Positions 1 through 64,000 of a DNA stretch of 64,000 nt are shown here, in pieces (position 1 is the first letter of the stretch; every line of letters starts with the position of its first letter). This DNA comes from Melioribacter roseus (GTDB lineage: Bacteria; Bacteroidota; Ignavibacteria; Ignavibacteriales; Melioribacteraceae). The DNA lies in the NCBI GenBank assembly GCA_020723165.1, contig DYJK01000003.1, positions 1 through 64,000 of the forward strand. The letters run 5' to 3'. The translations under genes were made by a program, and so were the position numbers. The notes beneath the pieces were generated by a model. The model made no database searches and was not told the origin of the DNA. It saw nothing but the letters and a program-made list of their open reading frames with translations.

Positions 1-441
1 ATACCCGATCCCAAGAATTAAACCTGATAAATATTTTCCGAAATATCTTCCCGTGGCTTTACCAAACGAAATTTTATTTCCATACATATCAGTAACCTTA
101 ATACCAATAATTATTTTGCCAAGTGTTCCTTGTTTATTGGAAGATTCCATCAATGCAAAATAGAGCCATTCACCTATAATGCTTATTGCGGATAAAATAA
201 TTATGAGTGTAAATAATAAAAGAAAAACAGAACCGTTTAATTCAGAATCATAATAACTTTGAAAGATGACTGAAGTAAAATTTTCTTCCTCGTAATTATA
301 AAATTCCGAGAAATAACCGAACATAAAAAAGAACCAAACCGGTATGAATAGTATTAGTCTAATAAATCCTAATATGGCATAATCGAGGAGATACGCTCCA
401 AATCTTTGCCAAAAGCCGGCATATTTTGGTTGATTATTCAA
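1..441 (-). CDS. RDD family membrane protein (C-terminus beyond window)
   Basis: I translated this from the reverse strand. It opens at a TTG (441-439) preceded by an AGGGG ribosome-binding site about 7 bases upstream; no ATG in this frame is as well placed. The product starts LNNQPKYAGFWQRFGAYLLD, the typical opening of RDD proteins (aromatic-rich, R then D in the first helix). Two hydrophobic helices follow, separated by an acidic loop (EEEN). A conserved segment with GTLGKIIIGIKV and a G-R-Y-F-G-K motif comes next. The frame stays open to base 1, so about 147 residues are visible and the C-terminus is missing. RDD proteins are small integral membrane proteins, mostly of unknown function. 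The gene lies 85 bases downstream of the beta-CASP gene on the same strand. Confidence 0.8.
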   Translation of the reverse strand, partial: MNNQPKYAGFWQRFGAYLLDYAILGFIRLILFIPVWFFFMFGYFSEFYNYEEENFTSVIFQSYYDSELNGSVFLLLFTLIIILSAISIIGEWLYFALMESSNKQGTLGKIIIGIKVTDMYGNKISFGKATGRYFGKYLSGLILGIGY

Positions 442-526
442 AACCGCCCCTATTTGTTTATCAATATAAAAATTGGAACGTTAAGTTTAAATCAGAACTT
501 TTTAGAATAGGTTAATTGGTACGATT

Positions 527-1894
527 TTATAAGGAAATCCAATCGTTATTTGCAGCAGAATTAACTTTAATATGTTTAGCTGATTCCAGAATTTTTTGTC
601 CTACCCAATTTTTTGCAGCCGGTTCACCATGCACTAAAATTACGCGACTGGGCTTTACCACGGTAACAATTTTTATTAGATCTTCTCTTTTGGAATGAGA
701 GGGAAAATAAAAACGATCAATATTACATTTAACTTTTTGTGGCTGACCAAATTCTGTTACAATAATTTCATCACCCTTTCCCGAATTGATAATTCTATAA
801 CCGGGAGTTTGGGGATCCATATACCCGACCCCATAAATTGCAAAATGTTCTTGCTGAAGCCAATAATTTAGAAGCTTAAATGATGTAGTCCCTTGCAGCA
901 TCATTCCGCTTGAAGCAAGTACGATACCCGGATTTTTTTTGAATTCGTTATAATCTTGTATTTCCAATAAATTGATTTGCGGAATTTCTTTTAACTCCAG
1001 TTCAGATGTTTTTCTTCGAGTTAAATAACGATTTGCATCATATACCTTAGAAATATCCCGGCCGATTCCACCGGTATAGATATGCGTATCGGTTAAAATT
1101 CTTTTTTGAATCAAATTATGAATTGAAGCAAGCATTTCTTGTGTTTTGCCAAGTGCAAAAACCGGTATGAGAACTGAACCCCCTTTGTGCAAAATATTAT
1201 TAACAGATTTAGCAAATCGTTTTAACTCAGATTCCCATGTTCCAAGTTTTGAAGAATCTGTTGCACCATAAGTAGTTTCAAGAATTAGTGTATCAATTTT
1301 ATTTACTAATTTTAGATCAGCATGTATCATGACTGATTGATCAGTGAGATTAATATCACCGGTATAAAATATTTTATGATTGGAATGTTCAATCAGAATT
1401 CCGGCAGAACCGAGAATATGACCGGCATCTTTAAATAGTATTTTTATTTCCTCACTTCCCTCATGACGTAATCCTTTAACTGGAAGGAACGTATCATATT
1501 CTAATTCACGAATGCTTTTTACCAGCAAATCAATTTCTTCGTGCGTATAAATTTTCATCCCGTTTTCTAAGGTTTGATTTTCCAGTAAAATATTTGCAGC
1601 ATTATGAAGTGTAATATCGGCTATCTCTTTTGTCTGTGGTGTTGAATAAATAATTACATGTGGAAATTTTTGGATCAGGAACGGAAGCGAGCCAATGTGG
1701 TCCTGGTGAGCATGAGTAATAAATACAAAATCAAGCGGCAGATCAGAAAGCTGATCAAAATTTGGAATTCCATCTACCCCTTCTTTTTTCGGGTCGATCC
1801 CGCAATCAAGCAATATACCGGTACCCGAGATATTCAAGTAAAAACAACTCGCACCTATTTCATCTGCACCGCCGAGTGGAAGAAATTTGATCAT
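527..1894 (-). CDS. Beta-CASP family metallo-beta-lactamase-fold RNA hydrolase
   Basis: A 455-residue protein with the metallo-beta-lactamase signature HAHQDH at residues 61-66, a GHILGSAG motif around residue 158 that supplies another metal ligand, and a beta-CASP region with an FALGKTQEML segment. This matches the YSH1/CPSF73-like family of exonuclease/endonuclease RNA hydrolases, which cleave RNA in the cytoplasm using two zinc ions. The C-terminal RVILVHGE segment is also typical of beta-CASP enzymes (motif C histidine). No signal peptide is visible. It is the last gene of a compact minus-strand run (purL, YihY-like, hemerythrin-like, this gene), starting one base after the hemerythrin stop. 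The RNA substrate cannot be told from sequence. DNA repair enzymes of the same fold are less likely given the bacterial YSH1-like length. Confidence 0.85.
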   Translation of the reverse strand: MIKFLPLGGADEIGASCFYLNISGTGILLDCGIDPKKEGVDGIPNFDQLSDLPLDFVFITHAHQDHIGSLPFLIQKFPHVIIYSTPQTKEIADITLHNAANILLENQTLENGMKIYTHEEIDLLVKSIRELEYDTFLPVKGLRHEGSEEIKILFKDAGHILGSAGILIEHSNHKIFYTGDINLTDQSVMIHADLKLVNKIDTLILETTYGATDSSKLGTWESELKRFAKSVNNILHKGGSVLIPVFALGKTQEMLASIHNLIQKRILTDTHIYTGGIGRDISKVYDANRYLTRRKTSELELKEIPQINLLEIQDYNEFKKNPGIVLASSGMMLQGTTSFKLLNYWLQQEHFAIYGVGYMDPQTPGYRIINSGKGDEIIVTEFGQPQKVKCNIDRFYFPSHSKREDLIKIVTVVKPSRVILVHGEPAAKNWVGQKILESAKHIKVNSAANNDWISL

Positions 1895-1895
1895 G

Positions 1896-2324
1896 TCAAA
1901 TTTTAATTTGGTTTAATATCTCTACGCTGCAAACCGATTGTATCCTCTCAAACAATTTTCTTTCTTCCATCCGGATATGCCCCTCTAATAAATTGCCAAG
2001 TTGATCAAGGGTATTTTCGTTATCGTTACCGGCTTTTAGTTTGTCAATCAACAAGGAAATCTTTTTATGGTCATCTAACATTCTATCCAATAACGTATCA
2101 ATTTCTGGATTGATATTTTTCACAACCGGTAAAAGAATTTTTTCTTCATCCTCAAAATGTTTTTTCAACTCGGAAGAATAAAAATTGATTGTGTATTCTC
2201 TTTTACCTTCAATATCCGATGGCAGCCCTTTATACGGAGGGGAATTTTTCTTAATTAATTGAGCGAGGATCAATCCATCGTGGTGATCTTTAGAAAGCTT
2301 AATTAAACTTTGATGTCTTTTCAA
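1896..2324 (-). CDS. Hemerythrin HHE domain protein
   Basis: A 142-residue four-helix protein. Histidine and glutamate pairs sit at the spacing of hemerythrin-like di-iron sites: DHHDG near residue 13, KKHFEDEEKILLP in the second helix, DDHKKIS in the third and GHIRMEERKLFE in the fourth. Proteins of this family bind oxygen or act in iron or nitric-oxide stress sensing; which applies here is unknown. The ATG lies inside the 3' end of the YihY-like gene (26-base overlap), so the two are translationally coupled. It is followed immediately by the beta-CASP gene. Confidence 0.85.
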   Translation of the reverse strand: MKRHQSLIKLSKDHHDGLILAQLIKKNSPPYKGLPSDIEGKREYTINFYSSELKKHFEDEEKILLPVVKNINPEIDTLLDRMLDDHKKISLLIDKLKAGNDNENTLDQLGNLLEGHIRMEERKLFERIQSVCSVEILNQIKI

Positions 2325-3246
2325 GTTTTATCTTTCTTCTTTGTTCTAATCTTTCACGGAAGAGCTGACCGATCTCAGCGCCTACGATAAAAATACATGA
2401 TGAATAAAAAACCCAAAGCAGAATTACAATAATCAAAACAAAAGCACCATAGAGAGCACTTTGCCCGAGAAAATTCCTTATATAGTAACCGAAGATCAAA
2501 CGCGCTACTTCCCACATAAGGGTTGTCCAAAATGCACTGATTAGTGCAACCCTCTTCGGAAGTTTTTCATAAGGAATCAGGTAATACAAAAAGAAGAACA
2601 ACGATAACATTATTACCAAAGATGTAATTCTAACGATTGCATTCCACAATTCGCTGATGTTAAAACTGCTTGCTGCTGTAGATGTATTTGCTACTTCAAT
2701 AATTAAATTTAGAGACGGAAGAATAAATATTGAGAGAAGAATAAAAATTAGGAGTAAAATAACCATTCCCAAATCTCTAAGCATTCCAATAAAAGCACTT
2801 TTCTGAATATGTGTATGAAATATTTGGTTCAGGATTGTACGCATACTGCTGAAAATCCATGTTGAAGTCATCAATAAACCGATAACACCTAAATAACCGG
2901 CAACGGTTTTATATTCGAAAACTTCCGGGAGACGTGTGGCGATTATCTTTTTTGTATAATCCGCATAAATTGGGTAAGGTATTATAGTATCGATTATCTG
3001 GAAAATTTGTGATTGCAAAGCAGACTGGTCAAAAATATTTCCGAGCAAAGAAAAGATCAGCAGTATTAAAGGGACTATCCCAAGGAAAAGAGAATAAGCA
3101 ATACCGGCACCGGAGAAAAATAAATTGTGTTCATCTATTCTTTTGAACAACCCGAAAATATAATGCTTGATGAATGCAATTATTTTCTGTATGACCGGAT
3201 GCGAAATGACAGAACTGATTAATTCAAATAGTTTAAATTCCGACAT
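2299..3246 (-). CDS. YihY/BrkB family inner membrane protein
   Basis: A 315-residue polytopic membrane protein with about six hydrophobic helices. The family hallmark GIAYSLFLGIVPLILL is near residue 50, a STWIFSSMRTILNQIF segment follows, and the C-terminal helix is followed by a basic tail rich in R and K. The family was once called ribonuclease BN (Rbn) by mistake and is now treated as a membrane protein of unknown, possibly export-related, function. Its ATG directly follows the purL stop codon (TAGATG), so it is very likely translated from the same mRNA. Confidence 0.87.
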   Translation of the reverse strand: MSEFKLFELISSVISHPVIQKIIAFIKHYIFGLFKRIDEHNLFFSGAGIAYSLFLGIVPLILLIFSLLGNIFDQSALQSQIFQIIDTIIPYPIYADYTKKIIATRLPEVFEYKTVAGYLGVIGLLMTSTWIFSSMRTILNQIFHTHIQKSAFIGMLRDLGMVILLLIFILLSIFILPSLNLIIEVANTSTAASSFNISELWNAIVRITSLVIMLSLFFFLYYLIPYEKLPKRVALISAFWTTLMWEVARLIFGYYIRNFLGQSALYGAFVLIIVILLWVFYSSCIFIVGAEIGQLFRERLEQRRKIKLEKTSKFN

Positions 3247-5481
3247 CTATCCCCCGATGGGGTGGCTCATAATATTAGATATTGAATTGTAATACAAATC
3301 TGATAAATGATTCAAGCCGAATTCGTATTGATCATTAATTATCAGTCTATCCCCTCCGGTTTCACCCATAAATTGAAAAGGTGTAAAACTTCTTGATGCA
3401 ATCTCTTCAAATTTTTCTTTGTTATCAGGATTGATCGAAACAATTACCCGCGATTGACTCTCCGAGAAAAATGATAAATCTTCTCTTGTATTAACATGAA
3501 CTTTTACTTTTGCACCGATTAATTTTTCTTGATTAATAATGCAGCATTCGGCAAGAGTTGTCATAATTCCGCCGTCGGAAATATCATGAGCAGAATTTAT
3601 TAATTCGTAGTCGATCAATTGAAGTATCAAAGTATGAAGATCTTTTTCTGTTTGTAAATCAATTTTAGGCGGTTCACCTTTAACTAAATTGTGTATCACT
3701 TTTAAATATTCACTGCCGCCTATTTCTTCATAGTCTGCGCCTAATAGATATATCAAATCGCCTTCGTTCTTGAATTCTGCTGTTGTTATATTTTCTAATT
3801 TTTCAATCAAGCCAACCATTCCTATAACCGGTGTTGGATAAACAGCCGTATCCGGACTTTCATTATAGAAACTTACATTACCGCCGGTAACCGGTGTATT
3901 GAAAAATCTGCACGCTTCTCCCATTCCTTCAATTGCTTTTTTGAAAGTCCAGTACATTTCCGGTTTGTAAGGATTACCAAAGTTTAGACAATTTGTAATT
4001 GCCAATGGAATTCCCCCTGAACAAACTACGTTACGGGCAGATTCAGCTACAGCAATTTTGGTTCCTTCTTTAGGATTCAAATAAACATATCTGCCGTTGC
4101 AATCTGTTTTTGCTGCTAATGCCTTGTTGGTTTCCTTTATATAAATTACAGCCGCATCTGAACCGGGACCAACTACTGTATTTGTTCTAACCATCGAATC
4201 GTATTGTTCATACACCCATCTTTTCGAAGCAATGTTAGGAGATGATATAATTTTTTCAAACACATCTTTGATACAGTCCGGTTCGGGTAGTTCATTAGGA
4301 TTGAAATTTTTTGATTCAACTAAATATTTTGGTTCGCTTGTCTCCCTATTATAAACCGGTGCATTACCGCCAAGTACTAATTCTTGCGGATCGATCTCAG
4401 CTTTTTTCCCACCTTCGTAATTAATAATTAATTTTGGGTTATTTGTAACGGTACCGATTATTTCACAATTCAAATCCCATTTACTAAAAATTTCTTTTAC
4501 TCTTTCTTCTTTTCCCTTCTTAGCAATTACAAGCATTCTTTCCTGACTCTCAGAAAGCATAATTTCATAAGCACTCATTCCTTTTTCGCGCAAAGGTACT
4601 TTATTCAAATCTATTATCATTCCCGATTCACCTTTCGCGCTCATCTCGGAAGTTGAACACGAAATTCCGGCTGCACCCATATCTTGAATACCGATAACCA
4701 ATCCTTCTTTAATAATTTCTAACGTAGCTTCGAGCAAAAGTTTTTCTGTAAACGGATCGCCAACTTGAACAGACGGTCTTTTAGCTTCGGATTTTTCCGA
4801 TATTTCTTCCGATGCAAAAGTAGCGCCGTGAATTCCATCCCGTCCGGTAGATGAACCAACAATCATAACCGGGTTGTTTTCACCCTTAGCAGTAGCCGAT
4901 ACAACAAATTTTGTATCAACTATCCCGATAGCCATTGCATTAATAAGCGGATTTCCTTTGTAGCATTCATCAAAATAAACTTCGCCGGCAACTGTAGGTA
5001 CCCCGAAACAATTTCCGTAATCTCCAATTCCTTTTACAACACCTTCAAACAAATATCTTGTGCGCGCATCATCAAGCGTTCCGAAACGAAGCGAGTTCAA
5101 CGAAGCAATCGGCCGCGCACCCATCGTAAAAATATCGCGCAAAATTCCGCCAACACCAGTTGCTGCACCCTGGTACGGTTCCACTGCGGACGGATGGTTG
5201 TGGCTTTCAATCTTAAATGCAATAGCAAGTCCGTCTCCGATATCTACCAAACCGGCATTTTCTTCACCGGCACCTATGAGTAATCTACCACCACTTCTGG
5301 GTAGTGTTTTCAATAAAGCAATTGAATTTTTATAGCTGCAATGCTCGCTCCACATTACCGAAAAAATTCCAAGTTCTGTAAAAGTTGGTATTCTTCCAAG
5401 ACGCTTGCAAATCCACCCGTACTCTTCTTCGGTTAACCCGTGTTCCAAAGCTAATTGCAGATTTACATCCGGTTCTTTCAT
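3247..5481 (-). CDS. purL: Phosphoribosylformylglycinamidine synthase subunit PurL
   Basis: A 744-residue protein of the small-PurL type, which needs separate PurQ and PurS subunits. It converts FGAR plus glutamine-derived ammonia and ATP to FGAM in purine synthesis. Visible hallmarks are SEHCSYK (about residues 45-51), [17 protein letters not shown] (from about 93) that contributes to the active site, and the paired AIRS-like domains with [10 protein letters not shown] and SAHDISDGG in the second half. Length matches bacterial PurL. The upstream SD-like sequence is weak (AAGAG). No purQ or purS lies in the window, so the complex is encoded in dispersed genes. It heads a four-gene minus-strand cluster. 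Confidence 0.96.
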
Positions 5482-5549
5482 TTTCTCTTCAGTTATTCAG
5501 ATTTTGTTTTGCGAATATAAGAATTTTTTTTGGTAGGATAAGTTGAAAA

Positions 5550-5710
5550 ATCTTTTTTGACCCTTGGCGACCTTCGCGTTTCCTTTTGCGCCTCCCGTAA
5601 AAAGCCCGGGACAAGTCTGCGAGAAATTCTTTTCACGCAAGGACGCGATGCCGGACATAGTTTTACACAAAGAGCGCAAGGAAGAAACACACTTTCCCTA
5701 ATTGCTACTC
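5550..5710. repeat. Degenerate palindromic intergenic repeat
   Basis: The 294-base gap 5482-5775 between divergent purL and the SpoIIE phosphatase gene is far more GC-rich than its surroundings. It holds repeated, inverted short words: CCTTCGCG, CTTTTGCGC, CACGCAAGGACGCG and GAGCGCAAGGAAG. The left part (CCTTTTGCGC type) and right part (GCGCAAGG type) are imperfect inverted copies. Open frames across it on both strands look like read-through of the repeat rather than genes. This is probably a decayed copy of a dispersed, non-coding palindromic repeat; promoters for the two flanking genes must lie at its edges. Confidence 0.5.
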
Positions 5711-5775
5711 TTAGCAAACATTCCTATTTTTTAACCGTCTTAAATCATTACAACAAAACAAAAAACGGGTAACTA

Positions 5776-8202
5776 ATGCAAAATAATTTTTCCAACCACA
5801 AATACTGGATAATCGCCGGTTCAGCAATTATTGGATTAATACTTATGCTTTACCCCTTTGCAACTTATGATTCCTTAAGTATGAAAATTACCCGTCCTGA
5901 AGCAATTAAGTTTGCAAAAGAGTTTTTAAAAGAACAAAAAATTAACACTGAAGGATTTAGTGAAGAAGCTTTCCTTGATAACTCACCGATTGAGACACGG
6001 TATATATTAAAAAAACTTGGTGGTAAAGAATTTAAAAACTACGGCAAGAATGAAAAATGGTCCAATTTAAGCTGGATGGTTTTCATACACCAAAATTTAG
6101 CTAAGCAGATAGAACAGACAAGTTACTGGGTAGATGTTTCCCAGGATGGGAAAATATTCGGTTTCAAATCCACAATTCCTGAGTCAGAGTCGCTGCCTTC
6201 ATTAAATAAAACTGAAGCAACTAATTTAATTTCAGATTTTCTATACAAGAAAATCGGTAATGAATTCAACCAGTATAAATTAATAGAATCTAAGGAAGAA
6301 ATTTTAAGAAGCAGAACCGATCATTCATTCCGATGGGAAAAAGAAGAGTCAAAACTCAATGCTAAAATTGTAATCACCGGACGAGTGAACGGAAATACAA
6401 TCGGTAGTTATCAGCATTACTTTGAAGTGCCGCAAAATGACCGGGAATATTTCGAAGCGAGTGAAGCTATTTACGGTACAATCTCGGTTGTTTTCGTAGT
6501 ATTCTTGATTTTTCTTGCACTCTACTTATTCTTAAAAAAATATCATCAAGGGGAAGTTTGGGTAAGTGTAGGCAGAACTCTCTTTTTAATCTATTTCTTT
6601 TTAACATTAATCAACCTTGCAGATTATTGGCCAGGTATGGGATTAGGTACTTCTATTGGAAATTTATCATTCATGAATGTAAAAATAATAATGGTGTTGG
6701 TTAATGGACTGGTTTTATCATTCTTCATGGCTTTGTTGATATTTGCTAGTTGGGCGGTTGGAGAATCTTACGCAAGAAGTTTATGGCCGAATAAATTAAA
6801 AGGCGTTGATGCTTTTATTAAAGGTCATTTCTTCACTTTTGATTCCGGTGTTTCGTTGATGAAAGGATTTGTTCTCGGTTCTGCACTTGCACTAAGCTTT
6901 ATGATTGCCGGAATTATTATTAACCAGCCAAATGCAAAAATATTTTTATCACCGACCGGCTTGCTTGAAAGTTTTAATTCATATATCCCTTCATTGGCGG
7001 TTTTGTTGGATTCTGCAACTACTGCTCTGCTAGCATCGATAACTATAACTTTTTTTATTGTGAACATTTCTTATCAACGATGGAAAAAGAAATGGATATC
7101 TATTTTACTTTCAGGTATAATAACAACATTGGCATTCGTGATCGCATCAACACCTCCTTCACTAAATAATTTCAGCATAAATATTTTGTCTGGATTTTTA
7201 TTCGGGTGTGGAATAGCATATATCTATTTCTTGTTTGATCTTCTTACAGTGATAAGCCTACATTTTACAGCATTGTTAATATCTAAAGCATATCTTCTTT
7301 ACCCGGCAAACGGTACATACTACGAAATAAATTTCATTGCGGTTATTCTAATAATCTTAGTAATTCCTTTTCTATATGTAATTAGTATGATAAGAAAAGA
7401 AGAATTTGTTTTAGAGAATTACGGGTTGCCCTCGCACATAGCCCGAATTTCTGAAAGAGAGAAGTACAAAAGAGAAATGGAGATTGCAGCCAAAGTTCAG
7501 TTAAGTCTGCTGCCGAAAGAAGAACCAAGAATTCCCGGCTATGATATTTCCGGTTTAAGTTTACCGGCAATTGAAGCCGGGGGAGACTATTTTGATTTCG
7601 TTAAACTTTCCGGTAATAAGATCGGTATAGCAATCGGTGACGTATCTGGCAAAGGTGTTGGGGCTGCGATTTATATGACTTTAACAAAAGGAATTTTACA
7701 AGCACACGCTGAAGAAAATGTTTCTCCAAGTAACGTACTTAGTAAGGTAAACCGTTTATTATATAAAACAATCGAAAAAAATTCTTTTGTAAGCATGTTC
7801 TATGCAATACTTGATTTTAGTACAAACAAACTTCTTTATTCTCGTGCCGGGCATAATCCAGGGATTTTATGCAGTGAAAACAGCGGCAGCACTAAATTAT
7901 TGATGAGCAAAGGTATGGCTTTGGGATTGGAAGAAGGTACTAAATTCACTTCCACATTAAATGAAGAAACAATAGGGCTAAATAAAGGTGACTTCGTTGT
8001 TTTCTACACAGATGGATTTACCGAAGCGATGAACGAAAAACAAGAACAATACGGCGAACAGAAGTTGATCCAGATAATTAAGGATAATAAAGATAAATCC
8101 TCTCGTGAATTGATCAACTTAATTCTTAAAGATGTTAAAAAGTTTGTTGATAATTATCCGCAGCATGATGACATGACAATTGTTGTGGTAAAGAGAATTT
8201 GA
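5776..8202 (+). CDS. Membrane-bound SpoIIE/PP2C-type serine phosphatase
   Basis: An 808-residue protein. It has one N-terminal membrane helix, then an extracytoplasmic part of about 190 residues containing two PepSY-like segments (each of the form R/K-x-EA-x-x-x-A/I). About ten hydrophobic helices span roughly residues 235-545. The C-terminal PP2C/SpoIIE phosphatase domain (about 575-808) has the metal-binding motifs GGDYFDF (about 600), GDVSGKGVGAA (about 620), YTDGFTEAMN and HDDMT (about 796). Such phosphatases dephosphorylate anti-sigma-factor antagonists or similar partners in partner-switching pathways. The N-terminal half probably senses an envelope signal (inference). No anti-sigma or STAS gene is nearby, so the target is unknown. 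Confidence 0.85.
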   Translation: MQNNFSNHKYWIIAGSAIIGLILMLYPFATYDSLSMKITRPEAIKFAKEFLKEQKINTEGFSEEAFLDNSPIETRYILKKLGGKEFKNYGKNEKWSNLSWMVFIHQNLAKQIEQTSYWVDVSQDGKIFGFKSTIPESESLPSLNKTEATNLISDFLYKKIGNEFNQYKLIESKEEILRSRTDHSFRWEKEESKLNAKIVITGRVNGNTIGSYQHYFEVPQNDREYFEASEAIYGTISVVFVVFLIFLALYLFLKKYHQGEVWVSVGRTLFLIYFFLTLINLADYWPGMGLGTSIGNLSFMNVKIIMVLVNGLVLSFFMALLIFASWAVGESYARSLWPNKLKGVDAFIKGHFFTFDSGVSLMKGFVLGSALALSFMIAGIIINQPNAKIFLSPTGLLESFNSYIPSLAVLLDSATTALLASITITFFIVNISYQRWKKKWISILLSGIITTLAFVIASTPPSLNNFSINILSGFLFGCGIAYIYFLFDLLTVISLHFTALLISKAYLLYPANGTYYEINFIAVILIILVIPFLYVISMIRKEEFVLENYGLPSHIARISEREKYKREMEIAAKVQLSLLPKEEPRIPGYDISGLSLPAIEAGGDYFDFVKLSGNKIGIAIGDVSGKGVGAAIYMTLTKGILQAHAEENVSPSNVLSKVNRLLYKTIEKNSFVSMFYAILDFSTNKLLYSRAGHNPGILCSENSGSTKLLMSKGMALGLEEGTKFTSTLNEETIGLNKGDFVVFYTDGFTEAMNEKQEQYGEQKLIQIIKDNKDKSSRELINLILKDVKKFVDNYPQHDDMTIVVVKRI

Positions 8203-8311
8203 TATTAGCCCAAAACATATTCAGAAAAAATCAAGAGAAGTTCTTGCTGTTGGTAATGATAAATTTATGTAGAACTAATTAGCAATCAAATTTTATTAGA
8301 TAAAAAATTTC

Positions 8312-9532
8312 TTATCCTCTTAACGCTTTGATGGGTTGAATCAAACTTGCCCTTCGTGCCGGGTACGCTCCAAAAAATATTCCGATGAAACTCGAAATAA
8401 CTACCGATATTAAAATCGATTGCCCGGTAATCATCGCATTGAAATCGGTGAAATGATTTATCAACGATGTACCAAAAAAACCGGCGGCTACGCCAATCAC
8501 ACCACCAACACTGCTGAGTATTACGGCTTCCAACAAAAATTGAATTAGTATATCATTTGGTTTTGCACCGACCGCCATCCGCAGTCCAATCTCCGGCGTT
8601 CGTTCTTTCACGGAAAGTAGCATCATCGCGAGAATACCGACACCGCCGACAAGCAGTGACAATCCGGCGACACCCGAAATCAAAAAAGTAAATGAACTGC
8701 TCGTTTCGTTTTCTGCTTTTAATGTTGTGTACATATTTTGAATCGTAAAATCATCTTCTTTGTCTCGTAGATTTAATCTGTGCCGCTCGCGCAGTAATTC
8801 TCTAATTTCATCTTCGGAACTTTTCATTTTCTTTTTATCCTTCACGTACACATAAATATTTTTTATGTAATCAACATTGTACAAGCGCCGCAATCCGGTT
8901 TGTATCGGGATAAATATTACTTCATCTTCGTTTGCGCCGTCGTAGCTTGAGCCTTTCTGTTTCAACACGCCGATAATTTCGAACGGAATGTTATTTATGC
9001 GGATGAATTCACCAATGGGATTTGCTTCATAAAATAAATTATCAACTACCTTTGTACCAATAATCGCAACGCGCGAAGAAATTTTATTTTCCTCTTCGGT
9101 AAAAAATCTTCCGTAATCAATTTTAAAATTTCTGATTGCCGGATAATCCGGAGTTGTTCCGATAACTCTGCCGCTCGTTGTTCCATTTCCATATTTTATC
9201 AAAAACGATCCGTCTTGAGTCGGCGCAATTTTATCGATTGATTCGCACTCCTCGATTATTGCATCGCTGTCTTTTAGTTTAAGCGTGTTCACTTTTTGCG
9301 TTTGCCGTTTCCGCCCGATCACCTCTTTAATTTTTCCGGCATCAATTGTAATTAAGTTGCTTCCCATCGATTCAATTTGCGAAAGCATTTTATTGCGAGC
9401 ACCTTCGCCCAGAGCAGTCATAATTATTACTGATGTAATGCCGACTGTTATTCCAATAAGAGAAAGGATGACGCGCAGTTTGTTTATGAATAACAGCCGG
9501 CGAATTGATTTTATTATTCTGATTAGTTTCAT
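8312..9532 (-). CDS. MacB/FtsX-type ABC transporter permease (second permease)
   Basis: A 406-residue permease of the MacB type. A first transmembrane helix follows a basic start, then comes a large periplasmic MacB-PCD domain (about residues 45-240). Three C-terminal helices of the FtsX domain carry the typical segment KERTPEIGLRMAVGAKPNDI after the second helix, and the protein ends PARRASLIQPIKALRG. It lies directly downstream of a paralogous permease (stop and start abut at 9532/9533), so the two probably form a heterodimer driven by the ATPase encoded upstream. MacB proper carries a fused ATPase; here the ATPase is separate. Confidence 0.88.
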   Translation of the reverse strand: MKLIRIIKSIRRLLFINKLRVILSLIGITVGITSVIIMTALGEGARNKMLSQIESMGSNLITIDAGKIKEVIGRKRQTQKVNTLKLKDSDAIIEECESIDKIAPTQDGSFLIKYGNGTTSGRVIGTTPDYPAIRNFKIDYGRFFTEEENKISSRVAIIGTKVVDNLFYEANPIGEFIRINNIPFEIIGVLKQKGSSYDGANEDEVIFIPIQTGLRRLYNVDYIKNIYVYVKDKKKMKSSEDEIRELLRERHRLNLRDKEDDFTIQNMYTTLKAENETSSSFTFLISGVAGLSLLVGGVGILAMMLLSVKERTPEIGLRMAVGAKPNDILIQFLLEAVILSSVGGVIGVAAGFFGTSLINHFTDFNAMITGQSILISVVISSFIGIFFGAYPARRASLIQPIKALRG

Positions 9533-10759
9533 TTATCTTAACGCTTCCACTGGTTCAAGTTTTGCCGCCCTCTTTGCCGGGAAAAATCCTGATGCAATTC
9601 CGATTAATGTTGAGATGACAAAACAAATTATCAGCACACCCCATGAAATTGAAAACGGAATATCAAAAAATCGCGGACCTATTTGAGATAAAAGAACAAG
9701 TCCGGCAATTATGCCAAGCACTCCGCTTAATATTGTTATGGATGATGATTCAATTAGAAACTGCGCCAAAATATCTTTCGATTTTGCGCCGACTGCTTTT
9801 CTCAAACCAATTTCTTTAACACGCTCGTTCACAGAAATCAACATGAGGTTTGCTACAACAATACTTCCCACAATCAACGAGATTGCGGCGACAAGCGGCA
9901 AGTAAAGACTAAACATTTTGGTTGCGTCTTTAATCATCTCATTTACCATCGTTGGCGTTATGATGATAAAATCGTCATCTTCTTTTGAAACGATGCCGTG
10001 CCGTTCTCTCAATATTTGTGCTGCTTCATCTGCTGTTGTGGGAATTATACTTTTATCGGCTGTTAATAATTTTCCCATCATCAAGTAATCCAGATTTACA
10101 ACTCTTCGTAGCAGAGTATTTAACGGAACGATGATCTCGCTGTCTTTATCGATGCCGTGTGGATCCATTCCGCGCGGACCAACTACACCGATAACTTGAA
10201 AAGGAATATTATCAATTCTTATCTGCTGTCCGGTCGGATCGGAATCGCCGAACAATTCCTTCACAATATTTGGTGCAATGAGTGCAACACGCGATAAATT
10301 TTTGTTCTCGACATCATCGAAGAATCTGCCTTTGACAACATCAATATTCCAAACGCTTTCGGCAGAAGTAGTTTGTCCGGAAATAGTTGCTGTGCTGTTT
10401 TTCCCTCCGTAAGAAACTTGCCGGTCGGGTGCAATTTGAATTGCATCCCATTCAACAACGTTATCTACACGTTCGGCAATTTCTTCGAAGTCTTCCAGTT
10501 TTAAATTCATTAATGCAGCACTTGCCGGCCTTTCATGACCTCCTTCCATCCTTCCTTTGCCGGCAACAACCATTACTGTGTTCGAACTGAAAAATTTTTG
10601 CACTTGTCCCATAATTTTTTCTTGAGTTCCTTTGCCGATGGAAATAATAATTGTAAGTGCGGCGATGCCGATCATAACACTTAAAAACATGAAGAGCGCT
10701 CTCAGTTTATGCGCCCACATTGTTTTAAATCCGCTTTTGACTATTCTTTGTAATTGCAT
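9533..10759 (-). CDS. MacB/FtsX-type ABC transporter permease (first permease)
   Basis: A 408-residue paralogue of the next permease gene, with the same order: one N-terminal helix, a MacB-like periplasmic domain, then three helices with VNERVKEIGLRKAVGAKSKDI and a closing PAKRAAKLEPVEALR. The periplasmic part contains a His- and Gly-containing loop (GRMEGGHERPASAA) that the paralogue lacks. Its start abuts the stop of the ATPase gene (10759/10760), indicating coupled translation. Together with adaptor and ATPase this forms a tripartite exporter of the MacAB class, which moves substrates from the periplasm outward by mechanotransmission. Confidence 0.88.
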   Translation of the reverse strand: MQLQRIVKSGFKTMWAHKLRALFMFLSVMIGIAALTIIISIGKGTQEKIMGQVQKFFSSNTVMVVAGKGRMEGGHERPASAALMNLKLEDFEEIAERVDNVVEWDAIQIAPDRQVSYGGKNSTATISGQTTSAESVWNIDVVKGRFFDDVENKNLSRVALIAPNIVKELFGDSDPTGQQIRIDNIPFQVIGVVGPRGMDPHGIDKDSEIIVPLNTLLRRVVNLDYLMMGKLLTADKSIIPTTADEAAQILRERHGIVSKEDDDFIIITPTMVNEMIKDATKMFSLYLPLVAAISLIVGSIVVANLMLISVNERVKEIGLRKAVGAKSKDILAQFLIESSSITILSGVLGIIAGLVLLSQIGPRFFDIPFSISWGVLIICFVISTLIGIASGFFPAKRAAKLEPVEALR

Positions 10760-11551
10760 TTATCTCCTCCAAAAACTTTTTCGAAATTTTGTACTGCGTT
10801 GTTGTGTGTGAACAGATGTTCCTTCTTCCGAATTTTGTGTATCCAAAATTTCTGTTTTGTCTGCCGGATGATTAGAATGATCGACAGTACTTTCTTCCGT
10901 AACTTTTCCGTCAACAATTTTTAGAACCCGGTCGGCGTGTTCTGCAATTTTTTGATCGTGTGTAATCAATATTATTGTCTTGCCTTGCCGGTTCAAATTT
11001 TTGAAGACCTCGATAATTTCAACACCGGATTTTGAATCGAGGTTGCCGGTTGGTTCATCTGCTAAAATAATTTCGGGATTGTTCACAAGTGCACGTGCAA
11101 TTGCAACTCTTTGCTGCTGTCCGCCGGAAAGCTCCGATGGAATATGATTGATGCGGTCGGAAAGCCCGACCCGTTTGAGCGCTTCCGCCGCAAGTTCCGA
11201 AATATCTTTTTTATCCGAATAGATCAACGGAATTTCTACATTTTCTTTCGCGGTTGTTTTCGGCAAAAGATGAAACTGCTGAAACACAAACCCGATTTTT
11301 TTATTTCTGATTTCGGCAAGTTCGTCAACAGACAAATCCGATACTTCTTTTCTGTCAATTGTGTAACTGCCCGAATCGGGAATATCGAGCAGACCGATAA
11401 TGTTCATCAATGTTGATTTACCCGAACCGGACGGACCAACAATAGCAGTAAACTCTCCTTGACGGATTTCCAGATTAACATTATCAACCGCTTTAATTTC
11501 CGTAGAGCCGTCTTTCTTGTACGACTTACACAAATCTTTGATGACAATCAT
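10760..11551 (-). CDS. MacB-like ABC transporter ATP-binding protein
   Basis: An ATPase of the LolD/MacB class with Walker [11 protein letters not shown]-loop FQQFHLLP, signature LSGGQQQR, Walker [10 protein letters not shown] and the switch histidine in LITHD. I chose the ATG at 11551 because AGAGGAGG lies 5 bases upstream; the frame opens seven codons earlier at 11572 inside the end of the adaptor gene, but without such a site. After the ATPase core, a roughly 35-residue polar C-terminal tail ends in a basic stretch (KFRKSFWRR), which is longer than usual. It should energise the two permeases encoded directly downstream. Confidence 0.9.
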
Positions 11552-11568
11552 TTTTCCTCCTCTTGTTT

Positions 11569-12639
11569 TCATTTATTAAGATTTACTTCGCCAATAATCA
11601 CTTGTTCATTTTCTTTGAGACCCGATAAAACTTCGAAATATTTTTTATCAGAAATTCCCGTCTCGATATATTTTTTTGCCGGCATTCCGTTTTTCAAAAC
11701 ATACACAAATGTTTTACCCTCCTCTTTTTTGACTCCATTCTTTGGAACAACAAACACATCATTCTTTTTATCATTATAAATTCTTACCGTTGCCGTCATT
11801 TCAGGGCGAATTGTTCTTTCCTCTTTATTTTCAATATTGATAACTGTTATGTAATTCACGACATTGTTTTGTATTTCTGCTTTCGGATAAATTGTTTCAA
11901 CACGTCCGGTGAACTCTTCGCCGGGATAAGTATCAACTGTGAATGTTACGTTTTGCCCGGACGCAATTCTTCCAATATCAGTTTCATCAACGTACGCCCA
12001 AACTTCTAATCTGTTTAGATCAATGATTGTAACAAAAGTAGGAGAGGCAAAACTTGCGGCAACAGTTTCTCCTTCTTGTGTTGTAACAGAAGCAACTATT
12101 CCGCCGATAGGTGCGGTAATTTTGGTGTAACTCAATTGCAGTGCCGCATAATCCAGATCGGCTTTCGCTTGTTCCACTTTCGCTACGGCAAGTTCATATT
12201 GTTTTTCTATCGATTCCATTTGCTGCGCGGTGGCAACTTCTTTTTCGTTGAGCGCACGGTAACGTTTCAATTCTTTCTCAGCAAATTTTTTTTCTGCTTC
12301 CGCAATTTCTTTTTGAGCAAGCGCCATTTCCATCTTTGCTTTGTACCCGGTCGGTTCTATTTCGGCAAGCAGATCACCCTTCTTAACTTTTGAACCAATC
12401 TCGACATTCAACTCTTTCACAATTCCGGAAACTTGCGCACCCACTTTTACTTCGGCGCCAATTTGTGTTTTGATAATTCCAGTTGCCAAAACAGATTGGT
12501 TGAGACTTCTCCGTTGAACTTTGATCAGCGTGTAATTCGCAACTTCAACATCATCTTCCGAATACAACGTTGAATAAGTGAGTCCGGCTATTACAACAAT
12601 TAGAATCGCGGCAATTGTTATTAAAGTTATTTTTTTCAT
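11569..12639 (-). CDS. MacA/HlyD-type periplasmic adaptor protein
   Basis: A 356-residue membrane-fusion protein. It has an N-terminal signal/anchor helix, then a lipoyl-like half (GAQVSGIVKELNVEIGSKVKKGD), an alpha-helical hairpin rich in K, E and A (about residues 105-165), the second lipoyl half (ITAPIGGIVASVTTQEGETV), a beta-barrel domain and a C-terminal membrane-proximal domain. This is the RND/MacA adaptor layout. It bridges the inner-membrane ABC exporter to an outer-membrane partner. The gene lies 47 bases downstream of the TonB-type receptor gene, and its end is followed at once by the ATPase gene. No TolC-like gene is in the operon. Confidence 0.9.
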   Translation of the reverse strand: MKKITLITIAAILIVVIAGLTYSTLYSEDDVEVANYTLIKVQRRSLNQSVLATGIIKTQIGAEVKVGAQVSGIVKELNVEIGSKVKKGDLLAEIEPTGYKAKMEMALAQKEIAEAEKKFAEKELKRYRALNEKEVATAQQMESIEKQYELAVAKVEQAKADLDYAALQLSYTKITAPIGGIVASVTTQEGETVAASFASPTFVTIIDLNRLEVWAYVDETDIGRIASGQNVTFTVDTYPGEEFTGRVETIYPKAEIQNNVVNYITVINIENKEERTIRPEMTATVRIYNDKKNDVFVVPKNGVKKEEGKTFVYVLKNGMPAKKYIETGISDKKYFEVLSGLKENEQVIIGEVNLNK

Positions 12640-12686
12640 ATCTCACATCTAATTTTTCTTTTATGATTTTTTGTTTAACAGATAAT

Positions 12687-15011
12687 CTATAATTCGTATT
12701 CAATTCCTATTATAGGGAGTAAACTCCATTGATAAACTGTGCGAACATCTTTTTTAATATAATCCCACGCATAAATCGCTACATTTTTTCTGTTATAAAT
12801 ATTCCAGATACTTATGTAAGCAACAATACTCGAACTTTGGAAATTAAATCTTCTATCAACACGCAAGTTTAACGAGTGATAATCCGGGGCGCGTTCTTCA
12901 TTAATCTTTTCCAGATTATAAATCCCGGTATTCAATTCTCTTGATTTTTCCATATCGAAAGGAGTGTATGGGGTTCCATAAGAGTAATTCCATCTCACAC
13001 TGAATTCCCAAATGTTGTTTGGTTTGTATCCGCCAATTACACTGAAAAGAAATTTGTTATCGAATTGTCTATCGTGCCAAATGCCGTTGTAATCTTTGTA
13101 TCTGCTTCTGAAATACGAAGCACTGATCAACCCGTAAAAATCTTCAGCAAGTTTCTTTTGAATTAACATATCTATGCCGCGTGCATAACTTTCCCCGGTA
13201 GATTCAAGCAGTCCCAGGTTTCTGAATTCCAAATAATTTGTTCCCTGGTCCATTATGAATAAATAAGGATAAACTGAAGACATCGGAAAGTTTTCATATT
13301 CTTTGGAATATATCTCAAGAGAAAATTTTGTATCTGGAGCCAGCAAATATTCCAGACCTAAAATGTAGTGTATAGTTTTCAGGTTTTTCAGGTTAGAATT
13401 TGCACGATTCTGAGAGATTAAAAACTGTGGTACAGATTGATAAAATAGTCCTCCGGATGCACTCACAGATAATCGTTCGTTAAATTTCCATGAAAGTGAA
13501 ATTCTTGGCGCTATAGTGGTAGATTTGTTATAATTATATTGATCGGCACGCAATCCAAACACCGCTGTGAGTTTTTCTACCGGCTGCCAGATAAAATTTC
13601 CAAAAGCACTTACCTGGTAAGTATCAAAACTATAATTCTGTTTTAATTCAGGAACAAACTCGCCGGCGTTATTTGTATCTGCCGCAAAATAATAATCATA
13701 ATCATTTAGTTGAGATTTAATCTCTATGCCAAAATCTATTTTATGATATTTGTCTAACTTCAAGAAATTAACATTCCTCAAAGTGATATTTCTCTCCGTG
13801 TAAGAATTAGTCGTCATAATATTATCACTTTGAATAAAACGCTCCTCGCTATCACCGGTTGTTTGATTAAAGCTAAGCGATGTATTGGAATAACCACTCT
13901 CACTCCAAAGACTCCGCCAATTCAGTCCAATGGTGTTTTGCAGAGCTTCCCAATTTTTTGTGTAATATTCCCACCCATCGTTTGCTCGATCTTCTTTATG
14001 ATCTTCTCTGCTACTTGGAGCATAAATAAATAATGCTGTAATTTTATTTTGATTATCTATATCATAAGTAAATTTTCCTTGTACATCTCCAAATCGCGGA
14101 GTCTCTCCCTCAGCTTGAATAGCATCCTGAATCAAATCTAAATAACTACGTTTTGCGGAAATCATCCACGATCCTCTATCGCCAAAAACCGGTCCTTCTG
14201 CCTGGCCACCAAATCCGGCTAAATTAAAATCAAGCTGGAAATCTGTTGAGGTTTTATTTCCATCACGATAGGAAATATCCATGACCGATGATAATCTGTC
14301 ACCGTAGATAGAAGAAAATCCGCCGGTGTAAAAATTTACACCACTTATAAAATCGTTGTTAAGAATGCCAATGGCACCGCCGGCTGCGCCAAGAACCGGA
14401 AAGTGATTAATGTTTGGTATTGGAATATTATCTAGATAGTAGCCGTTTTCAACCGGGCTGCCACCGCGAACGAGTAAATTATTAAATTGATCTGTCTGTT
14501 GATTAACACCCGGGACAGCATTAAGTATTCTGCTTAAATCTCCGGCAGAACCCGGTGCACGGCGTATTTCTTCATAATTAAAACTTACTGCGCTTATCGG
14601 TTGTGTTTCATCTTTATGAAAATACGAATCAGTTACAGTTACCCCCTCAACTTCAATCGCACTCTCTTGCATCTCGGCATTAACAAAGATAACACGATTC
14701 GGCTTAACTACGATGTCTGTCATAATTATTGACTGGTAGCCAATAAAACGGAATTCCACGCTGTAACTTCCGGCTGGTATATCTGATATTTGGAACTTAC
14801 CATCGTCATTCGTTGAAGCACCAACTAAATTATTTAATACTATAACATTTGCGCCGACCAGTGGCTGCTTTGTTCCCTGATCTGTAACCACTCCACTGAT
14901 TTTTCCTTTTTCCTGGGCACTTATAATATTTACTGCTGATAAGAAAATAGTAAGAACAAAAATTCTTCTGTAAAACTCTACTGCTCTATTTTTTTTAGAA
15001 CGATATTTCAT
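12687..15011 (-). CDS. TonB-dependent receptor-type outer membrane protein
   Basis: An outer-membrane protein of about 774 residues. A signal peptide precedes a carboxypeptidase-regulatory-like domain (GKISGVVTDQGTKQPLVGAN onward, about residues 37-110). A plug domain follows (about 130-240, with RILNAVPGVNQQTDQFNNLLVRGG). The rest is a long beta-barrel rich in aromatic residues, ending in IEYEL. I prefer the second of two adjacent ATGs (15011), because the AGGAG lies 5 bases before it and only 2 before the first. It is the first gene of the export operon. Its role may be uptake or signalling of the exporter substrate, or it may replace a classical outer-membrane channel; both are inference. 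Confidence 0.88.
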   Translation of the reverse strand: MKYRSKKNRAVEFYRRIFVLTIFLSAVNIISAQEKGKISGVVTDQGTKQPLVGANVIVLNNLVGASTNDDGKFQISDIPAGSYSVEFRFIGYQSIIMTDIVVKPNRVIFVNAEMQESAIEVEGVTVTDSYFHKDETQPISAVSFNYEEIRRAPGSAGDLSRILNAVPGVNQQTDQFNNLLVRGGSPVENGYYLDNIPIPNINHFPVLGAAGGAIGILNNDFISGVNFYTGGFSSIYGDRLSSVMDISYRDGNKTSTDFQLDFNLAGFGGQAEGPVFGDRGSWMISAKRSYLDLIQDAIQAEGETPRFGDVQGKFTYDIDNQNKITALFIYAPSSREDHKEDRANDGWEYYTKNWEALQNTIGLNWRSLWSESGYSNTSLSFNQTTGDSEERFIQSDNIMTTNSYTERNITLRNVNFLKLDKYHKIDFGIEIKSQLNDYDYYFAADTNNAGEFVPELKQNYSFDTYQVSAFGNFIWQPVEKLTAVFGLRADQYNYNKSTTIAPRISLSWKFNERLSVSASGGLFYQSVPQFLISQNRANSNLKNLKTIHYILGLEYLLAPDTKFSLEIYSKEYENFPMSSVYPYLFIMDQGTNYLEFRNLGLLESTGESYARGIDMLIQKKLAEDFYGLISASYFRSRYKDYNGIWHDRQFDNKFLFSVIGGYKPNNIWEFSVRWNYSYGTPYTPFDMEKSRELNTGIYNLEKINEERAPDYHSLNLRVDRRFNFQSSSIVAYISIWNIYNRKNVAIYAWDYIKKDVRTVYQWSLLPIIGIEYEL

Positions 15012-15061
15012 CATTACTCCTTTTTTGAATTAAGCATACACGAAAATGTTGGGAAGAACAA

Positions 15062-15154
15062 CATAGTAATAATTATATTTTACAATTATTACGTAGTAAT
15101 ATTACTATGATATTCCTGAGATGTCAAGAGAAAAATGGAAAATTACTATGATAT
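15062..15154. promoter_or_regulatory. Three operator-like boxes between the export operon and its regulator
   Basis: The divergent promoter region 15012-15200 carries the word CATAGTAAT at 15062-15070. Its reverse complement ATTACTATG, extended to ATTACTATGATAT, occurs at 15101-15113 and again at 15142-15154. The spacing is about 40 bases, close to four helix turns. The middle copy lies within a 14-base perfect palindrome, TAGTAATATTACTA (15094-15107). A further inverted pair, GTAATAATT/AATTATTAC, spans 15066-15091. AT-rich palindromes of this kind are typical MarR-family operators. The arrangement suggests control of both the receptor/exporter operon and the regulator gene. Confidence 0.6.
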
Positions 15155-15200
15155 CGTAGGGAAAGTTTGTACATTTTGGTGGAAATATTAAGGAGTTTGT

Positions 15201-15881
15201 ATGAATGGCGAGAATATCATTATCGGTTTGAAGGAATTGCTCGATGCCTACCAGAATTATTCTAAATCTGCAAACGACGACCCAATAGATTTACAATCTT
15301 TTTCACTCTGGCTCTTTCAGCAAGAGGCAAAGAAAAAAGAAAGTACCGAAGTAAGGACAATCCATGAACAAATTCATTCTGCGGCTATCCACGGAAGCGT
15401 TGAGGATCATATTAGTTTCATTTTGCTAAGCATGCAAAAATTAATCAAGTTCTATGTAAAGAAAGCTATAGATGGGACACAGCTTGTAAGTATTGACGAC
15501 ATTCACTTTCTTCTTTATCTCGCTCAAAATGAAAGTATGAAAAAAAGTGAAATCATCAACTCGAACATTACCGAGATGTCTTCCGGTATAGAGGTAATAA
15601 AAAGATTGCTCAAGAAAGGATTGATTGAAGACTTCGATGATCCGAATGATAAGCGTTCGAAACGGGTTAAAATTACAACGAAGGGATTGGAAGAAGCCAA
15701 GAAAGTAACCAACAAATTTGAAAATGTACACAAGCTGTTAACCAACGGAGTCGGTGAAGAAGATAAATTTAATTTACTTGCACTACTTCATAAAATTTAC
15801 AGCTTCCATTTAAATATTTATAATAACGAAAAGAACAGTTCGCTGAACGAGTTATTCGAAAAATATATCGGGAAGAATTGA
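15201..15881 (+). CDS. MarR-family winged-helix transcriptional regulator
   Basis: A 226-residue protein. Residues about 70-190 fit the MarR fold: SFILLSMQKLIKFYVKKA (dimer helix), a helix-turn-helix region ending in IEVIKRLLKKGLIEDFDDPNDKRS, and the winged hairpin with DPNDKRSKRVKITTKG, the family hallmark. The first 65 residues are an extra polar, helical N-terminus, so it is longer than typical MarR proteins (about 140-160). Start chosen at an ATG with AAGGAG about 6 bases upstream. It is transcribed divergently from the receptor/exporter operon, with three repeated operator-like boxes between them, so it probably represses that operon and itself until a ligand binds. Confidence 0.82.
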   Translation: MNGENIIIGLKELLDAYQNYSKSANDDPIDLQSFSLWLFQQEAKKKESTEVRTIHEQIHSAAIHGSVEDHISFILLSMQKLIKFYVKKAIDGTQLVSIDDIHFLLYLAQNESMKKSEIINSNITEMSSGIEVIKRLLKKGLIEDFDDPNDKRSKRVKITTKGLEEAKKVTNKFENVHKLLTNGVGEEDKFNLLALLHKIYSFHLNIYNNEKNSSLNELFEKYIGKN

Positions 15882-15894
15882 ACAGTCTCCGGTG

Positions 15895-18003
15895 TTAACT
15901 TTTCCAATCAACAATTGCGGATGATTTGACCTCTCTGTTTTCAAGTTTGTCTTTAACGGTAACTGTTATCAAATATTTAGCGGCTGGATATTTTGAAAGA
16001 TCCAACTGCAAAAAAATTTGAGGGTCAGATTCTAAGGTTCTATAGTTGGAAGTAAGAGTAAGTTTTTCTTCACCTGAGCTGGAAAAAATATTTAATAATG
16101 ACGATACAACTTTTTCAAAACCAGTATCTTCATCAATTTCGCTTATTGAAATGCTCTGATCAAAATTTGTTAAACCGTCTTTGCCATTCTTCAAGTTGTA
16201 GATTTCATAATAAATAAATATTAGATCCGATAGCTTAAACTCTTTCGTTGGATTTGATAGAATATCAATACCTCTTCTATTAAAATAACCATCCCCGGTT
16301 TTATTACTATTCACATCAAATGCCAGTACTAGATCGCTTATATCAAGACGGTTATTACTAAATTTCCTAATGTTCAATTCAGTCCGATTTGATGATGTCC
16401 CTTTATCAATATCACGTATAATTTCAAATGAAACATAACCTGAATCAGATCGTACGGGGGCGCGAAAACTTTTTACAACGTTATGATTTTTTTCTTTGCT
16501 TAATAATTCATTACCGATTTTTCTGAATTGCTCTTTATAGTCCTTATCTAAAAAGAAAAATCCCACTTTATGGTTTAGGTTAATCTCATTTACAAATAGA
16601 CTATCATCTGCATTTAACACATAATTAACATATACATCGGCATGATTTCTTTTCTCAAAATTTTTAAATTGAACAATGTCATAATTGATATCGAATTTCG
16701 ATCCGTCAAACTTCGGATTGTAAAGTGATGGGAACAATCTTCTCAAGTTATCCATCATATAATGAGTATCGCCGCCAAACTGTGGTTGTATCTTATCCTT
16801 TTCAGCCGGCGGTGTTGCAAACAAAAAATTTCCGGATTGAGCCATGTCTGTAAATCCAAGTGTCATATTCTCATAATTCCAAACATCTGTTTTCATGTTT
16901 ACTCTCCTATCACCCATACTCGGACGTATTCTCATTCTGCTGATTGGTTCCCCGTAACGAAGCATCACTTCTCCCCGGTTCGATTTCCATCCAATAATTC
17001 CCATCGATGGGACACTAAATTTTAAATTCGCGTATGCAATCCTTGAATAATGTTCAAGAAGTCTTTCATTATAATCCGTTAGATAAAGCGGATCGGATGC
17101 TTTCCAATAATCATTTACAAATTCACTCATTTCATAATCACTAATTTGATCTATCGTTTCATGATAAGCCGATTGGAGCATTTCTCTAACTGAGTTGATT
17201 GTGAAATCAGTTCGTTCTTCATTATTCATCAGATCAAGAGCGCTTTTATAATTATTAAACGATTCTTTCATATTAGAGATTTTATAATTCAATAGACCGA
17301 GACATAAAAAAATATCTTCATTTGCTTTCTGATTATTGATCAATCTTCTCAAAATTGGTATTCCTAACCGCGGCAGATTTGCTTCTTCATAAAGTAAAGC
17401 CAGCTGCAATGACGCGTTAACATTTAGTGAATCATAGCTCAAAGCATTTTTGAAATACTTTTCTGCGTCGTAAAAATCTTCATCAGCGTAATCCTGGAGA
17501 TTACCAAAGATTTCACCCATATCCCTAACAGAAAAATTATACTCGGAAAAATCCTTAGCTTTTATTTCACCGAGATTGATCCATGCATTTATATATGTAC
17601 TATCTTGCATCAATATTTTCTCAAATTCATTTATCGAGCTGACACGTGCAAAATCTTTCATTAAAGTAGCGTAAGCAGACCGGTATTCAAGATTATCCGG
17701 TTCTTTCCACACTGCTCTTCTAAAATGTTCATAAGCAAAATTGCGCGATGTGTATGTATTGCGTTCCAAATATATTTTTGCAATTTGATAGTGAGAACCG
17801 GCATCATCATTCAAACGTATTGATTCTTTAAAGAATTTTTCTGCGTTTACCTTGTCATTAACCTTCAGCGCATTAATCCCTTTTAAGTAAAGCTCGTTCT
17901 TCTCTTTATCATCCTGGATAGAAGAGAGAGCAGCAGAAGTTGAGATAATAGAGAATAAGATCAAAAATAGAAGGTTTATTATATGTAAGCTTTTCCCCCT
18001 CAT
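15895..18003 (-). CDS. TPR and GWxTD domain protein, secreted
   Basis: A 702-residue protein with an N-terminal signal peptide, tetratricopeptide-like helices to about residue 280 (for example NAEKFFKESIRLNDDAGSHY and DAEKYFKNALSYDSLNVNAS), then a GWxTD domain. The domain shows DYWKASDPLYLTDYNERLLEHY followed by IGWKSNRGEVMLRYGEP and a VWNY segment. The usual GWxTDRG appears here as GWKSNRG. GWxTD proteins are common in Bacteroidota, Ignavibacteriota and Acidobacteriota; their function is not established. The C-terminal half is beta-rich. It is convergent with the MarR gene, with only 13 bases between them. Confidence 0.8.
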   Translation of the reverse strand: MRGKSLHIINLLFLILFSIISTSAALSSIQDDKEKNELYLKGINALKVNDKVNAEKFFKESIRLNDDAGSHYQIAKIYLERNTYTSRNFAYEHFRRAVWKEPDNLEYRSAYATLMKDFARVSSINEFEKILMQDSTYINAWINLGEIKAKDFSEYNFSVRDMGEIFGNLQDYADEDFYDAEKYFKNALSYDSLNVNASLQLALLYEEANLPRLGIPILRRLINNQKANEDIFLCLGLLNYKISNMKESFNNYKSALDLMNNEERTDFTINSVREMLQSAYHETIDQISDYEMSEFVNDYWKASDPLYLTDYNERLLEHYSRIAYANLKFSVPSMGIIGWKSNRGEVMLRYGEPISRMRIRPSMGDRRVNMKTDVWNYENMTLGFTDMAQSGNFLFATPPAEKDKIQPQFGGDTHYMMDNLRRLFPSLYNPKFDGSKFDINYDIVQFKNFEKRNHADVYVNYVLNADDSLFVNEINLNHKVGFFFLDKDYKEQFRKIGNELLSKEKNHNVVKSFRAPVRSDSGYVSFEIIRDIDKGTSSNRTELNIRKFSNNRLDISDLVLAFDVNSNKTGDGYFNRRGIDILSNPTKEFKLSDLIFIYYEIYNLKNGKDGLTNFDQSISISEIDEDTGFEKVVSSLLNIFSSSGEEKLTLTSNYRTLESDPQIFLQLDLSKYPAAKYLITVTVKDKLENREVKSSAIVDWKS

Positions 18004-18157
18004 AATTCCGGTTGGTTTTTAATTCAACTTAATAACATTAAAATGTAAAATCAATTCTCATAATTATACCCTTACATAAATAGTATGATAGAATTTAAAA
18101 ACCATGCAACCTTCTTTAAAAACGCATCGTCTAATTATCCAAACAACAGAGAAGTTT

Positions 18158-20309
18158 ATGAAAAAATTAATTACGCTTCTTTTTTTAACTCCACTCATTT
18201 TATCTGCTGTAAGCAATGATAAAGTAGTAACTCTAAAAAAAATTGATTCACCTATAAAAATAGATGGTATTATAGACGGAGAGTGGAATAGTGTAACAGA
18301 AATCGCCGATTTTTTCCAACTTCTTCCATACTATGCAAAAGAACCTTCACGAAAAACCTATGCAAAAGTTTTAACAACAGAATATGCTTTGTACTGCTTG
18401 ATTGTTTGTTATGATAGTTTAGATAATATTCAACAGCATACCGGTAAATTGGACGACTTCGGGGGGGGATGTCGTCTCAATTATGCTCGATACTTTCGAT
18501 GATAAAAAATCTGCATACAAATTTGCCGTTAGTGCTTCCGGTTCACGTGCCGATTGCCGGCTTCTTGATGATGCGCGCAACCGCGATTACAGTTGGGACG
18601 GAATATGGTTTGCAGACAGTAGAATTTATGATTGGGGTTTTGTTGTTGAAATGGAAATCCCGTACAAATCAATTCAGTATGATGAAACTCTTGATTCATG
18701 GGGTTTAGATTTTGATAGATGGATTCCTTCAATTTCGGAAGATCAGTACTGGTGTGAATATGAACAGAACGAAGGTCAAAGAATTTCTAAGTTCGGCAAA
18801 CTTCAATTTCAGGATTTTAAGCCGGGCATCAAAGGCCTAAATTTAGAATTCTACCCTACTGCATTTGGTAAAATCACATACATTGGAAATAATAAGTATA
18901 AAGTGGATCCCGACGCCGGTATCGATATCTTTTATAATCCTTCTCAACAGTTAACATTCCAGGCAACAGCTAATCCCGATTTTGCACAGATAGAAGCTGA
19001 TCCTTACGAATTCAATATTTCCCGTTATGAAGTTTTCTTTGACGAACGCCGTCCATTTTTCATTCAAGGTAACGAAATATTTATGCCTTCCGGAAGACAA
19101 AGAAATTCCGGTTTCTACCGCCCGATGGATTTATTCTACTCAAGAAGAATTGGAAAAATTTTACCTGATGGCTCGGAATTACCAATTACATTCGGTGCAA
19201 AAGCATTCGGTAGATTCGAAGATTGGGAGTATGGAGGATTTGTTGCAAGAACTCCTGAAAAAGATTACAGATATAATGAAACAAATTACACGGAGGAATC
19301 GGCTATTTTTTATTCCGGTAGAGTAAAGAAACAAGTGTTTGATAATTCGAGTGTTGGTTTATTATTCGTAGGTAAGCAGACTCCGAACAATACGTATGGA
19401 GTAATTGATATCGATGGTGCTTTAAGAGAAACCGATTGGCAATTAGCTTACCAGGTTGCACGATCAATAAATAATTCAGATGGTGATTTTGCAGTGTCTG
19501 CCGGATTTACACAGTTTGGTAGTAATTGGATCAACTTTATACGGACAAGATATGTCGGAGAAAATTTCGATGTTAATCAGGTTGGTTTTGTACCATGGAA
19601 AGGGACATGGCAATTTGTCGGGTTAACCGGACCAATCTGGTATCCTTCTGAAGGCGCAATATCACAAATACTTTTCTATTTTGGACCGACAGCATATTAC
19701 GAAAAGGTTGATGCATTTACAGATTACGGCGCTCATGTAGGACTGAATATGCAATTCAGAAGCAACTGGGGATATGAAATTAATGTAGCGCTCAATAAAT
19801 CGAAGGATCTTGATATTGAATATGATTCATATAGCGTAAACTTAAGTACCTGGATAAACGTTAGTCCAAAATGGAGTGCAAGTTTTTACGGCGGTTATGA
19901 AAAAACTTATAATTTTTCAAGGAACTATCTCGCATTTTATTCATGGTTTGGATCTTCATTCTCATGGAAAGCTACTGATATTCTTAAAGTTGGAACATCC
20001 TATGATATGTATATAGAAGGCGATCCGGATAATAATATAGAAGATATTACATATAATGCGCGTCCCTGGATATCAGTGACACCGATTAATGATCTCAATT
20101 TCTATCTTTACGTAGATAACATTTTTGTTCGCTCCACTGACCAAATGGAAAGAGTTTTTGTGGGTGCTCTTTTCTCATATCAATTTTTGCCTAAGAGTTG
20201 GATCTATCTTGCAATTAATGAAGTTCACGATCGATTTAATTCATCACGAAAATTAGAAATGAGCGACCGGGTTTCAGTATTCAAAATTAAGTACTTGTAT
20301 TACTTCTAA
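18158..20309 (+). CDS. DUF5916/CBM9-like outer-membrane protein, interrupted by a one-base frameshift
   Basis: The gene reads in two frames. The first part (18158-about 18468) gives a signal peptide (MKKLITLLFLTPLILSAVS) and the start of a CBM9-like domain (PIKIDGIIDGEWNSVTEI). The second (about 18469-20309) continues it (SIMLDTFDDKKSAYKFAV onward) into a long beta-barrel-like DUF5916 domain with FDERRPFFIQGNEIF. The switch happens at a run of eight Gs (18461-18468). With seven Gs the frame is continuous, giving KLDDFGGDVVSIMLDTF as in homologues, and 717 codons in total. Either the assembly has one extra base or the gene is off. I chose ATG 18158 over 18104 because the signal peptide begins there. 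Function unknown. Confidence 0.8.
18461..18468 (+). other. G8 homopolymer at the frameshift point
   Basis: Eight consecutive Gs follow TTC and precede ATGTCGTC. Removing one G restores the reading frame of the DUF5916 gene. Slippage during replication (phase variation) and a sequencing or assembly error both fit. Confidence 0.9.
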
Positions 20310-20325
20310 TAGAGTCCTATCTAAT

Positions 20326-20355
20326 AGGCGGGGGAGTTATTCCTCGCCTCCTCCT
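20326..20355 (+). terminator. Probable hairpin terminator after the DUF5916 gene
   Basis: AGGCGGGGGA (20326-20335) pairs with TTCCTCGCCT (20340-20349) across a GTTA loop, ten pairs with two G-U wobbles, followed by CCTCCTTTATT. The T-run is weak, so termination may be partial. Confidence 0.5.
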
Positions 20356-20404
20356 TTATTAACTCAACAAACATTCTTAACTTTTACCCGAAGGATTTTT
20401 AAAC

Positions 20405-20830
20405 ATGCCATTTAAATTCATAGAACATACCGCCGATATCGCGGTTGAGATTGAAGAAGATTCTATCGAGAAATTATTTATTACATCTGCAAATGCGTGG
20501 CGTACTTCTGTAATGGAAGGTTCCTCGATACAAATTGAGAGTTCAAAGAAATTTATTTTTACTTCAAATACACTTGAAGGGTTATTGATTGAATTTTTGA
20601 GCGAATTAAATTTTCAACTTTACACGCATAAATGGGTATTTGTCTCTGTTAAAGAAATAAAACTTCAAGAACTAACCACCGGCTTTCAACTTGAAGTTGA
20701 AGTATTAGGGCAGTCATTCAACAATGGGTTACATTTTTTAAAGGCAGAGATAAAAGCAGTGACTTATCACCAGATGATGATTGAGAAAAAGGAAAATATT
20801 TTTTCTACTAGAATTGTTTTTGATATCTGA
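20405..20830 (+). CDS. Archease
   Basis: A 141-residue protein opening PFKFIEHTADIAVEI, with the conserved EHTAD near the N-terminus that supplies a metal-binding Asp, and closing with a KAVTYHQMMIE segment and a terminal IVFDI. This matches archease, the small cofactor that activates the RtcB ligase for multiple turnover and broadens its nucleotide use. The start has an AAGGA about ten bases upstream. The rtcB gene follows on the same strand 144 bases downstream, separated by an inverted-repeat element, so the pair is functionally linked and perhaps co-transcribed. Confidence 0.93.
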   Translation: MPFKFIEHTADIAVEIEEDSIEKLFITSANAWRTSVMEGSSIQIESSKKFIFTSNTLEGLLIEFLSELNFQLYTHKWVFVSVKEIKLQELTTGFQLEVEVLGQSFNNGLHFLKAEIKAVTYHQMMIEKKENIFSTRIVFDI

Positions 20831-20956
20831 ATAAGTTGTTGAGGTTGTCTCAAAAGTAAAATTTTTTAAAGAATAGCACACGGATAAAATCTGATTAAAA
20901 CAGATTTACGCAGATTTTTTATTTGAATAATTACTTTTGAGACAACCTCAACTTAT
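20831..20956. repeat. MITE-like element with perfect 21-bp inverted ends
   Basis: Bases 20839-20859 (TTGAGGTTGTCTC...) are the exact reverse complement of 20931-20951 (...GAGACAACCTCAA). The pairing extends outward by five bases (ATAAG 20831-20835 with CTTAT 20952-20956) after a 3-base bulge. The interior of about 71 bases is AT-rich, with a small hairpin (AAATCTG...CAGATTT) and a CACGGATAAAATCTG-type core. There is no coding capacity and no clear direct target duplication. This looks like a miniature inverted-repeat element or the remnant of an insertion sequence. In RNA it would form a strong stem between archease and rtcB. Confidence 0.75.
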
Positions 20957-20974
20957 ATAGATTGAGAATTAATT

Positions 20975-22429
20975 ATGCAAATACTTGGGATCAATATCGA
21001 AAAGATTACCGAGAATCTTTGGGAAATTCCAAAGCACGGCGGAATGCTCGTACCGGGTAGAATTTATACTTCCCTAAATATGCTAGAGACCACTTTACAA
21101 AATGATGAAGCGATCAAACAAGTAATCAATGTTGCGTATTTACCTGGTATACAAAAATATAGTTTAGCAATGCCCGATATTCATTGGGGGTATGGCTTCC
21201 CTATTGGCGGTGTTGCCGCTACAGATTTGAATGAAGGGGTAATTTCTCCGGGCGGAGTTGGTTATGATATTAATTGCGGTGTGCGTCTCGCAAGAACCTC
21301 TCTTGAATATGATAAGGTTAAAAATAAAATTCAAAAACTTGTTGAGAATCTGTTCAAAAATATTCCGACTGGTGTTGGTGCAAGCGGTGCTATAAAAAAA
21401 TTATCGCCATCGGAAATTAAAAGGATTTTAACAAAGGGATCGGAATGGGCTGTTGAAAATGGTTTCGGTAATTTGCAAGATTTAGAATTGACAGAAGAGA
21501 ACGGAAAAATAAAAGATGCAGATGCGGATGTTGTCAGCAGTCGTGCAATAGAACGCGGCATGGATCAAGCCGGTACGCTCGGTTCGGGAAATCATTTCTT
21601 AGAAGTTGATATAGTTGAGGAAATTTATGATGATAAAGTTGCCGAAGTTTTCGGCTTGTTTAAAAATCAAGTTGTCATTCAAATTCATACCGGCTCTCGC
21701 GGATTAGGTTATCAAATTTGCGAGGATTTCTTAAAAGTTCTTGTTCAAGCAGAAAAGAAATACGGCTTTAAACTTCCTGATAAACAGTTAGCATGTGCAC
21801 CGATTAATTCGAACGAGGGGCAAAACTATCTTGGCGCCATGAGAGGTGCTGCAAACTTTGCATGGAACAACCGGCAGATTATAATGCACCTCGCAAAGAA
21901 AAGTTTCTTGGATACATTTTCGATTTCCGAAAGCGAGTTAGGATTTAACCTTATATACGATGTCTGTCATAACATCGCAAAGATTGAAGAACATTTAATT
22001 GATGGCGAAAAGAAAAAAGTATGTGTACACCGCAAAGGTGCAACGCGTGCATTCCCCGCAAATCATAAATTGATCCCTATAAAATATCAAAGTGTCGGTC
22101 AACCGGTATTGATTCCCGGTGATATGAGCAGATATTCATTTGTATTGGTCGGAACAGAAAAAGCAATGAATGAAACATTTGGCAGTTCATGCCATGGTGC
22201 CGGGAGAGTTCAAAGCCGGCATCAAGCACTTAAAGAAGCTAAAGGCAGAAATTTGGTTGATGAGTTGACTAAAAGCGGAATCGTAATCCAGGCGAAAGGT
22301 TACAAAACTATTGCCGAAGAAATGCCACACGCTTACAAAGATGTTTCTGAAGTTGTTGATGTTATGCACTATGCCGGTATCAGTAATAAAGTTGCTAAGA
22401 TTCGTCCGGTAGGTGTAATTAAAGGATAA
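20975..22429 (+). CDS. rtcB: RtcB tRNA/RNA-splicing ligase
   Basis: A 484-residue protein with all RtcB hallmarks: the metal-binding GGVGYDINCGVR (about residue 95), GTLGSGNHFLEVD, IQIHTGSRGLGYQI, the guanylylated-histidine region VHRKGATRAFPANH (about 352-365), and SCHGAGRVQSR. RtcB joins 2',3'-cyclic phosphate or 3'-phosphate RNA ends to 5'-OH ends using GTP and Mn2+. It acts in the cytoplasm, in bacteria mainly in RNA repair. Archease is encoded just upstream. A strong terminator directly follows the stop. No RtcR or RtcA gene is visible nearby. Confidence 0.96.
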   Translation: MQILGINIEKITENLWEIPKHGGMLVPGRIYTSLNMLETTLQNDEAIKQVINVAYLPGIQKYSLAMPDIHWGYGFPIGGVAATDLNEGVISPGGVGYDINCGVRLARTSLEYDKVKNKIQKLVENLFKNIPTGVGASGAIKKLSPSEIKRILTKGSEWAVENGFGNLQDLELTEENGKIKDADADVVSSRAIERGMDQAGTLGSGNHFLEVDIVEEIYDDKVAEVFGLFKNQVVIQIHTGSRGLGYQICEDFLKVLVQAEKKYGFKLPDKQLACAPINSNEGQNYLGAMRGAANFAWNNRQIIMHLAKKSFLDTFSISESELGFNLIYDVCHNIAKIEEHLIDGEKKKVCVHRKGATRAFPANHKLIPIKYQSVGQPVLIPGDMSRYSFVLVGTEKAMNETFGSSCHGAGRVQSRHQALKEAKGRNLVDELTKSGIVIQAKGYKTIAEEMPHAYKDVSEVVDVMHYAGISNKVAKIRPVGVIKG

Positions 22430-22431
22430 AG

Positions 22432-22463
22432 AAGAACCGGTTTATCTGACCGGTTCTTTTTTA
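22432..22463 (+). terminator. Rho-independent terminator after rtcB
   Basis: AAGAACCGGT (22432-22441) pairs perfectly with ACCGGTTCTT (22449-22458) over a seven-base loop, and a T-run follows. It starts three bases after the rtcB stop codon. Confidence 0.9.
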
Positions 22464-22474
22464 TAACAAAATCA

Positions 22475-23179
22475 TTAATCGCAAATGTTTGGCATTCTCG
22501 AAACAGCTTCATTCCATTGTGTAAGCTGTTCTGCCGTTAACACTGATTCAATATTACCGAATAGCACATCTCTTTCATTGCACAAATTTTCTTTTAGATT
22601 AAGATTATCGGCATTAGCTTTTATCTTTTCTCTTGTTGCTTCATTTAAATCTCTCAATGCTTGATGTGCTTGCTCTCTTGTGATTACACCGTTTTTCAAA
22701 TCTTCTATGATTAACTCACGTTGTGCATTAGCTTCTTCGATGATCGGCTTGTTTACTTCATGAAATTCTTCCACGAGTGGTTTTGCCGCATCGTGAAAAG
22801 TTACGACAAAATCATGCACCGCCGTTTTTTGATCCTCGCTAAGGTCTAGATGTCTGAGAATGCGCCCGATATGCTTTGCAAAATTAAATCTATCGAACCA
22901 CGCATTACCACGTAAGGGACCATTTCCGTTTCTAAAATCATTATTGCCTTGTACAAAGGTATAACTGAAAAGAGAATTGTTAAGAGTCATTCCTTTTTCG
23001 AGGGTTGCATCCTCGATGCCATTTTCTACATCCGAGTAATCAATGATTGCATATTGGGGTGAGTCAAAATTATCTGTATTTGAAGAAGTTACTTCATCAT
23101 TGTTTTCACATCCGTTAAATGCCGAGAATATGAATAATGATAAAGATAAAAACAAAAAACTTAATTTTATTTTTTTCAT
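22475..23179 (-). CDS. Putative lipoprotein with Spy/CpxP-like helical domain
   Basis: I start this at ATG 23179, preceded by GAGG five bases upstream. It then begins MKKIKLSFLFLSLSLFIFSA and reaches a cysteine (FNGCEN), consistent with a lipoprotein signal although the lipobox is imperfect. An upstream frame extension to 23308 lacks these features. The body is helical and highly charged. It contains LDLSEDQKTAVHDF and a second VLTAEQLTQWNE, resembling the LTxxQ motifs of Spy/CpxP periplasmic chaperones. About 234 residues. Its exact role is unknown; a periplasmic stress or folding role is inference. Confidence 0.65.
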   Translation of the reverse strand: MKKIKLSFLFLSLSLFIFSAFNGCENNDEVTSSNTDNFDSPQYAIIDYSDVENGIEDATLEKGMTLNNSLFSYTFVQGNNDFRNGNGPLRGNAWFDRFNFAKHIGRILRHLDLSEDQKTAVHDFVVTFHDAAKPLVEEFHEVNKPIIEEANAQRELIIEDLKNGVITREQAHQALRDLNEATREKIKANADNLNLKENLCNERDVLFGNIESVLTAEQLTQWNEAVSRMPNICD

Positions 23180-23326
23180 AGTTACCTCATTCTTATTGAT
23201 TTCAGTATTGTGACATGATGTAATTATCAATGGTTTAAAAACATAAATTATTTTTTGAAACTTGTTCACAAGAAAATTAATTTTATAATATATATATACT
23301 TTTTTCAAATATTTTAAGGGTTTGTT

Positions 23327-24118
23327 ATGAATATTAATATCAATGGTTTATCTGTAAACATATTTGGCGATCCTAAAAATCACCCGATAATATTTGTTCA
23401 TGGTTTCCCTTATGATTATACAATGTGGGAGAATCAAATTGAAGCACTTCAAAGAAATTATTTCTGTATTGCCTACGATGTTAGAGGACTTGGTGGAAGT
23501 TTTGTTGGTGATGGTCAATTTACAATGGAATTTTTTGTTGATGACCTCTTTTCAATCATCAAAGAATTACATTTGAATAAACCGGTATTATGCGGTTTAT
23601 CGATGGGCGGGTATATTTCATTGCGCGCCATAGAAAGGGATCAAAATATTTTCTCTGCGTTGATTCTCTGCGATACAAAAGCAGAAGCCGATGACAATGC
23701 TTCTAAGCTAAAACGTGCATTTGGCATTAATCAAATTAATACGGAAGGATTAATAAAATTTGCAGACGCATTTGTTACTAATTGTTTTGCTGAAGATACA
23801 CTCAAAGAGCAAGAAAAAATGTTTTTAGCAACACTATATAAATCACACAAACATAATCCCACGGGCGTAAAAGGATGTATTATTGCTATAATGAGCAGAA
23901 CAGATACAACCGAATCATTATCAAAAATAAAAATACCTACATTAGTTTTGTGTGGGTCGTTTGATAAGTTAACACCAACTACTGTTATGCGAAGTATGGC
24001 GAACAAAATACAAGGTTCTGAATTTGGCATTGTACCACAAGCCGGGCATATGACTCCATTAGAAAATCCGGAGTGTGTGAATGACTTGATAATTGGATTT
24101 TTGAAAAGGAGACTCTAG
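23327..24118 (+). CDS. Alpha/beta hydrolase
   Basis: A 263-residue cytoplasmic alpha/beta-hydrolase-fold protein. The oxyanion segment is FVHGFPYDYTMW, the nucleophile elbow GLSMGGYIS carries the catalytic Ser, the acid is in CGSFDKLTP and the histidine in QAGHMTPLENPE. This resembles esterases or 3-oxoadipate enol-lactonase-like enzymes. The substrate cannot be told, as no pathway genes surround it. An AAGGG lies upstream of the ATG. The stop codon overlaps the stop of the convergent gene within one CTAG. Confidence 0.87.
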   Translation: MNININGLSVNIFGDPKNHPIIFVHGFPYDYTMWENQIEALQRNYFCIAYDVRGLGGSFVGDGQFTMEFFVDDLFSIIKELHLNKPVLCGLSMGGYISLRAIERDQNIFSALILCDTKAEADDNASKLKRAFGINQINTEGLIKFADAFVTNCFAEDTLKEQEKMFLATLYKSHKHNPTGVKGCIIAIMSRTDTTESLSKIKIPTLVLCGSFDKLTPTTVMRSMANKIQGSEFGIVPQAGHMTPLENPECVNDLIIGFLKRRL

Positions 24119-24678
24119 TTCTGCACAACGCTGTCTATCGATTTGAATTCTTCTATCTTCTCTTGCTTAGGTTTAGTTGTATCAGTTCCAGATTTTATTT
24201 CAAAGGGTAAGTTATTTTCAATTTTTTCCTTAATCGGTATTCGGTTAGACGGAAATGTAAAATCTATATATCCTGACGATACAACTAAAAATCCAATTGT
24301 AATTATAGACGAACAAAAGACCGGGATGAAGTAACCTACAATCCAACCCATACTTTTCCCTTTTGTTCTCTTGCCAATAACAGCAAACGGGTGCGTATCA
24401 CTTTGTGATAAATTTCTGAGTATCTGTTTTACCCTTCCGTACAAACGGAAAATGGTTAACGATAATGCCCAGCTAATAATTGCCCCGGTAAATAAAATCA
24501 ACAGAACAAAAATTTTGGACGTGCTATAAGTTAAAACTACACCGGCAACTATTATTGCAAAGAAAATTAAAAAGAATTGTATGCGCTGATTTAATATAGA
24601 TTCGGTGAAAACACGTTCCTGGTTTAAGTCCCAGTTCGATGAAATATTTTCCGGTTCAACCCGATTAAATTTTGCCAT
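24115..24678 (-). CDS. Hypothetical membrane protein
   Basis: A 187-residue protein I do not recognise. A polar N-terminus is followed by two closely spaced hydrophobic helices (about residues 33-75), a basic loop with GRVKQILRNL and KRTKGKSMG, a third helix (about 110-133) and a charged C-terminal tail rich in K, E and I. Four transmembrane-capable segments at most. It lies 11 bases downstream of the Nudix gene, so the two may be co-transcribed. Its stop shares the CTAG palindrome with the hydrolase gene on the other strand. Confidence 0.65.
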   Translation of the reverse strand: MAKFNRVEPENISSNWDLNQERVFTESILNQRIQFFLIFFAIIVAGVVLTYSTSKIFVLLILFTGAIISWALSLTIFRLYGRVKQILRNLSQSDTHPFAVIGKRTKGKSMGWIVGYFIPVFCSSIITIGFLVVSSGYIDFTFPSNRIPIKEKIENNLPFEIKSGTDTTKPKQEKIEEFKSIDSVVQN

Positions 24679-24689
24679 CTTGTTCTATC

Positions 24690-25148
24690 TTAATAAAAAT
24701 CAACTGTGTGAGATTTTAATTTGCCGTTGTTATAAACAAACTTTGCACTAAAAAACTTTTCCTGGAGTAACCATGGAATAAAAATTCTATCGCCTTCCCA
24801 AAGATTTAAATCGAGAAGTTTATTGTTATCGATCCATTCCAATTTGCCTTCATGGGAATCGCTTAAATGCCCGGTGAACTTGTTTGCGGTAAATAAAAAA
24901 ACGTACCAGTCTTTCTTGCCGTCGAACATAGGGAATGTAATAAAACCGTGCATCATTGGATCTTTAATCAGCAAGCCGCTCTCCTCTTTCACTTCTCTTA
25001 TTGCACACTCTTGCGGAGTTTCGCCCGATTCAAACTTACCACCCAGCCCATTCCATTTCCCTTCGTGAACATCATTCTTCTTCTTGATTCTGTGAAGCAT
25101 CAAAGTTTTATCTTTATTTATTACATAACAGAGAGTTGCTAATTGCAT
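24690..25148 (-). CDS. Nudix hydrolase (MutT-like)
   Basis: A 152-residue protein with a complete Nudix box: GGKFESGETPQECAIREVKE followed by ESG, fitting GX5EX7REUXEEXGU. It opens LATLCYVINKDKTLMLHRIKKKNDVHEGKWNGLGG, which is the pattern of 8-oxo-dGTP diphosphatase (MutT/YtkD-like) enzymes. Likely role: hydrolysis of oxidised or otherwise unwanted nucleoside triphosphates in the cytoplasm. Substrate specificity cannot be fixed from sequence. It lies just upstream of the hypothetical membrane protein on the same strand. Confidence 0.88.
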   Translation of the reverse strand: MQLATLCYVINKDKTLMLHRIKKKNDVHEGKWNGLGGKFESGETPQECAIREVKEESGLLIKDPMMHGFITFPMFDGKKDWYVFLFTANKFTGHLSDSHEGKLEWIDNNKLLDLNLWEGDRIFIPWLLQEKFFSAKFVYNNGKLKSHTVDFY

Positions 25149-25176
25149 AATAACCTTTCGGTAAAAAATATTTTAA

Positions 25177-25524
25177 TTATTTGATCGAAGAAGCGAGTAG
25201 TTTTGAAATAACATCAAGTTCATCAAGAAACCATTTTACTTTTTCGGGTTTTGCTCTTTTACTATCGCGTACCAAAGCAAGCCAAAGTTTACATTCGTTC
25301 GCATATTTCAACGAAGCAATTGTGTACGAATTTAAATCTTTTTTAGTCGTTGAAGCGGTTGCTTCGATATAATTGCTGATAACACTCGTGCCGCTGTTAA
25401 ACAATTCATCACCCATCCGCTGCGAAACATTATCCTTTGGTAATGAATCAATAAACTCGATCAACTTGAGCGTAAGAAAATATAATCTTTTTCTAAATTC
25501 ACCTTTGTTAGTTTCTTTTGTCAA
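25177..25524 (-). CDS. Four-helix bundle protein (23S rRNA IVS/bAvd type)
   Basis: A 115-residue all-helical protein of the family often found inside 23S rRNA intervening sequences or as Avd of diversity-generating retroelements. It has FRKRLYFLTLKLIEFI at the first helix, GDELFNSGTSVISNYIEA in the second, LNSYTIASLKYANECKLWL in the third and a last helix with WFLDELDVISKLLASSIK. Here it is free-standing between hldD and the Nudix gene. No reverse transcriptase, template repeat or rRNA is near, so it is neither a retroelement part nor an rRNA insert. Function unknown. Confidence 0.85.
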   Translation of the reverse strand: MTKETNKGEFRKRLYFLTLKLIEFIDSLPKDNVSQRMGDELFNSGTSVISNYIEATASTTKKDLNSYTIASLKYANECKLWLALVRDSKRAKPEKVKWFLDELDVISKLLASSIK

Positions 25525-25540
25525 TCAATCACCTTCAATT

Positions 25541-26518
25541 TTAAGATAAACCGAGGTAACTATTTTTTAACAAATAATTTTTTACATAATCACTTACACC
25601 TTCATCAACACTCATTATTTTATTTGTGTAGCCGCAGTTTCTTAATTTGGAAATATTCGCTTCGGTGAAATACTGATACCTATCCCGTATCTCTTCCGGC
25701 ATATCGATAAATTCGATATTGACTGGTTTGCCAACTGCCTTAAACAATGCTGTGACTAATTCTATCCATGTTTGAGCTTTACCGGTGCCTATATTGAATA
25801 TTCCATTCACTTCTTGATTCTGCCAGAAATGCAACGTCATATCAACCGCATCTTTCACATAAATAAAATCCCTTTTTTGTTCTCCGTCTTTATAATCATT
25901 AAGATAAGATTTAAAGAGTTTAACCTTACCGGTATCCCTAATTTGTTCAAATGCTTTGTGAACCACACTTCTCATTTCACCTTTATGATATTCATTCGGA
26001 CCATATACATTAAAATATTTCAACCCGGCAACTTTGTTCAGTAAACCATTTCTTTTTATCCAAGTATCAAAAAGATGTTTTGAATAGCCGTACATATTGA
26101 GCGGTTGTAATTCACTCAATTTTGATTCATCATCGTTATAACCTTTTGAACCATCGCCGTATGTTGCCGCAGAAGATGCATAAATAAATCGAATCCCTTT
26201 TTCGAGAGAATACTTAGCGAGTTCTTGTGAATAGTGAACATTATTATCCATCAAGTAATCTGCATCTCTTTCTGTTGTTGCCGAACAAGCGCCAAGATGA
26301 ATTATAGATGAGACTTTAAAAGAGAGATCGGATTGTGTAATCAAATCAATGAAATCATCCTTATGGTAAAAATCTGCATAGTTCAGTCCGTTAAGATTTT
26401 TCCATTTATCATCTGTACCTAGTTCATCAACAATTATAATTCGATCAATTCCAAGTTGATTCAATTTCCAAACAACAGCACTTCCTATAAATCCAGCTCC
26501 GCCGGTAACTACTATCAT
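25541..26518 (-). CDS. hldD: ADP-L-glycero-D-manno-heptose 6-epimerase
   Basis: A 325-residue short-chain dehydrogenase/epimerase. It has the NAD(P)-binding TGGAGFIGS at the start, the HldD-specific VDELGTDDKWKNLNGL, a YASSAATYGDGS segment and the catalytic YGYSKHLFD. The enzyme converts ADP-D-glycero- to ADP-L-glycero-D-manno-heptose, the heptose donor of the LPS inner core. Length is normal for the family. It points to a heptose-containing LPS, in line with the GT9 heptosyltransferase-like gene further on. The gene is divergent from metH; the 115 bases between them hold no recognisable riboswitch. Confidence 0.93.
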   Translation of the reverse strand: MIVVTGGAGFIGSAVVWKLNQLGIDRIIIVDELGTDDKWKNLNGLNYADFYHKDDFIDLITQSDLSFKVSSIIHLGACSATTERDADYLMDNNVHYSQELAKYSLEKGIRFIYASSAATYGDGSKGYNDDESKLSELQPLNMYGYSKHLFDTWIKRNGLLNKVAGLKYFNVYGPNEYHKGEMRSVVHKAFEQIRDTGKVKLFKSYLNDYKDGEQKRDFIYVKDAVDMTLHFWQNQEVNGIFNIGTGKAQTWIELVTALFKAVGKPVNIEFIDMPEEIRDRYQYFTEANISKLRNCGYTNKIMSVDEGVSDYVKNYLLKNSYLGLS

Positions 26519-26633
26519 ATCCTTCTCTTAGATTTATTATATTTGAACGAAAATTAAATATATATTGCTATTGAATCAAAGATAACATTTAGTTTTTATT
26601 CTTTTACCATTATAGAAAGATTATGTAAGAATT

Positions 26634-29600
26634 ATGAAATCCAAATCGGAAATATTAAAAAGCTTGCTGAATGAAAGAATCCTTCTTCTTGACGGATCGA
26701 TGGGAGTATTTATACAGAAATACAAATTATCCGAAGAACAATTTAGAGGGAATAGATTTAAGGATCACCAGGTTGATCTGAAAGGTAATAATGATATTCT
26801 TGTTCTGACTCAACCGGATATAATTAAGAATATTCATAATGAATATCTTGAAGCCGGATCGGATATAATCGAAACAAATACTTTCAACGGGACATCAATC
26901 TCGCAATCCGATTACAAAACCGATCATTTGATTTACGAGATAAACTACCAGGCAGCAAAAATTGCTAAGGTATCTGCTGACGAGTACACGCAAAAGAATC
27001 CGGATAAACCTCGCTTTGTTGCCGGTGCTTTAGGACCAACAAATAAAACACTCTCAATTTCACCAGACGTAAATGATCCCGGTTTCCGCTCTGTTACTTT
27101 CGATCAAGTTGCCAGTGCATTTAAGGAACAAGCAAATGGATTAATTGACGGCGGAGCTGATATTTTACTTGTTGAAACAATGATTGATACTTTGAACGCT
27201 AAAGCTGCACTGTTCGGCATTATGGAATTGATTGAAGAAAGAAATATTGATATACCAATTATGGTTTCAGGTTCGATAATTGATTTGAGCGGAAGAACAT
27301 TAAGCGGGCAGAACACTGAAGCGTTTTGGATCTCAGTCTCTCATACGAAAAATCTTTTGAGCGTTGGATTGAATTGCTCATTAGGCCCAAAACAAATGAG
27401 ACCTTTCATTTCGGAATTATCAAATATTGCAAATGTGTCCATCAGTCTCTATCCCAATGCCGGTTTGCCCAATGAATTCGGCGGTTATGATGAATCACCA
27501 GAATCAATGTATTCCGTTCTTGAAGAATTTGCAAAAGAAGGATGGCTTAATATTGTTGGCGGTTGCTGCGGTACTACACCCGATCATATACGTGCTTTTG
27601 CAGAAATAACTAAAAATCATCCGCCGAGAAAAATTCCTGAAGTTAAACCGTACTTACAACTAAGCGGGCTTGAGCCGCTAATATTTCGGCCTGATACAAA
27701 CTTTGTAAATATTGGCGAGCGGACTAATGTTACCGGTTCTAAAAAATTCGCAAGGTTAATAAAAGAAAATAGATTTGATGAAGCGCTTTCTGTTGCACGC
27801 GAACAAGTGGAAAATGGTGCACAGATTCTTGATGTAAACATGGATGAAGGATTGATTAATTCCGAAGAAGCAATGACGAAATTTCTCAATCTTATTTCTG
27901 CAGAACCGGATATTGCAAAAGTCCCGATAATGATCGATTCTTCTAAATGGTCTGTTATAGAAGCCGGGCTGAAATGTCTCCAGGGAAAAGGAATCGTAAA
28001 TTCTATCTCGCTTAAAGAAGGAGAAAAAATATTTAAGGAACATGCAAAGAAAATACTTAAGTATGGTGCAGCAGTTATTGTTATGTCATTTGATGAAGAA
28101 GGACAGGCTGATTCATTTGAAAGAAAAATCCGGATATGTGAACGTGCTTACAAAATTTTAACTGGTGAAATCGGTTTTTTGCCTCAAGATATAATTTTTG
28201 ATCCCAATATTTTTGCAATCGCTACCGGTATTGAAGAGCACAATCAATATGCACTCAATTATATAGAAGCAACAAAATGGATTAAAAAAAATCTGCCTTT
28301 ATCCAAAGTTAGTGGAGGTGTAAGCAATATTTCTTTCTCATTCCGTGGCAACGATACCATCCGGGAAGCAATGCATTCGGCATTCCTCTACCACGCAATA
28401 GAAGTCGGCATGGATATGGGGATTGTTAATGCTGGTCAGTTAGCTGTATATGAAGAAATTCCAAAAGATCTTTTAGAAAAAGTTGAAGACGTTATACTAA
28501 ATAGAAGGTCGGATGCAACCGAACAATTGATAGAATTTGCATCAACCATTTCGAAAGAAATAAAACGTGATCTAAAAGAAGATCAATGGCGGCAGCTTTC
28601 GGTTGAAGAAAGATTAAAACACTCTCTTGTAAAAGGAATAGTTGAATATATTGAACAAGATTTAGAAGAAGCAAGAAAAAAATATTCGTCACCGCTTAAA
28701 ATTATTGAAGGTCCGCTCATGGATGGTATGAACTACGTGGGTGATTTGTTCGGTTCGGGCAAAATGTTTTTACCACAAGTTGTAAAGAGTGCACGAGTTA
28801 TGAAAAAAGCGGTTGCATCACTAACTGCCTATCTCCCCACCTCTTTCCAACGGAAAGAGGAGAAAGCCGATTCGAAAAAAGAATATCAACATTATAAATT
28901 TGGATGGCAAACTGCTGATCCTTCTCTTTATAATAAATTAAAAGAATTTTCAGAGACCCATCGTAAAAGTCCTACAAAGGCTGAATCGATTTTATGGGAG
29001 TTTTTGAAATCGAAGAAGCTTAAGAATTATAAATTCAGAAGACAACATATAATAGGTTCTTATATTGTCGATTTTGTTTGCTTATCTCAAGCCTTAATAA
29101 TAGAAATTGATGGTTTAATCCATCAGTTACCTGAGAACAAACAATCAGATGAAGTCAGAACAAAATGGTTAAATGAAAATGGGTTTAAAGTAACACGATT
29201 TACAAATGATGAAGTGATCAACAATACAGAAGATGTCTTGAGTAAGATTTTAACAGAGATTAAAAAAAATGAATCTGAAAAAGTCCTCCCCTTAGGGGAG
29301 GATTTAGGTGGGGCTGGAACGATTTTACTAGCAACCGTTAAAGGAGACGTACATGATATCGGTAAAAACATCGTAGGTGTTGTGCTTGGCTGTAACAATT
29401 ATGACGTTATCGATTTGGGAGTTATGGTCCCTTCGGATAAAATACTCTCAGCCGCTGTTGAAAAAAATGTTGATATTATTGGGTTGAGCGGACTAATAAC
29501 ACCATCACTAGATGAGATGGTTCATGTTGCAAAAGAAATGGAAAAACTTGGATTAAAAATTCCCTTGCTGATTGGCGGCGCTACAACTTCCCGGATTCAT

Positions 29601-30767
29601 ACTGCGGTTAAAATTGCCCCGGAATATTCTCAAACAACAATTCATGTTCTTGATGCGTCAAAAAGCGTGGGAGTTGTAAGTAATCTTTTGAATAATCAAA
29701 AAGATACTTTTTCTGATCAAGTGAAAAGTGAATATGAAAAGTTGCGGCTCGACCATTCTAAAAAACAATTAGCTAAAGAGTTTTTGTCTATCGAACAAGC
29801 TAGGAAAAATAAATTAAAACTCGATTGGGAAAATTATTCTGTAGCCAAGCCGATTAAATTAGGAGTCTCTGTACTTAAGGATTATCCTCTTACTGAAATC
29901 AAAAATTATATTGATTGGACTCCATTCTTTTTAACATGGGAATTGAAAGGAAAATATCCGGACATTTTCAATAATAAAAATTTTGGTAACGAAGCAAAAA
30001 AAATATTTGAAGACGCTGACAAACTAATTGATCAAATTATCACTTCAAAATCTTTAGCTGCTAATGCAGTTGTAGGAATCTTCCCGGCAAATGCTGTTGA
30101 AGATGATATAGAAGTATATGCCGATGAAAATCGCAGTGGAATCTTAGAAGTATTCAACACTATCAGGCAGCAAGCAGTAAAATCGAAAGACATTCCTAAT
30201 ATAGCTCTTGCTGATTTTATGGCGCCTAAAAATGTCGGCGTAAAAGATTATTTAGGTTTGTTTGCGGTAACCGCCGGGTTTGGTGTTGAGAACCTTGTTA
30301 AAAAATTTGAAGACGAACACGATGATTATAGCTCAATAATGGTAAAAGCAATTGCAGACCGGTTTGTGGAAGCTTTTGCTGAATTACTACACGAAAAAGT
30401 AAGAAAAGAAATTTGGGGTTATGCATATAATGAAAAGTATTCCAATGAAGAGCTGATAGATGAAAAGTATTCCGGCATAAGACCGGCACCGGGTTACCCG
30501 GCTCAACCGGATCACACAGAGAAAATGAAAATCTGGAAACTGCTTGACGTTGAAAAAAATACCAATATTAAATTAACAGAAAGTTTAGCTATGTACCCGG
30601 CTGCCTCTGTTTGCGGGCTCTACTTTGCAAATCCCGGATCGAAATATTTCACGGTAGGTAAAATCGGCAAAGACCAGGTTGATGATTATAGAAAAAGGAA
30701 AGGAATTAGTTTAAAGGAAGCAGAGCGATGGTTGCGGCCAATACTCAACTATGACGAAATTGAATAA
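26634..30767 (+). CDS. metH: Cobalamin-dependent methionine synthase with an in-frame DUF559 nuclease insert
   Basis: A 1377-residue MetH, about 150 longer than the E. coli enzyme. Domain order: homocysteine-binding (about 10-330, zinc cysteines in GLNCSLGP and [11 protein letters not shown]), methyltetrahydrofolate-binding (345-620, [16 protein letters not shown]), cobalamin cap helices (650-734), then an inserted segment (about 735-893). The B12 domain follows ([11 protein letters not shown], axial His907) and then the AdoMet reactivation domain (1075-1377, [15 protein letters not shown]). The insert carries a DUF559 domain with its PD-(D/E)XK-type residues (IVDF, IIEIDG). It sits in the flexible cap-B12 linker, the one place where extra sequence should be tolerated. 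All MetH catalytic motifs remain, so the enzyme is probably active (inference). Confidence 0.95.
28835..29313 (+). mobile_element. DUF559-encoding element inserted in frame within metH
   Basis: The segment begins with CCCCACCT (28835-28842) and ends with its reverse complement AGGTGGGG (29306-29313). Just inside the left end is a perfect palindrome, CCTCTTTCC-AAC-GGAAAGAGG (28840-28860). Just inside the right end is CCTCCCCT-T-AGGGGAGG (29285-29301). Between them lies a DUF559 domain (about 28933-29268): [30 protein letters not shown] and a C-terminal [10 protein letters not shown]. This is the fold of Vsr-like PD-(D/E)XK nucleases, with catalytic D, E and D kept. The whole 479 bases are open in the metH frame. 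No ATG with a good ribosome-binding site starts the domain separately, so it is probably made only as part of MetH. Confidence 0.75.
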
Positions 30768-30789
30768 TCTAAATAAAGAAAGAAATTTT

Positions 30790-31263
30790 ATGACAAAAAA
30801 AACTTACCGCACCGGGGCGATCGGTGCATTAATGGATGAATACGAACGGGCTGCCGTAGATTTTAAGAGTGTAATTGAAAAATTATCTCAAGATAATTTT
30901 GTTAAAATTTATGATCCCAACACATTCGATGAAGATTGCCGTTCAATAATTACTATAACGAAACATGTTGTAGCTGCCGGTTACCGTTACGGAAATCAAA
31001 TTAGAATTTTCCTGGGATTGGTACCAATTATACCTGAATACAAAATTGAAACCTCCCGTGATGCAATCCGCGCACTCGATAAAGTTCTTATATTCACTGC
31101 AAATACCATAGAAGGCCATTGGAATATGACAGATGATCAAATAATTGCAACACGCCAGGAAACAAAGTGGGGTTTATACGATATCGAAATGATGTTCGAG
31201 CACGCAATTGTTCATCTCCTAAGACATAGAAGACAGATAGAAAAATTTCTAATTTCAGATTAA
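30790..31263 (+). CDS. DinB-family protein
   Basis: A protein of about 157 residues, predicted all-helical. The pattern resembles DinB/YfiT-like four-helix proteins: an N-terminal helix DEYERAAVDFKSVIEKL, a middle histidine in TKHVVAAGYRYG, and a C-terminal EHAIVHLLRHRRQIEKFL with two histidines spaced as in metal-binding DinB proteins. I prefer ATG 30790; an alternative at 30751 overlaps the end of metH and would add 13 residues unlike the family start. Family members are often thiol-dependent metalloenzymes or of unknown role. It follows metH closely and may be co-transcribed. Confidence 0.7.
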   Translation: MTKKTYRTGAIGALMDEYERAAVDFKSVIEKLSQDNFVKIYDPNTFDEDCRSIITITKHVVAAGYRYGNQIRIFLGLVPIIPEYKIETSRDAIRALDKVLIFTANTIEGHWNMTDDQIIATRQETKWGLYDIEMMFEHAIVHLLRHRRQIEKFLISD

Positions 31264-31279
31264 TAACCCAGAGGTTAAA

Positions 31280-32842
31280 ATGTCAAAAAGAATTTATTCC
31301 ATACCACTACTTATTTTAATCTTTACATTTTCTTCTTTTGCACAAGAAAATATTGATCCGCAAGTTTTGCAAAGAATCAAAAGAGAAGGTTTAGAAAACT
31401 CCAAAGTGATGGAATTTTTGAGTTACTTAACCGATGTATATGCACCCCGTTTAACCGCATCGCCACAATACAAAGAAGCTGCAAACTGGGCTATTGCTAA
31501 ATTAAATGAACTTGGTCTTGAAAAAGCATCTATGGAATCATTTGTTCTTAATGGACGTGCGTGGGAAGTAAAAAAGTTTTATATGGCTATGACGGAACCC
31601 CAGTATATGTCAATCATAGGGTATCCGAAAGCATGGACTTCAAGTTTGAATGGAGTATTGGTCGGGTCGCCGGTTTTGATCGATGCTAAGAAACCCGAAG
31701 AACTAGATAGGTATAAAGGCAAATTAAAAGATGCTATTGTTTTTATCCAGGGAGAAGAAGAATTAGAAACATCATTTGAACCGGATGCAAAAAGATATTC
31801 GGAAAAAGAACTCAACGATTTAGAAATGATGCCGGAACCGGGCGCTAAATCTCCGTGGATAGATCGATTGGGTGAATATAATGCCCGAAGAGAATTTCAA
31901 CAAAAATTAAACGAGCTCTTAAAAGAAGAGAAAGCATTATTAACTGTTGAACCTTCACGCGATGGTAGGCATGGGACTATTTTTGTACAGAGTGGCGGAT
32001 CATTCCGCAGTAACACTGATTTACCAATTCCACAAATTGTTATCTCTGTTGAACAGTATAACAGAATGGTTAGAATTTTAAAGAGGGATGTTCCTTTAAC
32101 TCTTGAGTTAGAAATTCAAACTAATACAGAAGTAAGCGATTCATTAGGGTATAATGTTGTTGCAGAAATCCCGGGCACAGATAAAAAACTTCAAGATGAA
32201 ATCGTCATGCTCGGAGGTCATTTTGATTCCTGGCATGCCGGAACTTCTGCAACTGATAATGCTGCCGGCTGCGCAATTGCACTTGAAGCCGTACGAATAC
32301 TTAAAGCAATTGGGTTTCAACCTCGTCGAACTGTACGCATTGCAATGTGGGACGCTGAAGAAGTCGGTTTGGTCGGATCAAGAGAATATGTTAAAAAACA
32401 TTTTTTTGATAGAGACAAAAAAGAAAAGAAACCTGGGTATGATAAACTTTCTGCATATTTTAATTACGATAACGGTACCGGGAAAATCAGGGGAATCTAT
32501 ACACAAGGTAATGAAGCCGTTGTACCAATATTTGAAGAATGGTTGAAACCATTTCATAATTTAGGTGCTGCCACAGTTACTATCAGAAATACCGGCGGTA
32601 CCGATCACCAGTCGTTTGATGGAGTTGGTCTGCCCGGATTTCAATTCATACAAGATGAAATTAATTATAGTTTTAGAACACACCATTCTAATATGGATGT
32701 TTACGATCTTGCTATGAAAGGGGACTTGATGCAATCGGCAGTAATTATGGCTGCTTTTGTTTACAACGCGGCAATGCGCGATGAAAAACTTCCTCGAAAA
32801 TATTTTGATCCAAACGAAGAAAGACCACGACGACCATTTTAA
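31280..32842 (+). CDS. Secreted M28-family zinc aminopeptidase
   Basis: A 520-residue protein with a signal peptide (ending SSFAQ, about residue 22). A protease-associated-type domain is inserted (about 120-260). The M28 peptidase domain has metal ligands in GGHFDSWH (His, Asp), ATDNAAGC (bridging Asp), MWDAEEVGLVGS (catalytic and ligand Glu), FNYDNGTG (Asp) and GGTDHQSF (His). It probably removes N-terminal residues from peptides in the periplasm or outside the cell. It begins 16 bases after the DinB gene. The short polar C-terminus (RPRRPF) has no sorting domain. Confidence 0.9.
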   Translation: MSKRIYSIPLLILIFTFSSFAQENIDPQVLQRIKREGLENSKVMEFLSYLTDVYAPRLTASPQYKEAANWAIAKLNELGLEKASMESFVLNGRAWEVKKFYMAMTEPQYMSIIGYPKAWTSSLNGVLVGSPVLIDAKKPEELDRYKGKLKDAIVFIQGEEELETSFEPDAKRYSEKELNDLEMMPEPGAKSPWIDRLGEYNARREFQQKLNELLKEEKALLTVEPSRDGRHGTIFVQSGGSFRSNTDLPIPQIVISVEQYNRMVRILKRDVPLTLELEIQTNTEVSDSLGYNVVAEIPGTDKKLQDEIVMLGGHFDSWHAGTSATDNAAGCAIALEAVRILKAIGFQPRRTVRIAMWDAEEVGLVGSREYVKKHFFDRDKKEKKPGYDKLSAYFNYDNGTGKIRGIYTQGNEAVVPIFEEWLKPFHNLGAATVTIRNTGGTDHQSFDGVGLPGFQFIQDEINYSFRTHHSNMDVYDLAMKGDLMQSAVIMAAFVYNAAMRDEKLPRKYFDPNEERPRRPF

Positions 32843-32854
32843 TACGGAGGATAT

Positions 32855-33097
32855 ATGAGTTTGTTCGACAAAACAGAAGAACATTCTTCATTAATTGCTC
32901 AAGAATATGAAATTGCCGGCAAGAAAATCATTTGCCAGACGTGCGGTAATGATGCTTTTCATTATCGCGATGCTTTGCTCGACACTGCTATGGCTTCTTT
33001 TTTCGGTATGGAATGGGCTAATAAAAGAGCAGCTATTTTAATCTGCGCCAAATGCGGAAAAATAGAATGGTATCTTGAAAAACCTGACGTGGCTTAA
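32855..33097 (+). CDS. Small zinc-ribbon protein
   Basis: An 80-residue protein with two cysteine knuckles, CQTCG near residue 28 and CAKCG near residue 66, the spacing of a zinc ribbon. The linker DTAMASFFGMEWANKRAAIL is hydrophobic. A GGAGG lies 7 bases before the ATG, supporting it as a real gene. It is encoded just after the peptidase and before the kinase-RapZ fusion. Similar small zinc-ribbon proteins have no known role; nucleic-acid binding is only a possibility. Confidence 0.75.
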   Translation: MSLFDKTEEHSSLIAQEYEIAGKKIICQTCGNDAFHYRDALLDTAMASFFGMEWANKRAAILICAKCGKIEWYLEKPDVA

Positions 33098-33102
33098 AAT
33101 AT

Positions 33103-34524
33103 ATGAAAGGACAAAAAGATTTGATCGAGTTATTTGAAAGTTATACCGGAGAAAAATTAATTTCTTTCACTCCCCTTCCAGAATCTGGTTCCGCACGGAA
33201 ATATTTTAGATTGGTCTCCGCCGGTTATTCTATTATCGGCGCCTACAATCCGGATAAGAGAGAAAACAATTCGTTTATTTATTTAACCAGACATTTTAGT
33301 AAACATAAACTTAATGTACCATTGCTTCACAAAACAGATTTGAAAAAAGGGATATATCTTTTACAAGACCTGGGTGATACAACACTATTTTCTTTGCTGA
33401 ATAAAAATAGAGATAGTTCCGGTTTCTCAAATGAAATTATTGACTATTACCACCGTGCATTGGAAGCACTAATAAAATTCCAGGTAACGTCCTCTAAGGA
33501 TTTGAAATTTATTAACTGCTATCCCCGGCCTGAATTTGATCACCAGTCAATTAAATGGGATTTGAATTATTTCAAATATTACTTTTTAAAATTAGCAGAC
33601 ATTACTTTCGATGAACAGAAATTAGAAAACGATTTTAGTCTGTTAAGTAATCATCTGCTTGAGGCAGATCATAAATATTTTATGTACCGGGATTTTAATT
33701 CTCGCAATATCATGATAAAGGATAATGAATTATATTTTATCGATTATCAGGGCGGAAGAAAAGGAGCGCCGCAGTATGATGTTGCATCGTTGTTGTATGA
33801 TTCCAAAGCCGATCTTCCGCAGTCTTTAAGAGATGAATTGCTGTCATACTATCTAAAATCAATTTCGATTCACAAAAAAGTTGACCAAAGAAATTTCAAA
33901 AAATATTATTACCCGTATGTTCTTATAAGGTTACTGCAAATGTTCGGTGCTTACGGGTACCGCGGTTATTTTGAAGGTAAAGCACATTTTTTAAAGAGCA
34001 TTCCTTATGCAATAAGAAATTTAGAATATGTTCTGCCTAAGATTAAAATTAAAGTCCCCGAACTAAAAACAGTATTGGAAAAACTAATTTCCTCAGAACA
34101 ATTGAAGCAATTTAATGATACGGATACTTCATCAAACAAACTAACTATTCGCATCAATAGTTTTTCGTACCGTGATAAAATTCCATTTGATTTCACCGGT
34201 AATGGCGGAGGGTTTGTTTTTGACTGCCGTGCAATTCCGAATCCCGGCAGAATTGATGAATACAAACATTTAACTGGTAAAGATAAGCCGGTCCAGGATT
34301 TTCTCGATGCGCAATCCGAAGCACAAAGGTTTTTGAAAGAATCATTTGATATTGTAGAACAGTCGGTAGTTAACTATGCAGAAAATAAATGGACGGACCT
34401 AATGGTAAATTTCGGGTGTACCGGCGGTCAGCATCGTTCTGTCTATTGTGCAGAAAAATTAGCCGAGCACCTGAAAAGTAAACATGATGTTGTTGTTAGG
34501 TTAACTCATACAAGATTGGCATAA
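33103..34524 (+). CDS. Aminoglycoside phosphotransferase-like sugar kinase fused to a RapZ C-terminal domain
   Basis: A 473-residue fusion. Residues about 1-320 are an APH-fold kinase: GSARKYFRLV (nucleotide-binding loop), the Brenner-type YRDFNSRNIM (about 195, catalytic Asp) and YFIDYQGGRKGAPQYDV (metal-binding Asp). This is the pattern of AmgK, the anomeric kinase of MurNAc/GlcNAc. Residues about 345-473 match the C-terminal domain of RapZ (YvcJ): FVFDCRAIPNPGR (about 372) and FGCTGGQHRSV (about 437), without the RapZ P-loop half. In RapZ this domain binds glucosamine-6-phosphate and adaptor RNAs. A nucleotidyltransferase gene follows, so a sugar-1-phosphate to NDP-sugar route controlled by an amino-sugar signal is plausible. 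Confidence 0.85.
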   Translation: MKGQKDLIELFESYTGEKLISFTPLPESGSARKYFRLVSAGYSIIGAYNPDKRENNSFIYLTRHFSKHKLNVPLLHKTDLKKGIYLLQDLGDTTLFSLLNKNRDSSGFSNEIIDYYHRALEALIKFQVTSSKDLKFINCYPRPEFDHQSIKWDLNYFKYYFLKLADITFDEQKLENDFSLLSNHLLEADHKYFMYRDFNSRNIMIKDNELYFIDYQGGRKGAPQYDVASLLYDSKADLPQSLRDELLSYYLKSISIHKKVDQRNFKKYYYPYVLIRLLQMFGAYGYRGYFEGKAHFLKSIPYAIRNLEYVLPKIKIKVPELKTVLEKLISSEQLKQFNDTDTSSNKLTIRINSFSYRDKIPFDFTGNGGGFVFDCRAIPNPGRIDEYKHLTGKDKPVQDFLDAQSEAQRFLKESFDIVEQSVVNYAENKWTDLMVNFGCTGGQHRSVYCAEKLAEHLKSKHDVVVRLTHTRLA

Positions 34525-34539
34525 AATAACTTTATTCAC

Positions 34540-34594
34540 CCAGTTACTCAGGCGCTCAGTTCCTCGGTAACACAATTACTCAGGCACTTGAAAA
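34540..34594. repeat. Short direct/inverted repeat between kinase and nucleotidyltransferase genes
   Basis: TTACTCAGGC occurs at 34544-34553 and again at 34576-34585 (32-base period). Between them CCTCGGTAAC (34562-34571) is an imperfect reverse complement of GTTACTCAGG. The stretch is a small repeated block in the 70-base gap, perhaps a piece of a dispersed repeat. No coding potential. Confidence 0.45.
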
Positions 34595-35323
34595 ATGAAA
34601 GCATTCATACTTGCAGCCGGGTTAGGTACAAGATTACAGCCGCTTACAAATACAAAACCGAAAGCTCTTATAGAAATTGCTGGTAAAACTTTACTTGAGC
34701 TAACAATCTCGCGATTGGTTTCATACGGCATTAAACAAATAATCATAAATGTGCATCACTTTGCTGATCAAGTAAAAAGTTATCTAAAAGAAAAAAATAA
34801 TTTCGGAATTGACATAACTCTTTCCGATGAACGTAAACAATTATTAGACACCGGCGGCGGACTAAAAAAAGTATCATGGTATTTTGATGATGGTAAACCT
34901 TTTCTTATTCATAATACAGATGTTCTCACAAATATCGACCTCGGTCAATTAATCAATTATCACAAATCAGAAGAACAAATTGCAACGCTTGCAGTGCAAA
35001 AAAGAAAATCATCCCGTTATTTTTTATTCGATAATGAGAAGAATCTCTGCGGCTGGGAAAATGTTATGACCGGCGAAAAAAAAATAACACGGACCCCGAA
35101 GGGACAATTGCAGTCTTTCGCATTCAGTGGTATACAAATAGCCGAACCAAAAATGTTTAACCTTATGCCTAATACCGAAGTATTTTCTATCGTTGATTTA
35201 TATTTGTCGATCGCATCTAATTATCGAATAACTTATTTTGATCATACAAATTCCATTTTCGTTGATCTGGGCAAAAAAGAAAATTTAATCGAAGCAGAAA
35301 AAATCCTTAATAAAATTATTTGA
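34595..35323 (+). CDS. Sugar-1-phosphate nucleotidyltransferase (MurU-like)
   Basis: A 242-residue NTP-transferase. It has the signature AGLGTRLQPLTNTKPKALI at the N-terminus, the sugar-binding DTGGGL, the metal-binding HNTDVLTNIDL and a C-terminal VDLGKKENLIEAE. It resembles MurU/RmlA-type enzymes, which form NDP-sugars from a sugar 1-phosphate and NTP. In the AmgK-MurU pathway the kinase makes MurNAc-1-P and MurU makes UDP-MurNAc for cell-wall recycling. The AmgK-like fusion gene is directly upstream, which supports such a pair. The sugar and nucleotide remain unproven. Confidence 0.87.
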   Translation: MKAFILAAGLGTRLQPLTNTKPKALIEIAGKTLLELTISRLVSYGIKQIIINVHHFADQVKSYLKEKNNFGIDITLSDERKQLLDTGGGLKKVSWYFDDGKPFLIHNTDVLTNIDLGQLINYHKSEEQIATLAVQKRKSSRYFLFDNEKNLCGWENVMTGEKKITRTPKGQLQSFAFSGIQIAEPKMFNLMPNTEVFSIVDLYLSIASNYRITYFDHTNSIFVDLGKKENLIEAEKILNKII

Positions 35324-35330
35324 GGTAATT

Positions 35331-35810
35331 ATGACACGATCAGAGCATCTCGAAAATTTTAGAAACGGTTTCGAAAAACTTAAAGCCGCTTTGCAAAATT
35401 ATCCAAGAAATATTTTCGATTACAAACCTTCACCCCAAAATTGGAGTATCCACGAAATAATAATCCACATGGCCGATAGCGAAGTTAATTCATATGCTAG
35501 ATGCAGAAAAATAATTGCCGAATCCGGCTCTTCAATTATGGCATACGACCAGGATAAGTGGGCTGTTGATCTAAATTATAATAACCAGGATATGGATGTT
35601 GCCCTTGATCTATTTGGCTATCTTAGAATTGCAACATATGAATTATTGAAAATGACCCCGGAAGAAAAATGGAATAACTACATGCTTCATCCCGAAAGAG
35701 GAAAAATTACACTTAATGAATGGCTTACAATTTATTCGGAACATGTTGATGTTCACATAAATCAAATGAATAGAAACTTTGATGAATGGCACAAAACCAA
35801 AAAAAACTAA
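35331..35810 (+). CDS. DinB superfamily protein
   Basis: A 159-residue four-helix protein with the DinB-type histidine triad: WSIHEIIIHMADSE (first ligand helix), then a C-terminal YSEHVDVHINQMNR. The ALQNYPRNIFDYKPSPQNWSI opening is typical of DinB_2 proteins, some of which are metal-dependent hydrolases or thiol transferases. A GAGG precedes the ATG, which is 7 bases after the nucleotidyltransferase stop. Not closely related to the DinB protein at 30790. Function unknown. Confidence 0.82.
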   Translation: MTRSEHLENFRNGFEKLKAALQNYPRNIFDYKPSPQNWSIHEIIIHMADSEVNSYARCRKIIAESGSSIMAYDQDKWAVDLNYNNQDMDVALDLFGYLRIATYELLKMTPEEKWNNYMLHPERGKITLNEWLTIYSEHVDVHINQMNRNFDEWHKTKKN

Positions 35811-35828
35811 ACATATTCAGGAAATTCT

Positions 35829-37691
35829 ATGAAAAAACTTTTCACATACATTCTGTTTATAGCGTTCTCCATTAATGCACAAAACAACGACTGGATTAAA
35901 AATATATATAACAAGAAAGAATACCGTATACCTATGCGTGATGGTATTACTCTCTTTACATCGGTATATTCTCCTAAAGACACAACTAAAACTTACCCGA
36001 TTCTAATTGTCCGGACACCTTATACCGTGGCACCCTACGGTGAGAATAATTACCCGGATAGAATATTACCGAATGAAGATTTTTGGAAAGAAGGATACAT
36101 CTTTGTCTTCCAGGATGTCCGCGGTATGTTTATGAGTGAAGGTGTTTACGATAACATGCGCGGGTATATTCCAAATAAAACAAGTAATAAAGATGTAGAT
36201 GAATCGACCGATGCTTACGATACCATCGACTGGCTGATCAAAAATCTGAAATTTAACAACGGGAATGCCGGCATTTGGGGTATTTCCTACCCTGGTTTTT
36301 ATGCTGCAATGAGCTTGATCGATTCACACCCGGCACTGAAAGCAGTTTCTCCGCAAGCTCCAATTTCAGATTGGTTTATTGGCGATGATATGCACCACAA
36401 CGGTGCCTTAACACTAACAATGTCGTTTAACTTTTTCAAAGTATTCGATCAGCAGAGAGACAGTCTAACATCTAAGTGGAAAGACTTTCCCTCTTATGCT
36501 TCTCCCGATATGTATAATTTTTTTCTAAAGCTCGGTCCATTATCAAACATTCAAAAATATTTTTTTCATGAAAGACTTCCCTTCTGGAATGAAATTACAA
36601 AACACGGTTCGTATGATGGTTTTTGGCAAGGAAGAAATAATCTGCCCCATTTCAACAAAGTTAAACCGGCAGTATTGATCGTGGGCGGTTGGTATGATTC
36701 CGAGGATCTTTATGGACCGCTTAATATCTACAAATCAATTGAAGAAAAGAATCCAGTCAATCAATCACACATTGTTATTGGTCCATGGATACACGGCGGT
36801 TGGGCACGTACCGATGGAGGCAGTTACGGTGATTTTACTTTTCCGGAAAAGACAAGCGATTACTACAACAAAAAAATACTAAACCCGTTTTTCAGTTATT
36901 ACTTAAAAGGCATCGGCAAGTTTGAAGTGCCCGAAGCGGTTGCTTACCGTACCGGCAGCAACGAATGGGCTATGTATAATGAGTGGCCTCCAAAGAATTC
37001 GGTAATTAAAAACTTATTCATTAGTAACCAAAATAAATTAACGTGGGAAAATCCATCTTCTGAAAATTTATTTTATGAATTTATAAGTGATCCTAAAAAA
37101 CCGGTTCCATATACTGCTAAATTTCATGATTCAGAGTTAGCTTACTTAAAAACTTACATGAGTGAAGATCAGAGATTTGCATCTTCCCGGCCAGATGTTC
37201 TTGTCTTCGAAACCGAATCATTAAATGATGATGTTACGGTCACCGGACCAATTTTAGCCGATCTTTACGTATCAACAACGGGGACAGATGCCGATTGGAT
37301 AGTTAAAATAATTGATGTTTACCCGGATAGCACTAAAAGCCCTAATCCAAACCCTACGGATATTGAGATGGGAGGATATCAGCGGTTAATCCGTTATGAA
37401 ATTATGAGAGGCAAATTCAGAAACAGTTACGAAAAACCTGAACCTTTTGAGCCGGACGAAATAACAAATGTTAAATTCAAGCTTCAGGATGTAGATCATA
37501 CTTTTCAAAAGGGTCACAAAATCATGATCCAGGTCCAAAGCACAATGTTTCCTCTTTATGATCTTAATCCGCAAAAATTTACGGACATTTACAATACTAA
37601 AGAAGAAGATTTCCAAAAAGCTATACATAGAGTATATTTCGGCAAGGAATATCCGACTAATATCAGTTTTAGTATTTTGAACACAAAATGA
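35829..37691 (+). CDS. Secreted CocE/NonD family (X-Pro dipeptidyl-peptidase-like) hydrolase
   Basis: A 620-residue serine hydrolase with a signal peptide (ending SINAQ, residue 17). The alpha/beta-hydrolase core has RMRDGITLFTSVY-like entry, the nucleophile GIWGISYPGFYAA (Ser), the acid in VGGWYDSEDLYG and the histidine in GPWIHGGW. The C-terminal part is a jelly-roll domain as in cocaine esterase and S15 peptidases. Similar enzymes cleave acyl esters or amides, including glutaryl-7-ACA-type and X-Pro substrates. It probably acts outside the cytoplasm on peptides or esters. It overlaps the following gene slightly. Confidence 0.88.
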   Translation: MKKLFTYILFIAFSINAQNNDWIKNIYNKKEYRIPMRDGITLFTSVYSPKDTTKTYPILIVRTPYTVAPYGENNYPDRILPNEDFWKEGYIFVFQDVRGMFMSEGVYDNMRGYIPNKTSNKDVDESTDAYDTIDWLIKNLKFNNGNAGIWGISYPGFYAAMSLIDSHPALKAVSPQAPISDWFIGDDMHHNGALTLTMSFNFFKVFDQQRDSLTSKWKDFPSYASPDMYNFFLKLGPLSNIQKYFFHERLPFWNEITKHGSYDGFWQGRNNLPHFNKVKPAVLIVGGWYDSEDLYGPLNIYKSIEEKNPVNQSHIVIGPWIHGGWARTDGGSYGDFTFPEKTSDYYNKKILNPFFSYYLKGIGKFEVPEAVAYRTGSNEWAMYNEWPPKNSVIKNLFISNQNKLTWENPSSENLFYEFISDPKKPVPYTAKFHDSELAYLKTYMSEDQRFASSRPDVLVFETESLNDDVTVTGPILADLYVSTTGTDADWIVKIIDVYPDSTKSPNPNPTDIEMGGYQRLIRYEIMRGKFRNSYEKPEPFEPDEITNVKFKLQDVDHTFQKGHKIMIQVQSTMFPLYDLNPQKFTDIYNTKEEDFQKAIHRVYFGKEYPTNISFSILNTK

Positions 37692-37702
37692 TAGAGGGCA
37701 AA

Positions 37703-38230
37703 ATGAAAAAGTTATTTTTAATTATGTTCGCAATTGTATTCGCTCAATCTGCAATAGCCCAGGAAGTTGCATTAGGTCCTATTGCCGGTTATTTTAAAAC
37801 TTCAGATGCAGATGAGGGATCGATAATATTCGGCGGTGCGGTTAGGTTAAAACTTGCCGATGCACTTGGAATAGAGGGTTCGATCGGATATAGAAAAGAA
37901 GAATATGAAAACGGTGACTTGAAAGTTACAAGTTACCCCATCATGGTAACCGGTATGCTCTATGCTCTGCCCATGGTTTACGGTGCTATTGGTGCCGGTT
38001 GGTATAATTTTAATATCGAGTATGCCAGTTCACTAGGTGCAGTAGATGAAACTACTCAAGAATTCGGTTATCATTTAGGCGCCGGTGTAGAATTGCCTTT
38101 AGGCAATTTAATTTTACGGGGAGATATTAGATATGTATTCCTTAATCTCGAATTGGATAACATGCCAACGGCCAAAGATATTAAAAGTGACTTTTATGTA
38201 ATAACAGCCGGCGTTCTTTTTAATCTTTAA
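37703..38230 (+). CDS. Small outer-membrane beta-barrel-like protein
   Basis: About 175 residues. I chose ATG 37703, as GAGG lies just upstream and the product then begins with a clear signal peptide (MKKLFLIMFAIVFAQSAIAQ); an upstream ATG at 37688 overlaps the previous stop. The mature part alternates polar and aromatic residues, with glycine-rich turns (ALGPIAGYFKTS, GAIGAGWYNFNIEY, FGYHLGAGVELPLG), the style of an eight-stranded outer-membrane barrel. Role unknown. Confidence 0.75.
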   Translation: MKKLFLIMFAIVFAQSAIAQEVALGPIAGYFKTSDADEGSIIFGGAVRLKLADALGIEGSIGYRKEEYENGDLKVTSYPIMVTGMLYALPMVYGAIGAGWYNFNIEYASSLGAVDETTQEFGYHLGAGVELPLGNLILRGDIRYVFLNLELDNMPTAKDIKSDFYVITAGVLFNL

Positions 38231-38264
38231 CCAGGAAATTTCAATCCTTAACTATGGAGCCATT

Positions 38265-38804
38265 ATGATATTCGATATACTCAAACATGCTGAACTTTAC
38301 TACCCTTTACACGAAAAAATGAAAATTGCTTTTGACTACCTAAGGAATAATGATTTTGATAACGTTGAACCGGGCAATTATGAAATAGATGGAGAAGATG
38401 TTTATGCTATAGTTCAACAATATGATTCCAAACCTCTTTCAGCCGGTAAATGGGAAGCTCATAAAAAATATTTGGACATACAATACGTTCATTCCGGCAA
38501 AGAAAAAATGGGATATTCCAATTCCCAGAAAATGATCGTTACCCAGGAATACAGTAGTTACAACGATATAATGTTTTTGAAAGGTGAAGGAAGTTTTCTA
38601 ATTGCTGAAGCCGGCTCATTTGCTATTTTCCTTCCGACAGATATTCACATGCCGGGTATTGCACTAAATTTATCAACGCCAGTAAAAAAAGTTGTAGTTA
38701 AAATCAAAATTTCCGGCGCACCCGAAGAAGCTGAAACAAAATCCGAAAGCGATATTGAACCTGAACAAAAGTCTGAAGGTGAAAGCGATACAACAGCTCA
38801 ATGA
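38265..38804 (+). CDS. YhcH/YjgK/YiaL family (DUF386) protein
   Basis: A 179-residue cupin-fold protein. Residues about 1-150 match the YhcH/EbgC family: GNYEIDGEDVYAIVQQYDSKP, the metal-site segment WEAHKKYLDIQYVHSGKEKMG, and FLPTDIHMPGIAL with its histidine. Family members are thought to act in catabolism of sialic acid or other sugars, as epimerases or sugar-binding proteins. The last 30 residues are an acidic, low-complexity tail (E, S and D rich) not part of the fold. It overlaps the next gene by ATGA. Confidence 0.87.
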   Translation: MIFDILKHAELYYPLHEKMKIAFDYLRNNDFDNVEPGNYEIDGEDVYAIVQQYDSKPLSAGKWEAHKKYLDIQYVHSGKEKMGYSNSQKMIVTQEYSSYNDIMFLKGEGSFLIAEAGSFAIFLPTDIHMPGIALNLSTPVKKVVVKIKISGAPEEAETKSESDIEPEQKSEGESDTTAQ

Positions 38805-39916
38805 AAAACGCAGCTATATTTTTACTAATTCTAATAGTAGTTTCTTGTAAACTCAAGGATAATCCAAATGATCCTAACAGTAATACAAGAAACTACTATC
38901 TCGGTTTTACTCCCTTCCCATATGATGTGTCTTCCGTTGCTCAAGATTATGTCTATTCCAAAATAAATACTGATGCGGATATTATAGTTCATCATTTCGA
39001 TGATGGAATTCCCTGGGATGAAGCGTTGTACAACCAGAATTTTCATTCCAATATAATTTCTGATTGGCAGTACCGATTATCTAAAACTCCGGCTACTCAT
39101 AAAAGAATTGTTGCAATAACACCGATCAATATTGATAGGGATGGGCTTGCGCTTTATAAAAATCAATCAAGCAATCAAGATTTACCGGCACCTTGGCTGC
39201 TCTATAATTTTAATCATCCAAACGTAAAGACAGCTTACCTTAACTACTGTAAAAGAGTAATCGAATATTTCACCCCGGATTATTTAATAATCGGGATTGA
39301 AGCTAATCTGCTTATCAATGCTGATGAAACAATGAACAAATGGAATGCTTATCTCGAACTCCACAAGTATGTTTATGGTGAACTGAAAATTTTATATCCG
39401 CAGCTTCCAATAATGGTTTCATTATCTGGTATGGATTTGATCAGCGGGTATACTTCAGCTAACAATACTTTGCAGATTGTCGGCTTTAACAATATACTGC
39501 CCTATACAGATTACTTTGCAATTTCTCTTTATCCTTTCTTAAGTAAATATCTAGCCGAATCAATTCCCGATGATCTTTTCGATCTGCTATTTGCGATGAG
39601 TAGTAAACCAAAGTGTATTACAGAAACCGGTTACCCGGCACAAGTTCTTTCAATCGAAGGAGGTTCTATCGTTTTTAATGGATCACCCGACAAACAGAAA
39701 AGCTATTTTGAAAAAATGTTTACTGCTGCCGATAAATATGATATGCGCTTCATTATCAATTTTGTTCTAAGAGATTACGATGAACTCTGGAAGGACCTGG
39801 GCAGCCCCGACGATATAACAAAAGTTTGGCGTGATACCGGTTTGTATGATGAGAATGGGAATGTTAGAACTTCCTACGAAGTTTGGAAAAACAAACTCAA
39901 CTTAAAAGTTGAATAA
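38801..39916 (+). CDS. Lipoprotein with glycoside-hydrolase-like (TIM-barrel) fold
   Basis: A 371-residue predicted lipoprotein: a signal sequence ending VVSCKL with the lipid-attachment Cys near residue 16. The body reads like a TIM-barrel glycoside hydrolase. It opens YLGFTPFPYD, has a putative acid residue in LIIGIEANLL, a YFAISLYPFL strand and a second acid in KCITETGYPA, as in GH53-type or related retaining enzymes. The start overlaps the YhcH stop (ATGA), so the two are co-translated; both fit sugar metabolism. The substrate is unknown. Confidence 0.7.
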   Translation: MKNAAIFLLILIVVSCKLKDNPNDPNSNTRNYYLGFTPFPYDVSSVAQDYVYSKINTDADIIVHHFDDGIPWDEALYNQNFHSNIISDWQYRLSKTPATHKRIVAITPINIDRDGLALYKNQSSNQDLPAPWLLYNFNHPNVKTAYLNYCKRVIEYFTPDYLIIGIEANLLINADETMNKWNAYLELHKYVYGELKILYPQLPIMVSLSGMDLISGYTSANNTLQIVGFNNILPYTDYFAISLYPFLSKYLAESIPDDLFDLLFAMSSKPKCITETGYPAQVLSIEGGSIVFNGSPDKQKSYFEKMFTAADKYDMRFIINFVLRDYDELWKDLGSPDDITKVWRDTGLYDENGNVRTSYEVWKNKLNLKVE

Positions 39917-39920
39917 GAAC

Positions 39921-39990
39921 AAGAGAACGGGTAAGAATATTGTTATTTCTAATTCACTTCTTACCCATACTCTAGCTCTTAATCTTTTTT
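39921..39990. terminator. Bidirectional terminator between convergent genes
   Basis: GGGTAAGAA (39929-39937) pairs perfectly with TTCTTACCC (39958-39966). An outer AAGAG (39921-39925) pairs with CTCTT (39976-39980), followed by a T-rich run on the plus side. It lies between the lipoprotein gene and the convergent FKBP gene. Confidence 0.65.
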
Positions 39991-39994
39991 GTGC

Positions 39995-40687
39995 CTACTT
40001 AACGATATCAAGTAGTTCAACTTCAAAAATTAAAGTTGAACCCGGTTGAATAAGTTCACTCGCACCCCTTTCGCCATAAGCTAATTCCGAAGGAACATAA
40101 AGCATCCATTTATCACCAACATGCATTAACTGCAATGCTTCGGTCCATCCTTTAATAACCTGGGTAACACCGAATACTGCCGGTTCATTTCTTTTGTACG
40201 AGCTATCGAATTCACGTCCGTCTATCAACGTACCTTTATAATGAACTTTAACTTTATCATTTGATGTCGGCTGTGCGCCGCTTCCGGTAGTAATGATTTT
40301 ATATTGAAGTCCGCTTGGAAGTGTAACAACTCCTTCTACTGTTTTATTCTTGGCTAAAAATTCGTCCCCAATTTTTTTATTTTTTTCTTTAACTACATTC
40401 ATTTCCGCATTCCTTTTAGCAACAATCTTTGTGTTTAGTGCCATTAAACTTTTTTCCATCTGTTCATCACTCATTAGCGATCTTCCTTCAACTGCGTCTT
40501 TCATAGCTTGAGCGAGAATGGTAAAATTAACTTTTAATTCCGGGTCCTTAAGATTCTTACCAACATTTTGCCCTATGCTGTAACTGATAGAATCTTCGAG
40601 GGTTTTTAAATCAATACTGCTTTCTGTTTGTGCAAATCCAATTGATGCAAATAGAAATACAATTAAGGAATATTTTAACAACTTCAT
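39995..40687 (-). CDS. FKBP-type peptidyl-prolyl isomerase (Mip/FkpA-like), secreted
   Basis: A 230-residue protein with a signal peptide (ending IGFAQ). A helical dimerisation domain follows (about 25-115, SIDLKTLEDSISYSIGQNVG). The C-terminal FKBP domain (about 125-230) has KVHYKGTLIDGREFDSSY, the VIKGWTEALQLMHVGDKW segment and YGERGASELIQPGSTLIFEVEL, all standard catalytic-pocket elements. It catalyses cis-trans proline isomerisation in the periplasm and probably helps fold outer-membrane proteins. GGAG precedes the start. It is divergent from the DUF1028 gene. Confidence 0.92.
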   Translation of the reverse strand: MKLLKYSLIVFLFASIGFAQTESSIDLKTLEDSISYSIGQNVGKNLKDPELKVNFTILAQAMKDAVEGRSLMSDEQMEKSLMALNTKIVAKRNAEMNVVKEKNKKIGDEFLAKNKTVEGVVTLPSGLQYKIITTGSGAQPTSNDKVKVHYKGTLIDGREFDSSYKRNEPAVFGVTQVIKGWTEALQLMHVGDKWMLYVPSELAYGERGASELIQPGSTLIFEVELLDIVK

Positions 40688-40818
40688 TTCAACTCCGTAT
40701 AATTTATTAAAAAACGCATGCCGAAAATAGCTTTGACCTCTTTGAGAATCAAATTCTTAAATGCTATTTTTTTACACCTGAAATTTACAAAGGTTCTTAA
40801 AATTCTTAAGGAGGTCAT

Positions 40819-41802
40819 ATGTACCAGTATAGACTGATTCTTTTATTTGTGTTTTTTATAGAATTAAATTTAACCGCACAAACTTTTTTTGGTAACGAGC
40901 CGTTTACACATACATATTCCATCGTTGCATACGACCCGGCAACGGGAGATATGGGTGTTGCGGTTCAATCCCACTGGTTTTCAGTTGGAACTGTTGTAAC
41001 ATGGGGCGAAGCCGGTGTTGGAGTAATTGCAACCCAATCGCTTGTAAATGTTTCTTTTGGCATACGAGGACTTGAACTACTGAAAAAAGGAATGAGTCCG
41101 CAAGAAGTTGTGGATTCACTAATCAAATCGGATGAAGGTCGGGATGTCCGTCAATTAGCCGTATTAAATTCTAAAGGAGAGGTTGCAGCTTACACCGGTT
41201 TAAAATGTATCAAAGAAGCCGGACACATAGAGGGGGAAAATTTTTCTGTTCAAGCTAATATGATGTTGAATAATACAGTATGGCCGGCAATGGCGGAAGC
41301 GTACAAAAAATCTTCGGGACCATTAGCAGAAAGAATGCTTGCGGCACTTGAAGCTGCAGAGAAAGAAGGCGGTGATATTCGCGGAAGACAATCGGCAGCA
41401 CTTGTTGTTTTCAGAGGCAAACCAACCGGGAAAATTTGGGAAGATAAATTAGTTGATCTGCGCGTTGATGATAGTCCAGAAACGTTGATAGAATTGGCAA
41501 GACTTCTGAAAGTCCACCGTGCATACGAACATATGAATAATGGCGACCTTGCAATTGAAAAAGGAGATCACAAATCAGCATTAGATCATTATGCTGCTGC
41601 AATGCAGATGTTTCCTGAAAATGAAGAAATGAAATACTGGACTGCTGTATCTCTCGCCAATATTGGAAATATGGAAGAAGCATTACCGATGTTTAAAGAT
41701 GTATTCCATAAGAATAAAAATTATATAAAGCTGACAGAACGGATATTAGAAAATTCATTGTTGAATGTTTCAATAAAAGATTACAATAGAATTATAGAAT
41801 AA
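40819..41802 (+). CDS. Secreted DUF1028 (Ntn-hydrolase-like) protein with TPR-like tail
   Basis: A 327-residue protein with a signal peptide (ending NLTAQ). The DUF1028 domain (about 30-225) is recognisable by HTYSIVAYDPATGDMGVAVQSHWFSVG, WGEAGVGVIATQSLVN and RGRQSAALVV. DUF1028 has an N-terminal-nucleophile-hydrolase-like fold. The C-terminal part (about 230-320) reads as two TPR-like hairpins (NGDLAIEKGDHKSALDHYAAAM and a partner). A strong AAGGAGG precedes the ATG. Function is not known; a secreted amidohydrolase is an inference. Confidence 0.85.
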   Translation: MYQYRLILLFVFFIELNLTAQTFFGNEPFTHTYSIVAYDPATGDMGVAVQSHWFSVGTVVTWGEAGVGVIATQSLVNVSFGIRGLELLKKGMSPQEVVDSLIKSDEGRDVRQLAVLNSKGEVAAYTGLKCIKEAGHIEGENFSVQANMMLNNTVWPAMAEAYKKSSGPLAERMLAALEAAEKEGGDIRGRQSAALVVFRGKPTGKIWEDKLVDLRVDDSPETLIELARLLKVHRAYEHMNNGDLAIEKGDHKSALDHYAAAMQMFPENEEMKYWTAVSLANIGNMEEALPMFKDVFHKNKNYIKLTERILENSLLNVSIKDYNRIIE

Positions 41803-41813
41803 TCATAGTAGAG

Positions 41814-41829
41814 ACGCCCGATCGGGCGT
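41814..41829. repeat. Perfect 16-base palindrome, REP-like
   Basis: ACGCCCGATCGGGCGT, preceded by GTAGAG and followed by GCCTA, lies just after the DUF1028 stop. It is GC-rich in an AT-rich gap and lacks a T-run, so it looks more like a dispersed palindromic repeat than a terminator. Confidence 0.6.
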
Positions 41830-41883
41830 GCCTATAAAAATTCGACACAACGCAGCAAAAAAATCGATCGGAAAATATTTTAA

Positions 41884-43461
41884 TTAGAATGGAAATTCTT
41901 CTTTCAAATTAATTTCTGTCGGCGTTGCTTCTTTTTCCACATTCTTCTTGGCTGTAAGGTGAGTTTCATTCCCTTCTACATAAATTGCTTTGTACGGTTT
42001 TGTAGGACATGCATACTCGCAAGCACCGCACCCGATGCAATATTCATCACGTACTTCGGGAATTACCAATTTATTTTCGTACGGTATCATGTGCACTGCT
42101 TTGGTCGGGCAATGTTCGGAACAAGCGCCGCAGTCGGTTTTCTCAGTGTGAACAATGCAATTATCTTTCACAAATTTCGCTATACCGATCTGTGTAAGTT
42201 TTTTCTTCTCTAGTTCAACGGGTAAAATTGCGCCGGTTGGACAAACGTCAGAACAGACCACACAATCAAAATTACAGAATCCGGCAATGTTATCTAACCT
42301 CGGCTGAAGTATCCCGAGAAAACCGTATTCTAAAAACGAGGGCTGCAAAACTTGCGTTGGACATGCACTAACACACATATGGCAAGCCGTACAAATGCTG
42401 TTAAAACGATCAATACTTATTGATCCGGGCGGTGAAACGGTATTCTTTCTGAATATTGGAACAGTACTCGGTTTGCTCGCAACAATTTTCTTTTTCACCT
42501 GGGCAAAGATTGATGATACTGTTGTAAAATAAACTGCAGATGAAATCAAAAAACTCCGCTTTGCTTGATCAACTGAATTACTGCTCGATTTTTTGACCGG
42601 CAAACCAAACTGATATTTTATTCCTTCTGTTGGGCACGACTGTAAACAGTTGAAGCAGCCAACACATCGTGACATATCGACAACCATTTCCTCACTATTA
42701 ATGCAGCTCGATTTACAATCTTTTTCGCAAACACCGCAGCTTAGACATTCCTCTTTTTCGATAACAATCTTAAAGAATGAAATCTTCGAAATTAATCCGA
42801 GGATGGTTCCAACCGGACAAACTGTATTGCAGTATAACCTCCCATTTTTAAATGAAAGATAAACTACTAACAGAAACATAGCGGTAGTAATAGCAAACGG
42901 TACAATGTTGAAAGTTTTTATATCAAAAGGAAAAACAGAATAGATTTGAAAAGACGCCAATATTGAAGAAGCTAAATTATTAGTACCAATAAAAACCGGG
43001 CGAATAATATTGCCGGCTGTTCTCCCGTAAATGCTGTACGGATCAAGAAGATTAAGCCCAATACCAAATCCGAATACAAATAGAAGCACCGGGATAAAAA
43101 ATAAAATCCATTTAAGTAACTTTTGTTCTTTCAAGAACTCAAATTTTTTCTTTTTCTTGTTCCACTTGAATTTACGTGAAATAAAACCGGTTACATCTTG
43201 AAGGAAACCGAGCGGACAAATTGTAGAACAATATACTCTTCCAAATAAAATTGTGAGTATAAAAACAAGAATAAAACCAGTCGATATAAACGTGAAATAC
43301 GATATTGATTTTAATATCGATGGTATGAACTGAAAATAGAGTATGCCGTTAACAACACCGGTTGGAATTAACCCCGAAAAATCAACAAGCACAAATGTTG
43401 TAGGTATAAAAAAAATTATTGATAAAACAATCCTGATTTTCCGCAAGTGAGAAGTGATCAT
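41884..43461 (-). CDS. Fused NapH/NapG-like membrane polyferredoxin
   Basis: A 525-residue iron-sulfur protein. The first half is NapH-like, with about four to five membrane helices, two CxxxCP motifs (CSTICPLG, CNTVCPVG) and two [4Fe-4S] sets (CLSCGVCEKDC, CVGCFNCLQSCP). An internal Tat-like signal follows (KRSFLISSAVYF, ending SIFAQ). The second half is NapG-like, with further clusters (CTACHMCVSACP, CVVCSDVCP, CGACSEHCP, CIGCGACEYACP). It should pass electrons from the quinone pool to a periplasmic acceptor. No nitrate reductase gene is present; the DUF362 protein gene lies directly upstream on the same strand. Confidence 0.87.
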   Translation of the reverse strand: MITSHLRKIRIVLSIIFFIPTTFVLVDFSGLIPTGVVNGILYFQFIPSILKSISYFTFISTGFILVFILTILFGRVYCSTICPLGFLQDVTGFISRKFKWNKKKKKFEFLKEQKLLKWILFFIPVLLFVFGFGIGLNLLDPYSIYGRTAGNIIRPVFIGTNNLASSILASFQIYSVFPFDIKTFNIVPFAITTAMFLLVVYLSFKNGRLYCNTVCPVGTILGLISKISFFKIVIEKEECLSCGVCEKDCKSSCINSEEMVVDMSRCVGCFNCLQSCPTEGIKYQFGLPVKKSSSNSVDQAKRSFLISSAVYFTTVSSIFAQVKKKIVASKPSTVPIFRKNTVSPPGSISIDRFNSICTACHMCVSACPTQVLQPSFLEYGFLGILQPRLDNIAGFCNFDCVVCSDVCPTGAILPVELEKKKLTQIGIAKFVKDNCIVHTEKTDCGACSEHCPTKAVHMIPYENKLVIPEVRDEYCIGCGACEYACPTKPYKAIYVEGNETHLTAKKNVEKEATPTEINLKEEFPF

Positions 43462-43514
43462 ACAACAAGACCGTTAAAGCCGGGGATCTATTCAGTCAGA
43501 AATATCACCGGTAA

Positions 43515-44441
43515 TTATAAAATAATACGTTTAATGTTTAGTCCATCGAGATTCATTTTGCCGGAGCCCATCGAATCAGCAATTTTAATATGTGGTATCT
43601 CTCCCGGTTCGATACCGAACAATTTTGCCGAAGCAGCATCGGCGGCAACCATATCGGTTGCAAGTATTTGTGATTTCATCGTAACAACGTCGGCTTTCGA
43701 AACTCCGCGCGGACCATTTTTCTTCATAACAGAATATGCATCAACAATATTTAAATCGGGTTTGCGGAATGTCGAGAAATCAGCAATGCACTGATGCAGA
43801 TCATTCCGGTGCCAATATCCTCTATCCCAATTAACACCCATCATATTTTTCATAGAAATAGTCAATCTTGATGAACCGTGATTCTTTAATATCGGTACAT
43901 TAATAAATACGTCCGAATCAAGAACCAATTCATGAACTTTATCTTTCTTTAATCTCTTCCCGTTTTTAATAGTAACTTCCTGGTAATAACTTTCAGTATG
44001 CCCCGGGACGATTGTTCCGCCGGCATCTTTAACAGCTTTTTCGATTCCGCTGTTTTCATAACATCTCCGCCAGTCATCACAAGTATGATCAAACACATAA
44101 ACTTCCTTTGCGCCGGCATTGAAGCAATGTTCGATTATTCGTTTTACCAATTTTGGATTAGTGTTTGCTGCCAATTCAGGAACAACGTCCCAGCCAATAT
44201 TCGGCTTAACTAAAACTTTCTGATTCTTCTTAACGAACGAACTCATTCCGCCAAGTTGTTTAATCGCTTCATCAAACATAGCATCGGGTTCGCCGCCTTT
44301 GATCGCTACCATATCAAACTTTTCAGAAATAGTTTTGCTGCTCTTCGAAATATAGTTGCCATAAAATCCCGGTATTGTTAAAGCTGAACCGGCTATTAAT
44401 CCGGTTTGAATACTTTTCTGTATAAATTCTCTTCTATCCAT
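43515..44441 (-). CDS. Tat-exported DUF362 domain protein
   Basis: A 308-residue protein whose N-terminus MDRREFIQKSIQTG is a twin-arginine export signal, followed by a hydrophobic helix. The DUF362 domain follows, with VLVKPNIGWD, a middle YVFDHTCDDWRRCYENSG, and the conserved FINVPILKNHGSSRLTISMKNMMGV. The domain is often found next to or fused with ferredoxins, here the fused polyferredoxin 53 bases downstream. Its function is not established; an oxidoreductase-associated role fits the context. It lies divergent from a small membrane protein gene. Confidence 0.88.
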   Translation of the reverse strand: MDRREFIQKSIQTGLIAGSALTIPGFYGNYISKSSKTISEKFDMVAIKGGEPDAMFDEAIKQLGGMSSFVKKNQKVLVKPNIGWDVVPELAANTNPKLVKRIIEHCFNAGAKEVYVFDHTCDDWRRCYENSGIEKAVKDAGGTIVPGHTESYYQEVTIKNGKRLKKDKVHELVLDSDVFINVPILKNHGSSRLTISMKNMMGVNWDRGYWHRNDLHQCIADFSTFRKPDLNIVDAYSVMKKNGPRGVSKADVVTMKSQILATDMVAADAASAKLFGIEPGEIPHIKIADSMGSGKMNLDGLNIKRIIL

Positions 44442-44531
44442 TGAATTCTCTATAGTATTTATTTTTTCTCCATAAAAAAGATATAAACATATTATATTGT
44501 ATTCAAGGGAATAAAAAATTTAGGATGAATA

Positions 44532-45038
44532 ATGAATGCTAATTCTTTAAGTATTTCAAGGCTGGATTTTAAAACAATCCTCATCGATTTATTTGCACTG
44601 TTGTTGATAACTTTCACACCGGCTATATCCCATTTGGCAGCACTGCCGATTTATTTATTGGAGCCTATGAGAATTATGCTGGTGCTTTCAATTATACATA
44701 CTTCAAAGAAGAACAGTTATCTGATCGCACTGGCATTACCGATATTATCATTTATTATTTCTTCTCATCCGTCCATGTTAAAATCTGTTTTGATTATAAG
44801 CGAGCTTTCAATCAATGTTTATTTGTTCAATCTTCTTATCAAGCACTTAAAGAATAATTTTACTGCTATGCTTGGAGGTATTTTGATCAGTAAAATTTAT
44901 TACTACGGGGTTAAGTTTGGTTTGGTAGGTTTTGGATTGATAGGCGGAGAACTAATATCAACCCCGGTATATTTACAATTGATTGTTGCACTGGCTTTAT
45001 CTTTTTACTCGATCTTCTTTTATAACAGAAAAAAGTAA
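44532..45038 (+). CDS. Small integral membrane protein, possible ECF transporter S component
   Basis: A 168-residue protein with five or six hydrophobic helices and few charges. The mid-region ISSHPSMLKSVLIISELSINVYLFNLL and the loop KHLKNNFTAMLGGILISK resemble substrate-binding S components of ECF vitamin transporters, but I see no diagnostic AxxxA motif. No ECF ATPase or T component is nearby. It is divergent from the DUF362/polyferredoxin pair, and such small membrane proteins often accompany those pairs. TTAGGATG lies just upstream of the start. Confidence 0.55.
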   Translation: MNANSLSISRLDFKTILIDLFALLLITFTPAISHLAALPIYLLEPMRIMLVLSIIHTSKKNSYLIALALPILSFIISSHPSMLKSVLIISELSINVYLFNLLIKHLKNNFTAMLGGILISKIYYYGVKFGLVGFGLIGGELISTPVYLQLIVALALSFYSIFFYNRKK

Positions 45039-45042
45039 TTTA

Positions 45043-45681
45043 TTATTCAATAGTTGAGCAGATACTATCGGGTGTATCCCGGTAGTATCTATAATCCGGC
45101 CAATCCACTTTGGTAATTTTATATTTTTCTACTGCCCGTTCAAAGAAATCCGAATCATCACTATACTTCAGATCTTTAAATCCATCTAATTCAATAAACA
45201 GATTTCTTTTGCCGAAGAATGTTCCCCCAATAACACATTCGGAAAGATGAATTTCTTTAGTAAGATCATTTTTATCTTTCACAAACGGATGACCGATAAT
45301 CTCAACTCCGCCATACAATAAATCAATCTGCTGGTGTGAATTTAAAAACTCTAATCTGTTTTTAAGGTAATCGGGTTTGTACTCATCATCACTTCCTAAA
45401 AAAGCAATAAACTTTCCGCACGATGCTAGTAAACCGGCATTTGTTGCAAGCGGTGTTTTACGGTTGGAGTGCTTTATGTACCTTATATTTTCAAAACGGT
45501 TCACGTATTGATTAATGATCGAAAATGTTTCATCGCTGCTTCCATCATCAACAACTACTAATTCCCAATCCTTAAATGTTTGATTGATAACCGAATCAAC
45601 AGCACGCCGGATCAATCCGGCCCGGTTATAAGTAGGCATTATTATGGAAACAATTGGTATGAATGATTTGTAAACTTGCAT
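45043..45681 (-). CDS. Glycosyltransferase family 2
   Basis: A 212-residue GT-A-fold enzyme. It opens PIVSIIMPTYNRAGLIRRAV, has VINQTFKDWELVVVDDGSSDET for the nucleotide sugar, and the DxD-type motif in FLGSDDEYKPDYL. Later motifs include a FERAVEKY segment and an HLSECVIGG loop. It is short for the family, so it holds little beyond the catalytic domain and has no membrane helix. It may add a sugar to LPS or another glycan. Acceptor unknown. It is convergent with the small membrane protein gene, with 4 bases between stops. Confidence 0.88.
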   Translation of the reverse strand: MQVYKSFIPIVSIIMPTYNRAGLIRRAVDSVINQTFKDWELVVVDDGSSDETFSIINQYVNRFENIRYIKHSNRKTPLATNAGLLASCGKFIAFLGSDDEYKPDYLKNRLEFLNSHQQIDLLYGGVEIIGHPFVKDKNDLTKEIHLSECVIGGTFFGKRNLFIELDGFKDLKYSDDSDFFERAVEKYKITKVDWPDYRYYRDTPDSICSTIE

Positions 45682-45776
45682 AGTTTATATTAGTCCTGAC
45701 AACTCAATAGAGTTTTTTATTCTTTGATTTTTTGATTAATTTGACCCACAATTTTTAATGAAAATCTGATAGAATA

Positions 45777-46016
45777 ATGCGTTCCAGGGAACAGAAATTG
45801 TACTTAGATACTTTGAAAAGATACGAAAGAAAATTCGAAAGACAAGAGTTAGACGACTATAAAATGTTTTGTAAACGGGATAAGGACGACGAGGAATTAG
45901 ATAATCTTTCCCTGAACCGGCTGAAAATTCTTTATGAAAAATACCATATTAATCGAGTGAAAAAAAATTTAGACGATCTGTTCAAAAAACCATCTGACTT
46001 AACTTCAGATAATTAA
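45777..46016 (+). CDS. Small charged hypothetical protein
   Basis: A 79-residue protein, very rich in K, R, D and E (KRYERKFERQELDDYKMF), predicted as helices with coiled-coil tendency and a polar tail. No family recognised. It lies 43 bases upstream of the DUF2723 gene on the same strand, with codon use like its neighbours, which supports it as real. The ribosome-binding site is weak. A partner or chaperone of the downstream protein is possible but unsupported. Confidence 0.5.
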   Translation: MRSREQKLYLDTLKRYERKFERQELDDYKMFCKRDKDDEELDNLSLNRLKILYEKYHINRVKKNLDDLFKKPSDLTSDN

Positions 46017-46059
46017 TCACATTAAAATAATTCCGGCATTAATACTGTGAAGGTAAAGA

Positions 46060-48957
46060 ATGAATTCAAAAATTTTAAACAGAGTAATAGCATTCCTTGT
46101 TTTTTTAATTAGTTTAATTACATACTTATCGACCGTACAACCTACGGTATCCTTTTGGGATTGTGGTGAATTCATCGCATCTGCTTATTATCTTCAAGTT
46201 CCCCATCCCCCCGGTACGCCATTCTTTTTACTACTCGGCAGAATTTTCTCGTTAATCCCGTTTACCGAAAACATCGGTCTGCGTATAAATATGATCTCTG
46301 TACTTTCAAGTGCTTTCACCATTATGTTTTTGTATCTCATCGCTGTAAAGCTGATCGAAAATTATAAAAAGAAAGAACACGAAAATATTTTTGATGCCTT
46401 GATAGTATATCTTTCTGCTGCTATCGGTGCTTTATCATTAACATTCAGTTATACATTCTGGTTCAATGCGATTGAAGCAGAAGTTTATGCTTTCTCAACC
46501 TTCTTTATTGCAATAGTAACATGGCTGATGATAACGTGGAATGAAAAAGCAGATCAACCGGATAACGAAAAATATATCATATTAATTGCATACTTGATCG
46601 GTCTATCAACCGGTGTTCACTTAATGGCGGTACTTGCAATAGTCCCGGTTGTAATGACAATAATTTTCAGGAAATATGTTACCGATGAAGAATCACTCAA
46701 AAAAACCGGGGTAATTTTTATAATTCACTCTGTAATAGTCCTGGCTATCGGTTTAATAATGTGGGGTTCGCAAACCGATAATGCACCTCCAAACATTGAT
46801 CAATACCGCGAGGTAGATTCACGTTTCTTAATGATACTTGTTGCCATCAGTTTACTTTTTATGGGTGCGCTATACAAAAAAATATTCCAGAGGAATTCAT
46901 TCTACACTCCAATAATAATTGGCGGTATTACATTAATTGCAGTTTATCCGGGAATGGTAAAATATGTTCCTAAAATAATCACGATGATCGGACGCAATAA
47001 TATAACCCTTGATATAAGCGCTGCGGTTTTAATATTTGCTGCTTTAGGTTTTGGTATTTACTACACGAGTAAGATAAACAAAGGAACCCTCAACTTAATT
47101 TTCAAATGTGTCTTGTTTGCATTGATCGGTGTTACTTCTTATGCTATGATTATCATTCGCGCAAACCAGGAAACTCCAATCAATATGAACAGTCCGAAAA
47201 CATTTTCAGAATTGGAATCGTACCTTAACCGCGAACAGTATGGTGATTTCCCGACCTTCAAAAGAAGATACACAAGCGAACCGCACCAGATGGGAGTTTA
47301 TACAAATTATTCCAGCGACCTTGATTTCTTATGGTCCTATCAACTGAATCACATGTTTAACAGATACCTATTATGGAATTACGCCGGGAAAGAATCTACT
47401 TACCAGGATAGTGGAGTTGATATAAGTGAATTGTTTGCAATTCCATTTTTATTAGGTCTGTTCGGTTTGTACCATCATTTCCGCCGAGACTGGAAAATGG
47501 CTTCGATATTTTTAACTATGTTCATCTTCCTCGGCTACCTAACTGCGTTTTATCAAAATCAGCAGCAACCGCAACCAAGGGAACGAGATTATTTTTATGT
47601 GGGTGCCTACTTTGTATTTTCTATATGGATTGCAATAGGTATAAAAGGATTAATTGAATTGATCCAGGAAAACTTTACTAAAATTTCAAATTTGAAACCG
47701 ATCATTACTGCCTTATTAATAGTAGGATTTATTGCTGTACCCCTTAACATGTTCAGTGCAAATTATTTTGAAAATAACAGATCAAAAAATTATGTGCCCT
47801 GGGATTATGCATATAATCTTTTACAAAGTGTTGCCCCTGATGCAGTAATATTTACAAACGGAGATAACGATACATTCCCTCTCTGGTATTTGCAAGATGT
47901 TGAAGGTGTACGCAGAGACGTGCGTGTTGCTTGTTTGAGTCTTCTTAACACACCATGGTACGTAAAACAACTTAAGAATAATGAACCATATGGATCTAAA
48001 AAAGTTGATATCAGTTTAGCCGATGAAGAAATTGATAAAATTGGACCAATGCAATGGGAACCGCGAGATATGTTTGTAGAAGTGCCCAAAGATAAAGTCA
48101 AAGAATATAATGTAACAGATACATCAATTGTTAGAACCGGTAGATTGAAATGGAAGATGGAAAACACGGTTACATACGGTGATGTTGGCGCTATTCGGGC
48201 ACAAGATATTGTTGTACTTGATATTATTATGCAGAGTAAATTTGAAAGACCGGTCTATTTTGCAGCTACAACATCAGAGGATGGAAGATTGAACCTTGAT
48301 GATTATCTGCAGATGGAAGGTATGGCTATGAGATTTGTTCCGAAAAAATCTGAAATGAAATCGATTGAATATATAAACGAACCGATTCTTAGGAAACAAT
48401 TATTGGAAGAACCGGAAGGTTACAGTAAAACTTATCAGCCAGGATTCAAATTCAGAAGTTTGAATGATAAGAATACATTCTTCGACGAGAATCATGAACG
48501 ATTAACACAGAACTACCGCAACGCTTTTATACGCCTCGCGTTATATTATTTGTACCAGGAAAAGAACTACAATAAAGTAGTAGAAGCACTCGATGTAATG
48601 GAAAAGAAAATTCCGCGCAGTGTTATTGCAATGGACTACCGGATTAAACACGACATTTCAAAAATCTATTACAATGCCGGAGCTATGGAACAATACCGTT
48701 CTTATGCAGCAGAAGTTATAAAAGCGGCAAAAGTTGCACTAGAAAAAAATCCACGCGATTTTACAAGCTGGTATAATCCTTATGGTCTATTACTAACTCA
48801 TTATGATTATCTAAAGAGGTATAACGAAGCTGTCGATTTACTAGCTCAATTGCAGAGTGTAGTACCAAATGATGAAACAGTGGCTAATCTACTGAAACAA
48901 TACAGAAAATTAGCCGGTATGGATACGCTGGAAACTATTCCCAAACAATTGAAATAA
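46060..48957 (+). CDS. DUF2723 family membrane protein (glycosyltransferase-like)
   Basis: A 965-residue protein. An N-terminal GT-C-like membrane part opens TYLSTVQPTVSFWDCGEFIASAYYLQVPHPPGTP, the DUF2723 hallmark with its DCGEF acid, and has about 12 helices over residues 1-600. A middle soluble part carries FTNGDNDTFPLWYLQDVEGVR. A C-terminal helical stretch (about 800-960) reads as tetratricopeptide-like. The family is common in Bacteroidota and relatives and has been assigned to GT117-type O-mannosyltransferases. A palindromic terminator follows. The substrate is unknown. Confidence 0.9.
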   Translation: MNSKILNRVIAFLVFLISLITYLSTVQPTVSFWDCGEFIASAYYLQVPHPPGTPFFLLLGRIFSLIPFTENIGLRINMISVLSSAFTIMFLYLIAVKLIENYKKKEHENIFDALIVYLSAAIGALSLTFSYTFWFNAIEAEVYAFSTFFIAIVTWLMITWNEKADQPDNEKYIILIAYLIGLSTGVHLMAVLAIVPVVMTIIFRKYVTDEESLKKTGVIFIIHSVIVLAIGLIMWGSQTDNAPPNIDQYREVDSRFLMILVAISLLFMGALYKKIFQRNSFYTPIIIGGITLIAVYPGMVKYVPKIITMIGRNNITLDISAAVLIFAALGFGIYYTSKINKGTLNLIFKCVLFALIGVTSYAMIIIRANQETPINMNSPKTFSELESYLNREQYGDFPTFKRRYTSEPHQMGVYTNYSSDLDFLWSYQLNHMFNRYLLWNYAGKESTYQDSGVDISELFAIPFLLGLFGLYHHFRRDWKMASIFLTMFIFLGYLTAFYQNQQQPQPRERDYFYVGAYFVFSIWIAIGIKGLIELIQENFTKISNLKPIITALLIVGFIAVPLNMFSANYFENNRSKNYVPWDYAYNLLQSVAPDAVIFTNGDNDTFPLWYLQDVEGVRRDVRVACLSLLNTPWYVKQLKNNEPYGSKKVDISLADEEIDKIGPMQWEPRDMFVEVPKDKVKEYNVTDTSIVRTGRLKWKMENTVTYGDVGAIRAQDIVVLDIIMQSKFERPVYFAATTSEDGRLNLDDYLQMEGMAMRFVPKKSEMKSIEYINEPILRKQLLEEPEGYSKTYQPGFKFRSLNDKNTFFDENHERLTQNYRNAFIRLALYYLYQEKNYNKVVEALDVMEKKIPRSVIAMDYRIKHDISKIYYNAGAMEQYRSYAAEVIKAAKVALEKNPRDFTSWYNPYGLLLTHYDYLKRYNEAVDLLAQLQSVVPNDETVANLLKQYRKLAGMDTLETIPKQLK

Positions 48958-48971
48958 ATTTTACTTTATAG

Positions 48972-48997
48972 GGCACACAGCAGTGTGCCTATTTTTT
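48972..48997 (+). terminator. Terminator-like hairpin after the DUF2723 gene
   Basis: GGCACAC (72-78 of this line, 48972-48978) pairs perfectly with GTGTGCC (48983-48989) around AGCA, followed by a six-T run. The same GC palindrome type occurs in dispersed repeats, so it may serve both roles. Confidence 0.75.
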
Positions 48998-49015
48998 AAC
49001 CAATATTCTTTCACT

Positions 49016-50077
49016 ATGCGAATTCTTTTGATTGCATTATCAGGTATTGGCGATGCATTAATGTTCACACCCGCCCTTAAAAAATTGAAAGAAGAATTCC
49101 CCGAATCACAAATTGATGCACTCGTAATGTTCAAAGGTGTTAAAGACATTTACAATAACTCACCTTATATCAACAACGTATTATATCATGATTTTTTGAA
49201 CGAATCTAAAATTAAATCTTTGTTGTTTATACTTAAGCTTAGAAAGAATTACAACGTTTCAATTAATATTTATCCATCAAACAGAAAAGAGTATAACTTA
49301 ATTAATTTTATAATTGGTGCGGAGAAACGTGCAGCGATAAGGTATCTAAGGAATGATCTCTTAAACTTCGGATGGCTGAACAATCTTACTGTTCAAGAAA
49401 ATGATGCATTACATAATGTTGAGGAAAATCTAAAATTATGTGAATTAATAACCGGCAAAAGTTATGATTCCTTAGACCCATTAGAGATATTACTAAAAGA
49501 AGATAATTTAAAAGCTGCCGATAAATTTTTTAGGGATCGAAATATTACCGATAAGGATTTAATAATTGGATTTCATCCCGGTTGTTCCATACTAAAAAAT
49601 CATGATAAAAGACGCTGGGAAACCTTTAAGTTTGCGGAACTGGCAAATAGACTGATTAAAGAAAAGAATGCTTATGTTTTACTATTTGGCGGACCCGAAG
49701 AGAAATATTTGAAAGATGAAATTAAATCACTCACAAATTCCGATAGATGTATTGAAGTAGAGGCAAATTCGCTCCTTGATGCTGCTGCTATTATGAGACG
49801 CTGTAAAGTATTCGTATCAAACGATTCTGCACTAATGCATGTTGCGGCTGCACTGAAATTAAATATTGTTGCAATTATCGGCCCGACAAATAAAAATTAC
49901 ATACATCCCTGGCAAACAAACTATGCTACCGCATCACTCGGATTGAACTGCTCCCCGTGTTTTTACTATTCACCCAAACCATTAACTTGCAGCAGAACAG
50001 ATATTAAATTTAAATGTATTAAAGAATTGAGTGTAGAAAAGGTTTGGGAATTAGTAGCAGAAAAAATTAAAGATTAA
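49016..50077 (+). CDS. Glycosyltransferase family 9 (heptosyltransferase-like)
   Basis: About 353 residues. I chose ATG 49016, as the product then starts MRILLIALSGIGDALMFTPAL, the GT9 hallmark; an in-frame ATG 33 bases upstream adds a poor N-terminus inside the hairpin region. The C-terminal half has the nucleotide-sugar site: FHPGCSILKNHDKRRWETFKF, LLFGGPEEKYL, and VFVSNDSALMHVAAALKLNIVAIIGPTN. GT9 enzymes transfer heptoses to the LPS core, in line with hldD in this window. A CSPCFYY segment near the end is also seen in the family. Confidence 0.88.
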   Translation: MRILLIALSGIGDALMFTPALKKLKEEFPESQIDALVMFKGVKDIYNNSPYINNVLYHDFLNESKIKSLLFILKLRKNYNVSINIYPSNRKEYNLINFIIGAEKRAAIRYLRNDLLNFGWLNNLTVQENDALHNVEENLKLCELITGKSYDSLDPLEILLKEDNLKAADKFFRDRNITDKDLIIGFHPGCSILKNHDKRRWETFKFAELANRLIKEKNAYVLLFGGPEEKYLKDEIKSLTNSDRCIEVEANSLLDAAAIMRRCKVFVSNDSALMHVAAALKLNIVAIIGPTNKNYIHPWQTNYATASLGLNCSPCFYYSPKPLTCSRTDIKFKCIKELSVEKVWELVAEKIKD

Positions 50078-50600
50078 GTTTTTTTATTATAAAATCTGCA
50101 CAATCATAAATATCATCGAAGCACTGCACCAAACCGTTTTTTCTTTTTTCGGCAAGTATTTGTTTTTCCATACCATCAACAATATTTTTCCAAAGTGTAC
50201 CATGACAAGCAAACGGCTTTTCCGTTATCATATTTTTATTCATATACTCCCAGACCAAAGCAAGTTCAAGCATGGTTCCGGTTCCGCCTTGTAAAACTAT
50301 ATAAGCATTTCCTATTTCAACTAAGTTTGATAAACGATCAAACAAAGTGTGACATCTAATTTCCTTAGTTAAATATCTACTTGGCTGAACGTTGTAAATA
50401 TCTAAAGTTACACCAACTGCATGGGCATTGTTTTCAACGGCACCTTTTGAAACAGCGTCCATTACACCTTGAAATCCGCCGGAACAAACATTGATTCCAT
50501 TTTTTCCAAGATAAGAACCGAGTTTGTAAGCAATTTCATATTCTTCGTCGCCAGGTTTAGGGATGGAACTACCGAACACGGTTACGAATTTTTGTCCCAT
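50067..50600 (-). CDS. LOG family (SLOG, TIGR00730-like) protein
   Basis: A 177-residue Rossmann-like protein with the LOG motifs: CSGGFQGVMDAVSKGA (first phosphate loop) and LQGGTGTMLELALVW, which fits the second motif PGGxGTxxE with Gln for Pro. Family members include cytokinin riboside 5'-monophosphate phosphoribohydrolase (LOG) and nucleotide-binding SLOG proteins; a glycosidase that splits AMP-type compounds is most likely. Its 3' end overlaps the convergent GT9 gene by 11 bases. Its ATG overlaps the S1/P1 nuclease stop (TAATG), so the two are co-translated. Confidence 0.86.
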   Translation of the reverse strand: MGQKFVTVFGSSIPKPGDEEYEIAYKLGSYLGKNGINVCSGGFQGVMDAVSKGAVENNAHAVGVTLDIYNVQPSRYLTKEIRCHTLFDRLSNLVEIGNAYIVLQGGTGTMLELALVWEYMNKNMITEKPFACHGTLWKNIVDGMEKQILAEKRKNGLVQCFDDIYDCADFIIKKLNL

Positions 50601-51424
50601 TAATCACCAATTTTAGGTCTACCGGAATCTTGCCATGCGCTATAAATTAACGAAGCAAGTGCAAACGCAGATGAATTGACTTGATCAATTGTTAAATATT
50701 TTGTTCTGAACCAAAGTAAGCGATAATATTCATCATTAAAAATATTTTTTGATTTAGTGGATGCAAACTTATCCGCTGAGAATATTACATCGACATAAGA
50801 ATTTGATTCTGTTATATAGTCAAATATATAATCCAGTTTGTTGTTAATGTAAACTGTTCTCATATCTAAAAATTTTTCATCAAATACATTTATATTTTTA
50901 TCGAACATCTCTATTTCATAACGGAAATGAATCCCTTTCTGGGATGTCAATTGACCGTTATAATTTAAGGTAGTATGCAGCGGTTGATGCCCGTCACCTA
51001 CATAATGAGCAAGATCGGATGAATATAAAATTATTTGTTCGATGTTCTTAAATTTAAAAGCTTCCACAAGATTATCATACGCACTTATGGTAGCCCAGGG
51101 AAGCAGCCCCATCTTCGTAATTGTGCTATCGGGATAAATAGTGAGTAATGAATCATAAGACCTGATCATTTTACCATCAAGAAATTCTTTGTAAAAATCA
51201 ATATCGATAAAATGCTTGTTTGGTTCTGATGGATCATCTTTCTTTCTGTAATCAGGATCAATAGAACGGCTTATGATTCCTTCTTTTACTGCATCTGAAA
51301 AACCGATTTCTACCGGAAGCATTTTAAAAGCTAACTCGGTTATTTTTTTATGACCTTTATCTCCCCAGCTGAAAATTGCTAGTGGAATAAAAAAGACGAT
51401 TAGCAGCTTATTCAGAATTTTCAT
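50600..51424 (-). CDS. Secreted S1/P1-type nuclease
   Basis: A 274-residue protein. A signal peptide should be cut so that the mature protein begins with Trp (FS-WGDKGH), because in the S1/P1 family the N-terminal Trp binds zinc. Further zinc ligands are visible in KHFIDIDFY, SDLAHYVGDGHQPLHTT and IHFRYEIEMF. The family cleaves single-stranded DNA and RNA and removes 3'-phosphates from mononucleotides, using three zinc ions. It probably acts in the periplasm or outside the cell to harvest nucleic acid. Start is 2 bases after YjbQ stop. Confidence 0.87.
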   Translation of the reverse strand: MKILNKLLIVFFIPLAIFSWGDKGHKKITELAFKMLPVEIGFSDAVKEGIISRSIDPDYRKKDDPSEPNKHFIDIDFYKEFLDGKMIRSYDSLLTIYPDSTITKMGLLPWATISAYDNLVEAFKFKNIEQIILYSSDLAHYVGDGHQPLHTTLNYNGQLTSQKGIHFRYEIEMFDKNINVFDEKFLDMRTVYINNKLDYIFDYITESNSYVDVIFSADKFASTKSKNIFNDEYYRLLWFRTKYLTIDQVNSSAFALASLIYSAWQDSGRPKIGD

Positions 51425-51426
51425 TA

Positions 51427-51846
51427 TTAATTTCCGGTGAGTTGAACAATGATATTTCTATTTCTGGAACGATTATCAAAATCGATTACAACAATTTGCT
51501 GCCAGGTTCCAAGAAGTAATTTTGAACCTTTAAAAGGTACGGTAAAAGACGCACCTTGTAATGCGGCTCTTATATGCGCATAACCATTTCTATCATTCCA
51601 CGTTTCATTATGATAGTAGTTTTTATCAGAAGGAATGAGCTGCTCGTAAAAAGCATCAATATCTTTGATCAATCCGGGTTCATACTCTATCGAAGTGATG
51701 CCGGCAGTAGAGCCCGGTACAAATATAAGTGCACTCCCTTCCTTCATACCTGATTTACTCACGTTATCTTGTACATTTTGAGTAATATCGATTATTTGAT
51801 TATGTCCCTTAGTAGAAATTGTAAATGATAATGTTTTTATTTCCAT
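51427..51846 (-). CDS. YjbQ (UPF0047) family protein
   Basis: A 139-residue protein. It has STKGHNQIIDITQNVQDNV near the start, HIRAALQGASFTVPF with the conserved His and a C-terminal LLGTWQQIVVIDFDNRSR. The family is annotated as secondary thiamine-phosphate synthase on the basis of weak YjbQ activity, and its true role is unsettled. It lies between rocD and the S1/P1 nuclease gene in a minus-strand cluster. Confidence 0.88.
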   Translation of the reverse strand: MEIKTLSFTISTKGHNQIIDITQNVQDNVSKSGMKEGSALIFVPGSTAGITSIEYEPGLIKDIDAFYEQLIPSDKNYYHNETWNDRNGYAHIRAALQGASFTVPFKGSKLLLGTWQQIVVIDFDNRSRNRNIIVQLTGN

Positions 51847-51895
51847 TGCTTTAAATAATATTTGAACCGCATTTAATTATTCTGCGGTAAAAAAA

Positions 51896-53110
51896 TTAGT
51901 TATTTATTTCTAATAGCGATTGTTCAATAATTCCTACAGCTTCATAAATTTGTTCTTCCGTAATAACGAGCGGCGGCGCAAAACGAATTATATGGCGGTG
52001 TGTTGGTTTTGCAAGCAACCCGTTCTCTTTCATCCGCAAACAAACATCCCATGCTTCTTTTCCGTTGCTTGGTTTTATAACGATAGCATTCAATAGACCT
52101 TTACCGCGTACAAGCTCAACCATCCCGGATTTTATTTTACCGAGTTTTTCACGGAAAATTTTGCCAAGTCTTTCTGAATTCTCTGCGAGTTTTTCATCCT
52201 TCAATACTTGCAATGCGGATACTGCAACCGCACATGCCAGCGGATTTCCGCCAAATGTTGAACCGTGTTCGCCGGGTTTAATTACTAGCATAATTTCATC
52301 ATCAGCAAGTACAGCAGAGATAGGCATAGTTCCGCCGGAAAGTGCTTTACCAAGAATCAAAATATCGGGTTTTACATTTTCGTATTCACAAGCAAGCATT
52401 TTACCGGTGCGTGCCAAACCGGTTTGAACTTCATCTGCAATAAATAAAACATTTTTTTCTTTACACATCTTATATGCTTTGGAAATATAACCTTCATCCG
52501 GTACTACAACACCGGCTTCGCCTTGAATAGGTTCAACCAAAAACCCGGCAACATTAGGATCTTGCAAAGCTTTTTCAAGCTCATTGAGATCATTATAAGA
52601 AATTTTTATAAATCCCGGGGTGTAAGGACCAAATCCTTTGTAAGAATCGGGATCGTTAGACATTGAAATAACTGTAATCGTCCTTCCATGAAAATTGCCA
52701 AGACAAACAATAATCTTTGCTTCATTTTCTGGAATTCCCTTTTTATCGTAAGCCCATCGTCTACAAAGTTTTAATGCAGTTTCGTCTGCTTCAGCACCGG
52801 AATTCATTGGCAATACTTTTTCATAACCAAAAAATTCTGTTATATATTTTTCATACGGACCAAGCTTGTTATTATAAAAAGCACGGGATGTAAGCGTTAA
52901 TTCTTTGGCTTGTTCAGCAATGGTGTTGATAATTTTCGGGTGGCAATGCCCCTGGTTTACTGCCGAGTATGCCGATAGAAAATCATAATATCTTTTTCCT
53001 TCAACGTCCCATAAAAAAACACCTTCACCTTTTGCAAGCACAACGGGCAACGGATGATAATTATGAGCACCGTATTTTTCTTCTAAGGCTATATAGTCTT
53101 GTGATAGCAT
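51896..53110 (-). CDS. rocD: Ornithine--oxo-acid transaminase
   Basis: A 404-residue class III aminotransferase. It has [63 protein letters not shown] and the PLP lysine in ILGKALSGG. The overall sequence fits ornithine delta-aminotransferase better than acetylornithine transaminase, judging from the N-terminal [21 protein letters not shown]. It turns ornithine into glutamate semialdehyde with 2-oxoglutarate as acceptor, linking arginine and proline metabolism. Length fits the family. Other arginine or proline genes are not in the window. Confidence 0.92.
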
Positions 53111-53178
53111 ATTTATTCCAAGATTTGTTAAAAGTGTGGCACAAATTTATAAAAAGAAGCCCAGGTAAAAAATGTAAA

Positions 53179-55458
53179 TCAGCGGTTAGTGTTTAACCAT
53201 TGATCAATAGTTAGTTTAAGAAAATGTATATTGATTGGTTTTGCTATGTAATCATCCATGCCGGCGGCTAAACATTTTTCACGGTCTTTCATACTCGAAT
53301 GTGCAGTTACAGCTATAATAGGCAAAGACCCTACCTTACCCGGCATCTCTCTCACCTTTTTTGTAGCGGTAATACCATCCATATCGGTCATTTCAACATC
53401 CATCAAGGCAATATCAAATGTACCGGTTTTAATTGCTTCAATTGCTTCGTGTCCGTTGGAAACAGCTTCAACATCGTAACCAACTTCTTTTAAAATTTTC
53501 ATTTCTAAATTTTGACTTATCGGGTTGTCTTCTACCAATAGAATTCGCTTCTTTAATTCTGTTGTTTTACTTGTTCCGGGTTTTTCAACAACATTTTCAT
53601 CAAATCCGTTATCTGAAACTGCCTCTACTACCGATGGCATTTCCTGGGATAATTTATCAAAACTTTCGCTGTTCTGAAGTCTCATTTTAACAGTAAAAAT
53701 AAATTTACTCCCAACGCCGACTTTACTTTCTACCTTTATTTCACCGTGCATCAGTTTAATAAACTCTTTCGAAATCACTAATCCTAATCCGGTTCCTTCC
53801 TTTTTACCTTTCTTACTTTTAACTTGAACATACGGTTCAAAAAGGAGCTGCAATTTTTCGCTCGGTATCCCATGCCCGGTATCTTCAACTGTTGTTAGAA
53901 GTTCAGCATAATTTGCGGTTTTAGAATTCAACTTAACAGAAAGAGAAATCTTACCATATTCTGTGAACTTTACAGCATTGCTTAACAAGTTCAAAATGAT
54001 TTGGCGGTACCTTGTTGGATCGCCGATTAAAATATTTGGGACATTTTCATCAATAGATTCTTCTACAGTCAAGGATTTTTGTTTGGCAGTTTGACCTATA
54101 ATAGACATAACACGATGGATTTCATTTCTAATATCGAATTCAGCTTCATCAAGCTCCATTTTGCCGGCTTCAATTTTAGAAATATCAAGTATGTTATTTA
54201 TTATATCGAGTAGCGATTCAGCAGCAAACCTGGCGTCGCGTGCAAAACTTTTAAGTTCGTCAGTATTTTCAAAAAGATCATTCTCTATGAGTGTTAAAAA
54301 TCCCATAACCGAGTTCATTGGCGTACGGACTTCATGACTCATATTAGCAAGGAACTTGGTTTTATAATTACTTTCTTGTTGTGCTTTTTTAGCGGCAGTA
54401 TCGGCTTTCAATTTTTCTTGTCTTAATGCTTCTAACGCTTTCTGCCTTTCGTTTTCAGCTTGTACTTGTTGGGTTATATCCTGAATGCTTCCTTCGTAAA
54501 ACATCGTCTCATCTTCTTCAATATTAATACGAACATTCATCCTAACTGTAATTTCGGATCCGTCCTTTTTACGGAATTGAACACGGTAGTTTCTAACTTT
54601 TCCTTGTTTTTCCAACAGCTTAGATAGCAATTCCCAATCAGATTGTCTTACGAAGAGATCATTTATCATATTAAGCCTCATAATCTCTTCTTCATTCGAG
54701 TAACCGTGCATTTTTACAAATGCCGGGTTAACGGTAAGGAATTTTCCCTTGCTTGAAATTTGGAAAACACCTTCAGCGGAGTTCTCGAATATATTTCTAA
54801 ACTTTTTCTCCGATAAAGCAACTTCATAACCCTTCATCAAAGATTCGTGTCTTAAACGGTAATTAATATAACTTGCTACTATTGCCATAACACTTATTAC
54901 AAGAACTAGAATTACAGATTCAATCATGTTTGGCAGCATGTAAACTGTTTTGCTATTGAACAAGATTGAAGCAGCAAAAACCATATTGTAATAAATGGCA
55001 ACAACAATTTGATTTGAAACTTCCCAGCTTAAAAATAAAGCTGCCGTAAAAATGATAAGACTAATGATGTGAGAATTAAAAATAAGTGTGTTCGGGTATA
55101 GGTATATCATCAATCCAAAAGTTGCTACAATAGAAATTAACAAAACATGTATTAATAGAACCGGGTGTCTTTTGCCAAATTTCGAATTCGATAGCAGCAG
55201 TAATAGGAAGGCAATCAGTACTGACGCAAGTCTCGAAATATAAACTTCGACACTATGCTGGGTAAAAAAGCGAACTTCAAATATCAGGGATACTATACCG
55301 GAAAATGCAGTAAACTTTGCTAATGATTGGAATGGACCAATAACTAACCGTCTGTTTTCCTCTTTTATATATTCTTTAAGTTTTATTTCAAGAGTTTTGT
55401 TAAATGTTTTGGTACTGGCTAGAGTCTTACTATTATTATTTCCCACGGTAGTTAACAC
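53179..55458 (-). CDS. Hybrid sensor histidine kinase/response regulator
   Basis: A 759-residue protein. About six membrane helices lie in residues 45-205, followed by a PAS domain (about 220-340, FRNIFENSAEGVFQISS) and a short coiled coil. Next come HisKA with the phospho-acceptor His375 (FLANMSHEVRTPMN), an ATPase domain (NLLSNAVKF, DTGHGI, GTGLGL) and a C-terminal receiver domain with phospho-acceptor Asp687 (ALMDVEMTDMDG) and KPIN. This is the BarA/RcsC-like layout without an HPt domain. The signal is unknown. It heads a minus-strand run with rocD, but the 68-base gap leaves co-transcription open. Confidence 0.92.
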   Translation of the reverse strand: MLTTVGNNNSKTLASTKTFNKTLEIKLKEYIKEENRRLVIGPFQSLAKFTAFSGIVSLIFEVRFFTQHSVEVYISRLASVLIAFLLLLLSNSKFGKRHPVLLIHVLLISIVATFGLMIYLYPNTLIFNSHIISLIIFTAALFLSWEVSNQIVVAIYYNMVFAASILFNSKTVYMLPNMIESVILVLVISVMAIVASYINYRLRHESLMKGYEVALSEKKFRNIFENSAEGVFQISSKGKFLTVNPAFVKMHGYSNEEEIMRLNMINDLFVRQSDWELLSKLLEKQGKVRNYRVQFRKKDGSEITVRMNVRINIEEDETMFYEGSIQDITQQVQAENERQKALEALRQEKLKADTAAKKAQQESNYKTKFLANMSHEVRTPMNSVMGFLTLIENDLFENTDELKSFARDARFAAESLLDIINNILDISKIEAGKMELDEAEFDIRNEIHRVMSIIGQTAKQKSLTVEESIDENVPNILIGDPTRYRQIILNLLSNAVKFTEYGKISLSVKLNSKTANYAELLTTVEDTGHGIPSEKLQLLFEPYVQVKSKKGKKEGTGLGLVISKEFIKLMHGEIKVESKVGVGSKFIFTVKMRLQNSESFDKLSQEMPSVVEAVSDNGFDENVVEKPGTSKTTELKKRILLVEDNPISQNLEMKILKEVGYDVEAVSNGHEAIEAIKTGTFDIALMDVEMTDMDGITATKKVREMPGKVGSLPIIAVTAHSSMKDREKCLAAGMDDYIAKPINIHFLKLTIDQWLNTNR

Positions 55459-55611
55459 TTTTGCTTATTGTATGTTTTCGAATAATTTCACTTTAAAAAC
55501 TCAAATAACAATACTAACTTTAGTTAGGTGTTAATTTGGTTATTTTCTTTAAAAGATCAAAAAAGTCGGCTTTAGATAATAATTTTTATAACAATAATCA
55601 AAAAATAATAA

Positions 55612-56205
55612 ATGCTGGATACTCTCTACAACATCGATATCACAATCTTCTATTTCATCAACGTGACACTTTCCAACCCTATTTTCGATAAGTTTTTTGT
55701 ATTTATTACCGATGTTAAAAACTGGTATCTCACTTATTTAATTCTACTTCTCATATCTTTTTTCAAAGGTGGACGTTTAGGTAAAATCGCTTCTATTTCA
55801 GTTCTTTTTCTAATAATAATATCCGATCAATTAAGCAGTTTTGTATTGAAAGATTTGTTTGCAAGAATCCGTCCTTGCAACGTTTTACCCAATGTTAATA
55901 TACTTGTTTCTTGCACGGGATCGTTCTCTTTTCCTTCTTCTCATGCTGTAAATAATTTTGCAGCTGCTGTTTTTTTTGCAAAACTTTTCCCCAAACTAAA
56001 ATGGGTACTTTACAGCTCTGCATTTCTAATTGCGCTTTCCAGACCTTATTGCGGAGTACATTATCCGTCAGATATTGTAGGAGGCGCTATAATCGGAATA
56101 CTAATAGGTTATCTATTTGCAATTATTGCTCTTAAAATAGATTCTTTTTTCAAAGAAAAATCAACCAAACTAACAGATAAATTCGAAAGGATTGAATTCA
56201 AATAA
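55612..56205 (+). CDS. PAP2-family membrane phosphatase
   Basis: A 197-residue membrane protein with five or six helices. The three phosphatase motifs are KDLFARIRPC (KxxxxxxRP), FSFPSSHAVNNF (PSGH type, with the catalytic His) and SRPYCGVHYPSDIVGG (SRxxxxxHxxxD). The family removes phosphate from lipid phosphates such as undecaprenyl diphosphate or lysophosphatidate at the membrane. An undecaprenyl-diphosphate recycling role is likely but unproven. It lies divergent from the sensor kinase and 5 bases upstream of the AMP nucleosidase gene. Confidence 0.9.
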   Translation: MLDTLYNIDITIFYFINVTLSNPIFDKFFVFITDVKNWYLTYLILLLISFFKGGRLGKIASISVLFLIIISDQLSSFVLKDLFARIRPCNVLPNVNILVSCTGSFSFPSSHAVNNFAAAVFFAKLFPKLKWVLYSSAFLIALSRPYCGVHYPSDIVGGAIIGILIGYLFAIIALKIDSFFKEKSTKLTDKFERIEFK

Positions 56206-56210
56206 ATAAT

Positions 56211-56984
56211 ATGAAAACTAAATTACAAATAGCAAAAAATTGGCTGCCGCGCTATACCGGTACTAAAATTGACGAATTTGGCGATTATCTTCTGCTGACT
56301 AACTTTCATAATTATGTAACTAAATTTTCAGAAAGGTTTAATTGCGATATTAAAGGTATCGGACGACCAATGCAGACAGCTACCAACAATCACGGATTAA
56401 CAATCATTAACTTTGGTATTGGTTCTGCAAATGCTGCAACAATAATGGATTTATTAATTGCTAGAGCTCCCAAAGGAGTTTTATTCCTTGGAAAATGCGG
56501 CGGACTAAAACACTCTACCGAGATCGGTCATTTTATTCTACCAACTGCCGCTATCCGCGGAGAAGGTACCAGTGATGATTATTTTCCGCCTGAAGTTCCG
56601 GCTCTTCCTTCATTTAAACTTCACAAGTTTGTTTCAGATAAAATCATTAAAAGAAAACTGGAATATAGAACCGGTGTAATTTATACTACAAATAGAAGAG
56701 TTTGGGAATGGGACACAGACTTTAAAAAATATTTAAAAAAACTTGGTGCAATTGGAATCGATATGGAAACAGCCACACTATTCATAGTGGGGTATACAAA
56801 CCAAATTGCACGTGGCGCCCTATTGCTTGTTTCGGATTTACCAATGTTTGCCGAAGGAGTTAAAACCGAACAATCCGATAAAATTGTTACTCAAAAATAT
56901 CTCGACTTTCACCTTGATATTGGAATTGAAGCAATGACAGAGATCGGGAAAAAAGGGGAACAAATCAAACACTTCACATATTAA
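56211..56984 (+). CDS. amn: AMP nucleosidase (short form)
   Basis: A 257-residue nucleoside phosphorylase-fold protein. It has GKCGGLKHSTEIGHFILPTAAIRGEGTSDDYFPPEVPALPSF-type core segments and a C-terminal GIDMETATLFIVGY acid motif. The fold, length and EGTSDDYFPPEVPA segment match the short AMP nucleosidases of Bacteroidota, which lack the long N-terminal domain of E. coli Amn. It splits AMP into adenine and ribose-5-phosphate. Start is 5 bases after the PAP2 stop; these two and the next two genes probably form one transcript. Confidence 0.9.
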   Translation: MKTKLQIAKNWLPRYTGTKIDEFGDYLLLTNFHNYVTKFSERFNCDIKGIGRPMQTATNNHGLTIINFGIGSANAATIMDLLIARAPKGVLFLGKCGGLKHSTEIGHFILPTAAIRGEGTSDDYFPPEVPALPSFKLHKFVSDKIIKRKLEYRTGVIYTTNRRVWEWDTDFKKYLKKLGAIGIDMETATLFIVGYTNQIARGALLLVSDLPMFAEGVKTEQSDKIVTQKYLDFHLDIGIEAMTEIGKKGEQIKHFTY

Positions 56985-57060
56985 TTTTTCCCACCGATCA
57001 GAAACATAATTCTTTTATCGATGTTGAAAACCATAGACTAATATTTTTGAGGTTTAGAAA

Positions 57061-57492
57061 ATGAAAAAAGTATTTTTTTGTTTATTCATCTTACTAACGT
57101 CCAGTACTTCAAGCTACCTTGCTCAAATAGATAAGCAAACTATAATCAGTACTTCGCTAGAGGAATTAATTCAACTCAGTAAAGACAAACAATATGAAAA
57201 GGCGTCGCTAAGGATTGTATACAGCGGCAAAGATGTAAACCGTAACTTGAAAACCCCTTTTGATCCGGCAAACAGTGATGAATTAGAACAAGTAAAAAGA
57301 ATCTGCAAAAAAATATCAGCTTTAACGGATTTGAGTACAAAATATAAAATTGGAGAAGTAATTTCTAAAAATGACGGTGATAGAAAATTGTACTCGGTAG
57401 ATGTTTCATTTATCAGCGGCGCCCAACAGTTAAAAACATTTTTTGAATTCATTGAGACTACCGACGGATTCCTACTTACCAATTTAAAATAG
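57061..57492 (+). CDS. Secreted hypothetical protein
   Basis: A 143-residue protein with a clear signal peptide (MKKVFFCLFILLTSSTSS, cleavage near LAQ). The mature part is small, charged and has a beta-strand-like C-terminus (YSVDVSFISGAQQLKTFFEF). It resembles small periplasmic DUF4019-like proteins, but I cannot place it firmly. A GAGG lies about 8 bases before the ATG. It follows amn and precedes the kinase-like gene, both closely spaced. Confidence 0.72.
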   Translation: MKKVFFCLFILLTSSTSSYLAQIDKQTIISTSLEELIQLSKDKQYEKASLRIVYSGKDVNRNLKTPFDPANSDELEQVKRICKKISALTDLSTKYKIGEVISKNDGDRKLYSVDVSFISGAQQLKTFFEFIETTDGFLLTNLK

Positions 57493-57501
57493 AATCTAAT
57501 C

Positions 57502-58167
57502 ATGATCAGTACTTCACAAAAATTTTCCGGTGAACAACCCGTCAAGAAACTTTGTCCTAAAATTATTTTGGAAGGTACGCGGCTTACATTAAAGACCGAA
57601 ATTGCGTTTGCATTGAATGAGCATCCACGAATTGTTGGCCCAAGAAAATACAAATATCACTCGCCAATTATTTCCGCCGAATGGTGTTCTTTTACAAACT
57701 TTCCCTGGGGCAGAGGTTTGATAAATTTTAACCGTGAAGAAGAAGAACAAGCAATGGAAACTTATAGAACATGGATTAAACTATTCGAACTACAGAAATA
57801 TTATTCATGGATAATAGACCGTTTTCATTTGTCAACTAAACTTTATCAACGGAAGTATAAAAACCGCGAATATGATTTTAGGTGGCTGGAAAATAGACTT
57901 GATAAACTTGGCTTTCATTTAGTGCTTTGCACAAGAAGCACCGAATCATTTATCGAAGCACGTAAGGAAAGAATCAAAATTTCGGGCAACCCGGTACAAT
58001 ATGATGATCTGCAGCTTTTCGTAGAAGAACAGAGCGAGCTGAAAAAATTATTCCGCGAATCTATCCTTACCAAAACAGAATTAGATGTTTCAGATAATGA
58101 TATCGCCGGTACTGTAGAAAAGATAGCGGATTGGATAACGCAAACCGGCGGTCTGTATGCTAGGTAA
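57502..58167 (+). CDS. P-loop kinase-like protein with degenerate Walker A
   Basis: A 221-residue protein resembling the thymidylate/deoxynucleoside kinase fold. The N-terminal loop IILEGTRLTLKTEIAFAL sits where Walker A should be; it keeps K-T but has lost glycines. WIIDRFHLSTKLYQRKY matches the DR(Y/F)HxS region of thymidylate-type kinases. A LGFHLVLCTRS strand matches the later core. The usual lid arginines are not obvious. It may bind a nucleotide without standard kinase activity, or use another donor. It lies 9 bases after the secreted hypothetical gene. Confidence 0.6.
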   Translation: MISTSQKFSGEQPVKKLCPKIILEGTRLTLKTEIAFALNEHPRIVGPRKYKYHSPIISAEWCSFTNFPWGRGLINFNREEEEQAMETYRTWIKLFELQKYYSWIIDRFHLSTKLYQRKYKNREYDFRWLENRLDKLGFHLVLCTRSTESFIEARKERIKISGNPVQYDDLQLFVEEQSELKKLFRESILTKTELDVSDNDIAGTVEKIADWITQTGGLYAR

Positions 58168-58169
58168 CT

Positions 58170-59075
58170 TTACTTTGAATTTTTAATTAATCTCTCACTT
58201 CCCTTTTTTACTGCACCTACACCAACTAAAATTATTACTGACGCAACAATTATAATCATGGAAAATTTTTCATCTAAAATCAACCAGCCAAGAAAAAGTG
58301 CGATTATAGGATTCACGTATGCATAAGTTGAAACTAAGGAAACCGGCAAGTGAGCTATTGCATAAATATACGAGCCATAACCAATCAGTGAACCAATTAT
58401 AACCAAATAGATAAACGCACCAAAACTTTCATCGGTAAAGTGAAAATTAGATCCCTCGCCTAACAGTAATCCTATTATAGTCATAACCAAACCGGCAATT
58501 GTCATTTGAATTGATGCACTCATTAATGGATGTAAATTTATTTTTTTGTATTTAGAATAAATTGTCCCGGCTGACCATCCAAAGACTGCTATCATCAACC
58601 CTATCACACCGCCTAAATAGGATGGATCAAAAAGTTTATCTACATCACTCCCGAATATCAATCCAATCCCTACAAATCCAAGCAGCAAACCAATTATTAT
58701 TAGTGTATTAAATTTAAATTCTTTTTGACTTATTGATTCTAGTCCAACAATCCAGAACGGGACAGTTGTTATTAATAGCGCTGTTAATCCGCTCGGTACC
58801 CACTGTTCGGCAAACACGACTAAACCATTCCCCACACCTATCAGCGCTAACCCGATTATAGTTAAAGGAATAATATCTTCTTTTTTGGGTAAAGTATATT
58901 TTTTCAATCTTAAAATTGAAAATAGAATTGGTCCGGCAATTAACCATCTAAATCCGGCGAATAGTAACGGTGGTAAGTCCTCCACACCAATCCTAATTGC
59001 TAAATAAGTTGTTCCCCAGATAACGCAGATTGCAATCCAGGCAAGGTATGCTTTTATATTTTCTTTCTTATTCAT
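58170..59075 (-). CDS. EamA/DMT family transporter
   Basis: A 301-residue protein with ten hydrophobic helices in two EamA repeats. The first opens AYLAWIAICVIWGTTYLAIRIGVEDLPPLLFAGFRW, the classic DMT signature with the WGTTY turn. The second has VIGLMIAVFGWSAGTIY. It ends with a short basic tail (KKGSERLIKNSK). Family members export amino acids or other metabolites; the substrate is unknown. Convergent with the kinase-like gene, two bases between. Confidence 0.9.
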   Translation of the reverse strand: MNKKENIKAYLAWIAICVIWGTTYLAIRIGVEDLPPLLFAGFRWLIAGPILFSILRLKKYTLPKKEDIIPLTIIGLALIGVGNGLVVFAEQWVPSGLTALLITTVPFWIVGLESISQKEFKFNTLIIIGLLLGFVGIGLIFGSDVDKLFDPSYLGGVIGLMIAVFGWSAGTIYSKYKKINLHPLMSASIQMTIAGLVMTIIGLLLGEGSNFHFTDESFGAFIYLVIIGSLIGYGSYIYAIAHLPVSLVSTYAYVNPIIALFLGWLILDEKFSMIIIVASVIILVGVGAVKKGSERLIKNSK

Positions 59076-59178
59076 AATCTTAATTTTATTGTGGATTCAA
59101 AAATAAGAAATAGATCACAATTGCTTCAGGCAAAATTTTTGTACTTTTGAGTTGATTCAAAACATCAATTGGTAAGTA

Positions 59179-60393
59179 ATGATTGAAAATATCCGTGAAT
59201 GGATAAAATCTTTTCAGTGGCTGCATAACGATATGAAATTTATCATCATCATTATCCTTTCAGTATTAGCATATATTTTATTAAATAGGGTTGTTTTGAG
59301 ATTGATCCGTAAATTTATCAAGACGACAAAAAATCAAATCGATGATATTTTTTTCACATCAAAAGTTCTACGAAGAATCTCATATTTGGCTCCTTTAGCT
59401 GTCGTTGCAAACTACACTTATCTGCTTCCCGATATAAAAATATTTTTAGATAGATTTATTACATCACTAGCTATTCTAACTTTCGTATTAACAACGAGTG
59501 CAATACTTTCGGCGGTAAGCGATTATTACCAGAGAACCGAAAAATTCAAAGAGCGCCCCATCAAAGGTTACATCGAAGTATTAATTATTATTGTTTATGT
59601 ATTTGGTTTTATATTAATACTCGGAACGTTAGTCGGAGAATCCCCGTGGGCAATACTAACCGGTTTAGGTGCACTAACTGCAATTTTACTACTTGTTTTC
59701 CGAGATACTATTCTTTCATTCGCAGCAAGCATCCAGATTTCATCATATGATCTTGTAAAGATCGGCGATTGGGTCGAAGTTCCTAAATATGGTGCTGATG
59801 GCAATGTTATCGATATTTCATTGAATGTAATTAAAATCCAGAATTGGGATAAAACTATAACCGTGATTCCTACATACAAACTTATTGAAGATTCATTCAA
59901 GAATTGGAGAGGAATGACTTTATCGGGCGGCAGAAGAATTAAACGTTCGGTTTTTATTGATCAAAGTTCGATAAAATTTTGTACCGATGAGATGTTGAAT
60001 AAGTATGAAAAATTTTCTTTGATAAGTAACTACTTAAAACAAAAACGGGAAGAAATTAATAGCTATAATCAACAAAAAAATTATGACGATAGAATTTTAG
60101 TGAACGGAAGAAGGTTAACAAACATCGGAACCTTTAGAGCATATTTAACCGAATACTTAAAACAGAGAGAGGATATCAAGAAAGATTTGACATTTATGGT
60201 ACGGCAACTGCCACCGGGTTCGGAAGGATTGCCCATTGAAGTTTATGTCTTCTCAGATACAACTGAATGGACAATCTATGAAAACATCCAATCGGATCTC
60301 TTCGATCATATACTTGCAGTTATTCCGCAATTTGATTTAAGAATTTTCCAAAATCCGACCGGCAGCGATTTTAGAAAAATAACTCTGGATTAA
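59179..60393 (+). CDS. MscS-type mechanosensitive channel (YbdG-like)
   Basis: A 404-residue protein with four or five N-terminal helices. The pore helix region is around residues 150-180 (ILTGLGALTAILLLVFRDTILSFAASIQI), followed by the beta domain (SYDLVKIGDWVEVPKYGADGNVIDISLNVIKIQNWDKTI). The C-terminal region (about 240-404) is larger than in the smallest MscS proteins and similar to YbdG/MscM. It gates ion flow in response to membrane tension during osmotic downshock. It is followed after 7 bases by the TPP-enzyme gene. Confidence 0.9.
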   Translation: MIENIREWIKSFQWLHNDMKFIIIIILSVLAYILLNRVVLRLIRKFIKTTKNQIDDIFFTSKVLRRISYLAPLAVVANYTYLLPDIKIFLDRFITSLAILTFVLTTSAILSAVSDYYQRTEKFKERPIKGYIEVLIIIVYVFGFILILGTLVGESPWAILTGLGALTAILLLVFRDTILSFAASIQISSYDLVKIGDWVEVPKYGADGNVIDISLNVIKIQNWDKTITVIPTYKLIEDSFKNWRGMTLSGGRRIKRSVFIDQSSIKFCTDEMLNKYEKFSLISNYLKQKREEINSYNQQKNYDDRILVNGRRLTNIGTFRAYLTEYLKQREDIKKDLTFMVRQLPPGSEGLPIEVYVFSDTTEWTIYENIQSDLFDHILAVIPQFDLRIFQNPTGSDFRKITLD

Positions 60394-60400
60394 ATAAAAG

Positions 60401-61561
60401 ATGAAAACTACAGTTTCAAATGCAATTGCCCACGCATTAATTAATCTTGGCGTTGATATTGTTACTTGTGTACCGGGTTACGGCGGAACAGATACTTTTC
60501 TTGCTTATAATGAATTAAGTATGAGAAATTTAAAATTCTCTTATCATGAAGAAGCTGCTTTTACCATTTCACATAGTGCTAGTATCTGCGGAAAAAGATC
60601 TGTCTCGATGATGAAAGCTCACGGATTTATGAAAGCGATGAACAGCATTACAGACGCAGTCTATTCTGAAATCAGTGCCGGCTTTGTAACAATAATTTTT
60701 GAAGATAAAAGCGGAAAACATTCCGATTCTATTCTCGAAATAATTCCAATCTTAAATTCTATCCCGATACAATATATTCAGGCAGACACAAAAAATATTT
60801 ACAACAATATTATTGAAGCATACTCCGAATCAGAGAAAAAGAAATTACCGGTCGTAGTCTTGGTAGACGCATTAAATATCAATACGGAGATAGAGTTTCA
60901 ACCAAAGAATAATTTAAAAAAGTCGTTTTCTTACAGCCGGGATATATACAAACACGTAGTCCATCCGATGCTCTCTGAATACCAATATAAAGTTTACATT
61001 GCAAATAAACTCGGCGGAGAATCTAATTCTATCATAAAACCAGAACTTCCTATTGCACCGCTTCAATTTCCGGATAGAGCTAAAAATATTGCACTTAAGT
61101 ACGAAACTTTTTTTAAAGTATTTCAAAATTTCAGGGGTGATTTAGTTACCGGCGACACAAGCGGATTAGGAGTTTTTGCATTTCCTCCTTATAACTGTGT
61201 TGATATTGTTACATACATGGGTGGTAGTATTCCGCTTTCAGTAGGAGCATTTTCAGCCGGATTCAAAAATGTTTGGGCATTAACCGGTGATTTCGGTTTT
61301 ATTTCTGCCGGCACAATCGGTCTAATTGAAATTTTACAGAGAGAATTACCAATCAAAGTCGTCATTTTCTACAACAAGCAAGCTGCTTCAACCGGAGGCC
61401 CTCAAATAAACAAAAAAGTTTTTAGACAAATACTTGCCGGTTTTGAAAAAAATATTATGCATATATCAAATCCTTTAGATCCATTTGAAGTTGATTCCGT
61501 TTTGAAGGAAGCATCATCACAAAATGAATTTAAAATAATTATTGCCGATTACCCGGAATAA
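60401..61561 (+). CDS. IorA-like thiamine diphosphate-dependent enzyme without ferredoxin domain
   Basis: A 386-residue protein with two TPP-enzyme domains. The N-terminal pyrimidine domain (about 1-160) has VPGYGGTDTF, YHEEAAF with the cofactor-activating Glu, and MMKAHGFMKAMNSI as in indolepyruvate ferredoxin oxidoreductase subunit IorA. The C-terminal PP domain (about 245-386) has GDTSGLGVF, MGGSIPLSVG, the TPP-binding TGDFGF...VIFYNKQ and STGGPQ. IorA is about 600 residues with two [4Fe-4S] clusters at its end; here those are absent and no IorB follows. A non-oxidative 2-oxoacid decarboxylase, like phosphonopyruvate decarboxylase in size, is possible. Reaction unknown. Confidence 0.75.
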   Translation: MKTTVSNAIAHALINLGVDIVTCVPGYGGTDTFLAYNELSMRNLKFSYHEEAAFTISHSASICGKRSVSMMKAHGFMKAMNSITDAVYSEISAGFVTIIFEDKSGKHSDSILEIIPILNSIPIQYIQADTKNIYNNIIEAYSESEKKKLPVVVLVDALNINTEIEFQPKNNLKKSFSYSRDIYKHVVHPMLSEYQYKVYIANKLGGESNSIIKPELPIAPLQFPDRAKNIALKYETFFKVFQNFRGDLVTGDTSGLGVFAFPPYNCVDIVTYMGGSIPLSVGAFSAGFKNVWALTGDFGFISAGTIGLIEILQRELPIKVVIFYNKQAASTGGPQINKKVFRQILAGFEKNIMHISNPLDPFEVDSVLKEASSQNEFKIIIADYPE

Positions 61562-61604
61562 ATAAGCGGCGGAGTTTGAAGTTTCAAAGCTAAATGAGTG
61601 ATTC

Positions 61605-61925
61605 TTGATAACAGTTAAAAACATTTTCGAAAATTTCCAAGCTGAGATAAAAGAAGAATATTTTGAAGATCTTATCTCAACCGGAAATTTCAAATTAGAG
61701 AGGATCGTTTCTCAAGGTCATTCATCACCGGAAAATTTCTGGTACGATCAAGATAAAAATGAGTTTGTGCTGCTTGTTTCTGGAAGCGCCGAATTAGAAT
61801 TTGAAAACGAATCCTCTATACAATTAAAACCGGGTGATTATTTGATAATTCCTCCGCATAAAAGACACCGGGTTAGTAAAACAGATTCAAGTCAAAAAAC
61901 TGTTTGGATAGCTCTCCACTTCTGA
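61605..61925 (+). CDS. Cupin-domain protein
   Basis: A 106-residue single-cupin protein with the core KPGDYLIIPPHKRHRV, where P-x-H-x-x-H binds the metal, and a preceding ELEFENESSIQL strand. The frame opens with TTG at 61605; no in-frame ATG is available upstream and the ribosome-binding site (GAGTG) is poor. It lies 43 bases after the TPP-enzyme gene. It may be a small dioxygenase, isomerase or sugar-binding protein; unknown. Confidence 0.75.
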   Translation: MITVKNIFENFQAEIKEEYFEDLISTGNFKLERIVSQGHSSPENFWYDQDKNEFVLLVSGSAELEFENESSIQLKPGDYLIIPPHKRHRVSKTDSSQKTVWIALHF

Positions 61926-62042
61926 TTACATGTTCCTCAGAAAAATTATCAGAGAAAATAGTACGCTAATTTTTCTGTTTTACCCTCCACAAATTTTAAT
62001 TAATTTAATTCAAGAGAATTGATTAATCTATTTTACAAGAAC

Positions 62043-62588
62043 ATGATGAAAAGATTGAACTACATATTATTTGCTATGATATTACTCACTGCTGTTAACT
62101 ATTCTCAAATTAACAAAGTTGATCCAGGTGCATCCATTGGTATTGGTGAAATAAAAAGTAACTCTCCGTCAGTAACAGCTTTGGGCGGTACAATATTTTT
62201 GGATCTTACCATGTGGTTTTCTGATGATGTTTGGATCCGTACCGGATTCACATATATGCGTAAACTTGAATACTTTCTACCCGAAAACCGCGAAGGGAGA
62301 GTTTATCCTTTCATGAAGTTATTTTCGCTTGAAGGAGTCATTCAGCAGAAACTAAGCGGAATAATTTTTTTAGAAGAATGTGCCGGTTTAATTTATCTAA
62401 ACGACAGAACATTCGGTGTTAACGAGTGGATGCCGGGTACGCAATTTAGTGCTTTATGCGGATTGGATTTTACAGATGACTTGAGAAAAGGTTCTCAGGT
62501 TGGATTAGGATTCAAATACGGAATAACCTTCACAAAAACTAATGCTGATTACTACTTACTGTCTGTTCAGTATAAATTATTTCTTTAA
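62043..62588 (+). CDS. Secreted hypothetical, beta-barrel-like protein
   Basis: About 181 residues. I chose ATG 62043 because it gives a clean signal peptide (MMKRLNYILFAMILLTAVNYSQ); an upstream TTG at 62019 is less likely. The mature part alternates hydrophobic and polar residues with aromatic ends (SDDVWIRTGFTYMRKLEYF; terminal YYLLSVQYKLFL), like a small outer-membrane barrel ending in an aromatic-rich strand. No family recognised. It is convergent with the aromatic-pathway fusion gene; the stops are 4 bases apart. Confidence 0.65.
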   Translation: MMKRLNYILFAMILLTAVNYSQINKVDPGASIGIGEIKSNSPSVTALGGTIFLDLTMWFSDDVWIRTGFTYMRKLEYFLPENREGRVYPFMKLFSLEGVIQQKLSGIIFLEECAGLIYLNDRTFGVNEWMPGTQFSALCGLDFTDDLRKGSQVGLGFKYGITFTKTNADYYLLSVQYKLFL

Positions 62589-62592
62589 AAAA

Positions 62593-64000
62593 TTATAGTT
62601 TGTATAAATCCCTCATCATCTCTTCAAACTGCTCAAAGTATAATGATTGTTCACCATCGCTTAATGCTTTTTCGGGATTTGGATGCATTTCTACCATAAT
62701 ACCATGAGCACCAACAACCTTAGCTGCTTTTGCTAACGGAATAACTTTATTCCTTTGCCCGATTGCATGCGACGGATCAACGATAATAGGTAAATGAGTA
62801 AGTTCTTTGAGAATTGGTACGGCGCCAATATCTAATGTATTGCGCGAAGCAGTCTCAAATGTTCTTATTCCGCGTTCACAAAGTATTACTTGTCTATTCC
62901 CTTGTGATAAGATATACTCGGCCGCATTGAGCAATTCTTCAATCGATGCCATCAATCCGCGTTTTAATAGAACCGGTCTGTGAGTTTTACCAACTTCTTT
63001 AAGTAGAGCAAAGTTCATCATATTCCGTGCGCCAACCTGAAGTATATCTGCTGTTTTAGCTACCATTGCAACATGTTCGGTATCGAGCACTTCAGTAACG
63101 ACCGGCACTTGATAAACTCTTCCGGCTTCAGTTAAACTGTCGAGTGCTTCCATCCCATATCCTTGGAAGCTGTACGGTGATGTACGGGGTTTAAAACATC
63201 CACCTCTTAAAATATGTCCGCCATTCTCTTTTAATTCAGAGGCACATTCCATTATCATCTCACGCGATTCCACAGAGCAAGGACCGGCAATTACAACAAA
63301 ATTGTTTCCTCCAATTAATACATCACGAACCTTTATCACTGTATCTTCAGGTTTATATTCTCTGCTCGCTAATTTATAGCTCTTCTGTTTTTTTACCGTT
63401 GGTGCTTTTTGTTCAGTTGTACCTTGCTCTGATTTTTTTTCTTTCCTGGTCCCTTCAAGCAATTTGTGAAGTTCTAATTTCGTTTTCACCAATTCTTGTG
63501 AGGGGTAACTTCCAAGTACTTTCATGAATCTTGTAAACTGCCCAAGCTCATCAATAACTTTTTGAACAAGCTCATCATGGATACTGCCTTCAAAATCTAG
63601 ATAGAACATTTCTTCCCACGGATTACCCATTATTGGGCGCGATTCAAGCTTGGTTAAGTTTACATTAAACTTTCTGAAAACATTCAACGCATCTACAAGC
63701 GAACCGGGTGTATGTGAGGTAGCCATAATGATTGACGTTTTGCAAGGTATTCTTGGATCAACACTTTGAGATTTACGCGATGCAATTAAAAATCTTGTAA
63801 AGTTATCGGGTTGATTTGCAATATTCTTCTTTACGATCTTAACACCAAAAAGTTTAGCCGCTTCTTCACTTGCAATAGCAGCAAAATATTGATTCCCTTC
63901 CTCTTTAATTTTTTGAACCGACATTGCTGTATCGGCAAAGTATTCTACGGAAGAATTCGGAATGGTTTCTAGAAATTTAGAACATTGTGCTGCTGCCTGG
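62593..64000 (-). CDS. Prephenate dehydratase/ACT-DAHP synthase fusion (N-terminus beyond window)
   Basis: The frame is open to the window edge ([20 protein letters not shown] continues upstream of ATG 63924), so the gene is cut at its 5' end. The visible N-terminal part is the end of a prephenate dehydratase domain ([30 protein letters not shown]). An ACT regulatory domain follows ([27 protein letters not shown]). After a charged linker comes an AroF-type class I-beta DAHP synthase ([55 protein letters not shown]). One polypeptide thus joins the entry step of the shikimate pathway with the phenylalanine branch. Whether a chorismate mutase domain precedes cannot be seen. Confidence 0.9.

Follow-up and report, generated by a model that had tools for sequence, protein, structure and literature searches.

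What is a nuclease domain doing in the middle of methionine synthase? In the 64,000-nucleotide stretch of Melioribacter roseus DNA analysed here (the window), metH has a complete domain order according to Pfam and NCBIfam, and its reading frame is uninterrupted over the entire gene (Table 1). The distance between its GKMFLPQ and GDVHDI motifs is 201 aa, compared with 52–54 aa in 24 insert-free relatives. An earlier note on this DNA had placed a DUF559 domain in frame in the linker between the cap and B12 domains of a complete MetH; the Pfam order and the open frame bear this out, and its estimate of about 150 surplus residues agrees with the ~148 that we obtained from the 24 empty linkers. The note had also proposed in-frame survival in an essential enzyme, and MetH is indeed the sole methionine synthase detected: MetE (PF01717) was absent from the 98% complete genome, implying that MetH is presumably functional with its insert. 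While the insert itself is real, treating it as a peculiarity of MetH proved too narrow, because it is one copy of a widespread, palindrome-bounded element whose palindromes, other host genes and free-standing copies had been missed. We interpret it as a homing-type DUF559 element with palindromic ends that resides in frame in proteins without splicing, a reading to which we assign a probability of about 0.7.

Table 1. Features of the metH locus and its insert, in window coordinates.
Feature	Position	Strand	Basis or remark
metH ORF with in-frame insert	26634..30767	+	1377 aa; NCBIfam metH equivalogs
Homocysteine S-methyltransferase domain (host)	26682..27605	+	Pfam PF02574, S-methyl_trans, residues 17-324
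Pterin-binding domain (host)	27714..28430	+	Pfam PF00809, Pterin_bind, residues 361-599
Cobalamin cap, B12-binding_2 (host)	28602..28823	+	Pfam PF02607, residues 657-730
Inserted element, 5' head CCCCACCT to 3' head AGGTGGGG	28835..29313	+	exact tips uncertain by a few bases
5' head CCCCACCT, inverted relative to 3' head	28835..28842	+	sequence
5' border palindrome, stem 9, loop 3	28840..28860	+	hairpin search
DUF559 nuclease domain	28935..29261	+	Pfam DUF559 (PF04480), residues 768-876
E784	28983-28985	+	conserved residue of DUF559
D813	29070-29072	+	conserved residue of DUF559
E824	29103-29105	+	conserved residue of DUF559
D826	29109-29111	+	conserved residue of DUF559
H830	29121-29123	+	conserved residue of DUF559
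3' border palindrome, stem 8, loop 3	29284..29302	+	hairpin search
3' head AGGTGGGG	29306..29313	+	sequence
B12-binding domain (host)	29319..29585	+	Pfam PF02310, residues 896-984
Activation domain Met_synt_B12 (host)	29889..30704	+	Pfam, residues 1086-1357

The DUF559 profile PF04480 matched the window MetH with 119.7 bits (curated cut-off 20.6; E 6.6e-35). The acidic residues, described earlier as intact, are present and conserved: E784, D813, E824 and D826, together with H830, are retained at 99–100% in 102 in-frame and at 100% in 55 free copies, and with D839 added the six residues stand at 98–100% across both sets. From the name EDxHD, we take E, D, H and D to be the catalytic motif residues. 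A structure model of the inserted domain (pLDDT 85.1) found its best match in NGO0050 (3hrl, E 2.6e-8) and also matched the catalytic domain of I-Bth0305I (3r3p_B; Foldseek E 3.5e-5, TMt 0.79; HMMER 2.7e-6), with Vsr matching weakly, after 3hrl and 3r3p. On this model, the insert is predicted to have the catalytic fold of an EDxHD/Vsr-like homing endonuclease. EDxHD enzymes are described, in the accessible text of one study, with an extended DNA-binding region next to the nuclease (PMC3943268); Pfam found no such added region in the insert, only DUF559 and an overlapping MTES_1575 match below cut-off. Of 13 pairs, 11 gave a dN/dS value for DUF559, in the range 0–0.17 (hosts, 0.025–0.16), which shows purifying selection on the domain where it sits. 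VsrA of Caulobacter, which belongs to DUF559, is reported to trigger the SOS response in vivo upon loss of a cytosine methylase, as far as the available part of the report goes (PMC12907096); this makes nuclease activity of the insert plausible, and we infer that it would cut DNA. Three other ideas about the domain were set aside. Release of the nuclease via an internal start was discarded since no conserved in-frame start precedes the domain (ATG in 34 of 91 in-frame copies; ATG, GTG or TTG in 69), and an anti-phage system for want of a PADLOC match. The third was carriage by phages: in the 37 records returned from a phage collection the MetH-like sequence alone matched, which says nothing either way about such carriage.

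We then asked how the insert is distributed among relatives. It aligned at full length in six of 58 genomes, its own included (G000, G017, G034, G042, G046 and G055), and all 24 linkers read in non-carriers were empty. Presence in most relatives with no empty site, the pattern named in the earlier note as the mark of an old fusion, was looked for and not found. The MetH host tree agrees with taxonomy and the carriers are scattered over it: the sister of G000 is the empty G002, with the empty G001 of the same genus adjacent, and G055 is adjacent to G056 and G057, both empty and of its own genus. Empty sites in such close relatives indicate that the insert was gained rather than inherited as an old shared fusion. 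An assembly chimera was ruled out by the presence of an open-frame insert at the same place in five other genomes and in cultured strains, namely Winogradskyella sediminis DSM 28134 (L130), Flavobacterium frigidimaris DSM 15937 (L157) and Salegentibacter holothuriorum DSM 23405 (L138).

Both borders of the insert are G/C-rich palindromes with heads inverted to each other, and the span delimited in the earlier note runs from palindrome to palindrome, CCCCACCT to AGGTGGGG. Only six hairpins with a stem of at least 7 and a GC content of at least 50% occur in the 64-kb window and two of them flank the insert, which argues against a chance arrangement. Palindromic borders were found in all six MetH inserts among the 58 genomes, with letters that vary by genome, and the heads seen at palindromes are C-rich. 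A high-copy repeat built from the window's 3' palindrome was rejected: with its head, and allowing up to 3 mismatches, this palindrome has no further copy in its own genome.

The same element lies in frame in many other proteins. When 395 genomes of the phylum were searched with a profile built from the six MetH inserts, 156 gave a match at E ≤ 1e-15. The profile also matched at least 80 named loci (the best 80 of a longer list), and among the matches listed in-frame DUF559 domains fell into 22 site groups across Bacteroidota. Pfam confirmed them in the linker, activation loop and N-terminal domain of MetH, in the aminoacyl-tRNA synthetases MetRS, LeuRS, IleRS and ValRS, in CinA, RecG, UvrA, adenine deaminase and a methylmalonyl-CoA mutase/MeaB fusion, as well as in an M23 peptidase and UvrD-like helicases; HsdR, a type III Mod-like protein and a second IleRS site were named by reading alone. 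After removal of duplicates (L127, L206-L209, L213 and L232), 91 distinct in-frame copies remained, in all of which the reading frame runs through both borders. A palindrome was present on both sides in 76 of these compared with 0 of 154 control windows from the same ORFs, using a criterion (stem of at least 5, GC at least 75%) that had been loosened because short C5/G5 stems were missed; a stricter pass with stems of at least 6 gave 48/91 and 1/154. In a tree of 157 DUF559 domains, most in-frame copies form one clade together with some free members, the latter sitting at operon junctions. Within this clade the host gene switches between related taxa: in Flavobacterium between the linker and the activation loop of MetH, and elsewhere among MetRS, CinA and adenine deaminase, and among IleRS, ValRS and UvrA.

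Palindromes without DUF559 were also found in frame in ORFs (13 cases), including one in an ORF near the HsdR of L106; this HsdR has a DUF559 insert of its own, and the palindrome is almost identical to the 5' border of that insert. Several loci had unusual arrangements. The HsdR of L108 (G047:C27), which has a DUF559 insert, also contains, by reading, an in-frame GIY-YIG-like stretch whose flanks lack DUF559-type C/G palindromes. A Mod-like ORF at L110 (G007:C1) contains several palindromes of the same type in frame: some are arranged in tandem next to DUF559, and another two lie toward the end of the ORF. At L178, L183 and L184, where free members of the in-frame clade lie at operon junctions, the next gene (KorB-like or ArgG-like by reading) seemingly begins with a translated palindrome.

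Filled, empty and deleted states of single sites were compared in 71 genomes of one genus, inferred to be Flavobacterium because the MetH of G357 is that of F. frigidimaris. Of the 71, 4 carried the insert at the RecG site and 9 carried it in the MetH linker. The filled RecG site retains WKK...IPPH around the insert, and empty states were read at 25 RecG loci and 20 MetH linkers, with site patterns that did not read L256 at RecG and L293 at the MetH linker; the filled metH genes of G357 and G467 are nested in a clade of empty ones. The loop of Met_synt_B12, another site of the element in MetH relatives (e.g. L160), is filled in G480 and G449 and empty in G464, G450, G357 and G471. In G435, this loop contains both palindromes and a few codons, in frame and without DUF559; it is the probable product of an internal deletion, and as such shows the origin of nuclease-free palindromes. 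No target duplication was seen at the RecG and MetH sites, where the insert substitutes for a few codons.

Silent-site divergence pointed to horizontal movement. The RecG inserts of G325, G479 and G133 differ at 2% of silent sites (2 of ~91), whereas their host genes differ at 22–30% (Fisher 2e-10 to 9e-7 against the inserts). Inserts so much less diverged than their hosts indicate recent horizontal spread at one site in three genomes; the other 7 of 10 RecG pairs lacked this signal. The RecG pair G325/G133 gave a slight sign of co-conversion, with identity peaking in the ~90 bp next to the insert, and at the filled metH of G357 no co-conversion tract was found, its flanks matching empty relatives evenly. 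In metH, all 36 pairs showed fewer silent differences in the insert than in the host gene, 26 of them at p < 0.05, with p values uncorrected and pairs that are non-independent and near saturation; amino-acid changes were more numerous in the insert than in the host despite the fewer silent ones.

Free-standing DUF559 genes are accompanied by palindromes as well. A search of 58 genomes gave 104 DUF559 matches, spread over 40 of them, and the flanks of 60 matches, taken best first, were analysed; the 44 left out comprise the weaker matches and some others, and L088 was dropped since the region used cut the gene. A hairpin lay within 250 bp of DUF559 at 54 of 60 loci, with a density of ~1.0 per 250 bp beside the domain and 0.00–0.18 in bins more than 500 bp away. 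For free-standing DUF559 ORFs, a hairpin lay no more than 200 bp from one end or the other in 43/49 cases and at both ends in 19, compared with 94/615 and 6, respectively, for the other genes of those regions. At 25 of 60 loci, the two flanks of a single DUF559 aligned to each other as inverted repeats better than the 99th percentile of 313 controls. The palindromes carry heads of the types ACACCCC, AACTCAYCC, ACCTCACCC and CCCACCCC, motifs that were chosen by eye from the same loci as tested. Mapped on the DUF559 tree, head type requires 10 changes against a shuffled mean of 24.0 (0 of 2000 shuffles that low), and none of 10000 shuffles was that low when each genome contributed a single locus; the test leaves out 18 of the 60 loci, which have no unique head. 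The tracking of DUF559 clade by head type implies that domain and palindromes are a pair, similar to RAYT and REP with another enzyme. Palindromes more than 1 kb from any DUF559 were found in 28 of 40 DUF559-positive genomes (108 copies) and 3 of 18 DUF559-negative ones (3 copies), kinship among genomes being ignored. In L117, L118 and L120, all from the window's own genome, N runs lie within or adjoin palindromes or DUF559 copies, so such repeats may break assemblies or get masked.

We considered that another enzyme, e.g. a RAYT (TnpA-REP), moves the palindromes as mobile units with DUF559 as their cargo. RAYT-like Y1_Tnp genes are indeed present in 53 of 58 genomes, the 13 in-frame palindrome-only cases would fit such movement, and in-frame REP insertions in Bacteroidetes tnpA-REP genes are published, according to the accessible text (PMC6006769). 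However, Y1_Tnp genes here have different palindromes: C/T-armed hairpins occurred at 5 of 36 Y1_Tnp loci compared with 54 of 60 DUF559 loci, and DUF559-type heads at 1/36 compared with 43/60 (4 of 40 Y1_Tnp loci were dropped for short flanks). Seven Y1_Tnp loci (L314, L315, L323, L326, L332, L341 and L343) have repeated palindromes of their own, unlike those of DUF559. Moreover, palindrome number follows DUF559 (Spearman 0.62) above Y1_Tnp (0.28) and head motif tracks DUF559 clade, these comparisons and that with the Y1_Tnp palindromes all ignoring kinship, and Pfam detected DUF559 alone and no HUH Y1 transposase within the insert. We therefore regard movement by a RAYT as unlikely.

It is quite improbable that the insert goes back to an ancient fusion that serves the host, for example a nuclease joined to MetH, RecG or an aminoacyl-tRNA synthetase, and that it descended vertically with many losses. 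The strong purifying selection on the domain would suit such a fusion, as would the clustering of MetH inserts of one family and their partial match with species groups (f1 with f1, f2 with f2), but the unrelated hosts at 22 site groups among the matches listed, the presence in only 4/71 RecG genes and 9/71 MetH linkers of one genus, the much more recent origin of the RecG inserts than of their host genes in three genomes and the palindromic borders all speak against it. Nor do we give much credence to removal of the insert from RNA or protein by a cryptic intron or intein that leaves a normal enzyme, which we consider very improbable. Although the complementary border repeats could pair in RNA, a scan of 26400-31000 against Rfam found nothing at E values up to 1, Pfam detected no splicing domain and the frame is open across the borders in 91 copies. 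A group I or II intron was rejected on the Rfam result and the continuous ORF, and an intein because the metH ORF has no self-splicing Pfam domain.

Based on these findings, we propose that a Vsr/EDxHD-like DUF559 nuclease gene between two palindromes would constitute a mobile unit. This homing-type element would settle in a linker or surface loop of its host without breaking the frame and remain there as an additional domain, with the palindromes translated as flexible flanking linkers. The nuclease, attached to the host protein or freed by proteolysis, would probably cut the insert-free allele or the palindrome; the same-site spread at RecG favours the allele as target, and the tracking of DUF559 clade by head type favours the palindrome. 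Repair of the break from the filled copy would spread the element horizontally to the same site in related host genes, homing being the simplest route, and occasional moves to another gene would probably occur via the palindromic ends. Survival would fall to copies in tolerant loops whose frame is kept, and some would decay through in-frame internal deletion to a palindrome-only remnant. Several results weigh against this model: the lack of a co-conversion tract at the G357 metH, the 7 RecG pairs without a young insert, the absence of target duplication, the variable insertion loops, the missing extra DNA-binding domain, the single-copy 3' palindrome of the window, the partial match of MetH inserts with species groups, and head motifs chosen by eye. 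Such an insert looks like a selfish element surviving as a tolerated part of essential proteins. We say that it would work like a homing element, rather than calling it one, because fold and residues match, the extra DNA-binding region is absent and cleavage is predicted. A broader possibility, which we put at even odds, is a phylum-wide class of mobile elements that colonise essential proteins in frame with a DUF559 nuclease and palindromic ends of their own, their cut-and-copy cycle moving both the nuclease gene and nuclease-free palindromes. This class would be a Vsr-like counterpart of REP/RAYT, and it would not need splicing because its ends read as flexible Pro/Gly/Ala linkers.

Homing endonucleases usually pick conserved sites, whereas the loops entered by the DUF559 element are variable and lack target duplication. 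EDxHD homing endonucleases such as I-Bth0305I share the nuclease fold, the conserved acidic and His residues and a sporadic, site-specific horizontal spread (at RecG here); unlike I-Bth0305I, the insert lacks a group I intron and an extra DNA-binding region, is translated within its host protein and has palindromic borders. Inteins with a homing endonuclease likewise place a nuclease in frame and sporadically in conserved housekeeping proteins, but the DUF559 insert has no splicing domain and is kept in the protein at tolerant loops. To our knowledge, homing endonucleases are thought to require splicing or an intergenic home for entering coding genes. The homing-type nuclease described here seemingly enters housekeeping genes and stays in the protein. 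If this is true, it would explain odd DUF559 domains in bacterial enzymes and give a joint role to an uncharacterised family and a class of Bacteroidota palindromes. It would also make testable whether selfish DNA living as a tolerated protein domain is ever domesticated, and the in-frame sites would represent naturally tested insertion sites and linkers.

Among described systems, the WHO elements of yeasts demonstrate that splicing-free homing into a housekeeping gene exists; as far as the accessible text describes them, they replace the 3' end of FBA1, while the DUF559 element lies within the frame and has palindromic borders (PMC7282813). Rickettsia palindromic elements, likened here by description, also insert in frame into unrelated genes, but measure ~150 bp with no nuclease gene described in the available text, compared with ~480 bp including DUF559 here (PMC10969869). 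REP/RAYT systems, in the part of the source at hand, share headed palindromes, inverted pairs beside the gene, dispersed copies and a palindrome type that tracks enzyme clade (PMC6006769); the enzyme here is PD-(D/E)XK/Vsr-like, not HUH, and the DUF559 palindromes differ from those of Y1_Tnp in the same genomes. Caulobacter VsrA shares the DUF559 domain but is free-standing, with a proposed role in mismatch repair and no in-frame insertion described in the portion available (PMC12907096). A search for DUF559 or PF04480 in the literature that can be searched in full text returned nothing on in-frame insertion or palindromes, and an earlier description is possible.

Two neighbourhoods deserve mention. 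In the window, a TIGR02436 four-helix-bundle protein, of the family familiar from 23S rRNA intervening sequences, is encoded on the minus strand at 25177-25524, 1.1 kb from metH and without adjacent palindromes. A DUF559 clade with AACTCAYCC-type palindromes (L068, L083, L120, L124 and L066) adjoins putative cas genes, named by reading: Cas2-like downstream of L068, L083 and L120, Cas1-like at L068 and L124, and Cas4-like at L066.

Follow-up and report, generated by a model that had tools for sequence, protein, structure and literature searches.

The window, by which we mean the whole 64,000-nucleotide stretch of Melioribacter roseus DNA analysed here, contains a single open frame (33103-34524, forward strand; 473 aa, ATG to stop) that encodes an APH-fold sugar kinase joined in frame to the C-terminal domain of RapZ (RapZ-C), and a gene for a MurU-like nucleotidyltransferase starts 70 bp after it. 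The features of these two genes are listed below by their positions in the window.

33103-34524, forward strand: fusion of an AmgK-like kinase and the RapZ C-terminal domain (open frame, Pfam, NCBIfam; model pLDDT 93.8)
33103-34107, forward strand: AmgK-like APH-fold kinase domain, residues 1-335 (APH, PF01636, at residues 22-251; closest fold 3csv)
33688-33708, forward strand: kinase catalytic loop R196-D197-F-x-x-x-N202 (no variation at R196, D197 or N202 among 66 relatives)
33739-33750, forward strand: kinase metal-binding motif I-D214-Y-Q216 (no variation at D214 or Q216 among 66 relatives)
34141-34512, forward strand: RapZ C-terminal domain, residues 347-470 (PF22740, E 4.5e-34; TM 0.86/0.91 to 5o5s)
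34198-34212, forward strand: G-N-G-G-G insertion, residues 366-370, specific to the kinase-linked clade and absent from the true RapZ sequences read
34240-34251, forward strand: N-P-G-R, residues 380-383, with Gly382 aligned to E. coli RapZ His190
34417-34440, forward strand: putative anion-binding loop C439-T-G-G-Q-H-R445-S446, a CX5RS motif (C, GG, H, R and S invariant; structure from the model)
34595-35323, forward strand: MurU-like sugar-1-phosphate nucleotidyltransferase, 242 aa (NF045761, E 1.2e-38)

Both halves of the fusion score over the curated Pfam cut-offs (APH, E 5.6e-13; RapZ-C, named PapZ_C in Pfam, E 4.5e-34), and the Pfam domains place the APH kinase where RapZ has its N-terminal P-loop NTPase domain, which is absent. 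In AlphaFold2 models (mean pLDDT 93.8 for the whole protein, 94.6 for RapZ-C modelled alone) the best structural match of the kinase is 3csv, an AmgK-like APH protein, and RapZ-C recovers the fold of the E. coli RapZ C-terminal domain (5o5s; Foldseek TM 0.86/0.91, rmsd 1.6, 36% identity). The original prediction, that an AmgK-like kinase is fused here to the ligand-sensing domain of RapZ, is thus borne out by Pfam, NCBIfam and fold matches alike. Chance fusion or assembly error was ruled out because the identical architecture recurs across many genomes (26 fully fused genomes in two HMM-based, motif-independent samples, together with named contigs), and we treat the architecture as established. 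A genome-wide profile search found no true RapZ in the window's own genome, where the fusion is the sole copy of PF22740.

The kinase domain has an APH-type fold with the catalytic Asp and Asn and the metal-binding Asp in place, as judged by Pfam, alignment and fold match. The NCBIfam AmgK models match it at E 2.5e-20 (72.8 bits, equivalog cut-off 550) and E 2.8e-14 (53.2 bits, cut-off 500), and because these scores fall far under the equivalog cut-offs 'AmgK-like' is a fitting description, but 'AmgK' is not established by sequence. For the downstream gene MurU models are the best NCBIfam match (133 bits, cut-off 250), and 55 of 77 named loci have a MurU-like homologue directly after the kinase gene, with a median gap of 5 bp and always on the same strand, so the predicted pairing with a MurU-like enzyme was confirmed and its linkage is established. 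Besides this gene, no neighbour recurs in more than 6 of the 77 named loci, and no other recycling gene is linked there.

Several further genes of the window deserve mention in their own right. Two DinB-superfamily proteins are encoded near the fusion (30751-31263, a weak match under the Pfam cut-off, and 35331-35810), and both genes also occur in the fusion neighbourhood of one relative (G019, locus L149). The gene at 38265-38804 encodes a YhcH/YjgK/YiaL (DUF386) protein whose C-terminal tail is acidic; this family often accompanies sialic-acid or amino-sugar genes. The MetH frame (26634-30767, 1377 aa) contains an in-frame DUF559 domain (PF04480, E 6.6e-35), inserted at about 28881-29321 between the B12-binding cap and the B12-binding domain. 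The same insert appears at 63-71% identity in frames of 1375-1402 aa in four relatives (G074, G353, G359, G363), that of G074 being MetH-like at its start and end, and the other relatives searched yielded no MetH-type frame with the insert; the scattered occurrence resembles that of an in-frame mobile element. Other long DUF559 frames (L188-L190) look by eye like putative type I restriction subunits.

To describe the distribution of RapZ-C we used an HMM, not a motif, on a phylum sample of 148 genomes. Twenty genomes contain the domain, fused in frame with the kinase in 17 and encoded by a separate gene directly beside the kinase gene in 3 (G031, G012 and G095; the order in the first two is kinase, RapZ-C, MurU), and RapZ of normal architecture was found in none of these 20. 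A class-level sample yielded 13 RapZ-C genomes, 11 fused, 1 split and 1 ending at a contig edge with a MurU-like gene beside RapZ-C; overall, 20/20 and 12/13 RapZ-C genomes of the two samples have the domain fused to the kinase or encoded next to it. The expectation that RapZ-C is normally attached to a P-loop NTPase holds elsewhere, but in this phylum the domain is as a rule paired with the kinase. When the distribution of the fusion was checked in a wider scan (one genome per species), at least 586 confirmed relatives were found in at least six phylum-level groups; the best 80 of these include members of Ignavibacteria, Calditrichia, Bacteroidales, Chitinophagaceae, Elusimicrobia, Acidobacteriota, Gemmatimonadales and Delongbacteria, with Bacteroides, Parabacteroides, Phocaeicola and Tannerella as the Bacteroidales genera among them. 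One Acidobacteriota and one Elusimicrobiota genome encode the fusion beside a normal-length RapZ, a coexistence that rules out the fusion as a replacement of true RapZ.

All kinase-linked copies, fused and split, form one clade in the RapZ-C tree (support 100/100), apart from true RapZ as represented by plasmid records, E. coli K-12 and the two co-resident genomes. The split copies are nested at two separate places in this clade, indicating two independent splits, and the fused copy nearest to the split one of G031 comes from the same genus (G124). A close relative (G009) and about 29 members of family f17 have the AmgK-like kinase without RapZ-C, so the kinase as such can do without the domain. 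The ancestry of the kinase-linked RapZ-C is established; its pairing with the kinase is genuine, ancient and widespread among Bacteroidota-type bacteria. Stand-alone RapZ-C-like proteins occur on Streptomyces and Planobispora plasmids (L139, 2956-3495; L140, 3001-3480; L141, 3013-3393); they are annotated as RNase adapter RapZ, keep C-x-G-G-x-H-R, and form a long-branched clade of their own.

The pocket of E. coli RapZ is formed by H190, T248, G249, H252 and R253 (PMC5737377), with C247 near it; its loop binds sulfate, malonate and probably GlcN6P, and the Ala mutant of H190 is inactive (PMC9841335). Four of the five residues are kept in the fusion (T440, G441, H444, R445), as is the equivalent of C247 (C439), so that the loss of GlcN6P-contact residues is confined to H190, replaced by Gly382 in the fusion and by Gly in every kinase-linked relative read, where the next residue is nearly always Arg or Lys. 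This established loss does not by itself exclude ligand binding, since the position is His or Tyr among the true RapZ sequences read. A GNGGG-type insert lies beside the pocket, before V-F-D, in the kinase-linked relatives, and is lacking in E. coli RapZ. The loop reads C-[TS]-G-G-x-H-R-S in the kinase-linked relatives read, and its conservation is established by all 20 HMM-found copies, which constitute the unbiased set (loci L021-L100 were found by motif patterns, and motif conservation there is biased). Together the conserved loop residues, the change of H190 to Gly and the insert suggest that the phosphate end of the site was kept and the sugar end rebuilt. The basic C-terminal RNA-binding tail of Enterobacteriaceae RapZ is missing, the fusion ending in ...VVVRLTHTRLA. 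At the level of sequence, RapZ-C of the fusion is shown to be a dedicated clade that has kept the predicted phosphate-binding loop.

These features bear on the switch originally proposed, in which GlcN6P, sensed by RapZ-C, would act allosterically on the kinase fused to it. The retained phosphate loop favours it, but the Gly at the H190 position and the GNGGG insert weaken the specificity for GlcN6P, which these residues make no more than a possible ligand. The need for fusion is weakened as well, because two lineages encode RapZ-C in a gene of its own beside the kinase gene and a covalent link is thus not required. A switch of this general kind is possible.

MurQ etherase represents the other known MurNAc route, and its distribution is nearly complementary to that of the kinase. 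Across the 148 genomes 97 have MurQ only, 42 have the kinase (any form) only, 8 have both and 1 has neither (Fisher p about 1e-27, uncorrected for kinship, with about 30 of the kinase-only genomes belonging to the single family f17), and the 14 genomes of the window's own family divide perfectly into 6 kinase-only and 8 MurQ-only. This complementarity is established; combined with the invariant catalytic residues, it supports MurNAc as the kinase substrate but is not proof, and it lends weight to the predicted place of the fusion in cell-wall-sugar salvage. Tannerella forsythia, which is without MurA/MurB, must make UDP-MurNAc from free MurNAc by a further route, and the fusion in a Tannerella-genus genome (L063) fits such salvage.

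The kinase is probably a MurNAc kinase, and we infer that its partner domain binds a phosphosugar. In the reading we prefer, to which we give an even chance, the protein is an anomeric kinase for MurNAc whose partner domain binds a phosphosugar, most likely for regulation. The kinase domain would make a sugar-1-phosphate in an AmgK/MurU-type salvage of MurNAc (or MurNAc/GlcNAc), and the enzyme encoded by the next gene would convert it to the UDP-sugar; RapZ-C would most likely bind a hexosamine 6-phosphate, which need not be GlcN6P, and would thereby adjust the kinase in cis where the two are fused and in trans where they are separate. If the kinase assignment is right, MurNAc handling in genomes without MurQ is explained. 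RefSeq plasmid records name such fusions 'RNase adapter RapZ', a label that hides a probable MurNAc kinase in a conserved two-gene salvage operon, which Bacteroides, Parabacteroides, Phocaeicola and Tannerella share with many phyla from the environment. With an RNA-binding tail of the GlmY/GlmZ type apparently missing, the system offers a setting for asking about the original job of the domain, whether sugar-phosphate sensing or hydrolysis. The open literature searched contained no mention of AmgK and RapZ together, nor one linking RapZ to CX5R or to protein tyrosine phosphatases.

The leading alternative, unlikely in our estimate, is that RapZ-C acts as a Cys-based phosphatase through C439 and R445. 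Dephosphorylating MurNAc-6P (or GlcNAc-6P/GlcN-6P) at position 6, it would pass the free sugar on to the kinase in the same protein and take the place of the HAD phosphatase MupP in a two-step relay from 6-P to 1-P on one chain; the Pseudomonas route runs AnmK-MupP-AmgK-MurU. Cys-based phosphatases have a CX5R loop between a strand and a helix, and in the AlphaFold2 model the CX5RS loop lies between strand 432-439, ending at Cys439, and helix 445-460, starting at Arg445. But CX5R is a short motif, no general acid was identified (D363 and D374 are invariant Asp candidates), and neither a phosphatase among the Foldseek hits shown nor a P-loop alignment with E. coli Wzb was found. Common descent with low-molecular-weight phosphatases was ruled out, as the RapZ-C and Wzb profiles could not be meaningfully aligned and the motif alone is alike. 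From the experimental literature, C247A and C247S both abolish the activity of E. coli RapZ, for which the authors suggest a catalytic -SH, and a likely 'chemically transformed product' is reported in a crystal with GlcN6P. Phosphatase activity is reported for B. subtilis YvcJ, and the title of a paper cited beside YvcJ among studies of RapZ homologues names it for HpaP, but that of YvcJ could stem from its P-loop half.

The genomic context of this phosphatase reading is similarly divided. RapZ-C is present in 6/6 genomes with AnmK and without MurQ, where MurNAc-6P would have to be dephosphorylated before the kinase could use it, and kinases without RapZ-C have AnmK in 0/30 (in the 148-genome sample these 30 never occur with MurQ either). 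No phylum-sample genome reaches the cut-off of the MupP model (NF009696), and 4 of the 6 genomes have only weak MupP-like HADs. This must be tempered by the strictness of that cut-off, under which Caulobacter also falls, by the several HAD phosphatases in RapZ-C genomes, and by the window's genome and five relatives, which have RapZ-C and neither AnmK nor MurQ. AnmK as an obligatory partner was ruled out by its absence from 6/20 RapZ-C genomes, the window's own included. HADs are closer to MupP in kinase genomes without RapZ-C (median -log10 E 25.8 versus 15.5 with RapZ-C, a comparison confounded by kinship); family f17 (e.g. G010, G106), with an AmgK-like kinase and without RapZ-C, AnmK or MurQ, has the sample's nearest HAD matches to the MupP model. 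The full proposal, a Cys-dependent hexosamine-6-phosphate phosphatase that forms with the kinase a bifunctional relay replacing MupP in Bacteroidota-type bacteria, we regard as doubtful; were the phosphatase reading true, E. coli RapZ would have evolved from, or still be, an enzyme. That RapZ-C serves instead as a module for oligomerisation or RNA binding and has no phosphosugar function is quite improbable: the E. coli domain binds RNA and dimerises via F181 and D182, conserved here as F373 and D374, but the fusion has lost the RNA-binding tail along with most of the basic contact residues, and dimerisation needs no invariant anion loop. We consider it very improbable that the kinase and MurU-like pair makes another UDP-sugar, destined for a glycan or capsule and unconnected with MurNAc; both proteins fall under the AmgK and MurU equivalog cut-offs and no further recycling gene is linked at the named loci, but the near-exclusion of MurQ and the Tannerella case argue against it.

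Among the closest known systems, AmgK of Pseudomonas and Caulobacter is an anomeric MurNAc/GlcNAc kinase that has in common with the fusion the APH-type kinase with its catalytic residues, the 3csv fold and a MurU-like gene next to it; the fusion differs in its C-terminal RapZ domain, in scoring well under the AmgK equivalogs and in the absence of AnmK from its own genome. MurU (MurNAc-1-phosphate uridylyltransferase) is the best match of the downstream gene, but at 133 bits against a cut-off of 250, and its substrate assignment is a prediction. MupP, the MurNAc-6P phosphatase, would correspond to RapZ-C in the step filled if the latter were a phosphatase, but has a HAD fold unrelated to RapZ-C, and its cut-off is met by no phylum-sample genome. 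With RapZ (YhbJ/YvcJ) the fusion shares the C-terminal fold (TM 0.86/0.91 to 5o5s, 36-37% identity) and the anion loop C-T-G-G-x-H-R-S. It differs from RapZ in having no P-loop NTPase and no Lys/Arg RNA-binding tail, in the change of His190 to Gly and the GNGGG insert, and in forming a separate clade (support 100/100) whose kinase-linked members coexist with true RapZ in one Acidobacteriota and one Elusimicrobiota genome.
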